Shown: one piece after another, positions 1-45,539 of the stretch
Position numbering within the stretch: position 1 is the first letter of the stretch
Layout of the letters: each line of letters begins with the position of its first letter
From: Actinomycetota bacterium
GTDB taxonomy: Bacteria > Actinomycetota > Acidimicrobiia > Spongiisociales > UBA4744
Direction: 5' to 3'
DNA length: 45,539 bases
NCBI GenBank assembly: GCA_013152275.1
Contig: JAADGS010000037.1
Coordinates: forward strand, 1-45,539
Program-made: the position numbers and the translations under genes
Notes under the pieces: generated by a model
Database searches by the model: none
Seen by the model: the letters and a program-made list of their open reading frames with translations, nothing else
Told to the model about the DNA's origin: nothing

Positions 1-389
1 CGCGACCGACCGTAGGCATATCCGCCAGACCGAGCAGGTCCCGCACCGCGGTCCGCACCAACCGACCCTGCACAAACCGACGCAACGCACGTTTGTCGGG
101 CGCCTCGGGTGCTTCGACGGGATCGTCGCGAAACGATGCCAGCCAGGCGGGGTGAGCGCTCAGCAAGGTCGGGATCGCCCTGCTCGCCGCGAAGACGGTG
201 ACGAAGGCCTTGCCGAGGTCGGGGTCACTGCCGGCGAGCTCGGCCAGGTCGGTGTTTGCCTCGAGGAAGTTCAGGAGATGCTCGAGCTCGGCATCCGGGT
301 CATGGGCGCTCTGTAACGTCAGGAGCAGCGTCTGTGCATCCGTCCAGCCGACGGCGTCGAGGCGCTCCAATGCATGCCCGGTGATCATG
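1..389 (-). CDS. glnE: Glutamine synthetase adenylyltransferase GlnE, N-terminal part (cut by window edge)
   Basis: Reading leftward from an ATG at 389, an open frame runs off the window for about 129 codons. The deduced protein starts MITGHALERLD and reaches a segment with RRFVQGRLVRTAVRDLLGLAD. That segment resembles the early region of bifunctional GlnE adenylyltransferases, where a KR-rich helix precedes an AxRDLxG motif. GlnE adenylylates and deadenylylates glutamine synthetase in response to nitrogen status, in the cytoplasm. Only the N-terminal start of the first nucleotidyltransferase half is present, so catalytic motifs cannot be checked. A TATCGT -10 box lies 7 nt before the ATG with no Shine-Dalgarno sequence, which supports this start and a leaderless mRNA. 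The gene diverges from nadE. Confidence 0.72.
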
Positions 390-396
390 TACCCGA

Positions 397-402
397 CGAT
401 AG
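397..402 (-). promoter_or_regulatory. -10 box for glnE
   Basis: TATCGT on the minus strand, 7 nt before the glnE ATG. It fits the TANNNT pattern seen at many starts in this window. Confidence 0.5.
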
Positions 403-523
403 AGCGTCGGCTCCCTTGACGAGGCGCATCGGGTATTCGGCGCTCGGTCCCGCCGGCGGCCCCAGTCTCGTCTCTGGCAGCCCGACCAGGTGCGGCCGGC
501 ATTGATGAGAACGGGGAATCTCC

Positions 524-529
524 TAGGCT
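524..529 (+). promoter_or_regulatory. -10 box for nadE
   Basis: TAGGCT, 7 nt before the nadE ATG. A TTGATG 16 bp upstream can serve as -35. No Shine-Dalgarno sequence is present, so the message is probably leaderless. Confidence 0.55.
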
Positions 530-536
530 TGCGACC

Positions 537-2255
537 ATGACCGACACCCTCCGTGTTGCAGGGGCTCAACTCGACCTCGTCGTGGGGGATCTCGAAGGCA
601 ACAGCAGCCGGATCGTCGACGCCATGCGGTGGGCGGAAGGCCAGGATGCAGACATCCTGCTTCTCCCTGAACTGGCTGTTACGGGCTACCCGCCCGAGGA
701 TCTGCTGCTCCGACCCGACTTCGTCGATGAGAACCTGCGCACCGTTCGCTCCCTGGCGCATGAAGCAGGCCGGACGGTCACGATCGTCGGTTTCGCAGAC
801 CCCGTCGATCCGCCCTCCGACGTCCTCGACGATGCCGTCGTGCGCGTTGTGGCCAACGCGGCGGCAGTGCTGTGCGAAGGGAAGGTCAAGGGCGTTTATC
901 ACAAGGTGCTGCTGCCCAACTATGCGGTCTTCGACGAAGACCGCTACTTCCTGAGAGGGCTCGAACCCGACCTGGTTTGGGCGGTATCCGGCGTCGCCGT
1001 CGGGGTGTCGATCTGTGAGGACATCTGGGTGCCGGAAGGACCGCCCACGCATCAGGCGGAGGCGGGGGCGCAGATCCTGTTGAACATCAACGCATCGCCC
1101 TATCACAAGGACAAGGCGGAAGAACGTTCCTCGCTGCTGTCGGCGCAGGCGGTCCGCTCGGGCGTCCCGGTGGCGTATCTGAACATGGTCGGAGGCCAGG
1201 ACGAGTTGGTGTTCGAAGGCGACAGCATGATCTTTACCGCCGACGGTGATCTGCTCTATCGCGCCGTGGAGTTCGAGGAAGAGAGGTTTGTCGTCGACGT
1301 GCCCCTGCCGACGCCGAAGACCGTCAACGGTCGCGTCGTGGAAGTCCGCGGCGGGGCGCTGCCCACGCGAGCACCGCAGCGGCTGCCGGTGAGCCCTGCA
1401 CGTATCGAACCCGAAGAGGCGGAGATCTACACGGCGCTCACGACGGGGCTGCGGGACTACGTACACAAGAACGGGTTCGAGGATGTCGTATTCGGGTTGT
1501 CGGGTGGCATCGACTCGGCACTCGTCGCGGCCATCGCTGTGGACGCTCTCGGTTCCGAACATGTGCGTGGGGTTGCGATGCCCACACGGTTCAGTTCCGA
1601 AGGGTCGGTCACCGACGCACGCGACCTGGCGGAGCGCCTCGGCATCCGCCTCGACCTGATCGCGATCGACGACATCTTCTCTGCATACCTCGACGCCCTC
1701 GGTCCCGTCTTCGAAGGAACCGAGTTCGGCGTTGCCGAGGAGAACCTGCAGGCTCGGATTCGCGGGGCCATCGTGATGGGGATCTCGAACAAGTTCGGGG
1801 AGATGGTCGTGGCGACCGGCAACAAATCCGAGATGGCCGTCGGCTACGCCACCCTCTATGGCGACATGGCGGGCGGGTTCGCCGTTCTCAAAGATGTCTT
1901 CAAGACGCTCGTGTACCGCCTGGCCGAATGGCGCAATCGAGATCGAGAAACGATTCCGCGTTCGATCATCACGAAGGCGCCGTCGGCCGAGCTGCGGCCC
2001 GACCAAAAGGACACCGACTCGCTGCCGCCCTATGAGATCCTCGATCCGATCCTGGAGCGCTACATCGAACAGGACCTGTCGATCGATGAGATCGCGGATG
2101 ACGGATTCGATCGAGACGTTGTCGTTCGGATCGCCCGCATGGTCGACCGGAACGAGTACAAGCGCCGCCAGGCAGCGCCCGGTGTCCGGATTACACGCAA
2201 GGCGTTCGGCAAGGATCGAAGGCTCCCGATCACGAACCGTTACCGACGCACCTGA
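537..2255 (+). CDS. nadE: Glutamine-dependent NAD+ synthetase
   Basis: A 572-residue two-domain protein that makes NAD+ from nicotinic acid adenine dinucleotide, ATP and glutamine in the last step of NAD biosynthesis. The N-terminal half is a nitrilase-type glutaminase with the Glu-Lys-Cys triad visible as E45 (LLLPELAVTG), K123 (YHKVLLPNY) and C160 (VSICEDIW). The C-terminal synthetase half has the ATP pyrophosphatase loop SGGIDS at residues 322-327, then TGNKSE and the typical KAPSAELRPDQKD segment. The length fits the short bacterial glutamine-dependent class. The start is fixed by a TAGGCT -10 box 7 nt upstream. A long antisense frame covers the gene and is a composition artefact. Confidence 0.96.
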   Translation: MTDTLRVAGAQLDLVVGDLEGNSSRIVDAMRWAEGQDADILLLPELAVTGYPPEDLLLRPDFVDENLRTVRSLAHEAGRTVTIVGFADPVDPPSDVLDDAVVRVVANAAAVLCEGKVKGVYHKVLLPNYAVFDEDRYFLRGLEPDLVWAVSGVAVGVSICEDIWVPEGPPTHQAEAGAQILLNINASPYHKDKAEERSSLLSAQAVRSGVPVAYLNMVGGQDELVFEGDSMIFTADGDLLYRAVEFEEERFVVDVPLPTPKTVNGRVVEVRGGALPTRAPQRLPVSPARIEPEEAEIYTALTTGLRDYVHKNGFEDVVFGLSGGIDSALVAAIAVDALGSEHVRGVAMPTRFSSEGSVTDARDLAERLGIRLDLIAIDDIFSAYLDALGPVFEGTEFGVAEENLQARIRGAIVMGISNKFGEMVVATGNKSEMAVGYATLYGDMAGGFAVLKDVFKTLVYRLAEWRNRDRETIPRSIITKAPSAELRPDQKDTDSLPPYEILDPILERYIEQDLSIDEIADDGFDRDVVVRIARMVDRNEYKRRQAAPGVRITRKAFGKDRRLPITNRYRRT

Positions 2256-2325
2256 GTCGATCTGCGTTGCACCCGGTGTTTCTCACCTGGTGCCAGGATC
2301 CGACCTGATCACAAGCCGCGGTACC

Positions 2326-2331
2326 TATCCT
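2326..2331 (+). promoter_or_regulatory. -10 box for the class IV aminotransferase
   Basis: TATCCT, 7 nt before the ATG at 2339. No Shine-Dalgarno sequence is visible. Confidence 0.5.
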
Positions 2332-2338
2332 TGTCGAC

Positions 2339-3166
2339 ATGCGCGTACTCATCGACGGACGAGCGGTCGACGCAGCCGACGCGGCGATCTCGGTGTTCGA
2401 TCATGGCCTGCTGCGGGGCGACGGATGCTTCGAGGCTCTGCGCTCCTACAACGGATCACCGTACGCCCTCGGTCCTCACCTGGACCGGCTGGCGGCAAGC
2501 GCCGCCCTGCTGCACCTGGATCTGCCGTCGCGCGAGGAAATGGAGACCTGGATCCGAGCGGTCGCTCGCGACGGAGGCGATTGCACGGTTCGGGTCGTCG
2601 CGACAAGAGGAGGCTTCGATCCCGATGTGGACGCGGGCCCACGCGTCGTCGTTCTCTGGGAACCCATCCCGGAGCTTCCGGAGCATCTCCGTGTGCTCCC
2701 ACTGGAGGCGCCGTGGCATTCGGACGGGGCGACGTCGGAGCTCACGGGCGCGAAGACGCTCTCCTATGCGCCCAACATGGCGGCGAACCGTGTTGCCAGG
2801 CTCGCAGGATTCGACGACGCTCTGCTGTACGGGCGTTCGGGTCGGATTCTGGAAGGCCCGACATTCTGTGTCGCCTGGGTGGTCGACGGTGTGTTGGAGA
2901 CCCCGTCTCTGGATCTCGGGATCCTCGCCTCGATCACTCGAGGTGCGACCCTTCAAGAGGCCGAGCGTGCCGGCATCGGGGTTCGTGAGGGACACTTTGG
3001 TCTGGATCGTCTCGATGATGCAGACGAGGTGATGGCTCTGTCGACGGTGAAAGAGGTCAAACCGGTCGTACGAGTGGGAGAACGGCGATTCGTGCCGGGT
3101 CCGGTCACCGAACTTCTCGCACGGCGTTATCGGCAACGTGTGGAAACTGTGCTGACAAACGGCTGA
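2339..3166 (+). CDS. Class IV aminotransferase, probably aminodeoxychorismate lyase-like
   Basis: A 275-residue fold-type IV PLP enzyme. The N-terminus has the family signature ISVFDHGLLRGDGCFEALR, and the PLP lysine is K139 in GAKTLSYAPNMAAN. This position matches PabC and IlvE-type enzymes. The segment DDALLYGRSGRILEGPTFCVAWV is the typical glycine-rich second half. Candidate roles are 4-amino-4-deoxychorismate lyase (folate pathway) or a branched-chain or D-amino acid aminotransferase. The modest length and the LLRGDGCFEALR segment favour PabC-like, but specificity cannot be fixed from sequence. It stands alone, about 80 bp after nadE, with its own -10 box. Confidence 0.85.
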   Translation: MRVLIDGRAVDAADAAISVFDHGLLRGDGCFEALRSYNGSPYALGPHLDRLAASAALLHLDLPSREEMETWIRAVARDGGDCTVRVVATRGGFDPDVDAGPRVVVLWEPIPELPEHLRVLPLEAPWHSDGATSELTGAKTLSYAPNMAANRVARLAGFDDALLYGRSGRILEGPTFCVAWVVDGVLETPSLDLGILASITRGATLQEAERAGIGVREGHFGLDRLDDADEVMALSTVKEVKPVVRVGERRFVPGPVTELLARRYRQRVETVLTNG

Positions 3167-3208
3167 CTTGCAGTACCGTGGGGTTGAATCGAACGAAGGA
3201 GTGAGCCA

Positions 3209-3688
3209 GTGCGACGCCTCATCCCTCTTCTCGCGCTCGTGATGATCCTTGCGGCATGCAGCAAGGGGACGGAACCGGACCTGACAACGACGACGAGGGC
3301 GGTTTCCTCGACGACGACTGCCACGACTCTTGCCTCCACTACGCCCACGACGCAATCGTCCGACACGACCAGCACAACGTCCGGCAGCCTTCCCGGCTAT
3401 ACGGTCGTCGCCGGAAGTGCAGGAGGCACCCTCGTGATCCTTCTGGATCCTGGCAACTACAGCGACATCGACATACGCAACGTCGTGGATGACGCGATCG
3501 AGCGGTTCTCGCCGGTCGAACTCCACGTGGTCGACTCTCGAGAGGCAGCCGATCTCGTCCTCGTCGAGAATCCGACCGCGGATCAGCAGAAGATCCTTGA
3601 TGCCCATCAGTTCGCCCGGGTCACCGACGATCAGCTCGAGTTCCTCGGCCCGTACGCATCCTCAGGATCGGTGAGCATCGGGTCCTGA
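3209..3688 (+). CDS. Small secreted lipoprotein of unknown function
   Basis: A 159-residue protein starting at GTG, with a GGAG ribosome site 8 nt upstream. The first 17 residues form a lipoprotein signal peptide ending in the lipobox LAAC, with the modified cysteine at C17. A Thr/Ser-rich linker of about 40 residues follows (many TTT and STT runs), typical of surface lipoproteins of high-G+C Gram-positives. The C-terminal part of about 95 residues looks like a small mixed alpha/beta domain (VVDDAIERFSPVELHVVDS, then DLVLVENP). I do not recognise a family. It lies on the same strand as the aminotransferase, but the 42-bp gap and own ribosome site do not prove co-transcription. Confidence 0.75.
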   Translation: MRRLIPLLALVMILAACSKGTEPDLTTTTRAVSSTTTATTLASTTPTTQSSDTTSTTSGSLPGYTVVAGSAGGTLVILLDPGNYSDIDIRNVVDDAIERFSPVELHVVDSREAADLVLVENPTADQQKILDAHQFARVTDDQLEFLGPYASSGSVSIGS

Positions 3689-3725
3689 TCTTCAGGAGGT
3701 CGCCAGGCCGTTGGGGAAGATATCA

Positions 3726-3746
3726 CCCGACGGCAGCCGTGTCGGG
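3726..3746 (-). terminator. Weak hairpin after the beta-propeller lipoprotein gene
   Basis: CCCGAC and GTCGGG arms of 6 bp around a 9-nt loop, about 185 bp beyond the stop of the minus-strand lipoprotein gene and 38 bp beyond the stop of the plus-strand one. No T run is present. The rest of 3689-3930 shows no convincing gene. Confidence 0.2.
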
Positions 3747-3930
3747 GGTCGAAGGGTGTTCGTGTGGCCGGATCGGCTTCGAATCGGAAGTGCGCGAGCG
3801 AGTCGTCTGCGTGCGAAGGGAAACCCACCATCGAGGATGCCTGTGGGTGGAGACTCTCGAGGTGGGGTGTCACGGAACGTGGCACGGTACTTTCCACCAG
3901 AGCCCGCACAACCACCCGCCGAAGACGAAT

Positions 3931-5316
3931 TCAGGCGCAGCCTCGCGGCGGGTCCGTCGAGAGAACGAGGAGCGTATCCCCGAAACCGACCGGTGAAGTC
4001 CAGACGGGATCCCGGGTGATGGTGGTCCAGAGCGTTTCCCCGGTCGATGGGTCGACGCGACGGAGGACACCCTGATCCGGATCTGCCTCGCTCCCGCCAC
4101 CAGACCTGTTCTCGGCGACGTACAAGTCGCCGCCGAGAACCACGGGAATGTCCGCCACGGTCGAGTAGCGATCGGCGATGGTCAGCGTCTTTTCCCAGAG
4201 GACTGTGCCGTCGGAAGCGAGTATGGCGGAGAGTGTTGCTGTACGAGTGCCGCTGGTTGCGATGAAGATGCGCCCCTCGCCGGATGTCGCGGCCAATCGC
4301 ATGTTCCGATCGGGTTCGACTTCGAGGTCCCAGGCGACCTTCCCGGTGGCAATCGAGATGGCGTTGACGACTCCGATCTGCGGCCAATGCAGCAATACGA
4401 GCGGGCCGCCCGTGGAGATGGTTTCGGCCGGCATGCGTGGAGCATCTTCACCGACCGCAGGATTCACCAGTTGCACGGCCCAGAGCTGCGCGCCGGTCTC
4501 CGCATGCAGACCGACCAGCCGATCTCCGTCCTGGGGTGCCGGGTACTCCTTGCCTCCAAGGAGGGTGGTCAAGCGATCGGTATGGACCACCACCACGTCT
4601 TTCCACAGATCGATCCCGCGGACCGTCACTCCGGATCGGGCATCCCACTTCCAGAGGGCATCTCCGGTCTCCGGATCGAGCCGAGAGACACGACCCTCGA
4701 ACGCCGGATGGAAGAGCAGTCCATCGAGTACGACCGGGTTACTGCCGAAGTCGCCGAGCGTGGCGTGGTTCCAGAGTTCTTCGCCCGTGTTCACATCGAT
4801 GGCCCGGACGGTGCCACCGACGTTGACGAAGAGCCGATCACCATCGAAGGCCGGATCGGCATTGAACTCCCCGCCAGTTTTGTACTTCCAGGCCTCTCTC
4901 CCTGACGCCGGGTCGAACCGTACCAGCAGGCCGGAATCCCAATCTGCCACCACAACGGAGTCGTCGGCCAGGATCCATCGGTCGTTCCCGCGTCGCAATG
5001 CCTGCCACAACGGGGCGCCGGTGAGCGCGTCGACCACAACGGCCCCCGTATCCGTCTCGATCATCGCGAGTCCATCACTTGCCTGCAATCGGCCTGACGA
5101 CGAGTGCGGCACGTCCACCTGCCAAAGGACCTTGCCGGTCTCGACCGACACGGCACTCAGCTGTGCTTGCAGGTCGAACGAGCAGTTCCCACGGCCAGAC
5201 GACCGATCGATCTTGAAGCCCTCACCGTCCCCGAGCGTGAACGACCGGTCGACGAGGACACACGACGCCAACAACACGGCAATCGTGAGGACGGCAGAAA
5301 CCCTGGCAAGCCTCAT
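3931..5316 (-). CDS. PQQ-type beta-propeller lipoprotein
   Basis: A 461-residue exported lipoprotein. A signal peptide ends in the lipobox LASC with C19. The body carries repeated WD-like beta-propeller blades of the PQQ-binding-like (BamB-like) type: LSAVSVETGKVLWQVDV, VVDALTGAPLWQA, RFDPASGREAWKY, AIDVNTGEELWNH, RLDPETGDALWKW, LHAETGAQLWAV, AISIATGKVAWDL and RVDPSTGETLWTT. That is about eight D/ETG-x-W repeats, enough for one closed propeller. Such proteins act as scaffolds or bind quinone cofactors; nothing here shows an enzyme. I chose the second ATG (5316) because GGAG lies 5 nt upstream of it; the ATG at 5325 would add three residues. Convergent with the small lipoprotein gene. Confidence 0.85.
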   Translation of the reverse strand: MRLARVSAVLTIAVLLASCVLVDRSFTLGDGEGFKIDRSSGRGNCSFDLQAQLSAVSVETGKVLWQVDVPHSSSGRLQASDGLAMIETDTGAVVVDALTGAPLWQALRRGNDRWILADDSVVVADWDSGLLVRFDPASGREAWKYKTGGEFNADPAFDGDRLFVNVGGTVRAIDVNTGEELWNHATLGDFGSNPVVLDGLLFHPAFEGRVSRLDPETGDALWKWDARSGVTVRGIDLWKDVVVVHTDRLTTLLGGKEYPAPQDGDRLVGLHAETGAQLWAVQLVNPAVGEDAPRMPAETISTGGPLVLLHWPQIGVVNAISIATGKVAWDLEVEPDRNMRLAATSGEGRIFIATSGTRTATLSAILASDGTVLWEKTLTIADRYSTVADIPVVLGGDLYVAENRSGGGSEADPDQGVLRRVDPSTGETLWTTITRDPVWTSPVGFGDTLLVLSTDPPRGCA

Positions 5317-5495
5317 GGACTCCATTGTGTCACCTATCGACGCGCGCGCAGTCGCTTTCCGCCCACCGCACCGCCACTGTCACCAGTTCTCTGCGGCTCG
5401 ATCCTCGCCCTTCCGGGACCGACCACACCGGAACGTGGGTGTCTCGGCCTCGGATCTCCCTTCGATGCCGAAGAGTGTCCGTGGCGGGAGTTCTG

Positions 5496-5508
5496 GAGGG
5501 GCCCCCTC
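5496..5508. repeat. Short GC-rich palindrome in a 224-bp intergenic region
   Basis: GAGGGG and CCCCTC around one C, 42 bp before the cyclic-di-GMP gene. It could be an operator or hairpin. The rest of 5326-5549 shows only a poor -10-like TAGAGG and the AGGAGG ribosome site at 5542-5547. Confidence 0.25.
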
Positions 5509-5549
5509 AACTTTCGCGCCCGGTGTGACGATAGAGGCCCCAGGAGGTA

Positions 5550-7130
5550 GTGCTGAAACCGAGAGTCCTGCTCGTTGACGACGACCTGGTCAGCAGAACT
5601 GCTTCATCACGCATACTTGCCGAGGCGGGTATCGAAGTCGTTAGTCATGCCGGGAGTGCCGAAGAGGCACTCCAAGTGGCGCGCATGACTCAGCCCACCG
5701 TGGTGGTGGTGGATGCCGGCCTACCGGGTTCGCAGGAACTCGTCGGCAAGCTGCGATCATCCATGGAGACCCGGCTGGAAGTCATAGCGGCGAGTGGCTT
5801 CGGAAGTGTGGACGGAATCGGGAAGATGGTCCTTTCAGGTGCTTCCGCCTTCGTGGTCAAGGGCAAGCCTTCCGATCTCGTCGCTGCCGTCAGGTCCGTC
5901 TCTGTCGGATCCGGTCTGCTCTCGGCCGAGGCGAGCGCACCGGTGCTTCGCGAGGTTCGGAAACTGTACGAGCGCGAACGGACTCGCAACGAGCGTCTCG
6001 AGAAGGCGGTCCACAGGCTGCAGACACTTTCGGTCACCGACCCACTCACGGGACTCAAGAACCATGGGTTCTTCTTCGATCGCCTCGGAGAGGAACTCGA
6101 ACGGGCCCGCCGCTACGAACGCCCACTCTCCGTGATCATCGCCGACATCGACGATTTCAAGGCGATCAACGACACGTACGGCCATGCCGTCGGAGATCGG
6201 GTGCTCCGTTCGCTCGGCGAGGCCTTTGGCAGTCGGCTTCGCGAGGTCGACATCGCCTGTCGAATCGGAGGCGAAGAGTTCGGGTTCGCGTTGCCGGAAA
6301 CCGACGAGACGGGAGCGGTACAGGTTGCCGAACGACTGCTCACATCCGTCGAGCATCTCGATCTTCCAGAGGCGGGCCTCGTCACACTCAGCATCGGCAT
6401 CTCCGTGTTTCCGGCCCATGCCGACAACCAGGAGGAACTCGTCGAATCCGCCGACATGGCGCTCTATCAGGCGAAACACGAAGGCAAGAACTGTGTGCGG
6501 GTCGCCGGGCACAGCTTGCTCACCACGGAGGTGACGCGAGCGCGCCCTGTGATGGCACCGGTCGTCGACGCCCTGATCGGAGTTCTCCGTCTCCGCTCAC
6601 CCAAGATGTTCGAACAGTCGATGAAGGTCGCCGACGTCGCCACATCGATCGGTGGCGAACTCGGGTTGAGCGTCGCCAGGACCGGACGTGTGCACTTGGC
6701 GGCAATGCTGCACGATGTCGGGATGGTCGGCGTCCCGGACTCCATCTTGCTGAAACCGGGCCCGCTCGAGCCTTCGGAGTGGGAAGTCGTTCGGCGGCAT
6801 CCGCACAGCGGCATCGAATTGGTCGCCGGATCGGTCCATCCCGAGGTGACTCAGGCCGTGCTGACCCACCACGAGCGGATGGACGGAACGGGATACCCGA
6901 ACGGCGTGCCCGGTGCCTCGATCCCGCTGCTCGGTCGTGTCTTGCACACCGCCGACGCGTTCGTGGCGATGATCTCATCCCGTCCTCGGAGACCGGCCAT
7001 GTCTCCCCAAGAGGCCATTGCGGCGATGCGCGCCCAGGCAGGTACCGACTTCGACCCGGATGCCGTCGAAGCCCTCGAGAGGGCCGTTGTCGGATCCGGT
7101 GTCACGCCGTTGCGCCTCGTTGTCGGCTAG
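5550..7130 (+). CDS. Response regulator with GGDEF and HD-GYP domains (cyclic-di-GMP turnover)
   Basis: A 526-residue cytoplasmic protein in three parts. Residues 4-120 are a receiver domain with acidic pocket D10-D12 and phospho-acceptor D55 (VVVVDAGLPG). A coiled linker follows, then a GGDEF diguanylate cyclase domain with LTGLKNHGFF, active-site GGEEF at 240-244 and an inhibitory I-site RxxD at 231-234. Residues about 335-520 are an HD-GYP phosphodiesterase with H388-D389, H440-H441 and DGTGYP at 445-450. Both catalytic sets look intact, so the protein may both make and break cyclic-di-GMP under phosphorylation control. No histidine kinase is adjacent. The GTG start is only 2 nt after AGGAGG, so the CTG at 5553 is a possible alternative. 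Confidence 0.93.
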   Translation: MLKPRVLLVDDDLVSRTASSRILAEAGIEVVSHAGSAEEALQVARMTQPTVVVVDAGLPGSQELVGKLRSSMETRLEVIAASGFGSVDGIGKMVLSGASAFVVKGKPSDLVAAVRSVSVGSGLLSAEASAPVLREVRKLYERERTRNERLEKAVHRLQTLSVTDPLTGLKNHGFFFDRLGEELERARRYERPLSVIIADIDDFKAINDTYGHAVGDRVLRSLGEAFGSRLREVDIACRIGGEEFGFALPETDETGAVQVAERLLTSVEHLDLPEAGLVTLSIGISVFPAHADNQEELVESADMALYQAKHEGKNCVRVAGHSLLTTEVTRARPVMAPVVDALIGVLRLRSPKMFEQSMKVADVATSIGGELGLSVARTGRVHLAAMLHDVGMVGVPDSILLKPGPLEPSEWEVVRRHPHSGIELVAGSVHPEVTQAVLTHHERMDGTGYPNGVPGASIPLLGRVLHTADAFVAMISSRPRRPAMSPQEAIAAMRAQAGTDFDPDAVEALERAVVGSGVTPLRLVVG

Positions 7131-7169
7131 AGCCTCCAGACTCGCCCTGCGGTCTTGCAGCACCGCCGG

Positions 7170-7218
7170 TACCGAATACCGAATACAAAGCACGAGGTGC
7201 CAAGTACAGAGCACGGCG
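7170..7218 (+). repeat. Degenerate 7-bp tandem repeat, 7 units
   Basis: Between the cyclic-di-GMP gene and mgtE, seven successive heptamers keep phase: taccgaa, taccgaa, tacaaag, cacgagg, tgccaag, tacagag, cacggcg. The consensus is roughly YRCNARG. The same unit recurs at 45466-45500. It sits between convergent gene ends and is non-coding. Confidence 0.7.
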
Positions 7219-7268
7219 AGTGACGCGCACAGCCGCCGGTCCACGCACCGGCATCACTCGGCAGACCC

Positions 7269-8648
7269 CTACAGCAACAGGCTCGCGACCAGGAGGAAGC
7301 CCCCGAAGCCGGTCAGGTCGGTGATCGTCGTCACGAAGAGGTTGGATCCCAGCGCAGGATCGAATCCGAGTCTGCGAAGGGCGAGGGGGAGGGCCGATCC
7401 TGCAAGGCCCGCGACGATGAGGTTGGCCAGGACACTGATGAAGATGACGAGACCGATGTGCGGATCCTTCAGGAGGGCTGCGGCAATCAGCCCCGCGAGT
7501 GTCGCCGTCAAGATGCCGTTGGAAAACCCGAGGGCGAGTTCTCTGGTGATGACGCGAAAGCTTCTGTTGGGGGAGATATCGCGTGTCGCGAGACCGCGGA
7601 TCACGACCGCGAGGCTCATCGCACCGCTGTCGCCGCCGATCCGGGCGACGAGCGGCATCAACGAGGCCAGCAGTGGAGCAGCGGCGATCTGAGTCTGGAA
7701 GGTGGCGACGACCAGCGACACGGTGCCCGAGAGCGCCAGATCGAAGAACAGCCAGGGCATGCGCATTCGGATCGATCGCCGGACGGGTGTGAATACGGTC
7801 TCTTCTCCACCGGCACCCATCGCAACCGCAAAGTCCTCGCCGGCTTCCCGCTCTACGGCGTCGATGACCTCGTCGACCGTGACTATCCCGAGGAGCCGGT
7901 CGTCGAAGTCGACGACCGGGACGCTGAAGAGGTTGTATCGCCGGGCGAGCTCGGCCACTTCCTCACGGTCCGTCAGCGGGGTCACTTTGACGGGGTTGTG
8001 GACCATCACCTCGTCGAGGCCATCGCCGGGCCGGGCGAACACGAGCTCGCGAAACGACAGGACGCCGACGAGGCGACCGGAGTCGTCGACCACGTAGACA
8101 TACGAAAGATCCTCGATCTCCTCATGCAGCTGACGGATGCGTTCGATCGCTTCTCCCGCGGTGAGGCCGATGGGCAGCGTCGCAACGCGCAGCGTCATCA
8201 GACCGCCGGCAGAATCGGACGGGTAGGAGAGGATGTGACGGATCGCTTCCGCGGTCTGCTCGGAGACAGCCGACAGGATGCGCTCTTTGTGCTCGGGCTC
8301 GAGTGCACCGATCAGGTCGGCTGCCTGAGCGGGAGGCATGGCCTCGATGAGCGACGCCGCTCGTATCGCGGTGACCTCTTCGAGAACGTCGGCGGCCAGA
8401 TCATCCTGCATCTCTTCGAGAATGTCTGCAGCTTCCGGAGGAAGGAGATTGCGGATCAGATCGGCGGCAGCCTCATCGCCCAACTCCTCGAGGATGTCCG
8501 CTGCGTCGTGCGGGTCGGCCTGCGCGAGTTCGGTCCACTCGTCGGTGTGCGAGTCGAGATAGGCCTCGACCTCCTCGGGCTTCTTTCGGGCGCGCGAAGC
8601 GAGCCGTTGTGCGAGTTCACGTGGGCGCGGCAGTCGCTTCTTGTCCAT
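7269..8648 (-). CDS. mgtE: Magnesium transporter MgtE
   Basis: A 459-residue membrane protein that forms a Mg2+-gated magnesium channel. The N-terminal helical domain (about 30-130) has the typical repeats DAADILEELGDEAAADL and PPEAADILEEM. Two CBS domains follow (about 140-260, with SYVYVVDDSGRLVGVLSFREL and FSVPVVDFDDRLLGIVTVDEV). The C-terminal membrane part has five helices, including ARIGGDSGAMSLAVVIRGLA and the final DPALGSNLFVTTITDLTG, which carries the conserved pore Asp. The ATG is preceded by GGAGG at 6-nt spacing. The cytoplasmic N and CBS domains sense internal magnesium in the family. Confidence 0.95.
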   Translation of the reverse strand: MDKKRLPRPRELAQRLASRARKKPEEVEAYLDSHTDEWTELAQADPHDAADILEELGDEAAADLIRNLLPPEAADILEEMQDDLAADVLEEVTAIRAASLIEAMPPAQAADLIGALEPEHKERILSAVSEQTAEAIRHILSYPSDSAGGLMTLRVATLPIGLTAGEAIERIRQLHEEIEDLSYVYVVDDSGRLVGVLSFRELVFARPGDGLDEVMVHNPVKVTPLTDREEVAELARRYNLFSVPVVDFDDRLLGIVTVDEVIDAVEREAGEDFAVAMGAGGEETVFTPVRRSIRMRMPWLFFDLALSGTVSLVVATFQTQIAAAPLLASLMPLVARIGGDSGAMSLAVVIRGLATRDISPNRSFRVITRELALGFSNGILTATLAGLIAAALLKDPHIGLVIFISVLANLIVAGLAGSALPLALRRLGFDPALGSNLFVTTITDLTGFGGFLLVASLLL

Positions 8649-8689
8649 GGGTCCTCCGGGCTGCCGCTCAGGCTACTTGGTGGTGCCGC

Positions 8690-9169
8690 TCAGTCGGCCT
8701 CGAACGGACGGATTCCTGCGACGACGACCGTGAAGACGCCGCCGGGTGCAGCATAGGAGACCTCGTCACCGACGGCGGCGCCGATGAGTGCCGTACCGAG
8801 AGGACCACCGGGAGAAGCGAGGAATACTCCAGGAATCTTGTTCTCCGGTGTTGCGATGAGGTACTCGGTTTCGTCGCCGTCTTCATCGACGACCGTGACG
8901 AGTGAGCCGATCTCCACCTTGTCGGTGGCTCCGACTTCACGAACCTCGGCGTGTTCGATGATCTGGCGGACCTTGCGGATCCGGGCTTCCATCAGCCCCT
9001 GCTCGTTTTTGGCGGCGTCATAGTCTGCGTTCTCTCTGATATCCCCGTGAGAGCGCGCCTCGGCGATGCGCTCTGAAGCGCTGAGGCGGCCTTCGCCTTC
9101 GAGGTAGTTCAGTTCGTCGAGGAGCTTGCGGTGAGCCGCCGGCGTGAGCCAGATTGTTTCGCCCGTCAT
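8690..9169 (-). CDS. greA: Transcription elongation factor GreA
   Basis: A 159-residue protein matching GreA in length. The N-terminal coiled coil includes LTPAAHRKLLDELNYLEG, then the acidic tip segment HGDIRENADYDAAKNEQGLMEARI with the conserved D and E residues that enter the RNA polymerase channel. The C-terminal FKBP-like domain has VEIGSLVTVVDEDGDE and ending motifs SPGGPLGTALIGAAVGDEVSY. GreA rescues backtracked RNA polymerase by stimulating transcript cleavage. The frame extends upstream, but a TATGCT -10 box 8 nt before this ATG, and family length, fix the start. Its start codon is 19 bp from the first possible start of the divergent EamA gene. Confidence 0.94.
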   Translation of the reverse strand: MTGETIWLTPAAHRKLLDELNYLEGEGRLSASERIAEARSHGDIRENADYDAAKNEQGLMEARIRKVRQIIEHAEVREVGATDKVEIGSLVTVVDEDGDETEYLIATPENKIPGVFLASPGGPLGTALIGAAVGDEVSYAAPGGVFTVVVAGIRPFEAD

Positions 9170-9177
9170 GGCCGGGC

Positions 9178-9183
9178 AGCATA
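9178..9183 (-). promoter_or_regulatory. -10 box for greA
   Basis: TATGCT on the minus strand, 8 nt before the greA ATG; a leaderless arrangement. Confidence 0.5.
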
Positions 9184-9188
9184 GCGAG

Positions 9189-10085
9189 ATGCAATCGGTA
9201 CCGATGAAGCGCTCTGCGCTTTGGTTTGCGCTCTCCGCCGCGCTGTTGTGGGGCGTGAGTGGAACCGTTGCGGCGGATGTGTTCAACAAAGTCCCTCCTC
9301 CTCGTGTCGCGGAGGTGCGGGCTCTCGTGGCGGCACTGTTCCTCGTTCCGTACGCCGGCTTGCGAGGGCAGCTCCGAACCCGTGGCAACGGATTGTGGCT
9401 GGTCCTGTTCGGACTCACTCTGGCAACGGTGCATGTCACCTACTACTGGGCCATCGAGGGCTTGGGTGTCGGCCCCGGTGTGACCGTGCAGTTCCTGGCC
9501 CCGATCCTCGTGCTTTTCTGGATGCGGTTCGCGGAACGTCGTCACGTTGCCGTCGGCGTCTGGATCGCGGCCGTTGGGGCCGTTGCCGGCCTGGTGATGG
9601 TGACGCGTGCCTGGGAGGCCATCTCGGTCGACGCGTGGGCACTTGGAGCCGGGCTTGCATCCGCACTCACGTTCGCGACCTACCTGGTGATGGGGGAACG
9701 GCTCGGGCGCCGCATCGGCGCGGTCACGATCCTCACGTACGGATTCGTCGTCGCGGCCGTATTCTGGCTCGTGGTCCAGCCGCTATGGACATTCCCGCGG
9801 GCGCTGGACGCGAAGGACATCTCCGAGCTCGTCTGGGTTGGCCTCGGAGGCACGATGGTGCCGTTTCTGTTGGAGATGGCGGCGCTTCGAAGAGCTGCCG
9901 CAGCCTTGGTGGGCCTGGTTGCGACGGTCGAGCCGGTCATCGCCGCCATGACGGCGTGGATATTCCTGAGCCAGGCCTTGACGCTCGTGCAGATCGTCGG
10001 CGGAGTCGCCGTGCTCGGTGCGGTCCTCCTGGTTCAGCGCCGGGGAGTTGCAGAGATCGAGGCTCCGATGCAACCGGGACGATGA
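9189..10085 (+). CDS. EamA-family (drug/metabolite) transporter
   Basis: A 298-residue polytopic membrane protein with about ten helices and two EamA repeats. The first repeat opens with ALWFALSAALLWGVSGTVAADVF and the second with GAGLASALTFATYLVMGERLG. The C-terminal half holds the typical ALRRAAAALVGLVATVEPVIAAMTAWIFL segment. Members export amino acids, metabolites or drugs; the substrate cannot be inferred. Starts at 9189 and 9204 (MKRSALWF) are both possible; neither has a good ribosome site. An earlier in-frame start at 9144 would lie inside greA and is unlikely. Confidence 0.86.
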   Translation: MQSVPMKRSALWFALSAALLWGVSGTVAADVFNKVPPPRVAEVRALVAALFLVPYAGLRGQLRTRGNGLWLVLFGLTLATVHVTYYWAIEGLGVGPGVTVQFLAPILVLFWMRFAERRHVAVGVWIAAVGAVAGLVMVTRAWEAISVDAWALGAGLASALTFATYLVMGERLGRRIGAVTILTYGFVVAAVFWLVVQPLWTFPRALDAKDISELVWVGLGGTMVPFLLEMAALRRAAAALVGLVATVEPVIAAMTAWIFLSQALTLVQIVGGVAVLGAVLLVQRRGVAEIEAPMQPGR

Positions 10086-10103
10086 ATGCCGGCGACCAGT
10101 GTT

Positions 10104-10166
10104 CGGTCATCAGTCTTCAGTTGTCGGCAAGACACGCGGCCACGCGTAGTTCGTATCTGATGACCG
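10104..10166. other. Hairpin-forming inverted repeat between the EamA gene and selD
   Basis: CGGTCATCAG at 10104-10113 and CTGATGACCG at 10157-10166 are perfect 10-bp arms. Inside, GTCTT and AAGAC arms can form a second hairpin. It may end EamA transcription or form a structured selD leader. There is no T run. Confidence 0.45.
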
Positions 10167-10216
10167 GCTGTTGACCGACGGCGGTCTGCCAGACTGGCGG
10201 TCGAAGGAGGTGACAC

Positions 10217-11266
10217 GTGGCGAAGAAGCTGACTGCGTTCTCGCACGGCAGCGGCTGAGCATGCAAGCTCGGTCCTGACGAGCTGGCGCAGGTCCTGCGC
10301 CGACTGCACAATCACCCGGTGACCTTCCATCCGGACCTGGTCGTCGGGTTGCACCTGGCCGACGACGCCGGCGTGTTCCGCATGCCCGGTGGCACGCTGC
10401 TGCTGCAGACGGTCGACTACTTCACCCCCGTCGTCGATGACGCCTTCGACTGGGGGCGCATCGCCGCGTCCAACGCGCTGTCCGACATCTACGCGATGGG
10501 CGGTACTCCGCTCACCGCCATGCAGCTCATCGGCTGGCCTCGTGGAGCGATCTCCTTCGATGTCCTCGACGACGTGATCGCCGGTGGGGTCGAGATCCTC
10601 CAGCAGGCAGGGTGTGTCCTCATCGGTGGGCATTCGGTCGACGATCGCGAGCCCAAGTACGGGTTCGCGGTGAGCGGCACCGTCGAAGAGAAGAACCTCG
10701 TCATGAATCGGGGCGCCCAACCCGGTGATGTGCTCGTGCTGACCAAGCCGTTGGGGACCGGCGTGATCGCCACCGCACTCAAGGCCGGCCGCGCTCCAGA
10801 GGAGGTCGTCTCCAGAGCCGTCACCACGATGGTGACACTCAACGAAGGCGCTGCGAAGGCGATGAACCGTGTTGGCGTCCATGCGGGCACCGACGTGACC
10901 GGCTTCGGGCTGCTGGGACACCTTTCCGAGATGCTCACGGCGTCGGAGGTGGGGGCAAGGATCCGCGTCGCCGATATCCCGCTGATGGACGGGCTGCGTT
11001 CGTTGGTCGAGGCGGGCTTGTTCCCCGGCGGGAGTGCCAGAAACCTCGAGGCGGTGCGCCCGACCCTCGTGGCCGAAGGGGTCGAGGATACGAGCATCCG
11101 GATCCTCGCGGATGCCCAGACGAGCGGCGGTCTGCTCATGGCGGTTGCACCCGAGCGTCTCGATGCGATGCTCGATGCACTCGTCGAGGAGCGCACACCG
11201 GCGGCGGCCGTCATCGGGGAGATCATCGAGGACGACTGCGCGTCGATCGTGGTGATCGGGTCTTGA
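10217..11266 (+). CDS. selD: Selenide, water dikinase, selenocysteine-containing (in-frame UGA)
   Basis: SelD makes selenophosphate from selenide and ATP, the selenium donor for Sec-tRNA and selenouridine. The frame downstream of 10319 alone lacks the catalytic N-terminus. Reading from GTG 10217, with GGAGG 6 nt upstream, gives MAKKLTAFSHGSG, then TGA at 10256-10258, then ACKLGPDEL. The TGA thus falls at residue 14, where SelD proteins carry the active-site Cys or Sec in the G-[CU]-x-C-K motif. K17 is the conserved lysine. The rest has SelD features: VGLHLADDAGVFR, SDIYAMGG, GGHSVDDREPKYG, LTKPLGTGV and DVTGFGLLGHL. Full length is 349 residues with Sec14. It overlaps the next gene by TTGA. 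Confidence 0.95.
10264..10287 (+). promoter_or_regulatory. Putative bacterial SECIS hairpin in selD
   Basis: Just after the UGA, AGCTCG (10266-10271) and CGAGCT (10279-10284) form a perfect 6-bp stem around the loop GTCCTGA. Two more pairs are possible below a mismatch. The loop begins with G-U and lies 16 nt after the UGA, which fits the known spacing and loop rule for SelB-binding SECIS elements. Confidence 0.7.
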
Positions 11267-12453
11267 ATCGAGAATCGTTGCAGGGGCATCAGGAGTGGGT
11301 GCTGGCGACCGCCGTGGGGCTGGTGATGACGGGTGCGAGTCTCGTCGCGCCGATCCTGCCCCTCTACGCTCTCGAGTTCGGTGTCAGCTACACGGCGGCC
11401 GGGGCTCTCATCACCGGATTCGCCTTGGCAAGGCTCTCCTTCGACATGATCGGAGGTGTGGCCGGCGACCGGTTCGGCGCCCGCCGTGTCACGATGAGCG
11501 GTGCGCTGCTCATCGCAGTCGCCGGTGTCACTGCGGCGCTGGCACCCTCGTATTGGGTGTTGCTCCTTTCACGCTTCATCGAAGGCGTCGGATCGGCGTT
11601 GTTCACCACGGCGGCGTTCCAGTTCCTCGTCCAAATCACCGAGCGATCCCGGCTCGGTCGGGCAACCGCGCTCTTCCAGACGGGAATGCTGGTTGGCTTT
11701 GCGATCGGTCCGTTCGCCGGCGGTTACCTTGCTCAACTCGGCGACTTCAGGACGCCGTTCTGGGCATACGCGGCGTTCGGAGTGCTGGTCGCCGTCATCT
11801 CCAGGCTCTTGATCACCGATGTCCCCTCTTCTGGCCGGACGATCGGCGAGGTGTTTCGCGCCGCGGGAAGCCTCCTGCGCAAGCGTGAGATTCGTGTCCT
11901 GGCGTTGGTCGCCTTCGCGCTGTTCGTCATGCGGTCGGGAGCGCGGATCACCCTGTTCCCTCTCTACGGCAACAAGGTCATCGGACTGGACCCGGCTTCG
12001 ATCGGAACCATCCTCAGTGTGTCGGCCGTCGCCAACCTGTTCGTCGTCAACTTCGTGGGGCGAATGGTCGACAGGGTCGGGAGGAAACCGGTTGCAGTCT
12101 GGGGTTTGGTGGCGTCCGCGTTCGCGACGGCGGCATATGGCGCGTTCGGCACGTTCACTTCTCTGATGATCGTTTCCGCGGTGTTCGGGGTCGCCTCGGG
12201 TGTAGCTTCGATTCCGCCGCCGACGATGGTCGGTGACCTCGCTCCCGAAGGGCTCGAAGGATCCGCGGTCGGCTTGTACAAGATGGCAGGCGACCTTGGG
12301 TTTGTCGTCGGTCCTCTCATGGTTGGGGCGATCGCCGACGCGGGAGCGTTCACCACCGGTTTCGTGGTCAGTGGCGCGATACTTCTCGTTGCCGCCGGTG
12401 CGATGCTCACCATCGGAGAGACGGGAAGAAAGCTCGGAAAGGCTTCGTCGTGA
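11263..12453 (+). CDS. Major facilitator superfamily transporter
   Basis: A 396-residue membrane protein with about 12 helices. The loop between helices 2 and 3 holds GGVAGDRFGARRVTMSG, the MFS motif A, repeated in the second half as GRMVDRVGRKPVAVWG. The start is TTG, and its last two bases join the selD stop (TTGA), which suggests translational coupling; no better start precedes the first helix WVLATAVGLVMTG. The substrate is unknown; drug efflux-type MFS is the closest general class. Being coupled to selD does not by itself indicate selenium transport. Confidence 0.85.
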   Translation: MNRESLQGHQEWVLATAVGLVMTGASLVAPILPLYALEFGVSYTAAGALITGFALARLSFDMIGGVAGDRFGARRVTMSGALLIAVAGVTAALAPSYWVLLLSRFIEGVGSALFTTAAFQFLVQITERSRLGRATALFQTGMLVGFAIGPFAGGYLAQLGDFRTPFWAYAAFGVLVAVISRLLITDVPSSGRTIGEVFRAAGSLLRKREIRVLALVAFALFVMRSGARITLFPLYGNKVIGLDPASIGTILSVSAVANLFVVNFVGRMVDRVGRKPVAVWGLVASAFATAAYGAFGTFTSLMIVSAVFGVASGVASIPPPTMVGDLAPEGLEGSAVGLYKMAGDLGFVVGPLMVGAIADAGAFTTGFVVSGAILLVAAGAMLTIGETGRKLGKASS

Positions 12454-12863
12454 CGAGACTCGACAAGATCGCCGGGGCGCTGTCGATCGGAAGATTGCAG
12501 CGGCACATCTTCCTCTGTGCGCAGCAGGCCACGCCTCGCTGCTCGACCTACGAAGAGAGCGTCGAAGTATGGCGCTTTCTGAAGAAGCGGCTCAAGGATC
12601 TCGACCTCGCGAGCGCCCCCGCTCCATGGCGTGGTGACTTGGGCGTCGAACCCGATACTCCCCGAGGCACCGGCACGGTGCTGCGCTCGAAAGTCGACTG
12701 TTTTCGCATCTGCGAGCAAGGGCCGATCGCCGTCGTCTACCCGGAGGGGACGTGGTATCGGTCCGTGACGGTCGAGGTGATGGACCGCATCGTCACCGAG
12801 CATCTGATCGGGGGAGTTCCTGTGGAGGAGTTCGTGTTTGCGACCGATCGACTGGGAGCGTGA
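12450..12863 (+). CDS. Thioredoxin-like [2Fe-2S] ferredoxin
   Basis: A 137-residue protein with four cysteines in the pattern C23-x7-C31 and C84-x3-C88, with FLCAQQATPRC and DCFRICEQGPIAVVYPEGTWY. This matches the thioredoxin-like [2Fe-2S] ferredoxin family (as in Aquifex and Clostridium pasteurianum ferredoxins and NuoE-like domains), where the four cysteines bind one cluster. The C-terminal VMDRIVTEHLIGGVPVEEFVF is also family-typical. It is likely a soluble electron carrier. The GTG start overlaps the MFS stop as GTGA. Its partner enzyme is not evident in the window. Confidence 0.85.
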   Translation: MTRLDKIAGALSIGRLQRHIFLCAQQATPRCSTYEESVEVWRFLKKRLKDLDLASAPAPWRGDLGVEPDTPRGTGTVLRSKVDCFRICEQGPIAVVYPEGTWYRSVTVEVMDRIVTEHLIGGVPVEEFVFATDRLGA

Positions 12864-12864
12864 C

Positions 12865-13761
12865 GTGAAGCTGTTGAGAAGCCTTGGTCTTGGATGGCTG
12901 GCGTGGCGCCTGCTCGGTCCCGAAATGCCCCCGCGCTACACCGTGCCACAGCGGCACCCCCTGCTCCTGCCGGGCCGGACGGTGTTCGTGGGCGATCGGG
13001 AGGTGTTCGTTCGGGAGGCGGGACCGGCCGATGCCCAGGTGCTGGTGTTGCTGCACGGGCTCGGGCTCGATTCGATGCTGGCGTGGTACCGGCTCATCCC
13101 GTTACTCGCCGAGCGATTTCGTATTGTGTCCATCGACCTGCATGGCGCCGGCAAGACCGACAAGGGGCGCGACCCCTTCGAGATTGCCGACATGGCGGAT
13201 CAGGTCGCGGGCGCGTTGGGCGCGCTCGGCATCGACCAGGCAACGGTGGCCGGCTACTCGATGGGTGGTGCCGTCGCTCAGGAACTCGCTCACCGGCATC
13301 CACACCTCGTCGAACGGTTGGTGCTCATCGCCACGCTCTCCTATCACCCGCCGGCGTGGCGTTGGGGACGCACGGTCATAGGGCTGGTCGGTCGGGCGCT
13401 CGAGCGGGTCAGCAGGGTCGAGGTGTCGTGGGTCTGGTACCGGTATCTGCTGTGGGTCGGTGCCGTCGACCGGATCGGTGAACGTTGGCTGTGGGAGACA
13501 CGGATGAACCGTGATCCGGAGGTGCAGTACCGTTCGATGTTCGCGCTGTTGCGCTTCGACAGCCGGCGGTGGCTGGCAGGGCTGAACGTTCCCGCGCTGG
13601 TGATCATCCCGCAGTCGGACCAGCTGGTACTTCCGGCATGGCAGCGGGAGATGGCGGCACTCCTGCGGGATTCGACGGTGGTTGAGGTGGCCGGCGCTCG
13701 TCATGAGCTGCCGATGACGCATCCCGATCAGGTCGCCGAGGCGGTCGAGGAGTTCCGGTGA
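12865..13761 (+). CDS. Alpha/beta hydrolase
   Basis: A 298-residue hydrolase-fold protein. The oxyanion segment is VLVLLHGLGLDSMLAW, the nucleophile elbow is GYSMGG, the acid is probably the Asp in VIIPQSDQLVLP, and the catalytic His is in GARHELPMTHPD. A lid-like helical insert with several Trp residues follows the elbow. Substrates of such enzymes range over esters, lactones and C-C bonds; none can be assigned. The GTG start begins 1 nt after the ferredoxin stop and has GGAG 7 nt upstream. This closes a same-strand run selD-MFS-ferredoxin-hydrolase with overlaps or a 1-nt gap, probably one operon. Confidence 0.88.
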   Translation: MKLLRSLGLGWLAWRLLGPEMPPRYTVPQRHPLLLPGRTVFVGDREVFVREAGPADAQVLVLLHGLGLDSMLAWYRLIPLLAERFRIVSIDLHGAGKTDKGRDPFEIADMADQVAGALGALGIDQATVAGYSMGGAVAQELAHRHPHLVERLVLIATLSYHPPAWRWGRTVIGLVGRALERVSRVEVSWVWYRYLLWVGAVDRIGERWLWETRMNRDPEVQYRSMFALLRFDSRRWLAGLNVPALVIIPQSDQLVLPAWQREMAALLRDSTVVEVAGARHELPMTHPDQVAEAVEEFR

Positions 13762-13796
13762 TCGAAGGTTTTCTCGCCGGCTCCCCTGAAATCCTC

Positions 13797-13845
13797 AGTC
13801 TCGTCTCTGCCGGCAGCACTGTTTGTGGCCGGCAGAGACGAGACT
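13797..13845. terminator. Long perfect hairpin between convergent genes
   Basis: Arms AGTCTCGTCTCTGCCGGC (13797-13814) and its exact reverse complement (13828-13845) enclose a 13-nt loop. This 18-bp stem lies between two convergent stops and can stop transcription both ways. There is no T run. The 14-mer CAGTCTCGTCTCTG of the left arm recurs at 463-476. Confidence 0.65.
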
Positions 13846-13848
13846 GCG

Positions 13849-14994
13849 TCAACGACCGAGGAGCTTGGCCATCACGACCCGCTGGATCTGGTTGGTCCCC
13901 TCGTAGATCTGGGTGATCTTGGCGTCGCGCATCATGCGCTCTGCCGGATAGTCCCTCACATACCCGTAGCCACCAAGTATCTGTACCGCGTCGGTCGTGA
14001 CGTACATCGCAGTGTCCGATGCGAACGCCTTCGCGGCCGCGGCCACGTAGGTGAGTTGCGCATCCTTGCGGTCGATCATCGCATGTGCCTCGTACACGAG
14101 ATGCCGTGCCGCTCTCGTCTTCATATCCATGTCGGCGAGCATGAAGCCGATCGCCTGGTTGTCGATGATGCGACGGCCGAACTGCTTGCGCTCCTTCGCG
14201 TAGTCGCGGGCAAGCTCGAATGCTCCTTGGGCGATGCCGAGCGCCTGGGCGGCGATGCCGGGACGTGAACGGTCCAGCGTCATCATGGCGATCTTGAAGC
14301 CCTCACCTTCTTCGCCAACCAGGTTGTCCGCAGAGATGCGCACGTCGTCGAGGGTCAGCTCCCCGGTCGGGGAGCCGTGCAACCCCATCTTGTGCTCATA
14401 CCTCGTGACCTGGAATCCGGGTGTGGCGGCGGGGACGATGAAACACGATATGCCACGGTGGCCGGCATCGGGGTTGGTCTTGGCGAAAATGGTGTAGACG
14501 GTGGCGATGCCGGCGTTCGAAATGAAGCGCTTGCCGCCGTTGAGCACCCACTCGTCGCCATCGCGGACGGCCTTGGTCCGCATCGCTGCGACGTCCGATC
14601 CCGCCCCGGGTTCGGTGAGCCCGTACGCGGCCTGCTCTTCGCCCGCGATGATCTTGGGTATCCATGCGAGCTTCTGGTCGGACGTGCCTCTGAGCAGGAC
14701 CGGGATCATGCCCAGCTTGTTCAGCAGCGGGATCATCACGGCGGATGCGCTGACTCTGGACATCTCTTCCACGAGGATCGCCTGCGTGATCGAGTCTGCT
14801 CCGGCGCCGCCGGTGTCTTCGGGGAACATCACGGAGAGGAGGTCGGCCTTGACCATCTCCTCGTGGAGATCGGCCGGATACTCGTCCGTCGCGTCGATCT
14901 CCTCGGCACGAGGAGCGATCTTGTCCTCGGAGAATTGCCGGACCATCGCTCGGAAGTCGTCGTGGATCTCGGACAGCTGATAGGGGTCGTTCAC
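13849..14994 (-). CDS. Acyl-CoA dehydrogenase
   Basis: A 381-residue FAD enzyme of the standard acyl-CoA dehydrogenase size. It carries the flavin-binding signature YGLTEPGAGSDVAAMRT, then WVLNGGKRFISNAG, RKQFGRRIIDNQAI, QILGGYGYVRDYPAERMMRDAKI and the catalytic base in IYEGTNQIQR near residue 367. It would oxidise an acyl-CoA at the alpha-beta bond with transfer to an electron-transfer flavoprotein; chain length or branching preference cannot be read. The GTG at 14994 has AGGAG 6 nt upstream, and its GTGA overlaps the stop of the upstream 31-residue peptide, so translation is probably coupled. Confidence 0.93.
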   Translation of the reverse strand: MNDPYQLSEIHDDFRAMVRQFSEDKIAPRAEEIDATDEYPADLHEEMVKADLLSVMFPEDTGGAGADSITQAILVEEMSRVSASAVMIPLLNKLGMIPVLLRGTSDQKLAWIPKIIAGEEQAAYGLTEPGAGSDVAAMRTKAVRDGDEWVLNGGKRFISNAGIATVYTIFAKTNPDAGHRGISCFIVPAATPGFQVTRYEHKMGLHGSPTGELTLDDVRISADNLVGEEGEGFKIAMMTLDRSRPGIAAQALGIAQGAFELARDYAKERKQFGRRIIDNQAIGFMLADMDMKTRAARHLVYEAHAMIDRKDAQLTYVAAAAKAFASDTAMYVTTDAVQILGGYGYVRDYPAERMMRDAKITQIYEGTNQIQRVVMAKLLGR

Positions 14995-15086
14995 GATGTC
15001 TCCTCGGGGCATGTCAGGATTCCGGCCTGTTTGGCGAGCCAGACGCCAATGCCGATCAGAACGAGGAAGAACAGCAGCTTCTTCAT
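14991..15086 (-). CDS. 31-residue single-pass membrane peptide, coupled to the acyl-CoA dehydrogenase
   Basis: A short frame MKKLLFFLVLIGIGVWLAKQ followed by AGILTCPEETS, with a positively charged start and one clear hydrophobic helix (residues 4-18). A GAAAGG ribosome site lies 8 nt before the ATG. Its stop overlaps the dehydrogenase GTG start (GTGA), and a good TATGAT -10 box lies 25 nt upstream. These argue for real translation, either as a functional peptide or as a leader that sets dehydrogenase translation. It resembles in layout the tiny MKKLL membrane proteins found in actinobacteria, but I do not identify a family. Confidence 0.6.
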   Translation of the reverse strand: MKKLLFFLVLIGIGVWLAKQAGILTCPEETS

Positions 15087-15111
15087 GGAGAACGCCTTTC
15101 TCTCGGAATGC

Positions 15112-15117
15112 ATCATA
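15112..15117 (-). promoter_or_regulatory. -10 box for the membrane peptide/acyl-CoA dehydrogenase unit
   Basis: TATGAT on the minus strand, 25 nt before the peptide ATG. A weak GTCGAC lies 17 bp upstream at the -35 position. Confidence 0.55.
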
Positions 15118-15225
15118 GAGCCTGCTCCAGCCCGGTCGACCGGCACGCTCCGGCTTCTTTGGCCGAGGCTTCCGAGAGCCGTGTCCAGATGCCGGGTGCC
15201 AGGGTTCGGGACTCGTGTCCAACCG

Positions 15226-17733
15226 TCAGTCGGTCGCCTCCGGCAGCAGCTTCAGGTGCTCCTCCGATGCCGCCACGATGCTGTCGCGGTCCCAGTAGAG
15301 CGGAGCCGTCTCACCTGTGGCCCACCGCTGGATCATGTCGTCGTAGTGGGGGTGATACGCGTGCCCCGACTGGCCGGTCGTGTAGATCGCGGTCGATGCA
15401 TCGAGGTCGGAGAAGTCGATCACCATGCGCATCGAGGGGAGCGCGACGACTTCATACCCTTTCTCGACGAGCCAGCTCGTCGCATTCACCATGTCGGTAC
15501 CGCCGGGTACCTTGAACGGTCCTCGGTTGAACAGCATCTCGATTGGTGCGATTCCGGACTTACCGAATGTCTGGTTCACGAACGTCGCCGTGTGCAGGTC
15601 GCCCCAGTGCCACGAGGCGGGGTCTCCGAGCGTGTCGTTCAACTCGTTCCACGAGGCCAGCAGTGCCGCTTCCAGGATGTCGTCGCGTGTCTCCACCGCC
15701 GAAGTGGTCTGGTCATCCCACCAGATGTTCGTCGGGTCGTCGAGGATCCGTCGGATCGCCTCGAGCGAAGAGTCCCTTCCCGACGGGCGTAGGCCTTCCG
15801 GCAGGTCGTCGTTGTAGACCAGGATCAGCAGGTTCTTCCATACGGCTCCGAAGAGCGCGGCCCCCTGGCTGTCGACATCGAAGCGGTACTCGCCATCGTC
15901 ACCCGCCCAGGACTCCAGGATTGCCTGGGCTTTTCGAACGTCCGGGACGCCGGAAGCAAGTCCGACCAGGCGGGGCAGGAGCACGTCGGCGTGGATACTG
16001 GCGGCGTCGAACTGCATGGCGCGCACGTCATCGGGGCTGATGGACGTTCCTGCTTCCTGGATCATGTCGACGATTCGCTGCGCCCGCGTTCCGTACGCCC
16101 ACTCGCGGGCCAGGAAAGGGCCGACTCCGGGGCGGGTCACGGCGTTGTTCGCGGTGACGATGAAGCCTTCGGGCGGGTCGAAGCTCGAAGGGAGCCGGTC
16201 GAAGGGGATGAATCCCGTCCACTCGTACGTGTCCGTCCATCCGGGGACGGGCATGCGCCCGTCGCCGGCGGCTCGAATCGGGATCTTTCCGGGAGCGTGA
16301 TATCCGATGTGGCCGTCGACGTCCGCGTAGACGAAGTTCTGGGAGGGGACGTCCCACATGCGGAGAGCATCTTGGAACTCGTCCCAGTTGGCGGCACGAT
16401 CGATTGCCACGATCGATTCGAGTGTTCGAGATGGTTCGAGTGCCGTCCAGCGAAGAGCGATCGCATATGGCTCGGGGAGTGGCGTGTCGGTCTTCTCGTC
16501 GAAGTCTTTGAGGCGTCCATAGACATCGGAGATGATCGGACCGTGGCGAGTCACCCGGACGTTCATCTGCACGGGCTCGCCGCCGGCGACAGCGATGGTC
16601 TCGGTGCGGGTCTCCGCATCAACCCATTCACCGTTGACCTCGTACTGATTCTGGTTGTCCGGGTTGATCTTCTCCACATACAGGTCCTGCACGTCCGCGG
16701 CGAGATTGGTCACACCCCAGGCGATGTTGGCGTTGTGGCCGATGACGATTCCTGGAGCGCCGAGGAGGGAGAAGCCGGCGACCTCATAGGGGCAGGCATC
16801 CGATACGTTCGTGCAATGCAGACCTGTCTCATACCAGATGGCGGGCATCTGGATGCCGAGATGTGGATCGTTTGCCAGGATCGGCTCGCCGGTGGAGGTC
16901 AGGGATCCGGAGATCACCCAGTTGTTCGAGCCGATGTCCGAACCGACCGGTCCCGTGAGCTGATTGATGAGCTCGATCGTATCTGCAGTGCGGGCGAGGA
17001 GGTCGTCTGTCTCCTCCGGCAGGACCGGAGCGGCTGCGCTCGTCGCCGAACTCGCGTAGTCGGGGACGATGACGGGCCGGTCTTGCGGATACGGCGGGTA
17101 CAGGTCATCGACACGATCCCCGATCAGCTTGGACGCTTTTGCACGAAAGATCTCCAGATCCATGTTGGAGCGCAGGTCCCACGCCATCACCTTGGCCCAG
17201 ACAAGGCTGTCGATCGGACTCCATGGCGCGGGGACGTAGGAACGATTGTTCAGCTTCAGGATCGCGTACTCCAGGCTCAGGGATGCTCCCTGATGATCGG
17301 AGAGGTACGCGTTGACGCCATCGGCGAACGAAGCAAGGGCGAGTGCGCTGTCCGGTGAGGCAGCCGCCCATTCCTGCTCGGCGATCCGTTCCCATCCAAG
17401 CGTACGGAGGAACTGGTCGGTTTCGACCTGGGATTCGCCGAAGATCTCTGCAAGACGTCCGCGACCGACGTGACGCTGGAAGTCCATCTGCCAGAAACGA
17501 TCCTGCGCCTGGACGTATCCCTGCGCGAAGAACAGGTCGTGACTGCTCGTCGCATAGATATGGGGCACGCCGTCTCCGTCGCGATAGATGTCGACAGGAT
17601 TCTGGAGACCACGAACAGTCAGTTCCCCATCCGTGGTGGGGAACGAGGCGCGCACGGTGAGGAACCCGCCGGCGGCGACCAGGACTACGAGAACGAGGAC
17701 GAGGATGAGGAGGATCTTGAAGAATCTGCGCAT
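15226..17733 (-). CDS. Penicillin acylase family Ntn hydrolase
   Basis: An 835-residue exported protein. The N-terminus is a membrane signal or anchor (residues 6-28). The alpha region follows (DIYRDGDGVPHIYATSSHDLFFAQGYVQAQDRFWQMD is typical). The predicted self-cleavage site gives the nucleophile serine S269 in GSNNWVISG; after it come EPILANDPHLGIQMPAIWYE and ITRP/TANNAV motifs of the beta subunit. The family cleaves amides such as beta-lactam side chains, acyl-homoserine lactones and cyclic lipopeptides; the natural substrate here is unknown. It probably acts outside the membrane. A TAGCCT -10 box 6 nt before the ATG supports the start and a leaderless mRNA. Confidence 0.92.
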   Translation of the reverse strand: MRRFFKILLILVLVLVVLVAAGGFLTVRASFPTTDGELTVRGLQNPVDIYRDGDGVPHIYATSSHDLFFAQGYVQAQDRFWQMDFQRHVGRGRLAEIFGESQVETDQFLRTLGWERIAEQEWAAASPDSALALASFADGVNAYLSDHQGASLSLEYAILKLNNRSYVPAPWSPIDSLVWAKVMAWDLRSNMDLEIFRAKASKLIGDRVDDLYPPYPQDRPVIVPDYASSATSAAAPVLPEETDDLLARTADTIELINQLTGPVGSDIGSNNWVISGSLTSTGEPILANDPHLGIQMPAIWYETGLHCTNVSDACPYEVAGFSLLGAPGIVIGHNANIAWGVTNLAADVQDLYVEKINPDNQNQYEVNGEWVDAETRTETIAVAGGEPVQMNVRVTRHGPIISDVYGRLKDFDEKTDTPLPEPYAIALRWTALEPSRTLESIVAIDRAANWDEFQDALRMWDVPSQNFVYADVDGHIGYHAPGKIPIRAAGDGRMPVPGWTDTYEWTGFIPFDRLPSSFDPPEGFIVTANNAVTRPGVGPFLAREWAYGTRAQRIVDMIQEAGTSISPDDVRAMQFDAASIHADVLLPRLVGLASGVPDVRKAQAILESWAGDDGEYRFDVDSQGAALFGAVWKNLLILVYNDDLPEGLRPSGRDSSLEAIRRILDDPTNIWWDDQTTSAVETRDDILEAALLASWNELNDTLGDPASWHWGDLHTATFVNQTFGKSGIAPIEMLFNRGPFKVPGGTDMVNATSWLVEKGYEVVALPSMRMVIDFSDLDASTAIYTTGQSGHAYHPHYDDMIQRWATGETAPLYWDRDSIVAASEEHLKLLPEATD

Positions 17734-17739
17734 GAGTCG

Positions 17740-17745
17740 AGGCTA
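17740..17745 (-). promoter_or_regulatory. -10 box for the penicillin acylase family gene
   Basis: TAGCCT on the minus strand, 6 nt before the ATG at 17733. Confidence 0.5.
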
Positions 17746-17881
17746 GTGGCTCGGTAGGCAACGTTCCTGGCAGGCAAGGGGGAAGGACGGTCTGTCAAGG
17801 GGTATGTGGTCCGATCGCCGGTGATCGCGAGGCGTGAAGCGCCTTGACGCTCGTGAGCCGGTGGGCACTCTCAAAGCCGTT

Positions 17882-17907
17882 CGGCTGTTGCGGTCCCGGA
17901 ACAGCCG
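17882..17907. terminator. Hairpin after the ABC permease gene
   Basis: CGGCTGTT and AACAGCCG form an 8-bp stem with a 10-nt loop, about 80 bp beyond the permease stop. It could end the minus-strand exporter operon. No T run is seen. The rest of 17734-17988 shows no gene. Confidence 0.35.
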
Positions 17908-17988
17908 GCCGTTCCTGTTCCCTTGCCCGGCCGGTTCTCTCAGCCGGTGGAAGGGCGATGGTGATCGATATCGTTCCGGGCCGACGGT

Positions 17989-18708
17989 TCACTTCTCTTC
18001 CCATGTGAAGAACCAGCCTGCCAGCGCCGGGCCGAGGATGGCCCAGAAGATCATCGCGGCGAGGTCGGTGGGGAAGAAGCTTGCCTGGTGGAGTGCGGCA
18101 CGGAACAGTGCGGTGAGTGGCGCCGCCGGCAGGATCTTGGCGATCACGATCATGGCCGGCGGAAGCACCCAGATCGGGAAGATGATGTCACCGAGCACCA
18201 GCAGCGTGAGATAGAGGCCGTTGGCGACGGCGAGCGTCGCTTCGGCCCGGAAGGTCCCCGCGATGAACAGACCGATCCCCGACATCGCCGCCGATCCCAG
18301 CAGCATCGTCACGATGAACAGGCCGATGTTCGGGTCGGCGCTCCAGTGGAACACGGTCATCGCCACCCCGAGGAGGATCGCCACCTGGATGATCTCGATG
18401 ATGAACACCGAGGTCGTCTTGGCGATGATCAGCGCGGTGCGTGGCATGGGGGTCGCGCCGAGTCGTTTCAGAACGTGATATTTGCGTTCGAAGCCCGTCG
18501 TGATGGCCAGGCTCGTGAGCGATGCCGAGAGGATCGCCAGTGCGAGCAGCCCGGGGATGAGCATCTCCACGCTGAGCCCGAACAAGCCCGTGAAGCCGAA
18601 GAAGAGCAGGATCGTCAGCGGGACGAGAACGAGCAGGAGGATCGCCTCGCCACGCCGGGCGGCGTTGGTGAGCTCAAACCTGGTCTGTGCTCTGATCGCA
18701 CGCAGCAT
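17989..18708 (-). CDS. ABC-2 type transporter permease
   Basis: A 239-residue membrane protein with about six helices (LLLVLVPLTILLFFGFTGLFG, LLALAILSASLTSLAITTGF, IEIIQVAILLGVAMTVF, MLLGSAAMSGIGLFIAGTF, NGLYLTLLVLGDIIFPIWVL and a last one near the C-terminus). It belongs to the ABC-2 exporter permease family seen in drug and lipid exporters. It starts 3 nt after the stop of the ATP-binding gene, so the two form a two-gene export system. The substrate is not indicated. Confidence 0.86.
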   Translation of the reverse strand: MLRAIRAQTRFELTNAARRGEAILLLVLVPLTILLFFGFTGLFGLSVEMLIPGLLALAILSASLTSLAITTGFERKYHVLKRLGATPMPRTALIIAKTTSVFIIEIIQVAILLGVAMTVFHWSADPNIGLFIVTMLLGSAAMSGIGLFIAGTFRAEATLAVANGLYLTLLVLGDIIFPIWVLPPAMIVIAKILPAAPLTALFRAALHQASFFPTDLAAMIFWAILGPALAGWFFTWEEK

Positions 18709-18711
18709 CGG

Positions 18712-19602
18712 TCAGTCCTCCGCCGTGAGTTCGAGGAACACGTCTTCGAGGCCGGTGGCTCCGACGCGGAGTTCGCGTAGCAAGATGCCTCGCTCGGCCA
18801 GCCAGGTCGTAAGCGTCGCCAGGGCTTCGGGGGTGACCGGGTCGACATCGACGACGTACCGTCCGGGAGCCAGTTCCGTCGTGGGGATCGGGAAGCGCCT
18901 GGTGTCGAGGCCAGGCTCGGCGAGCAGCGTCACGCCACCACTCTTTTGGATGAGCTCCGAAGGAGATCCCTCGGTGATCAGGCGTCCGTTGGCGATGATC
19001 CCGATCCGATCCGACAGCCGTTCGGCTTCGTCCATGTAGTGCGTGGTCAGCAGGGTTGTCACACCTTCGTCGTGGAGTGTTTCGATGATCGCCCACGTGT
19101 TTCTGCGTGCCATGGGATCCATGCCGGACGTGGGCTCGTCCAGGAAGAGCACCTGGGGGTTTCCCACGAGGGCCAACGCGAGGGACAGGCGCTGTTTCTC
19201 GCCACCAGAAAGTTGGCGGTACGGGGTCTTGAGGCGACCGGTCAGTCCGGTCAGCTCGACGAGCTCGTCCAGATCGCGTGGGTGATCGTGGAATGCGGCG
19301 AACAGGCGAAGCGCCTCGATCGGCCGGGTGGCCGGAGAGATGCCACCTTCCTGCAGCATGACACCGATGCGCTTGTGGAGTTCCCGGGGGCGCTTCGACG
19401 GATCGATGCCGAGCACGGAGACACCTCCTCCACTCGGGTCGCGTAGGCCTTCGAGGATCTCGACGGTGGTCGTTTTGCCGGCCCCGTTCGGTCCCAGCAG
19501 AGCGTACGATTCACCTTCTTCGACGGACAGGGTGAGGTGGTCGACCGCGGTGTGCCGGCCGTACCGCTTGGTGAGGTTCTCGATGACGATCGCTGGAGTC
19601 AC
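18712..19602 (-). CDS. ABC transporter ATP-binding protein (ABC-2 exporter)
   Basis: A 296-residue ATPase of the DrrA/CcmA type. Walker A is GPNGAGKTTT, the signature is LSGGEKQRLSL, Walker B is VLFLDEPTSGMDP and the switch His is in LLTTHYMDEAERL. The C-terminal extension of about 80 residues is usual for this exporter class. It drives the adjacent permease. The frame is open for 187 more codons upstream, but these run through the HNH region and have no family match. The GTG at 19602 is supported by the domain start (TPAIVIENLTKRYG) and by a TACCAT -10 box 8 nt upstream. Confidence 0.92.
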   Translation of the reverse strand: MTPAIVIENLTKRYGRHTAVDHLTLSVEEGESYALLGPNGAGKTTTVEILEGLRDPSGGGVSVLGIDPSKRPRELHKRIGVMLQEGGISPATRPIEALRLFAAFHDHPRDLDELVELTGLTGRLKTPYRQLSGGEKQRLSLALALVGNPQVLFLDEPTSGMDPMARRNTWAIIETLHDEGVTTLLTTHYMDEAERLSDRIGIIANGRLITEGSPSELIQKSGGVTLLAEPGLDTRRFPIPTTELAPGRYVVDVDPVTPEALATLTTWLAERGILLRELRVGATGLEDVFLELTAED

Positions 19603-19610
19603 GGACGAGC

Positions 19611-19616
19611 ATGGTA
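19611..19616 (-). promoter_or_regulatory. -10 box for the ABC-2 exporter operon
   Basis: TACCAT on the minus strand, 8 nt before the GTG at 19602. No ribosome site is visible. Confidence 0.45.
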
Positions 19617-19832
19617 ACCGGCATTGCAGGGGCGGGATTCGGGAGGAGGGTTCGTTCACGGCGGCAGCCTCGCCGACGACCCGCCAGGTCCATCCGGCTT
19701 TCCGGACGTGCTGCCCGAACAGATGGCACTGGAAGGTTCGGGGAGGGCGCGCCTTGCCGCCGACCGGGGCGCCGGTACCACTCGGCGGCTCCGTCGTGTC
19801 GTCTTGGTGGTGTGTCGTGGCGTGGACGGTTG

Positions 19833-21088
19833 TCAGGGCGGGTCGTTGCCGCCGGGTTTGAGGAATCGGCGTCGTTGGGGTGGCGTGTCGGGGTCGATCC
19901 GATAGCCCATCCCGTGGATGACGACATGGTGGTGATACCAACACAGCGTCGTGAGGTTCTCCGGATCGGTCGGCCCACCTTGGGAGTACGGGGTGATGTG
20001 GTGGGCTGAGTGCCTCGACAGGCAACCTTTGCGGCGTTCTGCCGGCCAGGAACGCCGCTCGCTGCGTTCTCCGCCTCGACGCACCTGCCGGTGCGCCTTC
20101 GTTGTGCGGCCTTGCCATCGGCGTTCCTGACTCGGCATCGACACCACGAACGTTGCCTGCCAAGGCACCGAAGGCGGTAGCGGCTCGTGCAGGCGTCTAC
20201 CGTGCACACGCAGGCGTCTCTCTGCAGGATCGCTCTCCGTAACGCGGGGTTGACCGTTCGGGTGTGTCTTCCGACGGCCAACGGGGTTCCGTCTCTGGTG
20301 AGGATCGTTTCGATCTGGCTGTCACACAGGAGTCCGTCGAGAGCATCGGGTCCGATCCGTACGCCCGAATCGAGGATGACGCCGGTCTTGTTCTGGGTCT
20401 GGGTTGCCCGGCCGGCATCGACGAAGACGGTGATCAGGGGCGTGCAGGTTCCTTCACCGGCCGTTGCCGTGAGGGAATCCTGGGCAATCGAGGTGAGGGC
20501 GTCCGCCTGTCGCTGCCCCAAGGCCGGCCTCGTTCCATCAGGCAGGGCGGGGAATGCGTCGGCACGTCGGATGAGGGCTTGTTCGACGATCTGGCCGTCG
20601 ACGCCGGGCAGGAGCCCCCACAGGCGCCATGAGGTCTGGTCCAGGTTGGGCTGCATGGCGAGGTACCGGTCGCAGACACTCTGGCGTTCCCGATCACGCG
20701 AGAGGCGATGCCTTCTGAAGATCTCGCGGCGCAGACCGCCGATGTCGAATCGCCATCCGGTCTCTACGGTGTTGTCGACACCGGTCGCGGCGTATCTGCA
20801 CAACTCGACGGCACGGTCGAAGGTGATTCCCCCTGCGCCGAGCGCTTCGGCCACCTCGGGCGTGTCCAGGGCCGCACGGGAGGTCCGCATGAGTGCCGAT
20901 GCGGTCTCCGGCGCCACATCCAGGCGGCTTGCGGTCCATTCGACCATGGAACGGCACCCATCTGCGGTGGATACCTGGCGGCGATCCAGCTCGGCCAACA
21001 CGGCGATCTGCACCGCTCGACTCCGAGCGATGACTGTTTCGGTCGCCAACAGGGTCTGTTCCAGGTCGTCTGTGGTTCGACTGTCCAT
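19833..21088 (-). pseudogene. DUF222/HNH endonuclease gene, interrupted and frameshifted
   Basis: The first 290 or so codons from ATG 21088 encode a DUF222 (13E12-type) domain, ending in the conserved RRAILQRDACVCTVDACTSRYR that leads into an HNH nuclease. The expected HNH core (AHHITPYSQGGPTDPENLTTLCWYHHH) is present, but 160 bp further on and in another frame, ending at 19833. The gap is filled by the inverted-repeat element at 20011-20167. The upstream frame runs through the insert out of phase to 19511, giving a protein without HNH residues. DUF222/HNH genes are multi-copy in many actinobacteria and are thought to be mobile-element linked. A leaderless TATGTT -10 box is still intact. Confidence 0.85.
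20011..20167. mobile_element. 157-bp MITE-like element with 16-bp terminal inverted repeats
   Basis: The ends are TGCCTCGACAGGCAAC (20011-20026) and GTTGCCTGCCAAGGCA (20152-20167), inverted copies matching at 14 of 16 positions. Inside, GGAACGCCG-type segments occur in both orientations (around 20049 and 20119), so the RNA or DNA can fold extensively. It has no coding capacity and sits exactly where the HNH coding frame breaks. No clear target duplication is visible. This fits a small non-autonomous element or a palindromic repeat unit. Confidence 0.7.
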
Positions 21089-21094
21089 ACCGGC

Positions 21095-21100
21095 AACATA
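21095..21100 (-). promoter_or_regulatory. -10 box for the DUF222/HNH gene
   Basis: TATGTT on the minus strand, 6 nt before the ATG at 21088. Confidence 0.45.
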
Positions 21101-21183
21101 TCATCCGGGTGTGACAGAAAACGACTGGCAACGATAGATGACGAAAGAAGAGAGTCTCTACCCGGGCGACTGTCGCCGTTCGG

Positions 21184-21858
21184 TCAGGTCGGCTTCGTGC
21201 CCCGGACCCGGATGTAGCGGATCCCGCGCCCGAGGCTCCAGGGGCCGGAACCCAGGAGGTGTGTCGCTGCAGCAGCCCCGGTGGCGAGGCGGCGCTCCCA
21301 CACCGGTCGCACCAGGTCGGTCAGTTCGCGGACTTCGACGTCGACCATGCCGGCCTCTTCCATCCATCCCGCGAAGTCATCCGGCGTGGCGACGCACAGG
21401 TAGTCGAGGTGAGCTTCGGTGAACGCCGCGCGGATGTCGGCGGGCGGATCCTCCGGAGCGATCACATCGGTGATGGTCATCACACCGCCGGGACGGAGCA
21501 CTCTGGCCATCTCGGACTGACCGATGTCGGTCACCTCCGAGGTCGGGTACACGATGAACTCACTCACCACACCATCGAAGGCTGCATCGGGAGACGGAAT
21601 CCGGTCGGGCAGCGCCTTGTCGAACCTGACCGGGACACCTTCGGTCTTGGCGCTCCGGGCCGCGCTCAGCAGCTCTTCGGAGAGTTCGAGCCCGAGCACC
21701 TCACCGCCGCCGACCCGATCGGCGATTCGGAACGCCACCTCGCCGGACGCCGAGCACAGCACGAGAATCCGTTTTCCCTCCAGCGGTTCCAGGTCGGCGA
21801 GAATCGTTTCGACCACCGGAGACAGCAACTCCCGTTCGGTCTTCGCCCACGGCGCCAT
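21184..21858 (-). CDS. Class I SAM-dependent methyltransferase
   Basis: A 224-residue Rossmann methyltransferase. Motif I is ILVLCSASGEVAF with the acidic motif II ending GLELSEELLSAARS; the later LPDRIPSPDAAFDGVVSEFIVYP and ARVLRPGGVMTITDVI are the typical motifs III-V of UbiE/Methyltransf_11 proteins. The motif I sequence has SASGE instead of the usual GxGxG, so SAM binding is plausible but slightly atypical. The substrate is unknown. A GGGAG ribosome site lies 8 nt before the ATG and a TAGGTT -10 box lies further upstream. Confidence 0.85.
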   Translation of the reverse strand: MAPWAKTERELLSPVVETILADLEPLEGKRILVLCSASGEVAFRIADRVGGGEVLGLELSEELLSAARSAKTEGVPVRFDKALPDRIPSPDAAFDGVVSEFIVYPTSEVTDIGQSEMARVLRPGGVMTITDVIAPEDPPADIRAAFTEAHLDYLCVATPDDFAGWMEEAGMVDVEVRELTDLVRPVWERRLATGAAAATHLLGSGPWSLGRGIRYIRVRGTKPT

Positions 21859-21941
21859 CGATCTACTCCCTGCATCGAACCTACTCCATCGGGGGTGGGT
21901 TCCGTCGCAGGAATCCGGGGGTGGATCTCATGGCGGGCCGG

Positions 21942-21947
21942 TAGCCT
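21942..21947 (+). promoter_or_regulatory. -10 box for the GNAT gene
   Basis: TAGCCT. The predicted transcription start falls near 21954, just before an ATG at 21957 and before the palindrome at 21962-21980. Confidence 0.5.
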
Positions 21948-21961
21948 GTACCGCCGATGAG

Positions 21962-21980
21962 GACCCATCGTCGATGGGTC
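21962..21980. promoter_or_regulatory. Perfect palindrome at the GNAT promoter, possible operator
   Basis: GACCCATCG and CGATGGGTC around one T give 9-bp perfect arms within about 10 bp of the predicted transcription start. Such a position suits a repressor site. It could also be a chance feature of coding DNA if the ATG at 21957 is used. Confidence 0.4.
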
Positions 21981-22016
21981 GTATCAAGCGAGGCGGCGAG
22001 GAATGGGGAGCGCGCA

Positions 22017-22532
22017 GTGGGTGATCTGATCACGCTGATCGGTACCACCGAGCAGTTGGGAGCTTCGGCGGCCGTTCTGGCGCGCGGATACGAGGCCAGG
22101 CCGATGGCGGTGTCGGATGCGGACGCCGTCGGCTCCCTGTATTTCGCCGCATACGATCCTGGTGAGGCATGTGACACGTTGGAGGAGTCGGTCGCGGATG
22201 TCGTCATGTCGCTGGACGGCGACTACGGCCCGTTTTGGGCCGAGGCGTCCCCGGTCATCGGCCGTGGCAGCCAGGTCGTTGCCGCCGTGATGACGGTTCG
22301 CCGAGCTCCGTGGCACGACACGCCGGACTGTCCGTTCATCATCGAGGTGTTCACCGATCGTGCCCACCGCCGGCGCGGACTCGCCCGGTTCGGTATCGGA
22401 TGGTGCCTGAGGATCGTGCGCGAGGCGGGCGAGTCTTCCGTGGCGTTGCGGGTGATGGATGACAACACCCCGGCCCTCGCATTGTACGAATCCCTCGGCT
22501 TCACACCGTGGAAGCCCGTGCAGCACGGGTGA
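22017..22532 (+). CDS. GNAT-family N-acetyltransferase
   Basis: A 171-residue acetyltransferase. The fold starts at YEARPMAVSDADAVGSLYFAAY. The acetyl-CoA loop is in VFTDRAHRRRGLARFGIGWCL, and the end ALRVMDDNTPALALYESLGF is the usual GNAT C-terminal strand-helix. The acceptor is unknown. I prefer the GTG at 22017 because GGGGAG lies 6 nt upstream. The in-frame ATG at 21957 sits 9 nt after the TAGCCT box and would add 20 residues on a leaderless mRNA; the two cannot be decided by eye. Confidence 0.8.
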   Translation: MGDLITLIGTTEQLGASAAVLARGYEARPMAVSDADAVGSLYFAAYDPGEACDTLEESVADVVMSLDGDYGPFWAEASPVIGRGSQVVAAVMTVRRAPWHDTPDCPFIIEVFTDRAHRRRGLARFGIGWCLRIVREAGESSVALRVMDDNTPALALYESLGFTPWKPVQHG

Positions 22533-22620
22533 CGCGAGGTCCGGACATTCGGGTGCCCGCGGAGCAATACAGGGAGAGCATTCCCCACCCCAACCCCACA
22601 GCCTCTACCACCACGCATGA

Positions 22621-22684
22621 GAACGATCTCCTGGCGGCCATAGACCCCCTACAAACAAGGAACGATGTCCTGGCGGCCCGCCAG
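22621..22684 (+). repeat. Imperfect direct repeat with an adjoining palindrome upstream of the toxin-antitoxin operon
   Basis: GAACGATCTCCTGGCGGCC (22621-22639) recurs as GAACGATGTCCTGGCGGCC (22660-22678), 18 of 19 identical with a 39-bp period. The second copy runs into the palindrome CTGGCGG-C-CCGCCAG (22670-22684). Other parts of 22533-22801 show no gene. Confidence 0.6.
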
Positions 22685-22781
22685 TACGGAATACGTGAGT
22701 GCCCACCCGACCCCCGATTCACACGCTCGTGTCACTCGACGGATTCCCGGTCCTCGACGACTCTTGAACGTAGCCATAATC

Positions 22782-22787
22782 TATGAT
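22782..22787 (+). promoter_or_regulatory. -10 box for the toxin-antitoxin operon
   Basis: TATGAT, 14 nt before the antitoxin ATG, within the A+T-rich stretch TAATCTATGATAGGG that stands out from the G+C-rich surroundings. Antitoxins of this type usually repress their own promoter by binding here. Confidence 0.5.
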
Positions 22788-22801
22788 AGGGATGTGGCGT
22801 C

Positions 22802-23071
22802 ATGGAGATCTCGGTGGAAGTCGGTATCAGAGAGCTTCGGAATCACCTGAGCCGGTATCTTGCCCTGGTGCGGTCCGGTGAGGAGGTCGTGGTCACCGAT
22901 CGTGGCCGGGCTGTGGCGCGTGTGGTCCCGCTGATCGAGGAACGACCCATCGACCGGCTGGTCGCCGAGGGAGTCGTGATGCCCGCCAGAGAGCGTGTGC
23001 GCTCCCGGCCGCACAGGCGGATCGAGGGCGCGGGGCAGGTGAGCGATCTGGTGGCCGAGCAGCGACGATGA
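22802..23071 (+). CDS. Phd/YefM-type antitoxin
   Basis: An 89-residue protein whose N-terminal half has the Phd/YefM DNA-binding fold signature VGIRELRNHLSRYLALVRSGEE, then VVVTDRGRAVARVVPL. The Arg-rich C-terminus (MPARERVRSRPHRR) would wrap and block the toxin. ATG start after a modest AGGG site. The stop overlaps the toxin start (ATGA), a typical antitoxin-first operon. It would neutralise the PIN ribonuclease and repress the shared promoter. Confidence 0.88.
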   Translation: MEISVEVGIRELRNHLSRYLALVRSGEEVVVTDRGRAVARVVPLIEERPIDRLVAEGVVMPARERVRSRPHRRIEGAGQVSDLVAEQRR

Positions 23072-23487
23072 TCGCCTACTTCGATACGTCGGCGTTGCTT
23101 CCGCTCATCGTTGACGAACCGGCGTCGGAGGTGGCCGCCCGAGTGTGGGATGTGGCCGATCGTGTCGTGTCTGTTCGGCTCGTGTATCCGGAGGCAAGGG
23201 CGGCACTGGCCCGCGCCCATCGTCTGGGTCGGATCACGTCTCGTCGGCTGCAATCAGCCGTAGTCCAGCTCGACCGTCTACTCGATCAGCTCGATGTCGT
23301 CGAGATCACCGCCAGACTGGCTCGGCGGGCAGGCGAGCTGGCCGAGCATCAGAGCCTTCGTGGCTACGACGCCGTCCACCTGGCCGGGGCCGAGCTCATC
23401 AACAGTCGGGACACGGTGCTCGTCGCCGGCGACACACGGCTCTGCGATGCAGGAGAACGACTCTGGATCAACGTCGCCCGTCTGTGA
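23068..23487 (+). CDS. PIN-domain ribonuclease toxin (VapC-like)
   Basis: A 139-residue PIN protein. The acidic metal-binding residues are visible as D6 in AYFDTSALLPL, E in VYPEARAALARA, D in RGYDAVHLAGAE and D in VLVAGDTRLCDAG. VapC-type toxins cut tRNA or rRNA to halt growth. The order, overlap and sizes match VapBC-like type II modules, here with a Phd-like rather than AbrB-like antitoxin. All catalytic acids appear to be kept, so the module is probably functional. Confidence 0.9.
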   Translation: MIAYFDTSALLPLIVDEPASEVAARVWDVADRVVSVRLVYPEARAALARAHRLGRITSRRLQSAVVQLDRLLDQLDVVEITARLARRAGELAEHQSLRGYDAVHLAGAELINSRDTVLVAGDTRLCDAGERLWINVARL

Positions 23488-23533
23488 CCGATCGACGTCG
23501 AGCCTGCGTGAAGACTCGCCGGGGTCGGCACCG

Positions 23534-24004
23534 ATGGAGAGACCCTCGGACGTGACGGTTGCCCGGGATGTGAAACTCGTAGACTCGTTTCCAGTGAGAG
23601 ACATTTCCAGGGTCGGGTATGTCGTTCTGTCGATCGTCGGCCCGGTGCTGACTGTCGGCCTGATCGTCGGCTTCGTCGCCATCAGAGATCGCCAGGGCGT
23701 CGGTGGTGAACCGCAGCAAGAAGCCGCGATTCCCATTGTCGCCGAGTACCAACGCGCCCTCGCCGAGGGCGATCTCGATACGTACCGAAGCATCAGCAAA
23801 CCGATGCTGGGAACCTCCATCACCGAGGCCTTCGCCGTTGAACGTGGCTGCCTCGACTGGAACGTTGTTGTCGTGTCCCTTCGAGATCATGAGATCTCTC
23901 CATACGTAGCCGTCGCCACGTTCTCCGATGGAGACCGAAGCCTGGCCCGGACGTTGATGTATGAATCGAACGGATGGATCGTCACCGTCCAGCCCGATTG
24001 CTGA
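23534..24004 (+). CDS. Hypothetical membrane-anchored protein
   Basis: A 156-residue protein from ATG 23534. One transmembrane helix (about residues 29-51, YVVLSIVGPVLTVGLIVGFVA) precedes an extracytoplasmic domain of about 100 residues with Leu/Asp-rich helices (VAEYQRALAEGDLDTYRS) followed by strands. The layout resembles NTF2-like/SnoaL-type small domains fixed to the membrane, but the match is too weak to name. It follows the toxin by 46 bp on the same strand. No ribosome site is clear, so the start is uncertain; earlier in-frame starts lie inside the toxin gene. Confidence 0.5.
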   Translation: MERPSDVTVARDVKLVDSFPVRDISRVGYVVLSIVGPVLTVGLIVGFVAIRDRQGVGGEPQQEAAIPIVAEYQRALAEGDLDTYRSISKPMLGTSITEAFAVERGCLDWNVVVVSLRDHEISPYVAVATFSDGDRSLARTLMYESNGWIVTVQPDC

Positions 24005-24246
24005 GCGCGATCACGGGCGCGATTCCCTGTCACGCGCCGGACGTGCCTGCAGTTCGCGCATGACTGCGGTCAGAGGTCGACGGCGCCAGGTGCACCCCGG
24101 TTCGCCCTCCATCCGGGTTCATTTCGACAGAACCGTCGAGCCGGTCGAACACGTGAAGGCAGGGTTGACACCGACCACGTCGGTGAGGTGGGCGGGACGG
24201 GGGTGTTCCATCTCGAAATCCAAAGCGCCGACCATCCAAGATCCTG

Positions 24247-24252
24247 TAGGGT
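24247..24252 (+). promoter_or_regulatory. -10 box for the three-gene ABC exporter operon
   Basis: TAGGGT, 7 nt before the ATG at 24260. The upstream stretch 24005-24246 holds no clear gene; it contains a TTGACA at 24165 that is too far away to pair with this box. Confidence 0.5.
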
Positions 24253-24259
24253 CGCGTAC

Positions 24260-25204
24260 ATGCCGGCGGTAGAAGTCCAGGGGCTCCGAAGGGTCTTCAA
24301 GGTGCATGGTCGCGCCTCCGAGCCGGTCGTGGCACTCGACGGCATCGACCTCGCCGTGGAGGAGGGCACGATCCATGGGCTGCTCGGTCCGAACGGCGCC
24401 GGCAAGACGACGCTCGTGAAGATCCTCGCCACGGTGCTGCTCCCGACGGAAGGAACGGCGTCGGTGCTCGGCTTCGACGTCGTCGCCGAGACAGCCAAGG
24501 TGCGGCCGCTGATCGGCCTCGTGTTCGGTGGCGACCGAGGGCTGTACACCCGGCTGACGGCACGTCAGAACCTCATCTACTGGGCTGCACTGTATGGAGT
24601 GTCGGCATCGGAGACGCCCGCCGTCGTGGATCGGCTGCTCGATCGTGTGGGTCTCGCAGACCGGGCCGGCGAACGGGTGGAGACCTTCTCTCGAGGGATG
24701 AAACAGCGCCTCCATCTCGCCCGGGGACTGGTGTCGGATCCGCCGGTGTTGTTCCTCGACGAGCCGACCATCGGGCTGGACCCGATGGCGTCGCTCGAAT
24801 TCCGACGCCTCGTCGTCGAGCTGCGCGATGCCGGCAAGACCGTGTTTCTGACGACTCACAACATGGCCGAGGCCGAGGCGCTGTGCGACCGGGTATCGCT
24901 CATCGACCGCGGTCGGATCGTCGCCACCGAATCCCCGACGACGCTGGGGCTGTGGATGTCTCGCTATGAATGGGTCGAAGCCCAGCACGTTCTCGACGAG
25001 GTCGTTGCCGAGATCGAGGTGCTCGTCGCCGATGTCGAGCGGCGCCCCGACGGCTGGGTTCGGTTTCAGCCGGACGCCGACGGGGTCGGTCGGCGTGTCC
25101 TGCGCCGCCTTGTCGACGCCGGCGTGTCATCGGTACGCACGGGATCGCCGTCCCTCGAGGACGTGTATATGAAGCTCATCGGCGACCGGGGCATGGAGTT
25201 GTGA
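24260..25204 (+). CDS. ABC transporter ATP-binding protein
   Basis: A 314-residue ATPase of the DrrA-like class. Walker A is GPNGAGKTTLVK, the Q-loop follows, the signature is FSRGMKQRLHLARG (a variant of LSGGQ), Walker B is VLFLDEPTIGLDP and the switch is LTTHNMAEAEAL. The C-terminal extension of 80 residues ends with SPSLEDVYMKLIGD, usual for multidrug or antibiotic exporters. The FSRGM signature is common in ABC-2 exporter ATPases. It overlaps the first permease as GTGA. The frame is open 24 codons earlier, but the -10 box fixes the start. Confidence 0.93.
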   Translation: MPAVEVQGLRRVFKVHGRASEPVVALDGIDLAVEEGTIHGLLGPNGAGKTTLVKILATVLLPTEGTASVLGFDVVAETAKVRPLIGLVFGGDRGLYTRLTARQNLIYWAALYGVSASETPAVVDRLLDRVGLADRAGERVETFSRGMKQRLHLARGLVSDPPVLFLDEPTIGLDPMASLEFRRLVVELRDAGKTVFLTTHNMAEAEALCDRVSLIDRGRIVATESPTTLGLWMSRYEWVEAQHVLDEVVAEIEVLVADVERRPDGWVRFQPDADGVGRRVLRRLVDAGVSSVRTGSPSLEDVYMKLIGDRGMEL

Positions 25205-25968
25205 ACGCCGCAGCGGCCGCGTTCAAGATGCAGCTACGTCTCGCGTTACGCACTCCCAACTACTGGATGGTGCAGATCTCCACGATCCCGCAGGTGATCA
25301 TCTTCTTCTCGGTGATCGAGGCGTTCGACCGTCCCGATCTGCTCATCAATGCGCTCCTCGCACCGATCCTGATGGCGATGTGGAGCACGGCGCTGTGGAC
25401 GGGGGGAAGTGTGGTGCGTGACGATCGGTGGATGGGCCGTCTCGAGCTGCATGCCGCCGCGCCCGTCGGCTACGGGCTGGTGGTGACCGCCCGTGTGGCT
25501 GCCGTCGTGATGCTGTCGCTCCTCGTCGTTCCACTCACGCTCGCCACCGCCTGGGCGACCTACGGGATCGACATCCGCATCGCCCACCCGGTCGTGCTGG
25601 TCGTCGCGCTGCTGCTCACCGCGGCGGCGATCACCGGCACCGGCATGATCTTCTCCAGCATGACGATCCTGAGCCGCGCCGCGACCACCTTCCAATCGTC
25701 GGCGTCGTACCCGTTTCTGCTGCTCGGCGGCGTGTTCGTGCCCCTGGCGCTGCTGCCGGTCTGGGCTCGGCCGTTCGGACGCCTGGTATTCCTTTCGTGG
25801 GGCTCCGACCTGATTCGTGACAGCGTCACCCAACCGGTGGTCACTGCCCTGCCATGGCGTCTCGCGGCGATCGTGGTCCTGGGGGCTGTCGGCTTCGGTG
25901 TCGCCCAGTGGCTCGTTCGGGTGGTGCTCTACCGAGTGAGAGCGACAGGGGAGATCGCGGCCCCATGA
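25201..25968 (+). CDS. ABC-2 type permease, first of two
   Basis: A 255-residue protein with about six helices. The N-terminus PNYWMVQISTIPQVIIFFSVI and the later FQSSASYPFLLLGGVFVPLALLPVWARPFGRLVFLSWGSDLIRD segment are typical of ABC-2 exporter permeases. The GTG start overlaps the ATPase stop (GTGA). It and the next gene together would supply a heterodimeric membrane channel for the one ATPase. Confidence 0.86.
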   Translation: MNAAAAAFKMQLRLALRTPNYWMVQISTIPQVIIFFSVIEAFDRPDLLINALLAPILMAMWSTALWTGGSVVRDDRWMGRLELHAAAPVGYGLVVTARVAAVVMLSLLVVPLTLATAWATYGIDIRIAHPVVLVVALLLTAAAITGTGMIFSSMTILSRAATTFQSSASYPFLLLGGVFVPLALLPVWARPFGRLVFLSWGSDLIRDSVTQPVVTALPWRLAAIVVLGAVGFGVAQWLVRVVLYRVRATGEIAAP

Positions 25969-26750
25969 CCGCCGCTCTGCGCATCGCCCGCAACGCCGCC
26001 CTCGTCGGCTACCTGGACGTGCGCGCCCAGTACACGTGGAAGTCGTGGCTGTTCGGCTGGATCGTCCGTGCCACCGCACAAGTGCTGTTCTTCACCGCGA
26101 TGGGACTGCTCGTCGGTGGACGCGACCTCGTCCTGTTCGCGTTCGTCGGCAACGTGGCCGCCAGGGCTGCACAGGCGCCGCTCGGCACGGGACCCGACAC
26201 GGCGTGGGAACGGGGTCTCGGGACGCTGCCGCTGCTCGTTGTGGCGCCCCGGTCGATGCTGCCGGTGTTCGGTGGACGGTCGGCCTTCTACATCGTGCAG
26301 GGCCTCGTGGAGGCGAGCCTCATCTTCGTGATCCTCGCACCGTTCGTCGGGTTCTCCGGCAACTGGTGGTGGCTTCCCGTCGGATTGCTGGCCATCAGCC
26401 TCGGGGCATACGGGCTCGGCCTGTTCCTCGCCGCGATCGCCATCCGGCGCCTGCGGATCGGCAACATCCTGTTCAACCTGGTCTTCTACACGCTGATCAC
26501 CATCGGCGGGGTGAACGTGGCGACGAGCGTCTTCCCGACCTGGGTGCAACGAACCGCCGACCTGCTGCCCTTGCACCACGGGCTCCTGGGGTTGCGGGAG
26601 CTCCTCGCCACCGGACCCTCGAGAGGCGCGTTCGGCCAACTCGGCCTGGAGCTTCTGGTCGGTGTCGGCTGGTTCCTCATCGCCCTCGTCGGGTTCCGCC
26701 TCTTCGCCGAGGGTGGCCGGCGCGACGGCACGATCGATCTCGAGGAGTAG
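25965..26750 (+). CDS. ABC-2 type permease, second of two
   Basis: A 261-residue membrane protein with about six helices, beginning ALVGYLDVRAQYTWKSWLFGWIVRATAQVLFFTAMG and including VQGLVEASLIFVILAPFVGFSG and FVVF-like closing helices. It shows limited likeness to the first permease, as in other heteromeric exporters. ATG overlaps the previous stop (ATGA), so the three genes are tightly coupled. The substrate is unknown; there is no biosynthetic cluster beside it. Confidence 0.85.
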   Translation: MTAALRIARNAALVGYLDVRAQYTWKSWLFGWIVRATAQVLFFTAMGLLVGGRDLVLFAFVGNVAARAAQAPLGTGPDTAWERGLGTLPLLVVAPRSMLPVFGGRSAFYIVQGLVEASLIFVILAPFVGFSGNWWWLPVGLLAISLGAYGLGLFLAAIAIRRLRIGNILFNLVFYTLITIGGVNVATSVFPTWVQRTADLLPLHHGLLGLRELLATGPSRGAFGQLGLELLVGVGWFLIALVGFRLFAEGGRRDGTIDLEE

Positions 26751-27086
26751 CGAGCCTGTGTGAGGATTGTCGGGCGTTCCGGTCGCCGGCAGGAGTGCGA
26801 ATCTCGGCGGCGGCCCCAACTTCGGCGGTGAGCATCGGGTGATCGAACACGCCTGCCTGTGCGCTGTGAGAGGTTGGTCGATCCTGGCGCCGAAACGCGG
26901 TGCGGCCGGTGCTGCCGAGATGAGTGCCGGCGAGTTCGCCGAACTTGCCCGACCGTTGAGAGCGCCGAATTCCCGGTAGCAGGAGCGGGAGCCATCGTGC
27001 CGTGCCCGCCGAGGTCGTGGGCGATGAGTCGGTCGGCGAGCTTCGAGACGGAAGCTGCTCGTCCGCCGCCGAACCCGTCTCGCCCG
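26751..27086. other. 336-bp stretch without a convincing gene
   Basis: Short open frames here have no ribosome site or family features. It contains the imperfect inverted repeat GGCGAGTTC-GCC-GAACTTGCC (26929-26949, 8 of 9 pairs) and a hairpin near the end of the antiporter gene. It lies between convergent transcription units. Confidence 0.5.
27039..27056 (-). terminator. Hairpin after the cation antiporter gene
   Basis: AGCTTC and GAAGCT form a 6-bp stem with a 6-nt loop, about 30 bp beyond the antiporter stop. No T run. Confidence 0.35.
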
Positions 27087-28028
27087 TCAGAGCGCCAGCG
27101 CCAGGAACCCGACATAGGCGACGACGAGCACCGCACCTTCCCAGCGCACGAGACGGTTCCCCGTCGCGGTCAAGATGCCGGCGAGGGCCGAGATGACGAG
27201 CATGAAGATGATCGGGACTCGGAAATCGGCGGTGAAGGTGCCGGTTCCCGCAAGAGCGGCTGCTCCGGCGACACCCAGAGAGTTGAACAGGTTCGAGCCG
27301 AGAACGTTGCCGATCACGAGTGCGTTTTCGTGTCGCCTCGCTGCGGCGATTCCGGTGGCGAGTTCCGGCAGGCTCGTGCCGACGGCGACGAGCGAGAGTC
27401 CGATGAACCCCTGGCTGAGACCCAGTTCGACGGCCACGATGCGGGCACCCCTGACCAGCAGATCGGCGCCGACGAGCGTCAGGGCCAACGCGATGAGTCC
27501 GACGGTGAGCTCGACTGCGGCCCCTTTGCCGGGGGGAGCGAGCTCGTTGACGTCGAGTTTCACGATGCCCTCTGCGATGTCCCGCCGTGACCACGAGACC
27601 AGCAGGAACGCAGAGATGACGATTCCGACGATGAGCACCACCCCCTCGACGGCGCTGATCGTTCCCTCCCACGCCAAGGCGCTGAAGGCAACGACGCCGG
27701 CGAGCATGAGGATGCCTTCCCTCTTGATCGTGTGCAGATGCCCGGCAACGGGCAGGATCATGACCGAGACACCCAGCACAAGGCTCAGGTTCGCCACGTT
27801 CGATCCGACGATGTTCCCGATCGCCATGTCCATCTCGCCCCGGGCGGCGGCGAGCGTGCTGACCAGCAGCTCGGGAGCCGAAGTGCCCATTCCGATCACG
27901 AGCGCACCGATGAGCACCGCGGACATCCCCCAGATTCGGGCAAGACGCGCCGCGGAGAGCACCAGCCGATCGGCGGCAACGGTCAGCAGCACGAGTCCGA
28001 GTACCACGAGCACGACGGCACCGATCAC
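27087..28028 (-). CDS. Calcium/sodium antiporter of the CaCA family (YrbG-like)
   Basis: A 313-residue protein with about ten helices and two inverted alpha repeats. The first is GMGTSAPELLVSTLAAARGE with GNIVGSNVANLSLVLG, the second is AVGTSLPELATGIAAARRHEN with GNVLGSNLFNSLG. The conserved Gly-Ser-Thr-Glu and Asn residues in these repeats form the ion site in the family, which exchanges Ca2+ or other cations for Na+ or H+ across the cytoplasmic membrane. The GTG start overlaps the stop of the F420-type oxidoreductase gene (GTGA), so the two form an operon, without an obvious functional link. Confidence 0.92.
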   Translation of the reverse strand: MIGAVVLVVLGLVLLTVAADRLVLSAARLARIWGMSAVLIGALVIGMGTSAPELLVSTLAAARGEMDMAIGNIVGSNVANLSLVLGVSVMILPVAGHLHTIKREGILMLAGVVAFSALAWEGTISAVEGVVLIVGIVISAFLLVSWSRRDIAEGIVKLDVNELAPPGKGAAVELTVGLIALALTLVGADLLVRGARIVAVELGLSQGFIGLSLVAVGTSLPELATGIAAARRHENALVIGNVLGSNLFNSLGVAGAAALAGTGTFTADFRVPIIFMLVISALAGILTATGNRLVRWEGAVLVVAYVGFLALAL

Positions 28029-28795
28029 CGCTCATCCCTCCATGCGAGCCACTCTTTGACGGCTCCGGTGTCGTAGGACGGCCCGTCGAGGCTGAGCACC
28101 ACCTGTTCCGCCCCGGCGGCGACGAGATCGTCCGCCAGGTCGATGCGCCGTTCGCTCACACCGACAGACCGTTCGATCGTGGAAGGGTCCCTGCCGATGC
28201 GGCCGCACCAGCGATCCAAGACCCGGTTCTTGTGCGCGTAGAGCTCCGGGTTTGTCGTGCTGAAGAAACCATGCCAGATGTTCGCGTGCTGGGCAGTGAT
28301 CCTCAGGGTCACCTTCTCTCCACCGCCTCCGACCAGAATCGGGATGGAGCGTTTCGGAGGTGGGTTCAGGTCGGCCAGACGAGCCTTGATGATCGGGAGA
28401 TCGCGATCCAGGTCGCGAAGGCGACTTGGCGCCGTTCCGAATTCATACCCGTATTCGTCGTAGTCCCGCTGAAACCATCCCGACCCGATGCCCAGGATCA
28501 GGCGGCCCTCGGAGATGTGGTCGACCGTACGGGCCATGTCGGCGAGCAGATTCGGATTCCGATACGAGTTGCAGGTCACCAGGCATCCGATCTCGACCTG
28601 CTCGGTGATCTCCGCCCACGAGGCCAGCATCGTCCACGCCTCGAAGTGTTTGCCGTCACGGTCGCCGGACAACGCGAAGAAGTGGTCCCAGTTGTAGATG
28701 ATGTCGACGCCAAGGGCCTCACATTCGAGCACTGCCCTGCGAATGTCCGAGTACTCGGCATGTTGGGGCTGCAGTTGCACAGCGATTCGGAGCAT
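28025..28795 (-). CDS. Luciferase-like (LLM) F420-type oxidoreductase
   Basis: A 256-residue TIM-barrel protein of the bacterial luciferase-like family. The start MLRIAVQLQPQHAEYSD, the middle TCNSYRNPNLLADMARTVDHISEGRLILGIGSGWFQRDYDEYGYEFG and the PILVGGGGEKVTLRI segment are typical of actinobacterial F420-dependent members. These reduce or oxidise varied substrates with F420 (or flavin); the reaction is not identifiable. A TACTGT -10 box is 6 nt before the ATG, giving a leaderless start. The frame is open far upstream, but that part is antisense to the AidB-like gene. Confidence 0.88.
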   Translation of the reverse strand: MLRIAVQLQPQHAEYSDIRRAVLECEALGVDIIYNWDHFFALSGDRDGKHFEAWTMLASWAEITEQVEIGCLVTCNSYRNPNLLADMARTVDHISEGRLILGIGSGWFQRDYDEYGYEFGTAPSRLRDLDRDLPIIKARLADLNPPPKRSIPILVGGGGEKVTLRITAQHANIWHGFFSTTNPELYAHKNRVLDRWCGRIGRDPSTIERSVGVSERRIDLADDLVAAGAEQVVLSLDGPSYDTGAVKEWLAWRDER

Positions 28796-28801
28796 GCGCG
28801 C

Positions 28802-28807
28802 ACAGTA
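28802..28807 (-). promoter_or_regulatory. -10 box for the LLM oxidoreductase/antiporter operon
   Basis: TACTGT on the minus strand, 6 nt before the ATG at 28795. Confidence 0.45.
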
Positions 28808-28814
28808 GCGGGCG

Positions 28815-28820
28815 TAGGCT
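28815..28820 (+). promoter_or_regulatory. -10 box for the AidB-like gene
   Basis: TAGGCT, about 26 nt before the GTG at 28847, followed by AGGAG. The two divergent -10 boxes are 7 bp apart, so polymerases cannot occupy both at once. Confidence 0.5.
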
Positions 28821-28846
28821 GGAAACGATCGACCAGAGGAGTGAAT

Positions 28847-30430
28847 GTGGAGTTCCAGTCCTATGCCTACGGCCAGAACTTTTTCACGATCGACGCAGAC
28901 CTCTCCGTGGTGCTGAGCCGGTACTGGCAGGATTTCGACGCCCACCGCGAGGAGATGACACGGTGGGGCCGGCTGATGGGATCCGAGGCCTACGAGGTCG
29001 GCTACCACATCGACCAGGGGGCGGTACCGGAGCTGGTGATGCATGACCTGGACGGCAACCGGGTCGATCGTGCGCGGATCTCTCCGGCGCAGAAGGCGTT
29101 GCTGGCGAAGCTCGCACCGATGATGCGTCCCATCTACGACGGGGGGAGCTGGCATCACCACTACGCGATCGGGTATCTCCTCGGCGACCCGGGCTTGTAC
29201 TGCATTCTGACGATCACCCAGCAGACGGCGTACGCGATCCACAAGTATGCGCCCGAGCTGGGCGAGTGGAAGGATCGGCTCCTGGCGGGGGAGGCTTGGG
29301 GTGCGACGTGGATGACCGAGATCCAGGGTGGGAGCGACCTTGGTGCGAACAAGACCGTTGCTCATCGCGACGAGGAGGGTTGGCACCTCTCCGCGGGTGA
29401 CAAGTACTTCGCGAGCGGGGCGGGCCTGACCGACGTCGCGATCACCACCGCCCGTCCGGAAGGAGCACCGGAAGGCCCGAAAGGCCTTGCCTTGTTCCTC
29501 GTGCCCCGTCTTCGCCGGGACGGCACGCTCAACTTCACGGTGCGCAGACTCAAGAACAAGTCTGCGACCCGCGCCGTTCCCTCCGGAGAGGTCGAGTTCG
29601 ATGGCGCAGAGGCATACCTCATCGGGCGACCCGAAGAGGGGATCTACTACACGTTGGAGAACCTCACGATCTCGCGACTGGCAAATGCGGTCGCCGCGAT
29701 GGGGATCGCCAAGAAGGCGCATCTCGAGACGCTGACCCGGGTCCAACGGCGCACCGCCTTCGGACACCCGCTCGCAGAGCTTCCGTTGATTCGCCGGGAT
29801 ATGGTGGACCTCGCGGTCCGACAGGCCGGTGGCATGGCGATTGCATTCCGGGCCGTCGAAGCGTTCGATCATGCCTGGCATGACCGGCCTCCCTACACCG
29901 CCGAGTATCACTACGCCCGCTTCCTGTCGCACCTCGCCAAGAACCGCACCGCCAACCACGCGGCAGAGATCACTCGCCTCGGTATGGAGATCTTCGGGGG
30001 GCTGGGGTTCCTGGAGGAGTATGCGGTCGCACGCTGGCACCGGGAGGCTCTCATTACGCCGATCTGGGAAGGTCCCAGCAACGTGCAGGCGATCGACATG
30101 CTCGAAGCGATGCAGAAGAAGGGAGCGCACGAGCAGTTCGTCGACGAGTTCACAACGCTGTTGGAGAGCGTGGGTACGCCCGCTGCGGAGATGGCCCTCA
30201 AGACGATCCAGGGGACTCTCTCGGATCTGGCCCGTATGGGCGCCGACGAGGCCCAATGGCATTCGAAGCGCGCACTGGTGAGATTCGCCGATGCGGCACA
30301 GGTCGGTCTTCTCTACGACCTGGCCGATACGGGTGGTGACCGGTACGCCAAGCTGGCGGAACTCTATGCGGCGCACTTCATCGAAGGCGAGGAGTACCCG
30401 GCTTGGGCCATGAAGGACGCCTCCGTGTAG
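28847..30430 (+). CDS. AidB-like acyl-CoA dehydrogenase
   Basis: A 527-residue flavoprotein, longer than ordinary acyl-CoA dehydrogenases (about 380) and close to the AidB/long-chain class. The flavin segment reads GATWMTEIQGGSDLGANKT, like the MTEKQGGSD of AidB. Later motifs are RRTAFGHPLAELPLIRRDM and IFGGLGFLEEYAVARWHREALITPIWEGPSNVQAIDML; the Glu of WEG is where the catalytic base sits in isovaleryl-type enzymes. AidB in E. coli is tied to alkylation response, but the family also includes lipid enzymes, so the role is open. AGGAG lies 6 nt before the GTG. It diverges from the F420-type gene. Confidence 0.88.
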   Translation: MEFQSYAYGQNFFTIDADLSVVLSRYWQDFDAHREEMTRWGRLMGSEAYEVGYHIDQGAVPELVMHDLDGNRVDRARISPAQKALLAKLAPMMRPIYDGGSWHHHYAIGYLLGDPGLYCILTITQQTAYAIHKYAPELGEWKDRLLAGEAWGATWMTEIQGGSDLGANKTVAHRDEEGWHLSAGDKYFASGAGLTDVAITTARPEGAPEGPKGLALFLVPRLRRDGTLNFTVRRLKNKSATRAVPSGEVEFDGAEAYLIGRPEEGIYYTLENLTISRLANAVAAMGIAKKAHLETLTRVQRRTAFGHPLAELPLIRRDMVDLAVRQAGGMAIAFRAVEAFDHAWHDRPPYTAEYHYARFLSHLAKNRTANHAAEITRLGMEIFGGLGFLEEYAVARWHREALITPIWEGPSNVQAIDMLEAMQKKGAHEQFVDEFTTLLESVGTPAAEMALKTIQGTLSDLARMGADEAQWHSKRALVRFADAAQVGLLYDLADTGGDRYAKLAELYAAHFIEGEEYPAWAMKDASV

Positions 30431-30438
30431 CCAGACCC

Positions 30439-30509
30439 CCCACTCATCCGTTCTCGTGACACTTCGAGGGGATAATCCCAGCCAACCGTCACGAGAACGG
30501 ATAGGTGGG
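30439..30509. terminator. Long hairpin filling the gap between convergent genes
   Basis: ATCCGTTCTCGTGAC (30446-30460) and its exact complement (30488-30502) form 15 bp; a further five pairs (CCCAC with GTGGG) continue outside after a bulge. The 27-nt loop itself contains a near-palindrome GGGATAATCCC. The hairpin covers almost all of the 87-bp gap between the two stops and probably ends both genes. Confidence 0.65.
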
Positions 30510-30517
30510 TCGGCGGT

Positions 30518-31171
30518 CTACCGTCCTGTTGCGAGCTGCTTGGCTGCTTCGACGAGTGCCTCGGGAGGGACCTCCCCCGGGAAACGGAAGTCGACGTTGC
30601 CTTCGGCGGTCACGAAGACGAAGAACGGGAATGCGTTGAGCCCGAACGCCTGGGCCGCAGAGTTCTGTGCGTCATCCGCCATGGTCGGGATCGGCCAGTC
30701 GGCCAGCCACTTCGACGGTGGGTAGTTGGGTGCCGTAGGATCTGATGCCGTCGAGACCGCGTAGAAGTCGACCCCGTCGGGCAGGCCGTTCGCCTTGATG
30801 TACGGTTTCAGTTCTTTCACGTCGTTCTGACAGTGCGGGCACCAGTGGGTGAGGAAGATGATGATCTTGGGTTTCCCATCGTTGGTGATGGAGATCGGGG
30901 TGCCATCGAATGAGAAGCCGGACAACGTCGGAGCCTGCTGCCCGACGGCCGGGTCGGCGCCCTTCTCGGGATAGCGTGGCAGGGCCACACCGGAGACGGT
31001 GACCGGTTGGGTCTCGCTGATGGTGCCGCCGCCACCCGGGGAGCCGTTTCCACCTCCGGTCGAAAGGGCGGCAATTCCCGCGATGGCGAGAACCGCCACG
31101 ATTGCGACGACGATGACCGTGCGTCGCGATCCGGTGGTGTCGGCGCGTTCTTGTTCAACGTTCTTACTCAT
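30518..31171 (-). CDS. Membrane-anchored thioredoxin-fold protein (second copy)
   Basis: A 217-residue protein with one N-terminal helix (about residues 18-38) and an extracytoplasmic thioredoxin domain. The redox motif is FLTHWCPHCQND and the cis-proline loop is GLNAFPFFVF. The segment PNYPPSKWLADWPIPT is shared almost word for word with the paralogue at 31752-32393; the two are about half identical over the domain. It may be a TlpA/ResA-like reductant or a DsbA/BdbD-like oxidant; the neighbouring DsbB favours oxidation. Its ATG overlaps the DsbB stop by 8 nt (ATGAGTAA). Confidence 0.87.
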   Translation of the reverse strand: MSKNVEQERADTTGSRRTVIVVAIVAVLAIAGIAALSTGGGNGSPGGGGTISETQPVTVSGVALPRYPEKGADPAVGQQAPTLSGFSFDGTPISITNDGKPKIIIFLTHWCPHCQNDVKELKPYIKANGLPDGVDFYAVSTASDPTAPNYPPSKWLADWPIPTMADDAQNSAAQAFGLNAFPFFVFVTAEGNVDFRFPGEVPPEALVEAAKQLATGR

Positions 31172-31721
31172 GTTCCTGCCTCGTCGACGTGCGGGCCCAC
31201 AGCAGGAGCAGTCCAACGAGTGTCAGCCCTGCAAGGGACATCATAGGGATCGAGATGAATCCCAGTTCCCAGACCCAACGGAGCGTGCATGGGGCGTCGG
31301 GGTTGCACACGCCTGTGTCGAGCGACGGGAAGTTCTGAAGGGTGTACTGGTAGGCGGCGATACCCCAACCGATCGCGACGACCGGCAACGTATAGGTGCT
31401 GATCCGCGTGTCCTTTCGGTGTGCGGCGATGGGCAGCACGACGACCAACGGGTACCAGACGATGCGCTGGTACCAGCAGAGATGGCATGGATTGAAGCCG
31501 ATCACCTCCGAGTAGAAGAGGCTTCCTACGGTCGCACCGAGGGCAATGGCGGAAGCTATCCAGAGTGTCGAGCCTCCAAACAGATCGTCGAGCCGGTCGG
31601 AGGCGGACTGGAGCAGCGCCGAGCGCCGTCTTCCAAGGAGCAGCACCACCAGTCCGATGTCGACGACGATGATGAGCAGCGTGATGAGCCCGAAGAATCG
31701 GTTCACGAATGCAGGGTTCAT
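31164..31721 (-). CDS. DsbB/BdbC-like disulfide bond formation protein
   Basis: A 185-residue membrane protein with about four or five helices. It has the DsbB motif NPCHLCWYQRI and a second periplasmic Cys pair (GVCNPDAPCTLRWVWELGFISIPMMSL). DsbB-type proteins reoxidise a thioredoxin-fold partner and pass electrons to quinone. The two thioredoxin-fold genes on either side are the natural partners. An extra N-terminal helix precedes the core compared with E. coli DsbB. No ribosome site is obvious at the ATG 30 nt after the upstream gene. Confidence 0.9.
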   Translation of the reverse strand: MNPAFVNRFFGLITLLIIVVDIGLVVLLLGRRRSALLQSASDRLDDLFGGSTLWIASAIALGATVGSLFYSEVIGFNPCHLCWYQRIVWYPLVVVLPIAAHRKDTRISTYTLPVVAIGWGIAAYQYTLQNFPSLDTGVCNPDAPCTLRWVWELGFISIPMMSLAGLTLVGLLLLWARTSTRQEHE

Positions 31722-31751
31722 GGGGTCGGAGATTAGTGGCGACGGGTCGGC

Positions 31752-32393
31752 CTACCGGCCGGCCAACTGCTCGAGAATCTTGTAGAGCGTTTCGGGAGGC
31801 ATGTCGCCTTCGTTCCTGCCCACGACCTTGCCGTCTGCGCCGACGAAAACAACGAAGGGGAATCCGGAGAGACCGAACGCTCGTGCCGAGGAGCTGTTCG
31901 AGTTGTCCGCGATCGTGGGAACCGGCCAGTCGGCCAGCCACTTCGACGGCGGATAGTTCGGCTTGGCGGCGTTCACGCTCGTCGAGATGGAGAAGACTTC
32001 GACACCTTCCGGAATGCCGTTCGCCTTGATGTACGGGGTCAGCTCTTCCACCTCGGTCTGGCAGTGCGGGCACCAGTGGGCGAGCAGGATGATGGCTTTC
32101 GGTGTGCCGTCGTTCGTGATCGACAAGGGGGTCCCGTCGAAGGTCGCGCCGGTGATCTCGGGGGCCGGCATGCCGACGGCGGGATCGGCCGTTCCGCTCT
32201 GATACAAGGGCAGAGCCTGGCCGGTGATCTTGACCGACCTGGTCTGTTTGATGTTCGCGTCCCCGGAGCCGGATACGGTGGTGAGGAGAGCGACGAGTGC
32301 CACGACGGCAAGGACGGCGACGCCGATGAGAATGGGCGTCTTGCGTGAACGACGTTTCCGCGGGGGCGGCTTCTTGACGGCCTTCTTGCTCAT
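31752..32393 (-). CDS. Membrane-anchored thioredoxin-fold protein (first copy)
   Basis: A 213-residue paralogue of the protein at 30518-31171. A very basic N-terminus (KKPPPRKRRSRK) precedes one helix, then a thioredoxin domain with AHWCPHCQTEVEEL and the cis-proline loop GLSGFPFVVF. First gene of a three-gene disulfide operon, transcribed from a TATGCT -10 box about 32 nt upstream. The 5' untranslated region carries GAGGAA before ATG. The pair of paralogues may serve different substrates or act as donor and acceptor. Confidence 0.87.
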   Translation of the reverse strand: MSKKAVKKPPPRKRRSRKTPILIGVAVLAVVALVALLTTVSGSGDANIKQTRSVKITGQALPLYQSGTADPAVGMPAPEITGATFDGTPLSITNDGTPKAIILLAHWCPHCQTEVEELTPYIKANGIPEGVEVFSISTSVNAAKPNYPPSKWLADWPVPTIADNSNSSSARAFGLSGFPFVVFVGADGKVVGRNEGDMPPETLYKILEQLAGR

Positions 32394-32425
32394 GAGTTCC
32401 TCACAGGGAAGCGTGATACGTCGAG

Positions 32426-32431
32426 AGCATA
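32426..32431 (-). promoter_or_regulatory. -10 box for the disulfide operon
   Basis: TATGCT on the minus strand, about 32 nt before the ATG at 32393. Confidence 0.45.
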
Positions 32432-32449
32432 GCCTTGTGGGAGACGCGC

Positions 32450-34951
32450 CTATTCGGCCAGGTAGGCGGCCAGCCGCCCACCCGCCCGGTCACGGAACGC
32501 CGCCATCGCATCGAGCCGTTCGAGCTCCTGAGCGACGGCCTTCTCGGCATGGTGAACGGTTCTCCGGTCGAAGAACGCATGGACCTCGTCCGCCCTATTG
32601 CTCAACGTCCAGAGTGTTCCCAGCGTGCGTTTGAGCAGCGACGGCGGGAAGGCTCGGACCTGTTCCTCCCAGTGGCGGGTGTAGAGATCCCATGCGACCC
32701 GACCCGCCGTGCGGTTTGCGAGCAACTGTTCCACGACGAACGGAGCGTCCTGAGTTCTGATCCGGCCATCGAGTGCCATCGCGAAGGTGCGCTCGGCGAG
32801 GTCCGTATCCGGGAACAACGGCAATGCGTGCAGGTAGCGGTTCTCGTCCTGAGGCGTTTGTGCATGTTCATATTCGGAGAGGAACGTCTCGTAGTCGGCA
32901 AGTCCGGCATCCGCAGTGACGGTGATGACCGCCCGGGTCACCTCAGGGTCGAGAGCATGATCGAGAACGGCCGGCAGTAGTTCGACGGCACGGGCCCGAA
33001 CCCGGCTGTCGTGTCCATAGCGGCCGAGGGCCGAGATGAGCAGGCCGCGCAGGCGGCTGGTCTGACTGTCCTCATTCGGTCGAGGGTCCCAACCGAGGCG
33101 TTCGAGTGCCGGTGTGAGCAGATCGCGAACGTACCGCTCGAAGGCAGGGCTCGAATCGAACGTGTGATGGATCTGGTCGATGCTTCCGACGATCGCCGTC
33201 CACACTGCGTACTCGGTCTCGTTGCCGAAGCGGGTGAGGAGATCCAGATACGTGGCGATGTCGGTCTGGCCGGCGATGACACAGGCCCACGCGTCATCGA
33301 CGAGGCCGTATCGGTCGAGTGCGGAGAGGCGGTCGAGGCGATCGAGGAGGCGTTCGAGGAGATCCGGCGAGTAGCGGCTCCGGTAGTAGCCGTGCCCGCC
33401 GGCGTTTGCGAGCACCCAGTCCACGGGGTGCTCGACGTCGATGCGAATCTCTGGTGTGTCGAACACCACGTCGGTCCGATGGACCACATCACCGGCTCCG
33501 TAGGCGAGGGTGAGGGGGATCTGCCACAGGTCGTCATCACCGGACGGCCGGTACCGGAAGCGATGCTGTCGCGCGACGATGCTCCCGTCGTCCAGGCCGA
33601 TGTCCACCTGCGGGTAGCCGCCGGCAAAGATCCAGGACTTCATGACCGATCCGACCGGTTGGCCCGAGGCCTGTTCGAGAGCCGCCCACAGGTCGCTCGT
33701 CTCGGTGTTCGCGAACGCGTGAGTGTCCAGGTACGCCTTGATGCCCTTTCGGAAGACCTCTTCGCCGAGGAACTGCTGAAGCATGCGAACGAGTGAAGAG
33801 CCCTTCATGTAGGTGAGCACATCGAACATCTCGTCGGCCTCGTGCGGAGCGACGACGGGAAACTCGACGGGTCTGGTCGCCTGGAGGGCGTCGGTGATCA
33901 TGGATCGGGAGCGCAACGGCGCGAACGAAAGCCAGGTCTTCCATTCGGGTTTCCACGCATCCTGGGCGATCATCTCCATGAACGTCGCGAATGCCTCGTT
34001 GAGCCAGACGCCGTTCCACCACTTCATGGTCACGTAGTCACCGAACCACATGTGGGCGAGTTCGTGGGCGATGACCTCCGAGACGCGCCGTATCTCGGCG
34101 TGGGATGCGGTCTCGAGGTCGACGAGGAGGGTGCTTTCCCGGAACGTGACGGCACCGAGGTTCTCCATCGCTCCGAATGCGAAGTCGGGGATCGCGATGA
34201 GGTCCATCTTGTGTCCCTGGTATGGGATGTCGTAGTAGTCGGCCAGCCACTGCAGGTAGTGGGCACCGGCTTCGACTGCGAACTCGGCGAGCTGCTCCTG
34301 CCCGGCCTGATGGATCACTCGCAGGGGAACGCCACCGGCGTCGACCGGTTCGGTTGCGGTGAACGGTCCGACGACGAAGGCCACCAGATAGGTCGACATT
34401 CTGGGTGTGTCGGAGAAGAGGACCCTGATCGTGCCGTCGTCGAGCTTTGTTCGACCGATCTCGGCTCCGTTGGATACGGCGAGGAGACCCTCGGGCACAA
34501 CGAGAGTGATGCCGAACACGGCTTTGTATTCCGGTTCGTCCCAGCAGGGAAACGCGCGTCGGGCATCGGTCGCTTCGAACTGGGTTGTGGCGATGACGTG
34601 GTCGCGACCGTCTGCATCCGTGAACGTGCTCCGGTAGAAACCGTGGAGCTTGTCGTTGAGGATTCCAGAAAAGCGGAGAGACAGGGTGTGTTCTCCCGGC
34701 GGGATCTGCGCACCGTCGGACAGGCGGATCCGTTCCGTTTCGGACTCATAGGAGGTCGAGAGGCTGCGGTCGCCAAGCGTGGCTTCTTCGATCTCGATCT
34801 CGACGGCGTTGAGGATGATCTCATCGGTCGGCTCGTTGACCGTGACACGAATCGTCTCGGTTCCGGAGAACGTTGCCGCGTCGAGGTCCGGACGCAACGC
34901 GATGTCGTAGCGGCTTGGGAACGCGATCTTGGGAAGGCGGTAGGGATCCAT
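32450..34951 (-). CDS. pepN: M1-family aminopeptidase N
   Basis: An 833-residue cytoplasmic zinc peptidase. The exopeptidase motif GAMEN lies just before the zinc site HELAH at 296-300, with the third ligand E319 in LNEAFATF, spaced as HExxH-x18-E. The middle and C-terminal domains (ERAP1-like helical repeats) complete the size of actinobacterial PepN. It removes N-terminal residues from peptides in protein turnover. AGGAG lies 6 nt before the ATG and a TACCAT -10 box is 27 nt upstream. In-frame sequence before this ATG overlaps the divergent gene and is discarded. Confidence 0.95.
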   Translation of the reverse strand: MDPYRLPKIAFPSRYDIALRPDLDAATFSGTETIRVTVNEPTDEIILNAVEIEIEEATLGDRSLSTSYESETERIRLSDGAQIPPGEHTLSLRFSGILNDKLHGFYRSTFTDADGRDHVIATTQFEATDARRAFPCWDEPEYKAVFGITLVVPEGLLAVSNGAEIGRTKLDDGTIRVLFSDTPRMSTYLVAFVVGPFTATEPVDAGGVPLRVIHQAGQEQLAEFAVEAGAHYLQWLADYYDIPYQGHKMDLIAIPDFAFGAMENLGAVTFRESTLLVDLETASHAEIRRVSEVIAHELAHMWFGDYVTMKWWNGVWLNEAFATFMEMIAQDAWKPEWKTWLSFAPLRSRSMITDALQATRPVEFPVVAPHEADEMFDVLTYMKGSSLVRMLQQFLGEEVFRKGIKAYLDTHAFANTETSDLWAALEQASGQPVGSVMKSWIFAGGYPQVDIGLDDGSIVARQHRFRYRPSGDDDLWQIPLTLAYGAGDVVHRTDVVFDTPEIRIDVEHPVDWVLANAGGHGYYRSRYSPDLLERLLDRLDRLSALDRYGLVDDAWACVIAGQTDIATYLDLLTRFGNETEYAVWTAIVGSIDQIHHTFDSSPAFERYVRDLLTPALERLGWDPRPNEDSQTSRLRGLLISALGRYGHDSRVRARAVELLPAVLDHALDPEVTRAVITVTADAGLADYETFLSEYEHAQTPQDENRYLHALPLFPDTDLAERTFAMALDGRIRTQDAPFVVEQLLANRTAGRVAWDLYTRHWEEQVRAFPPSLLKRTLGTLWTLSNRADEVHAFFDRRTVHHAEKAVAQELERLDAMAAFRDRAGGRLAAYLAE

Positions 34952-34977
34952 GTGAGGCTCCTCGCTCGTGCCCGGCG

Positions 34978-34983
34978 ATGGTA
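34978..34983 (-). promoter_or_regulatory. -10 box for pepN
   Basis: TACCAT on the minus strand, giving a 5' leader of about 20 nt that includes AGGAG. Confidence 0.45.
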
Positions 34984-35009
34984 GCGACGGCTCACGGGCT
35001 GCCGGCCGG

Positions 35010-35015
35010 TAGGGT
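35010..35015 (+). promoter_or_regulatory. -10 box for the PAP2 gene
   Basis: TAGGGT, 21 nt before the ATG at 35037, followed by GGAAGGAG. Confidence 0.45.
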
Positions 35016-35036
35016 TCGGCGGACGGAAGGAGACCG

Positions 35037-35930
35037 ATGGAAGCGATCTTGCGATGGGGCGTCGATGTCGTTCTGTGGCTCCAGCAGGCGAGCCCGTCGT
35101 TGGACGGACTCTTCAAGGCGCTGACGTTTCTTGGGAGCGAGGAGTTCTACCTGGTGCTGCTCCCGTTGGTCTATTGGAGTGTGGACCGCGTCATCGGGAT
35201 GCGGCTGATCGTGCTCCTGCTGTTCTCCAACCTGGTCAACATGGCGGTGAAGCTGCTCGCAGCCCAGCCGAGGCCCTTTACCTACGACGCCCGGGTGAAG
35301 GCGATCACCCACGAGGCCTCATATGGCTTCCCTTCGGGGCATACGCAGAACACGGTCGCGGTGTGGGGATACCTCGGATCGAGAGTCCGGGCAGGGTGGT
35401 TCTGGGCTCTGGCAGGCCTGCTGATGGTGGGAGTGCCGCTTTCCCGCATCTACCTCGGTGTGCATTTTCCCACCGACGTGCTCGGAGGGTATGTCATCGG
35501 TGCCGTCGTCCTGTGGTTGTTCTTGCGCTTCTGGAAGCCGGTCGAGCGCTGGTTCTGTGATCTCGCGCTCGTGTGGCAACTGGCGATCACCGCGTTTGGT
35601 CCCCTGGCGCTGCTCGCTCTGCACGTCTCCGAATCGGTTATGACCGGCGTGGGCACGATGGTCGGTATGGGGGTCGGCTTCGTGTTGGAGCGGCACTGGG
35701 TTCGGTTCGAGACTGCCGGACCGGCCATGCACCGTGTCCTGCGGCTCCTCATCGGGTTGGTCGTCATCATCGGGCTTTGGGCGGGCCTTAGGGCGCTGTT
35801 CGCCGGCATCGAACCGGCCTTGGTGCTGCGTTTCGTCCGGTACGCCCTCGTCGGACTGTGGGGGGCGTTCGGGGCACCGTGGCTGTTCGTCCGGTTGAAG
35901 ATTGCGCCTCAGAGCACGATGCCTGCCTGA
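35037..35930 (+). CDS. PAP2-family membrane phosphatase
   Basis: A 297-residue protein with about seven helices. The three phosphatase motifs are present: [19 protein letters not shown] and [16 protein letters not shown], giving the conserved Lys-Arg, Ser-Gly-His and Arg-His-Asp residues. Such enzymes dephosphorylate lipid phosphates such as undecaprenyl pyrophosphate or phosphatidate. The C-terminal part has extra helices beyond the catalytic core. GGAAGGAG precedes the ATG. Its last 22 bp overlap the end of the convergent secernin-like gene. Confidence 0.92.
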
Positions 35931-37090
35931 CGGTTTCTCACACGCCAGTAGTGGCGCACATAGGGGGGACGCCGATCCGGCGTGTCCGGAATCCGCTCGG
36001 TCCACGCGGCGAGCAGGTCGTGGGCTTGGGCGAACGCATTCTCCGGACTCGGGGGATCCTCGAGCCATCGGCGCTCGATGTCGTCTCGTTCGGAGTCGAA
36101 CAGCGGGAGGAGTCGGCTCGGGTCGCGCAGCACTCTGCGGTGGAGGGGCTCGTGCGCCCACCAGAGGGTTCGGGGATCGTAGGCGGCAGTGGGCTCGGGG
36201 CCGAGGTCGAGTGGCTGCAGGACGTTCACGGGTTTGAAGAGGCCGGTGCAGGGGGCAGAGGTGCCGGTCACCCAGTGGTGAGATCCGACGGAGGTGAGTT
36301 CCGCGACCCAGGAGGCGACGGACTCCGATCCGGCTGCAAGCCCCCCTGCGTGCATGCATGGTGCGGCCATCGCACCGTTGAGGATCCCGTACCGGGGTTC
36401 GTCCCCGCCGTGATCGCGGAGCAGGGCCATCAGGTCCGCGGGTCCGGTCGCTGCGGCCGCCCTGGCCTGGGTGAGCGGCTGTCGAACCCTGCAGGCAGAG
36501 ACCTTTGTCTTGAGCCGGTCGGAGTGCTGCTCGGCGAAGCCGGGAATCGTCAAACCGTTCGAGATGCTCCGCGCCCCATCGGTGACGCGTTCGACCTCCC
36601 ACAGCTTGCCGGCCGTCTCGAGCACGAAGGCTTCGCGGGGGTCGGCGACGAGAAAGCTGTTGTGGTACGTGAAACGCGGGTGCTCGAATCCGCAACCGCC
36701 GCCCTGACCGTGGCGTTCGAGGAGATCGGTGATGGTGTCGACGGCGGTCCTCGCGGAGTCGGCCCGCTCCAGGGCAAGACGGATCATGTCCATGCCGGTG
36801 AGGCCGGTTTTCGCGTAGGGCTGATCGGTGAAGACCGCCTCGTTGCCGATCGTCACGCCGTGTTCGTTCGCTCCGATCTCCGCGCCCCACATCCAGAAGG
36901 GTCGAGAGAGCAGCACGGCGTTGGTTTCCGGCACCTGTGGGATCTCGATGTGCGTGCAGCGCACCGTTGCGCCGGCCGGGTAGGTTCGCCGTGGCTGCCA
37001 ATCGAGGAGCTGGGCCTCGTTGGGGTCCCGATCCGAGTTCTTCGCGAAGAGCACCCGGTCCGGTTGGACGATGACGACCGTGTCGCACAT
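35909..37090 (-). CDS. Secernin-like / C69-type Ntn hydrolase
   Basis: A 393-residue protein starting [27 protein letters not shown], the secernin signature: Met removal would expose Cys2 as the N-terminal nucleophile. Further family marks are [34 protein letters not shown] and ISNGLTI. The family is related to C69 dipeptidases and to eukaryotic secernins; the bacterial role is not known. No signal peptide, so cytoplasmic. A TAGGCT -10 box is 7 nt before the ATG. It diverges from ppgK across a symmetric repeat region. The long plus-strand frame over this gene is antisense. Confidence 0.9.
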
Positions 37091-37097
37091 GGATCCG

Positions 37098-37227
37098 AGC
37101 CTATCTCTTTCTCGTCAATGGCGCCGTCGCTATTCGACGCTGCCATTGACAGGAACAAGGGGTTGTGTTTCTCGTCAATGCCGCCGTCGCCATTCGACGC
37201 CAGCATTGACGAGAAACTCGATATCCT
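37098..37227. promoter_or_regulatory. Symmetric divergent promoter region of the secernin-like gene and ppgK
   Basis: The minus-strand -10 box TAGGCT is at 37098-37103 and the plus-strand -10 box TATCCT at 37222-37227, each 7 nt from its start codon. The 13-mer CATTGACGAGAAA points toward each box and ends 4 to 5 bp from it (37108-37120 on the minus strand, 37204-37216 on the plus strand). One regulator could thus act on both genes alike. Confidence 0.55.
37108..37216. repeat. Two tandem palindromic units with a 60-bp period
   Basis: Unit 1 is 37108-37155 and unit 2 is 37168-37216. Each has an outer arm TTTCTCGTCAATG, an inner hairpin CGTCG-5 nt-CGACG, and an outer inverted arm. The outer arms of unit 2 pair perfectly over 13 bp; unit 1 pairs less well (CATTGACAGGAA). 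The units can fold into a stem with an internal hairpin. Confidence 0.75.
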
Positions 37228-37234
37228 TGTGTTT

Positions 37235-37963
37235 GTGGAAATCCTGGGCATCGACATCGGCGGGTCGGGCATCAAGGGTGCTCCCGTCGACATCGCGCGG
37301 GGAGCACTGACCCGTGAGCGATACAAGATCCTGACGCCTCGACCCGCCACTCCCGAGGCGGTCGCCGGGGTCGTCGCGGAACTCGTGGCCCATTTCGAAT
37401 GGCAAGGCCCGATCGGCTGTACGTTTCCCGCCGTTGTGCGCCGCGGCGTCATCTACACGGCCGCGAATGTGGATCAGTCGTGGGTCGGTGTGGACGGCGA
37501 AGCGCTGTTCAAAGGGGCGACGGGGCTGTCGGTGAAGCTCCTCAATGATGCGGATGCGGCCGGAGTTGCCGAGATGCGGTTCGGCGCCGGCAAAGGATGC
37601 GACGGCGTCGTCGTGTTGCTGACGTTCGGGACCGGTATCGGGAGCGGCATGTTCATCGACGGTCGGCTGATGCCGAACACCGAACTCGGACACCTGGAGT
37701 TCCGGGGCGACGATGCCGAACACTACGCCGCAGCCCGGATTCGCAAGGAGGAGAAGCTGAGTTGGCACGAGTGGGGGAGGAGAGTCGATCGTCTTCTCGA
37801 TTATCTCGACTTGCTGTTCTCTCCCGACCTCATCATCGTGGGCGGCGGGGTGAGTCGCCGGTTCGAGCGTTTCTCCGAAGCGCTCTCAGTGAGAACCAAG
37901 GTCGTTCCGGCCCTTCTCCAGAATGAGGCGGGCATCATCGGGGCTGCGCTGGCTGCTTCCTGA
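37235..37963 (+). CDS. ppgK: Polyphosphate glucokinase
   Basis: A 242-residue sugar kinase of the ROK/actin fold. It starts [18 protein letters not shown] (phosphate loop 1), with IGCTFPAVV, the substrate segment [29 protein letters not shown] (catalytic Asp) and [12 protein letters not shown] (phosphate loop 2), then NTELGHLEF with the ROK-type Glu-His. The TELGHLEF and short length match polyphosphate/ATP glucokinases of actinobacteria, which phosphorylate glucose from polyphosphate. The GTG at 37235 is chosen for its TATCCT -10 box 7 nt upstream; the frame extends far further but only through antisense DNA. Confidence 0.93.
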
Positions 37964-37974
37964 TCCCCGACTAC

Positions 37975-38021
37975 CGGCCTTCACGCCATTCTGTCGGGCA
38001 AACACTGGCCGTGAGTTTTTT
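37975..38021 (+). terminator. Weak rho-independent-like terminator after ppgK
   Basis: CGGCC (37975-37979) can pair with GGCCG (38007-38011), and a run of six T follows at 38016-38021. The stem is short and the loop long, so the call rests mainly on the T run and its position. Confidence 0.35.
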
Positions 38022-38089
38022 CGTTGTATTGGCGACACGATGGAGCCTGCGTGTGGGATGATGCAGCGAGTCTCGGAGGAGGGATTTCT

Positions 38090-38641
38090 ATGACCAGCGA
38101 TGGTGCAGAAGGAACTGTGAGCGAAACGATGATAAATCGAGTCGTTCGTGCCGTGAAGCTTGATCCGACTTTGTACAGAGAGGTGTCCAAAGACGGAACC
38201 AAGACGACCGAAGCGATGATCGTCGTCGCCATTGCCGTCCTCATCGGGGGACTCGGCCCGATCATCGGTCCTGGCCACTTCAGAATCGGTGGCTGGATCC
38301 TGATGGCGATTCTTGCTCCGACGCTCTTCCTGGCAATCGGCACGGGTGTGTTGTGGCTCGTCGGAAAGCTGTTCAGCGGCAAGGCGGAGTTCATCGAGAT
38401 GTTCCGTCCGCTCGGCTACGCGTATGCGCCTTACGCTCTCGGGATCATCCCGTTCATCGGCGGCATCGTCGGAGGGATTTGGTCGATTGTCTGCGCTGTC
38501 ATCGCCGTGCGTGAGTCGGAGGAGGTCTCGACCGGTGCATCCGTTGCCATCGTGTTGATCCCGGCGGCGATTCTCTTCATTCTGATGTTGATCGCCGGTA
38601 CCGTCATCGGCCTGACGATGCTTGGGTTGGCCAGGGGCTGA
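38090..38641 (+). CDS. YIP1-family membrane protein
   Basis: A 183-residue protein with a cytoplasmic N-terminus of about 45 residues (NRVVRAVKLDPTLYREVSKDG) and five helices. The motif FRPLGYAYAPYALGIIPFIGGIVGGIWSIVCAVIAVRE is the Yip1/YIP1 domain signature seen in bacterial members. Function in bacteria is unknown; the domain occurs in membrane-remodelling or transport contexts. GGAGGAGGG lies about 7 nt before the ATG and fixes this start over an earlier in-frame ATG at 38024. Confidence 0.87.
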   Translation: MTSDGAEGTVSETMINRVVRAVKLDPTLYREVSKDGTKTTEAMIVVAIAVLIGGLGPIIGPGHFRIGGWILMAILAPTLFLAIGTGVLWLVGKLFSGKAEFIEMFRPLGYAYAPYALGIIPFIGGIVGGIWSIVCAVIAVRESEEVSTGASVAIVLIPAAILFILMLIAGTVIGLTMLGLARG

Positions 38642-38660
38642 GGACTCGCATCGGAGCTAC

Positions 38661-38689
38661 AAGGTTCGGGGCAGCATGCCCCGAACCTT
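38661..38689. terminator. Strong bidirectional terminator hairpin
   Basis: AAGGTTCGGGGCA (38661-38673) and TGCCCCGAACCTT (38677-38689) make a perfect 13-bp stem with a 3-nt loop, flanked by A and T runs. It lies between the convergent YIP1 and hflX genes. Confidence 0.85.
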
Positions 38690-38747
38690 TTCTCTCGGAG
38701 ATCCCGGACCTGCGCCGACGGACGGGACCATGAGCCTGACCGACCGT

Positions 38748-40034
38748 TCAGGCGATCGCCGCCTCGAATCTCTCGACACGGTCTGAGGCGAGCCGCACGG
38801 TGACCGTGATCGCGGTCTCCCCATGCCGTTCATCCACCACTTCGCCCTCCCGATACAGGGCGGCGAGGACTTCTCCACGCGTGTAGGGGATCGTCAAGGT
38901 CGTAATAACCGTCGCTGGACTGAGGGCGTCTCCGATTCGCTCCAACAGCTCATCGATGCCTTCGCCGGTGGCCGCCGAGAACGCGAGAGCCTCCGGGTGC
39001 AGAGTGAGCAGGCGGCGGAGGTGGACGGGATTCGCCGAGTCCTGTTTGTTGAGCGCCAGCAACTCCGGAATCGCTGCGGCGTCGAGATCGGCGAGCACAT
39101 TCCTCACCGTGGCAATGTGGGATTCGGCATCGGGATCCGAAGCGTCGACCACATGGATCATCAGGGTGGCGTCGGCGACCTCGTCGAGTGTGGATCGGAA
39201 TGCTTCGATGAGTCCGTGGGGGATGCGTCGTACGAACCCGACCGTGTCGGAGAAGACGACTTGCCGACCGTCGGGAATCTGGAATCTTCTGATCGTGGCA
39301 TCCAGTGTCGAGAACAGACGATCTTCCACGAGTACGTCGGTTCCGGTGAGGCGGTTCAGCAGTGTCGACTTTCCTGCATTCGTGTAGCCGACAAGAGCAA
39401 TCAAAGGGACGTTGCCTTTTCGGCGAGCCTTGCGTTGGGTCGTCCGAGTGCCGCGAAGCTTCGCAAGGTCCCGTTCGAGGCGGGTGATCCGCTGCTCGAT
39501 CCGACGTCGATCGGTCTCCAGTTTCGTCTCGCCGGGCCCGCGAGTCCCGATGCCTCCAGCCTGTCTGCTCAAAGCCGTGCCGTGTCCGCGTAGCCGTGGA
39601 AGGTGGTAGCGAAGTAGCGCCAGTTCGACTTGGAGCATGCCGGCTCTGCTCGTGGCGTGCTGAGCGAAGATGTCGAGGATCAGTCCGGATCGGTCGACGA
39701 CGTCGCAGCCGAAGATCTTCTGGAGATTCCGCTGTTGGGTCGGCGTGAGGTCGTCGTCGAAGATGACGACATCGATGTCGAGACGCCGGGTCTGCTCGGC
39801 CAGCCGAGATGCCTGGCCTGAACCGATGAACGTTGCAGGATCCGGTTTCCTACGCCGCAGGGATGTTCGGTCGACAGGGTCGGACCCGGCGGTATCGGTC
39901 AAGCGAGCCAGCTCATCGAGCGAAGCGGCGCTGTCAAACAGGGAACCGACCAGGTACGCACGCTGTCGGGTGATCTCGAGGTCGGTAACCGTGGCCGTCA
40001 GTCTGCGTCCGGCACGACCTTCCGACGGAGTCAC
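38748..40034 (-). CDS. hflX: GTPase HflX
   Basis: A 428-residue ribosome-associated GTPase. The N-terminal domain includes DPATFIGSGQASRLAE, VVIFDDDLTPTQQRNLQKIFGCDVVDRSGLILDIFAQHA and GGIGTRGPGETKLETDRR, all HflX hallmarks. The G domain has G1 LVGYTNAGKSTL, G3 DTVGFV, G4 NKQD and G5 SAATGEG. HflX splits or rescues stalled 70S ribosomes in the family. The GTG start overlaps the stop of the small upstream gene (GTGA). The bidirectional hairpin at 38661 ends it. Confidence 0.95.
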   Translation of the reverse strand: MTPSEGRAGRRLTATVTDLEITRQRAYLVGSLFDSAASLDELARLTDTAGSDPVDRTSLRRRKPDPATFIGSGQASRLAEQTRRLDIDVVIFDDDLTPTQQRNLQKIFGCDVVDRSGLILDIFAQHATSRAGMLQVELALLRYHLPRLRGHGTALSRQAGGIGTRGPGETKLETDRRRIEQRITRLERDLAKLRGTRTTQRKARRKGNVPLIALVGYTNAGKSTLLNRLTGTDVLVEDRLFSTLDATIRRFQIPDGRQVVFSDTVGFVRRIPHGLIEAFRSTLDEVADATLMIHVVDASDPDAESHIATVRNVLADLDAAAIPELLALNKQDSANPVHLRRLLTLHPEALAFSAATGEGIDELLERIGDALSPATVITTLTIPYTRGEVLAALYREGEVVDERHGETAITVTVRLASDRVERFEAAIA

Positions 40035-40342
40035 AAGTAGCGGCCTCCGGGAGACTGATCTTCGTGCCGTTCCTCGGCGATGATCTGTGCTTCCCGTACG
40101 GCGATCACGACCTGGCCGGTGATCGGCCAAATGAACCGCCACGCCTCCGTGGGAACTGCCCAGAACCGGTCACCGGTCTCGACGTCGACGAGTGCGAGGG
40201 CCTCGGTCGACTTCTCTGCGACGGTCGCGGCCGGCACAAGCAACCCGGAGCGGGTGGTGGACTCTTGGACGAGATGGCCGACACGCCATCCGGGAAGTAC
40301 CCGGAAGCCGTCGGCATCGCCGGAGATCGGACCGTTGTTCAC
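40031..40342 (-). CDS. Small protein of unknown function coupled to hflX
   Basis: About 103 residues from GTG 40342, or 123 from GTG 40402; neither start has a convincing ribosome site. The sequence includes RVLPGWRVGHLVQESTTRSGLLVPAATV, then EALALVDVETGDRFWAVPTEAWRFIWPI and a C-terminal helix VVIAVREAQIIAEERHE. This looks like a small beta-rich cytoplasmic domain; I do not recognise the family. The GTGA overlap with hflX suggests coupled translation and a possible link to ribosome function, which is inference only. It diverges from the M16 protease genes. Confidence 0.6.
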   Translation of the reverse strand: MNNGPISGDADGFRVLPGWRVGHLVQESTTRSGLLVPAATVAEKSTEALALVDVETGDRFWAVPTEAWRFIWPITGQVVIAVREAQIIAEERHEDQSPGGRYL

Positions 40343-40409
40343 GGCTCCATGGTGGCACACGCCGGCACTTGACTCCAGTCCGAAATGTTCGCCGGCCGGC
40401 ACTCTCCTG

Positions 40410-40415
40410 TAGCCT
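40410..40415 (+). promoter_or_regulatory. -10 box for the M16 protease operon
   Basis: TAGCCT, 8 nt before the ATG at 40424, with no ribosome site. Confidence 0.5.
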
Positions 40416-40423
40416 GCCCCGGA

Positions 40424-41731
40424 ATGACGTCACCCCTTCGCCTCAACATCCCTGTGGAACGATCGAAGCTCGACAACGGGCTCAGGATCGTCTTGGTTCC
40501 AGACCGGTCGAGTCCCGTCGTTGCCGTTTCCGTGCTCTACGACGTCGGCTTTCGTTCGGAGCCCGAGGGGCGGAGTGGTTTCGCCCATCTCTTCGAGCAT
40601 ATGATGTTTCAGGGCTCCGAGCAGGTTCCAAAGGGAGAGTTCGACCGGTTGCTCATGGGGAACGGGGGTGTGCTCAACGGTACGACGACCCCCGACTTCA
40701 CCGCCTATTTCGAAGTCCTTCCGTCCGCGGCCTTGGAGATGGCGCTCTTTCTGGAAGCCGATCGGATGCGCTCGCTCGTGGTTGATCAGGAGAACCTCGA
40801 CAATCAGACGGCGGTCGTGCAAGAAGAGATTCGACTCAACGTTCTCAACCGTGCCTACGGGAAGTTCCCCTGGATTCTGCTTCCCGCCTTGCTGTTCGAC
40901 ACCTATCCGAACGTCCACGACGGCTACGGGAGTTTCGAAGATCTGGAGGCTGCGCGACTCGAGGACGTACGAGAGTTCTTCGCCCGTTTCTACACACCTG
41001 CCAATGCCGTTCTGGCGGTTTGTGGCGACCTGCATCCGGATGATGTCGTTGAACTGATCGAGCATCATTTCGCCGGCATCGGGGGGCGACCGCGCCCTCG
41101 CCTGCAGTCGTTCGCGGAGCCGATCCGGGACGGCGTCCGGCGGTCTCGATACCGGGATGCGTTTGCTCCCGCTCCCGCCCTGGCACTTGGGTACCGGGTC
41201 CCCGATCCGATCATTCACCTCGATCAGGTTCTGGCGCTCGACGTCCTGGCACGAGTGCTGGCCGACGGGCCTGCTTCCCGTCTCGAGCAGCGACTCGTTC
41301 GCAAAGAAGGGCTGGTCACCTCTGTCGATGCCTGGATCGGAGAGGCTCCGGGCTGGGGCGGCCCGTTCGAGATGCGTGATCCGACCCGGTTCCAGATCAG
41401 TACGTTCTATCCGCGTGCCTCCGACAGAAGCCGCATCATCGAAGCGATCGACGGGGAGATCGAAGGTGTCGCCGGGGGCCTCGAGCCCGGCGAGGTGGAT
41501 CGGGTGATCAGTCGTGTGACCGCCGAGTACGCGCGCAAGATGGATCACGTGCTCAACCGATCCCTGGGCGCGGCTCGGTTGGAGCTTCTTCACGATGAGC
41601 CGGGTTTGCTGGATTCGATTCCCGCGCTCTACGCGAAGGTGACGGCACGAGCAGTCTCGGAGGCTGCCCGAGTGTGGCTCCGTCCCGATCGCCGGGCGGA
41701 ACTCGAGGTCGTTCCGGGGGGTGGGCAGTGA
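40424..41731 (+). CDS. M16-family zinc peptidase, catalytic subunit
   Basis: A 435-residue protein with the inverted zinc motif HLFEH (H55, E58, H59) and the third ligand E135, 76 residues further, as usual in M16 (insulinase/processing-peptidase) enzymes. The N-terminus (LDNGLRIVLVPDRSSPVVAVSVLYDVGFRSE) is typical. No signal peptide is visible, so cytoplasmic or secreted by other means. The overlapping next gene is the matching non-catalytic partner. The pair most likely forms a heterodimer that degrades peptides. Confidence 0.92.
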   Translation: MTSPLRLNIPVERSKLDNGLRIVLVPDRSSPVVAVSVLYDVGFRSEPEGRSGFAHLFEHMMFQGSEQVPKGEFDRLLMGNGGVLNGTTTPDFTAYFEVLPSAALEMALFLEADRMRSLVVDQENLDNQTAVVQEEIRLNVLNRAYGKFPWILLPALLFDTYPNVHDGYGSFEDLEAARLEDVREFFARFYTPANAVLAVCGDLHPDDVVELIEHHFAGIGGRPRPRLQSFAEPIRDGVRRSRYRDAFAPAPALALGYRVPDPIIHLDQVLALDVLARVLADGPASRLEQRLVRKEGLVTSVDAWIGEAPGWGGPFEMRDPTRFQISTFYPRASDRSRIIEAIDGEIEGVAGGLEPGEVDRVISRVTAEYARKMDHVLNRSLGAARLELLHDEPGLLDSIPALYAKVTARAVSEAARVWLRPDRRAELEVVPGGGQ

Positions 41732-43041
41732 TTCCCGAGGTCGGACGGCTGAAGCGGATGCGACTCCCGCGCGTGCTCGATGAAATGCTCCCGAACGGGC
41801 TGCGGATGGTGATCGTGCGGCGGGCCGGGGCCCCCTTGGTTGAAATGCGTCTGCGAATCCCGATGCCGGCGACGACGGCCGGGGAGGAGGCCAGGCGTGA
41901 TCTCCTGGCCCGAACATTGAAGAGTGGGACGAGTCGGCGTTCCGAGGTCGACATCGCAGCGAGACTCCAGGAGATCGGCGGGTCGCTCGGTGTCGGCACG
42001 GACGAAGACGGACTCCACCTGTCGGGATCGGCGCTCTCCGGGCGGATGGGTGATCTTCTCGATCTGATCGTCGAGATCCTCACCGACGCCACATTCCCCG
42101 ATTCGTCCGTGTGGACGGAGCGTGAGCGGTTGGCGCAGGAGGTTGTTCTGGATCGCTCGCAGCCAGAGGTCGTTGCGGACGAGGAGCTTCGCAAGCGCTT
42201 CTTCGGGAGGCATCCGTATGGGATCGGGCTGCCTTCGCCATCAGGGTTGCGGCGGATCACCCCCGGCAGGCTGCGGACACTCTATGACGAGCTCGTTCGG
42301 CCCGGCGGTGCCGTTTTGGTGCTTGTGGGAGATCTTCGTCCTGCTGCGGCCGCCGAGAGCGTCGCCGGCGTGATGCGGCGGTGGAAACGGAGGCGGCGCC
42401 CCGCTCCCGTACCGAAGCCGTCGGTGCCTCGTTCTCGGCCCATGCTGGTCGTGCATCGGCCTGGGTCTCGGCAGACGAACATCCGTCTCGCCGGCTTGGT
42501 ACCGGCGTCAGGATCGGAGATGTTCCCTGCGTTCGAACTGGCGAATCTGATCTTCGGCGGGTACTTCTCGTCCCGGTTGGTCGCCAACCTCCGTGAGGAC
42601 AAGGGGTTTACCTACAACCCCGCCTCCCAGATCCGCCATGCCGTCGCCGCGTCGACAGTCACGGTCTCGGCCGATGTGCGTTCCGAGGTGACGGGGGCGG
42701 CGCTCGTGGAGATCGTCTACGAGCTGGGCCGTATCGTGTCGTTACCTCCCGAAGCGACGGAGCTGGAGGAGGCTCGTCGCTACCGGATCGGTACGCTTGC
42801 CATCGGGACGCACACGCAGGCGGGGTTCGCGGACACGCTGGACGCGCTGCTCTCCAGGGGCCTCGATGCCTCGTATATTCGCAGTCATCAGGACCGCCTC
42901 GAGAAGGTTTCCGTCGATGACGTTCTGGCAGTCGCCAGGGAGTTCTTGGCACCGTCATGTCTGGTCCCGGTGCTGGTCGGTGATGCCGATGTCATCGTTG
43001 CCCAGATCGCACCATTCGGGAGATTCCAGGTTCGCGCTTGA
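41728..43041 (+). CDS. M16-family peptidase-like protein, non-catalytic subunit
   Basis: A 437-residue M16 homologue starting at GTG inside the previous stop (GTGA). The region where the first subunit has HLFEH reads RRDLLARTLKSGT here, so the zinc ligands are missing. The second half keeps the FGGYFSSRLVANLREDKGFTYNP segment, whose Arg-Tyr residues help bind substrate in M16 pairs such as mitochondrial processing peptidase alpha and the YmxG-type partners. It presumably acts as the substrate-binding half of the heterodimer. Confidence 0.9.
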   Translation: MIPEVGRLKRMRLPRVLDEMLPNGLRMVIVRRAGAPLVEMRLRIPMPATTAGEEARRDLLARTLKSGTSRRSEVDIAARLQEIGGSLGVGTDEDGLHLSGSALSGRMGDLLDLIVEILTDATFPDSSVWTERERLAQEVVLDRSQPEVVADEELRKRFFGRHPYGIGLPSPSGLRRITPGRLRTLYDELVRPGGAVLVLVGDLRPAAAAESVAGVMRRWKRRRRPAPVPKPSVPRSRPMLVVHRPGSRQTNIRLAGLVPASGSEMFPAFELANLIFGGYFSSRLVANLREDKGFTYNPASQIRHAVAASTVTVSADVRSEVTGAALVEIVYELGRIVSLPPEATELEEARRYRIGTLAIGTHTQAGFADTLDALLSRGLDASYIRSHQDRLEKVSVDDVLAVAREFLAPSCLVPVLVGDADVIVAQIAPFGRFQVRA

Positions 43042-43055
43042 GGTCTCGACGGTGC

Positions 43056-43061
43056 TACGTT
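43056..43061 (+). promoter_or_regulatory. -10 box for the CYTH-like pair
   Basis: TACGTT, 7 nt before the ATG at 43069. Confidence 0.4.
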
Positions 43062-43068
43062 CGCGGTG

Positions 43069-43647
43069 ATGAAGATCATCCCGCGCTACGAATACCGTGT
43101 CTGGGGCGACGACCTCGGCTCCGCACAGGCGCAGCTTCTCGAACTGGGGACCGGGCTGAAACGTAGACGGACCAGCGAAACCTATATCGTCTCACGCGCC
43201 GAGCAGACGAATGTGAAGATCAGGTGGGGAATCCTGGACATCAAGCGACTCCTGGATCGGTGGAACTGCCTGGAGCGGTGGAAGCCCGTGTCCAAGGTCG
43301 CGTTCCCTGTCGAGAGCCAGGTGGTGTCGACGTCCGTGTTTCCACTGCTCGGGGTCGAGGCATCGTTGCCGGCGGGCGGTCTGCTGAGTGAGGAGGAGTT
43401 CGTGTCCATGGCGGATCGTCTCGAAGGGGTGATGGCCGTTCCGGTGGAAAAGGTACGCTCCCTGGTATCGATCGGGGCCTGCCGAGTGGAGGCCGGCCTT
43501 GTGACGGTCGACGGCAGCGAGCATCTGACGGTCGCGGTGGAGTCCGCAGATCCCTCGGCGGTGGAAGAAACCATCACCTTGCTGGGGATCGCCGGTCGTC
43601 CGAACGAAAGTTATCCGGCTCTGCTTCGGAGGTTGCGATGGGCGTAG
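43069..43647 (+). CDS. CYTH-like domain protein of unknown function
   Basis: A 192-residue protein. The start RYEYRVWGDDLG, then ETYIVSRAEQTNVKIRWGILDIKRLL, resembles a diverged CYTH tunnel fold: an E-x-R strand at the N-terminus, then TNVKIR and K-rich strands. The classical ExExK signature is not intact, and the later 100 residues (KVAFPVESQVVST, EEFVSMADRLEGV) are not recognisable. The next gene is a true CYTH protein, overlapping by 10 bp, which supports a functional pair. The ATG at 43069 is preferred to the GTG one codon earlier because of the -10 spacing. Confidence 0.65.
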   Translation: MKIIPRYEYRVWGDDLGSAQAQLLELGTGLKRRRTSETYIVSRAEQTNVKIRWGILDIKRLLDRWNCLERWKPVSKVAFPVESQVVSTSVFPLLGVEASLPAGGLLSEEEFVSMADRLEGVMAVPVEKVRSLVSIGACRVEAGLVTVDGSEHLTVAVESADPSAVEETITLLGIAGRPNESYPALLRRLRWA

Positions 43648-44123
43648 AGATCGAACGCAAGTTCTTGGTCACGGGCGACGAGTGGCGTGATCTCGCCGAC
43701 GGTGTCGACTATCGACAGGGATACCTGTGTACGGTCAAGGAGCGGACCGTGCGGGTTCGCACCGTCGGCGGGCGCGGCTACCTCACGGTCAAGGGCATTT
43801 CGGTTGGTGCGGTGCGTGCCGAGTTCGAGTACGAGATCCCTCGCGAGGATGCAGACCAGATGCTCGACGAGCTCTGTGAACGCCCCCTGATCTCCAAGAC
43901 CCGCTATGCCATCCCCTTCCGCGGGCATGTGTGGGAGGTGGACGATTTCCACTTGGAGAATGAAGGCCTCGTCGTTGCAGAAATCGAACTGTCCGATCCG
44001 GACGAATCGTTCGACACCCCGCCGTGGATCGGGGAGGAAGTCACCGGTGATCCCCGGTTCTTCAACGCGAACCTGATTGCACACCCCTACTCGGTTTGGG
44101 GCGACGAGGAACCCGCCGGGTAG
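43638..44123 (+). CDS. CYTH domain protein (triphosphate-binding)
   Basis: A 161-residue protein with the CYTH signature EIERKFLV (E4, E6, K8) at the N-terminus and the tunnel strands RTVRVRTVGGRGYLTVKG, FEYEIPREDADQML, KTRYAIPFRGHVWEVDDFHLENEGLVVAEIELSD. This is the short NygA/CYTH-like type that hydrolyses inorganic triphosphate or thiamine triphosphate, or acts as an adenylate cyclase in some members. It overlaps the CYTH-like gene upstream. Key Glu, Arg and Lys residues look kept, so it is probably active. Confidence 0.9.
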   Translation: MGVEIERKFLVTGDEWRDLADGVDYRQGYLCTVKERTVRVRTVGGRGYLTVKGISVGAVRAEFEYEIPREDADQMLDELCERPLISKTRYAIPFRGHVWEVDDFHLENEGLVVAEIELSDPDESFDTPPWIGEEVTGDPRFFNANLIAHPYSVWGDEEPAG

Positions 44124-44126
44124 CCT
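44121..44126 (+). promoter_or_regulatory. -10 box for the last MFS gene
   Basis: TAGCCT, 9 nt before the ATG at 44136. It overlaps the stop codon of the CYTH gene. Confidence 0.45.
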
Positions 44127-44135
44127 GACGGCTCG

Positions 44136-45413
44136 ATGGCCGAGGGCTCCAACGTCGAACCGGACGATTACCGACGCAATTTCGCTGCCGGGCTCGTCCA
44201 CGGGATCTTCTTTCAGGCATCGTCGGCCCTTGCGAACGTACAGACGGTGCTTCCGTCGTTCGTCGCACTGCTGACGCCGTCGGCGCTCGCCGTCGGATCG
44301 ATGGCTGCGGTGCAGGGCGCGGGACAGGTGATTCCACAGCTCTTCACCGCGTATCTGATCGAAGATCGGCCGCGTCGTAAGCCGATCCTGTTGTGGGTGA
44401 TCACTCTGCGATGGGTGTCCTTCGGGTTGCTTGCCTTCTTGACCTGGCAACTCGGAGCGACCAGGCCGGGTGTGGTCCTCGGGGTGTTCCTCGTCCTGTT
44501 CGGGATGTTCTCGCTGGCAGGTGGTGTGGGAACGGTCGTCTACGCCGATGTATTCGCCAAGGCGATCCCGACTCGACGGCGGGGAAGGTTCATCGGATGG
44601 CGCCAGCTGCTCGGATACGGTCTCGCCATCGCGGCGGGGTACCTGGTCAAGGCGGTGCTGGGGAACGAGCGGATCGCATTCCCGTCGAATTACGCGTTGA
44701 TCTTCGCGTTCTCCGCGCTGGCGCTCCTGGTGGCCTTCACCGGGTTCGCGATGATCCGGGAGCCGGTGTACCCGGTCGAGCGCCGGTCGAGTTCGCTGGG
44801 GGATCTTCTTCGACGCGCCTGGCGCCTTGCAGGTGACAACGCCAATTTCCGCTGGTTCCTCACGACACAGGCGCTCACGATGGCGGTGCTGTCGCTGGGA
44901 CCGTTCTACGTGGTCTTTGCTCTCGGCAGTGGTGACGTATCCAGGGGGCAGGTCGGTGTGTTTCTTGCCATTCAGATGGCCGGGGCGGCGCTTTCGAATC
45001 TTCTCTGGGGTTGGATGGGCGACCGGTTTGGAAACCGGGCCGTGATCATCGGGGTGGTTCTCGTCGGGGGGCTGACCCCGATTTCGGCACTCGTGGCAGG
45101 TTCGGCGCCCGGGCTGTTCGTCATCGTGTTCGCTCTGATGGGGAGCACCATCAGTGGGGTACGGCTTGGGTTCAACAACATGATTCTCGAGATGGCGTCG
45201 GTGTCGTTGCGACCGACCTGTGTGGCGCTCCAGAACACGCTGCTGACGCCGGTGATGCTGTTGCCGTTGATCGTGGGAGCGGTCGCCGATGCGTGGACAT
45301 ACGCGGCCCTCTTCTGGTCGGGCGGCGTGCTGATGCTGCTCGGCGTGTTCGCTGCGTTGCGGATTCGTGATCCCCGGTTCGATCCTGAGGCGGTCTGCGT
45401 CGAGAAGCGGTAG
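44136..45413 (+). CDS. Major facilitator superfamily transporter
   Basis: A 425-residue membrane protein with about 12 helices. The first half includes SALAVGSMAAVQGAGQVIPQLFTAYLIEDRPRRKPILLWV, and the second half has NLLWGWMGDRFGNRAVIIGVVLVGG, an MFS motif-A-like loop. The topology looks like the uncharacterised MFS group found next to metabolic genes; the substrate is unknown. It starts 12 bp after the CYTH stop, with its own -10 box. Confidence 0.86.
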   Translation: MAEGSNVEPDDYRRNFAAGLVHGIFFQASSALANVQTVLPSFVALLTPSALAVGSMAAVQGAGQVIPQLFTAYLIEDRPRRKPILLWVITLRWVSFGLLAFLTWQLGATRPGVVLGVFLVLFGMFSLAGGVGTVVYADVFAKAIPTRRRGRFIGWRQLLGYGLAIAAGYLVKAVLGNERIAFPSNYALIFAFSALALLVAFTGFAMIREPVYPVERRSSSLGDLLRRAWRLAGDNANFRWFLTTQALTMAVLSLGPFYVVFALGSGDVSRGQVGVFLAIQMAGAALSNLLWGWMGDRFGNRAVIIGVVLVGGLTPISALVAGSAPGLFVIVFALMGSTISGVRLGFNNMILEMASVSLRPTCVALQNTLLTPVMLLPLIVGAVADAWTYAALFWSGGVLMLLGVFAALRIRDPRFDPEAVCVEKR

Positions 45414-45465
45414 TGGACTCGGTTGCAGTGGCCGGCGATCGGTGTCGTGTCGGTGAGGGTTTCGC

Positions 45466-45500
45466 CACGAAGTACGAAGTACCAGGTGCGAAGTACGTCC
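45466..45500 (+). repeat. Degenerate 7-bp tandem repeat, 5 units
   Basis: Heptamers cacgaag, tacgaag, taccagg, tgcgaag, tacgtcc follow the MFS gene without break. The consensus YRCNARG matches the tract at 7170-7218 on the same strand. Confidence 0.7.
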
Positions 45501-45539
45501 TTCGCCGGGGGGCCCTGGTGGGCGTTGGTGGAGGCGGAC

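Follow-up and report, generated by a model that had tools for sequence, protein, structure and literature searches.

What is the palindromic segment that splits a DUF222/HNH gene in this 45,539-nucleotide stretch of DNA (the window), and how did it come to lie there? A reading of the letters alone had described a 157-bp unit (20011-20167), either a non-autonomous transposable element or a folded palindromic repeat. We propose an IS630-type (Tc1/mariner) MITE that has disrupted the gene with one of its copies, and we give this interpretation a probability of about 0.88. The assignment follows from its multicopy nature, empty orthologous sites, insertion at CTAG/TA in relatives, ends that agree, side for side, with those of real IS630 elements, and a degenerate relative of the matching IS that survives in the sister species. 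The multiple copies, the empty sites and the IS630-like ends likewise support the non-autonomous element suggested earlier.

The element and the interrupted gene

The element is an imperfect palindrome of 159 bp inside the DUF222/HNH gene (Table 1). The unit described earlier is therefore real, but each of its ends lies one base further out than had been placed. The inverted ends, GTGCCTCGACAGGCAAC (20010-20026) and GTGCCTTGGCAGGCAAC (other strand, 20168-20152), are identical at 15 of 17 positions and contain the 16-bp terminal repeats (14 of 16 identical) of the sequence-only reading. The element is short, has no transposase gene, carries terminal inverted repeats and is multicopy, as is typical of MITEs. 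RNA folding gives −107.5 kcal/mol for the − strand (z = −7.5, equalled by none of 200 shuffles) and −86.4 kcal/mol for the + strand (z = −4.8). The two earlier options, transposable element and folded palindrome, thus both apply: the element is non-autonomous and folds over its whole length.

The PF02720 (DUF222) and PF01844 (HNH) domains flank the insert, in agreement with the earlier view that the HNH core is separated from DUF222 and in a different frame. The DUF222 frame contains no stop inside the insert, and its open reading frame continues through the element to 525 aa; the damage is therefore the loss of HNH by frameshift. An orthologue from the same genus (L139, 90% DNA identity) has no insert at exactly this site, and five other, more distant homologues are likewise empty at this point, which places the insert exactly at the break, as had been claimed. 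The objection that uninterrupted relatives might carry the same unit does not hold, since they lack the 159 bp. The junction reads CGCCTCCAAGC in the uninterrupted gene and CGCCTTC[GGTGCC...GGCAC]TCAGCC in the window. The bases beside the window copy, TGA and CGA, are possible degenerate target copies.

Table 1. Coordinates of the interrupted gene and the parts of the inserted element in the window
Feature	Position	Strand	Remarks
HNH part of the split gene, other frame	19833..20009	−	PF01844
Flank TGA	20007..20009	+	possible degenerate target copy
MITE (G...C, without flanking target bases)	20010..20168	−	159 bp; the − strand is the stably folding one
One end, GTGCCTCGACAGGCAACCTTTG	20010..20031	+	matches right end of IS630-type L354, 23/30
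Conserved inner core, AAGGCCGCACAACGAAGGCGCACC(loop)GGTGCGTCGAGGCGG and neighbours	20058..20117	−	common to elements with other outer arms
Other end, GTGCCTTGGCAGGCAACGTTCG	20147..20168	−	matches left end of IS630-type L354, 26/30
Flank CGA	20169..20171	+	possible degenerate target copy
DUF222 part of the split gene	20172..21088	−	PF02720

Copies, insertion sites and IS630-type ends

A BLAST search with the element finds 45 matching pieces in its own 3.07-Mb genome, where full or near-full copies are 80-92% identical. The covariance model described below detects 16 copies there, most of which were found again in the repeat search, and the 22-bp end motif (at most three mismatches) has 33 matches, compared with 1 for the reversed control. 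The 16 model matches and the 33 end-motif matches against 1 indicate that the window element is not a product of chance. Further copies of the unit and of its ends, which the sequence-only reading had left to be sought, are thus plentiful.

For one copy in this genome (L003), comparison with the empty site shows that it entered at CTAG and is flanked by TA on each side, and empty/filled pairs in relatives give the same picture. In the g8 sister species, whose flanks are 92-98% identical, the empty sites include CTCTAGGG and GGCTAGGAG; more distant ones read CCCTAGACC and GCTAGAC. The consensus junctions of 87 copies are CT/AGTG...CACTA/G. Because CTAG is palindromic, duplication of TA (2 bp) and of CTAG (4 bp) cannot be distinguished at these sites; the target GCTATCC of another copy (L234) favors TA duplication. 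At three g8 sites TCA served as the target, with TA on the right only, and deviating flanks number 22 on the left and 8 on the right. The window copy, flanked by TGA/CGA and not TA/TA, is among the deviants. The IS630-type element ISY100 duplicates TA in vitro, with 5 of 39 junctions deviating (PMC2170065), and the CTAG preference of IS630 appears in the reference list of that paper.

In some copies the right TA seems to be carried by the element itself. This feature, together with a whole-length hairpin with strand-biased wobble pairs, would suit a Y1 (HUH) transposase that moves a folded single strand without target duplication, as in REPINs/RAYT or IS200/IS605 relatives. We consider such a mechanism extremely improbable, as Y1_Tnp occurs in 1 of the 138 genomes of the order and in none of the 66 with elements, and the ends match those of DDE-type IS630 elements. 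Mobilization by RAYT/IS200 was rejected on account of this near absence of Y1 transposases from the order (1/138).

Looking for an IS that shares these ends, as suggested earlier, led to the IS630 family. IS630-type DDE_3 genes are present in 19 of the 138 genomes. At eight DDE_3 loci, a TA-flanked inverted pair starting with GTG (once with ATG, at one end) encloses 1138-1257 bp; CTA precedes all eight, and TAG follows seven of them and TAA one. In six of the eight elements, both ends resemble MITE arms more closely than shuffled sequences do (no more than 2 of 1000 shuffles as good), and in a seventh one end does. L349 was rejected as a partner, its ends not matching MITE arms beyond shuffles. 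The best match is L354, which sits in another family of the order than the window genome and whose 406-aa reading frame contains HTH and DDE_3 domains. Its left end aligns with the 5′ end of the − strand of the window element and its right end with the other end (Table 1); the left/right difference is kept, none of 1000 shuffles is as good, and the likeness stops after about 30 bp. A second element, L348 of genus g45, matches MITEs of other g45 species (L206, L268). In the sister species G001, a degraded gene with internal stops is related to the L354 transposase (66-80% identity) and still has the matching right end; a 128-aa piece of this remnant has no Pfam match by itself.

The genome of the window yielded no IS630/DDE_3 gene and no such degraded relative, and no DDE_3 gene is listed in the g8 genomes with the most recent insertions. 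A multi-copy IS may be missing through fragmented assemblies. A cognate transposase is in any case not required for membership in the IS630-type MITEs, because a stranded MITE remains a MITE. The lack of a listed DDE_3 gene in the own genome and in the element-rich g8 genomes with recent insertions could also mean that an enzyme not recognized here moves the element, the likeness to IS630 then reflecting a common target context and convergence. This appears very unlikely, since the matches to IS630 ends span about 20-32 bp, preserve the left/right difference, and change from type to type together with those of the MITEs.

For the preferred IS630-type MITE, we propose that an IS630-type transposase, supplied in trans, would recognize the roughly 25-bp ends (GTGCC...GGCAAC), excise the element and insert it at a TA, in most cases one within CTAG, so that TA flanks the inserted element on either side. 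In this manner the window copy would have entered the DUF222/HNH gene, shifting the frame and cutting off the HNH domain. Cut and paste is known for IS630 relatives, and we infer that a transposase of this type moved the window copy by the same route.

A conserved core with an apparently strand-specific hairpin

The inner core is seen in elements with quite different outer arms (59 genomes searched). An alignment of 23 such elements, nearly all of 162-168 nt (A1), was used to build a covariance model (R1). RNAalifold predicts from the alignment a single long hairpin of 47 pairs, 32 of which show two-sided changes. Set against controls (shuffles and slid partners), 93.5% of the cells are paired, and the covariation score is 0.549 vs 0.222 (0/500 shuffles). 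Among 21 representatives less than 80% identical to each other, the average identity is 93% in the end tetranucleotides, 44% in the outer arms, 67% in the mid arms and 77% in the inner 60 nt. In ordinary MITEs only the ends matter, and the element is usually viewed as passive DNA between two recognized ends; in this family the conservation of core and ends is reversed from the usual pattern.

The non-Watson–Crick cells on the − strand comprise 118 G.U and 11 A.C, which argues that pairing is constrained on one strand, although the size of this bias is approximate, since the model of that same strand guided the alignment and related sequences are not independent. A strand-specific fold thus seems to be under selection. 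In L354 and L348, the IS strand corresponding to the MITE − strand is the transposase-coding one. The orientation of the copies relative to host genes is near even (75 vs 85, with the coding strand judged by a crude GC3 test).

Strong covariation (32/47 pairs), constant length, and the position of several copies immediately between one stop codon and the start codon that follows could also be explained by a regulatory or structural RNA of the host, spread by recombination and kept for a host function. We regard this as highly improbable: many copies differ among close species, ends and targets are IS-like, and the near-even orientation, albeit based on a crude GC3 strand call, leads us to reject a host-RNA role as the main reading.

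For the MITE, we infer a role of the folded strand for the element itself, not for the host, with RNA and single-stranded DNA alike possible. As a speculative step, the hairpin core probably helps the element to move or persist in the form of a folded single strand. More tentatively, the family could be a modular parasite, in which a core of nearly constant length (~165 nt), conserved and folded in a strand-specific way, gained ends for different IS630 transposases across the order, or co-evolved with such ends, the folded strand being active in spread or survival; we think this less likely than not. At the scale of the order the ends vary while the folded middle is retained, accompanied by strong compensatory change, and the use of hairpins by bacterial MITEs thereby becomes testable.

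The family across the order and related systems

R1 matches occur in 66 of the 138 genomes and 31 of the 61 genera of the order, mostly at full length (about 160-168 nt), with at least about 20 per genome in many genomes. A match to the window and to the training elements is built into the model; the majority of the other genomes lay outside the training set. Several end types coexist within one genome and recur across families. In a collection of 84,980 species, the exact 22-bp end pattern, which is too specific, has no match. The core pattern has 21 loci there, nearly all labelled Acidimicrobiia or Actinobacteria and none of them in viral contigs, and almost every named record that carries the core is a MAG from these two groups. 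No Rfam family matches: 17 loci gave only tRNAs, and weak matches to microRNA families are far below the gathering score. A published description was not found in the literature searched, which holds few subscription journals. The element, suspected from the outset to be unnamed, is apparently a member of a large, undescribed MITE family spanning a bacterial order. The covariance model offers a means to annotate this repeat, which interrupts genes in uncultured Acidimicrobiia and probably breaks their assemblies.

The closest parallel we can offer is RUP of Streptococcus pneumoniae, for which IS630-Spn1 is the proposed mobilizer (PMC2229807, PMC3049150). The end and target evidence presented here is of the same kind as that which assigned RUP to IS630-Spn1 (PMC2229807). 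Like the present family, RUP measures about 100-165 bp, has IS630-like ends, a TA target and a high copy number, folds with paired ends, and sometimes interrupts genes. However, RUP is essentially one family in one species group with its IS present, whereas the family described here has one core across an order, several end types, and an IS that is mostly absent from the same genome.

Internal insertions are found in ERIC/IRU, as in the present family. No sequence relation between the two is seen. ERIC/IRU, a 127-bp enterobacterial repeat (PMC2229807), is also palindromic, intergenic and of high copy number, with open frames in places; no IS partner of ERIC is reported in the review (PMC2229807), whereas IS630 partners were found here. 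ISY100 (PMC2170065), representing IS630/Tc1-mariner, shares the TA target and the CTAG preference. The IS630 elements of this order (1.1-1.3 kb) have the same end types as the MITEs but, unlike them, are autonomous, and the similarity is limited to the outer 20-32 bp. REPIN/RAYT (PMC3116915) are palindromic, dispersed and of high copy number as well; in contrast, the element-bearing genomes here have no Y1 transposase, and the present family has DDE-type ends and targets.

Several minor observations concern single copies. The related string noted earlier near 17757 corresponds to window 17746-17767, where CTA is followed by GTGGCTCGGTAGGCAACGTTCC with 19 of 22 matches to the end motif, just upstream of an acylase-like reading frame (15226-17733). 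No second end or full element was found near it; a relic of a single end, in line with the remnant proposed earlier, is a possible reading. Other places in this genome also carry single ends of this sort (L020, L023, L028). Two further loci of the same genome (L012, L027; model scores 94 and 82 bits) have the core with another outer arm type, GGAGCCCGCCGAGCA....

G001 has the same ends around partly different interiors. Two insertions that appear orthologous by their flanks (L010/L123 and L005/L119, in the own genome, G000, and G001, respectively) differ in their interiors, as though the middle had been swapped or lost once the element was in place. The loops of some MITE copies (L123, L124, L129, L130 and L131 in G001; L007, L009 and L019 in G000) contain nested palindromic modules of other kinds (TTCTTGCGTGAG...CTCACGCAAGAA; GGATCGACCCG...CGGGTCGATCC), and the TTCTTGCGTGAG...CTCACGCAAGAA module also adjoins the decayed IS630 of G001 (L370, about 1218-1275). 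Six copies (L094, L096, L097, L101, L102, L103) lie exactly between an apparent TAG stop and the ATG of the next gene (TAGTG...CACTGATG).

In genome G030, the end motif marks 146 ends, compared with 30 in the reversed control. No autonomous copy is present among the listed end pairs (100 of the 146 places), and a 757-bp pair proved to be an ordinary copy with a stray left end next to it. This genome also holds shortened versions without the core, of 70-71 bp (L294, L296) and 96 bp (L295, L297). These have perfect paired arms, CTAG or similar flanks, and two recurring sizes; they could have arisen by repeated apical deletions or be able to move without the core. Three further G030 loci (L292, L293, L298) are tandem dimers of nearly identical copies, whose inner ends come together in an odd, shared junction, GACGCGAAAGTGG or GACGCGATAGTGG.
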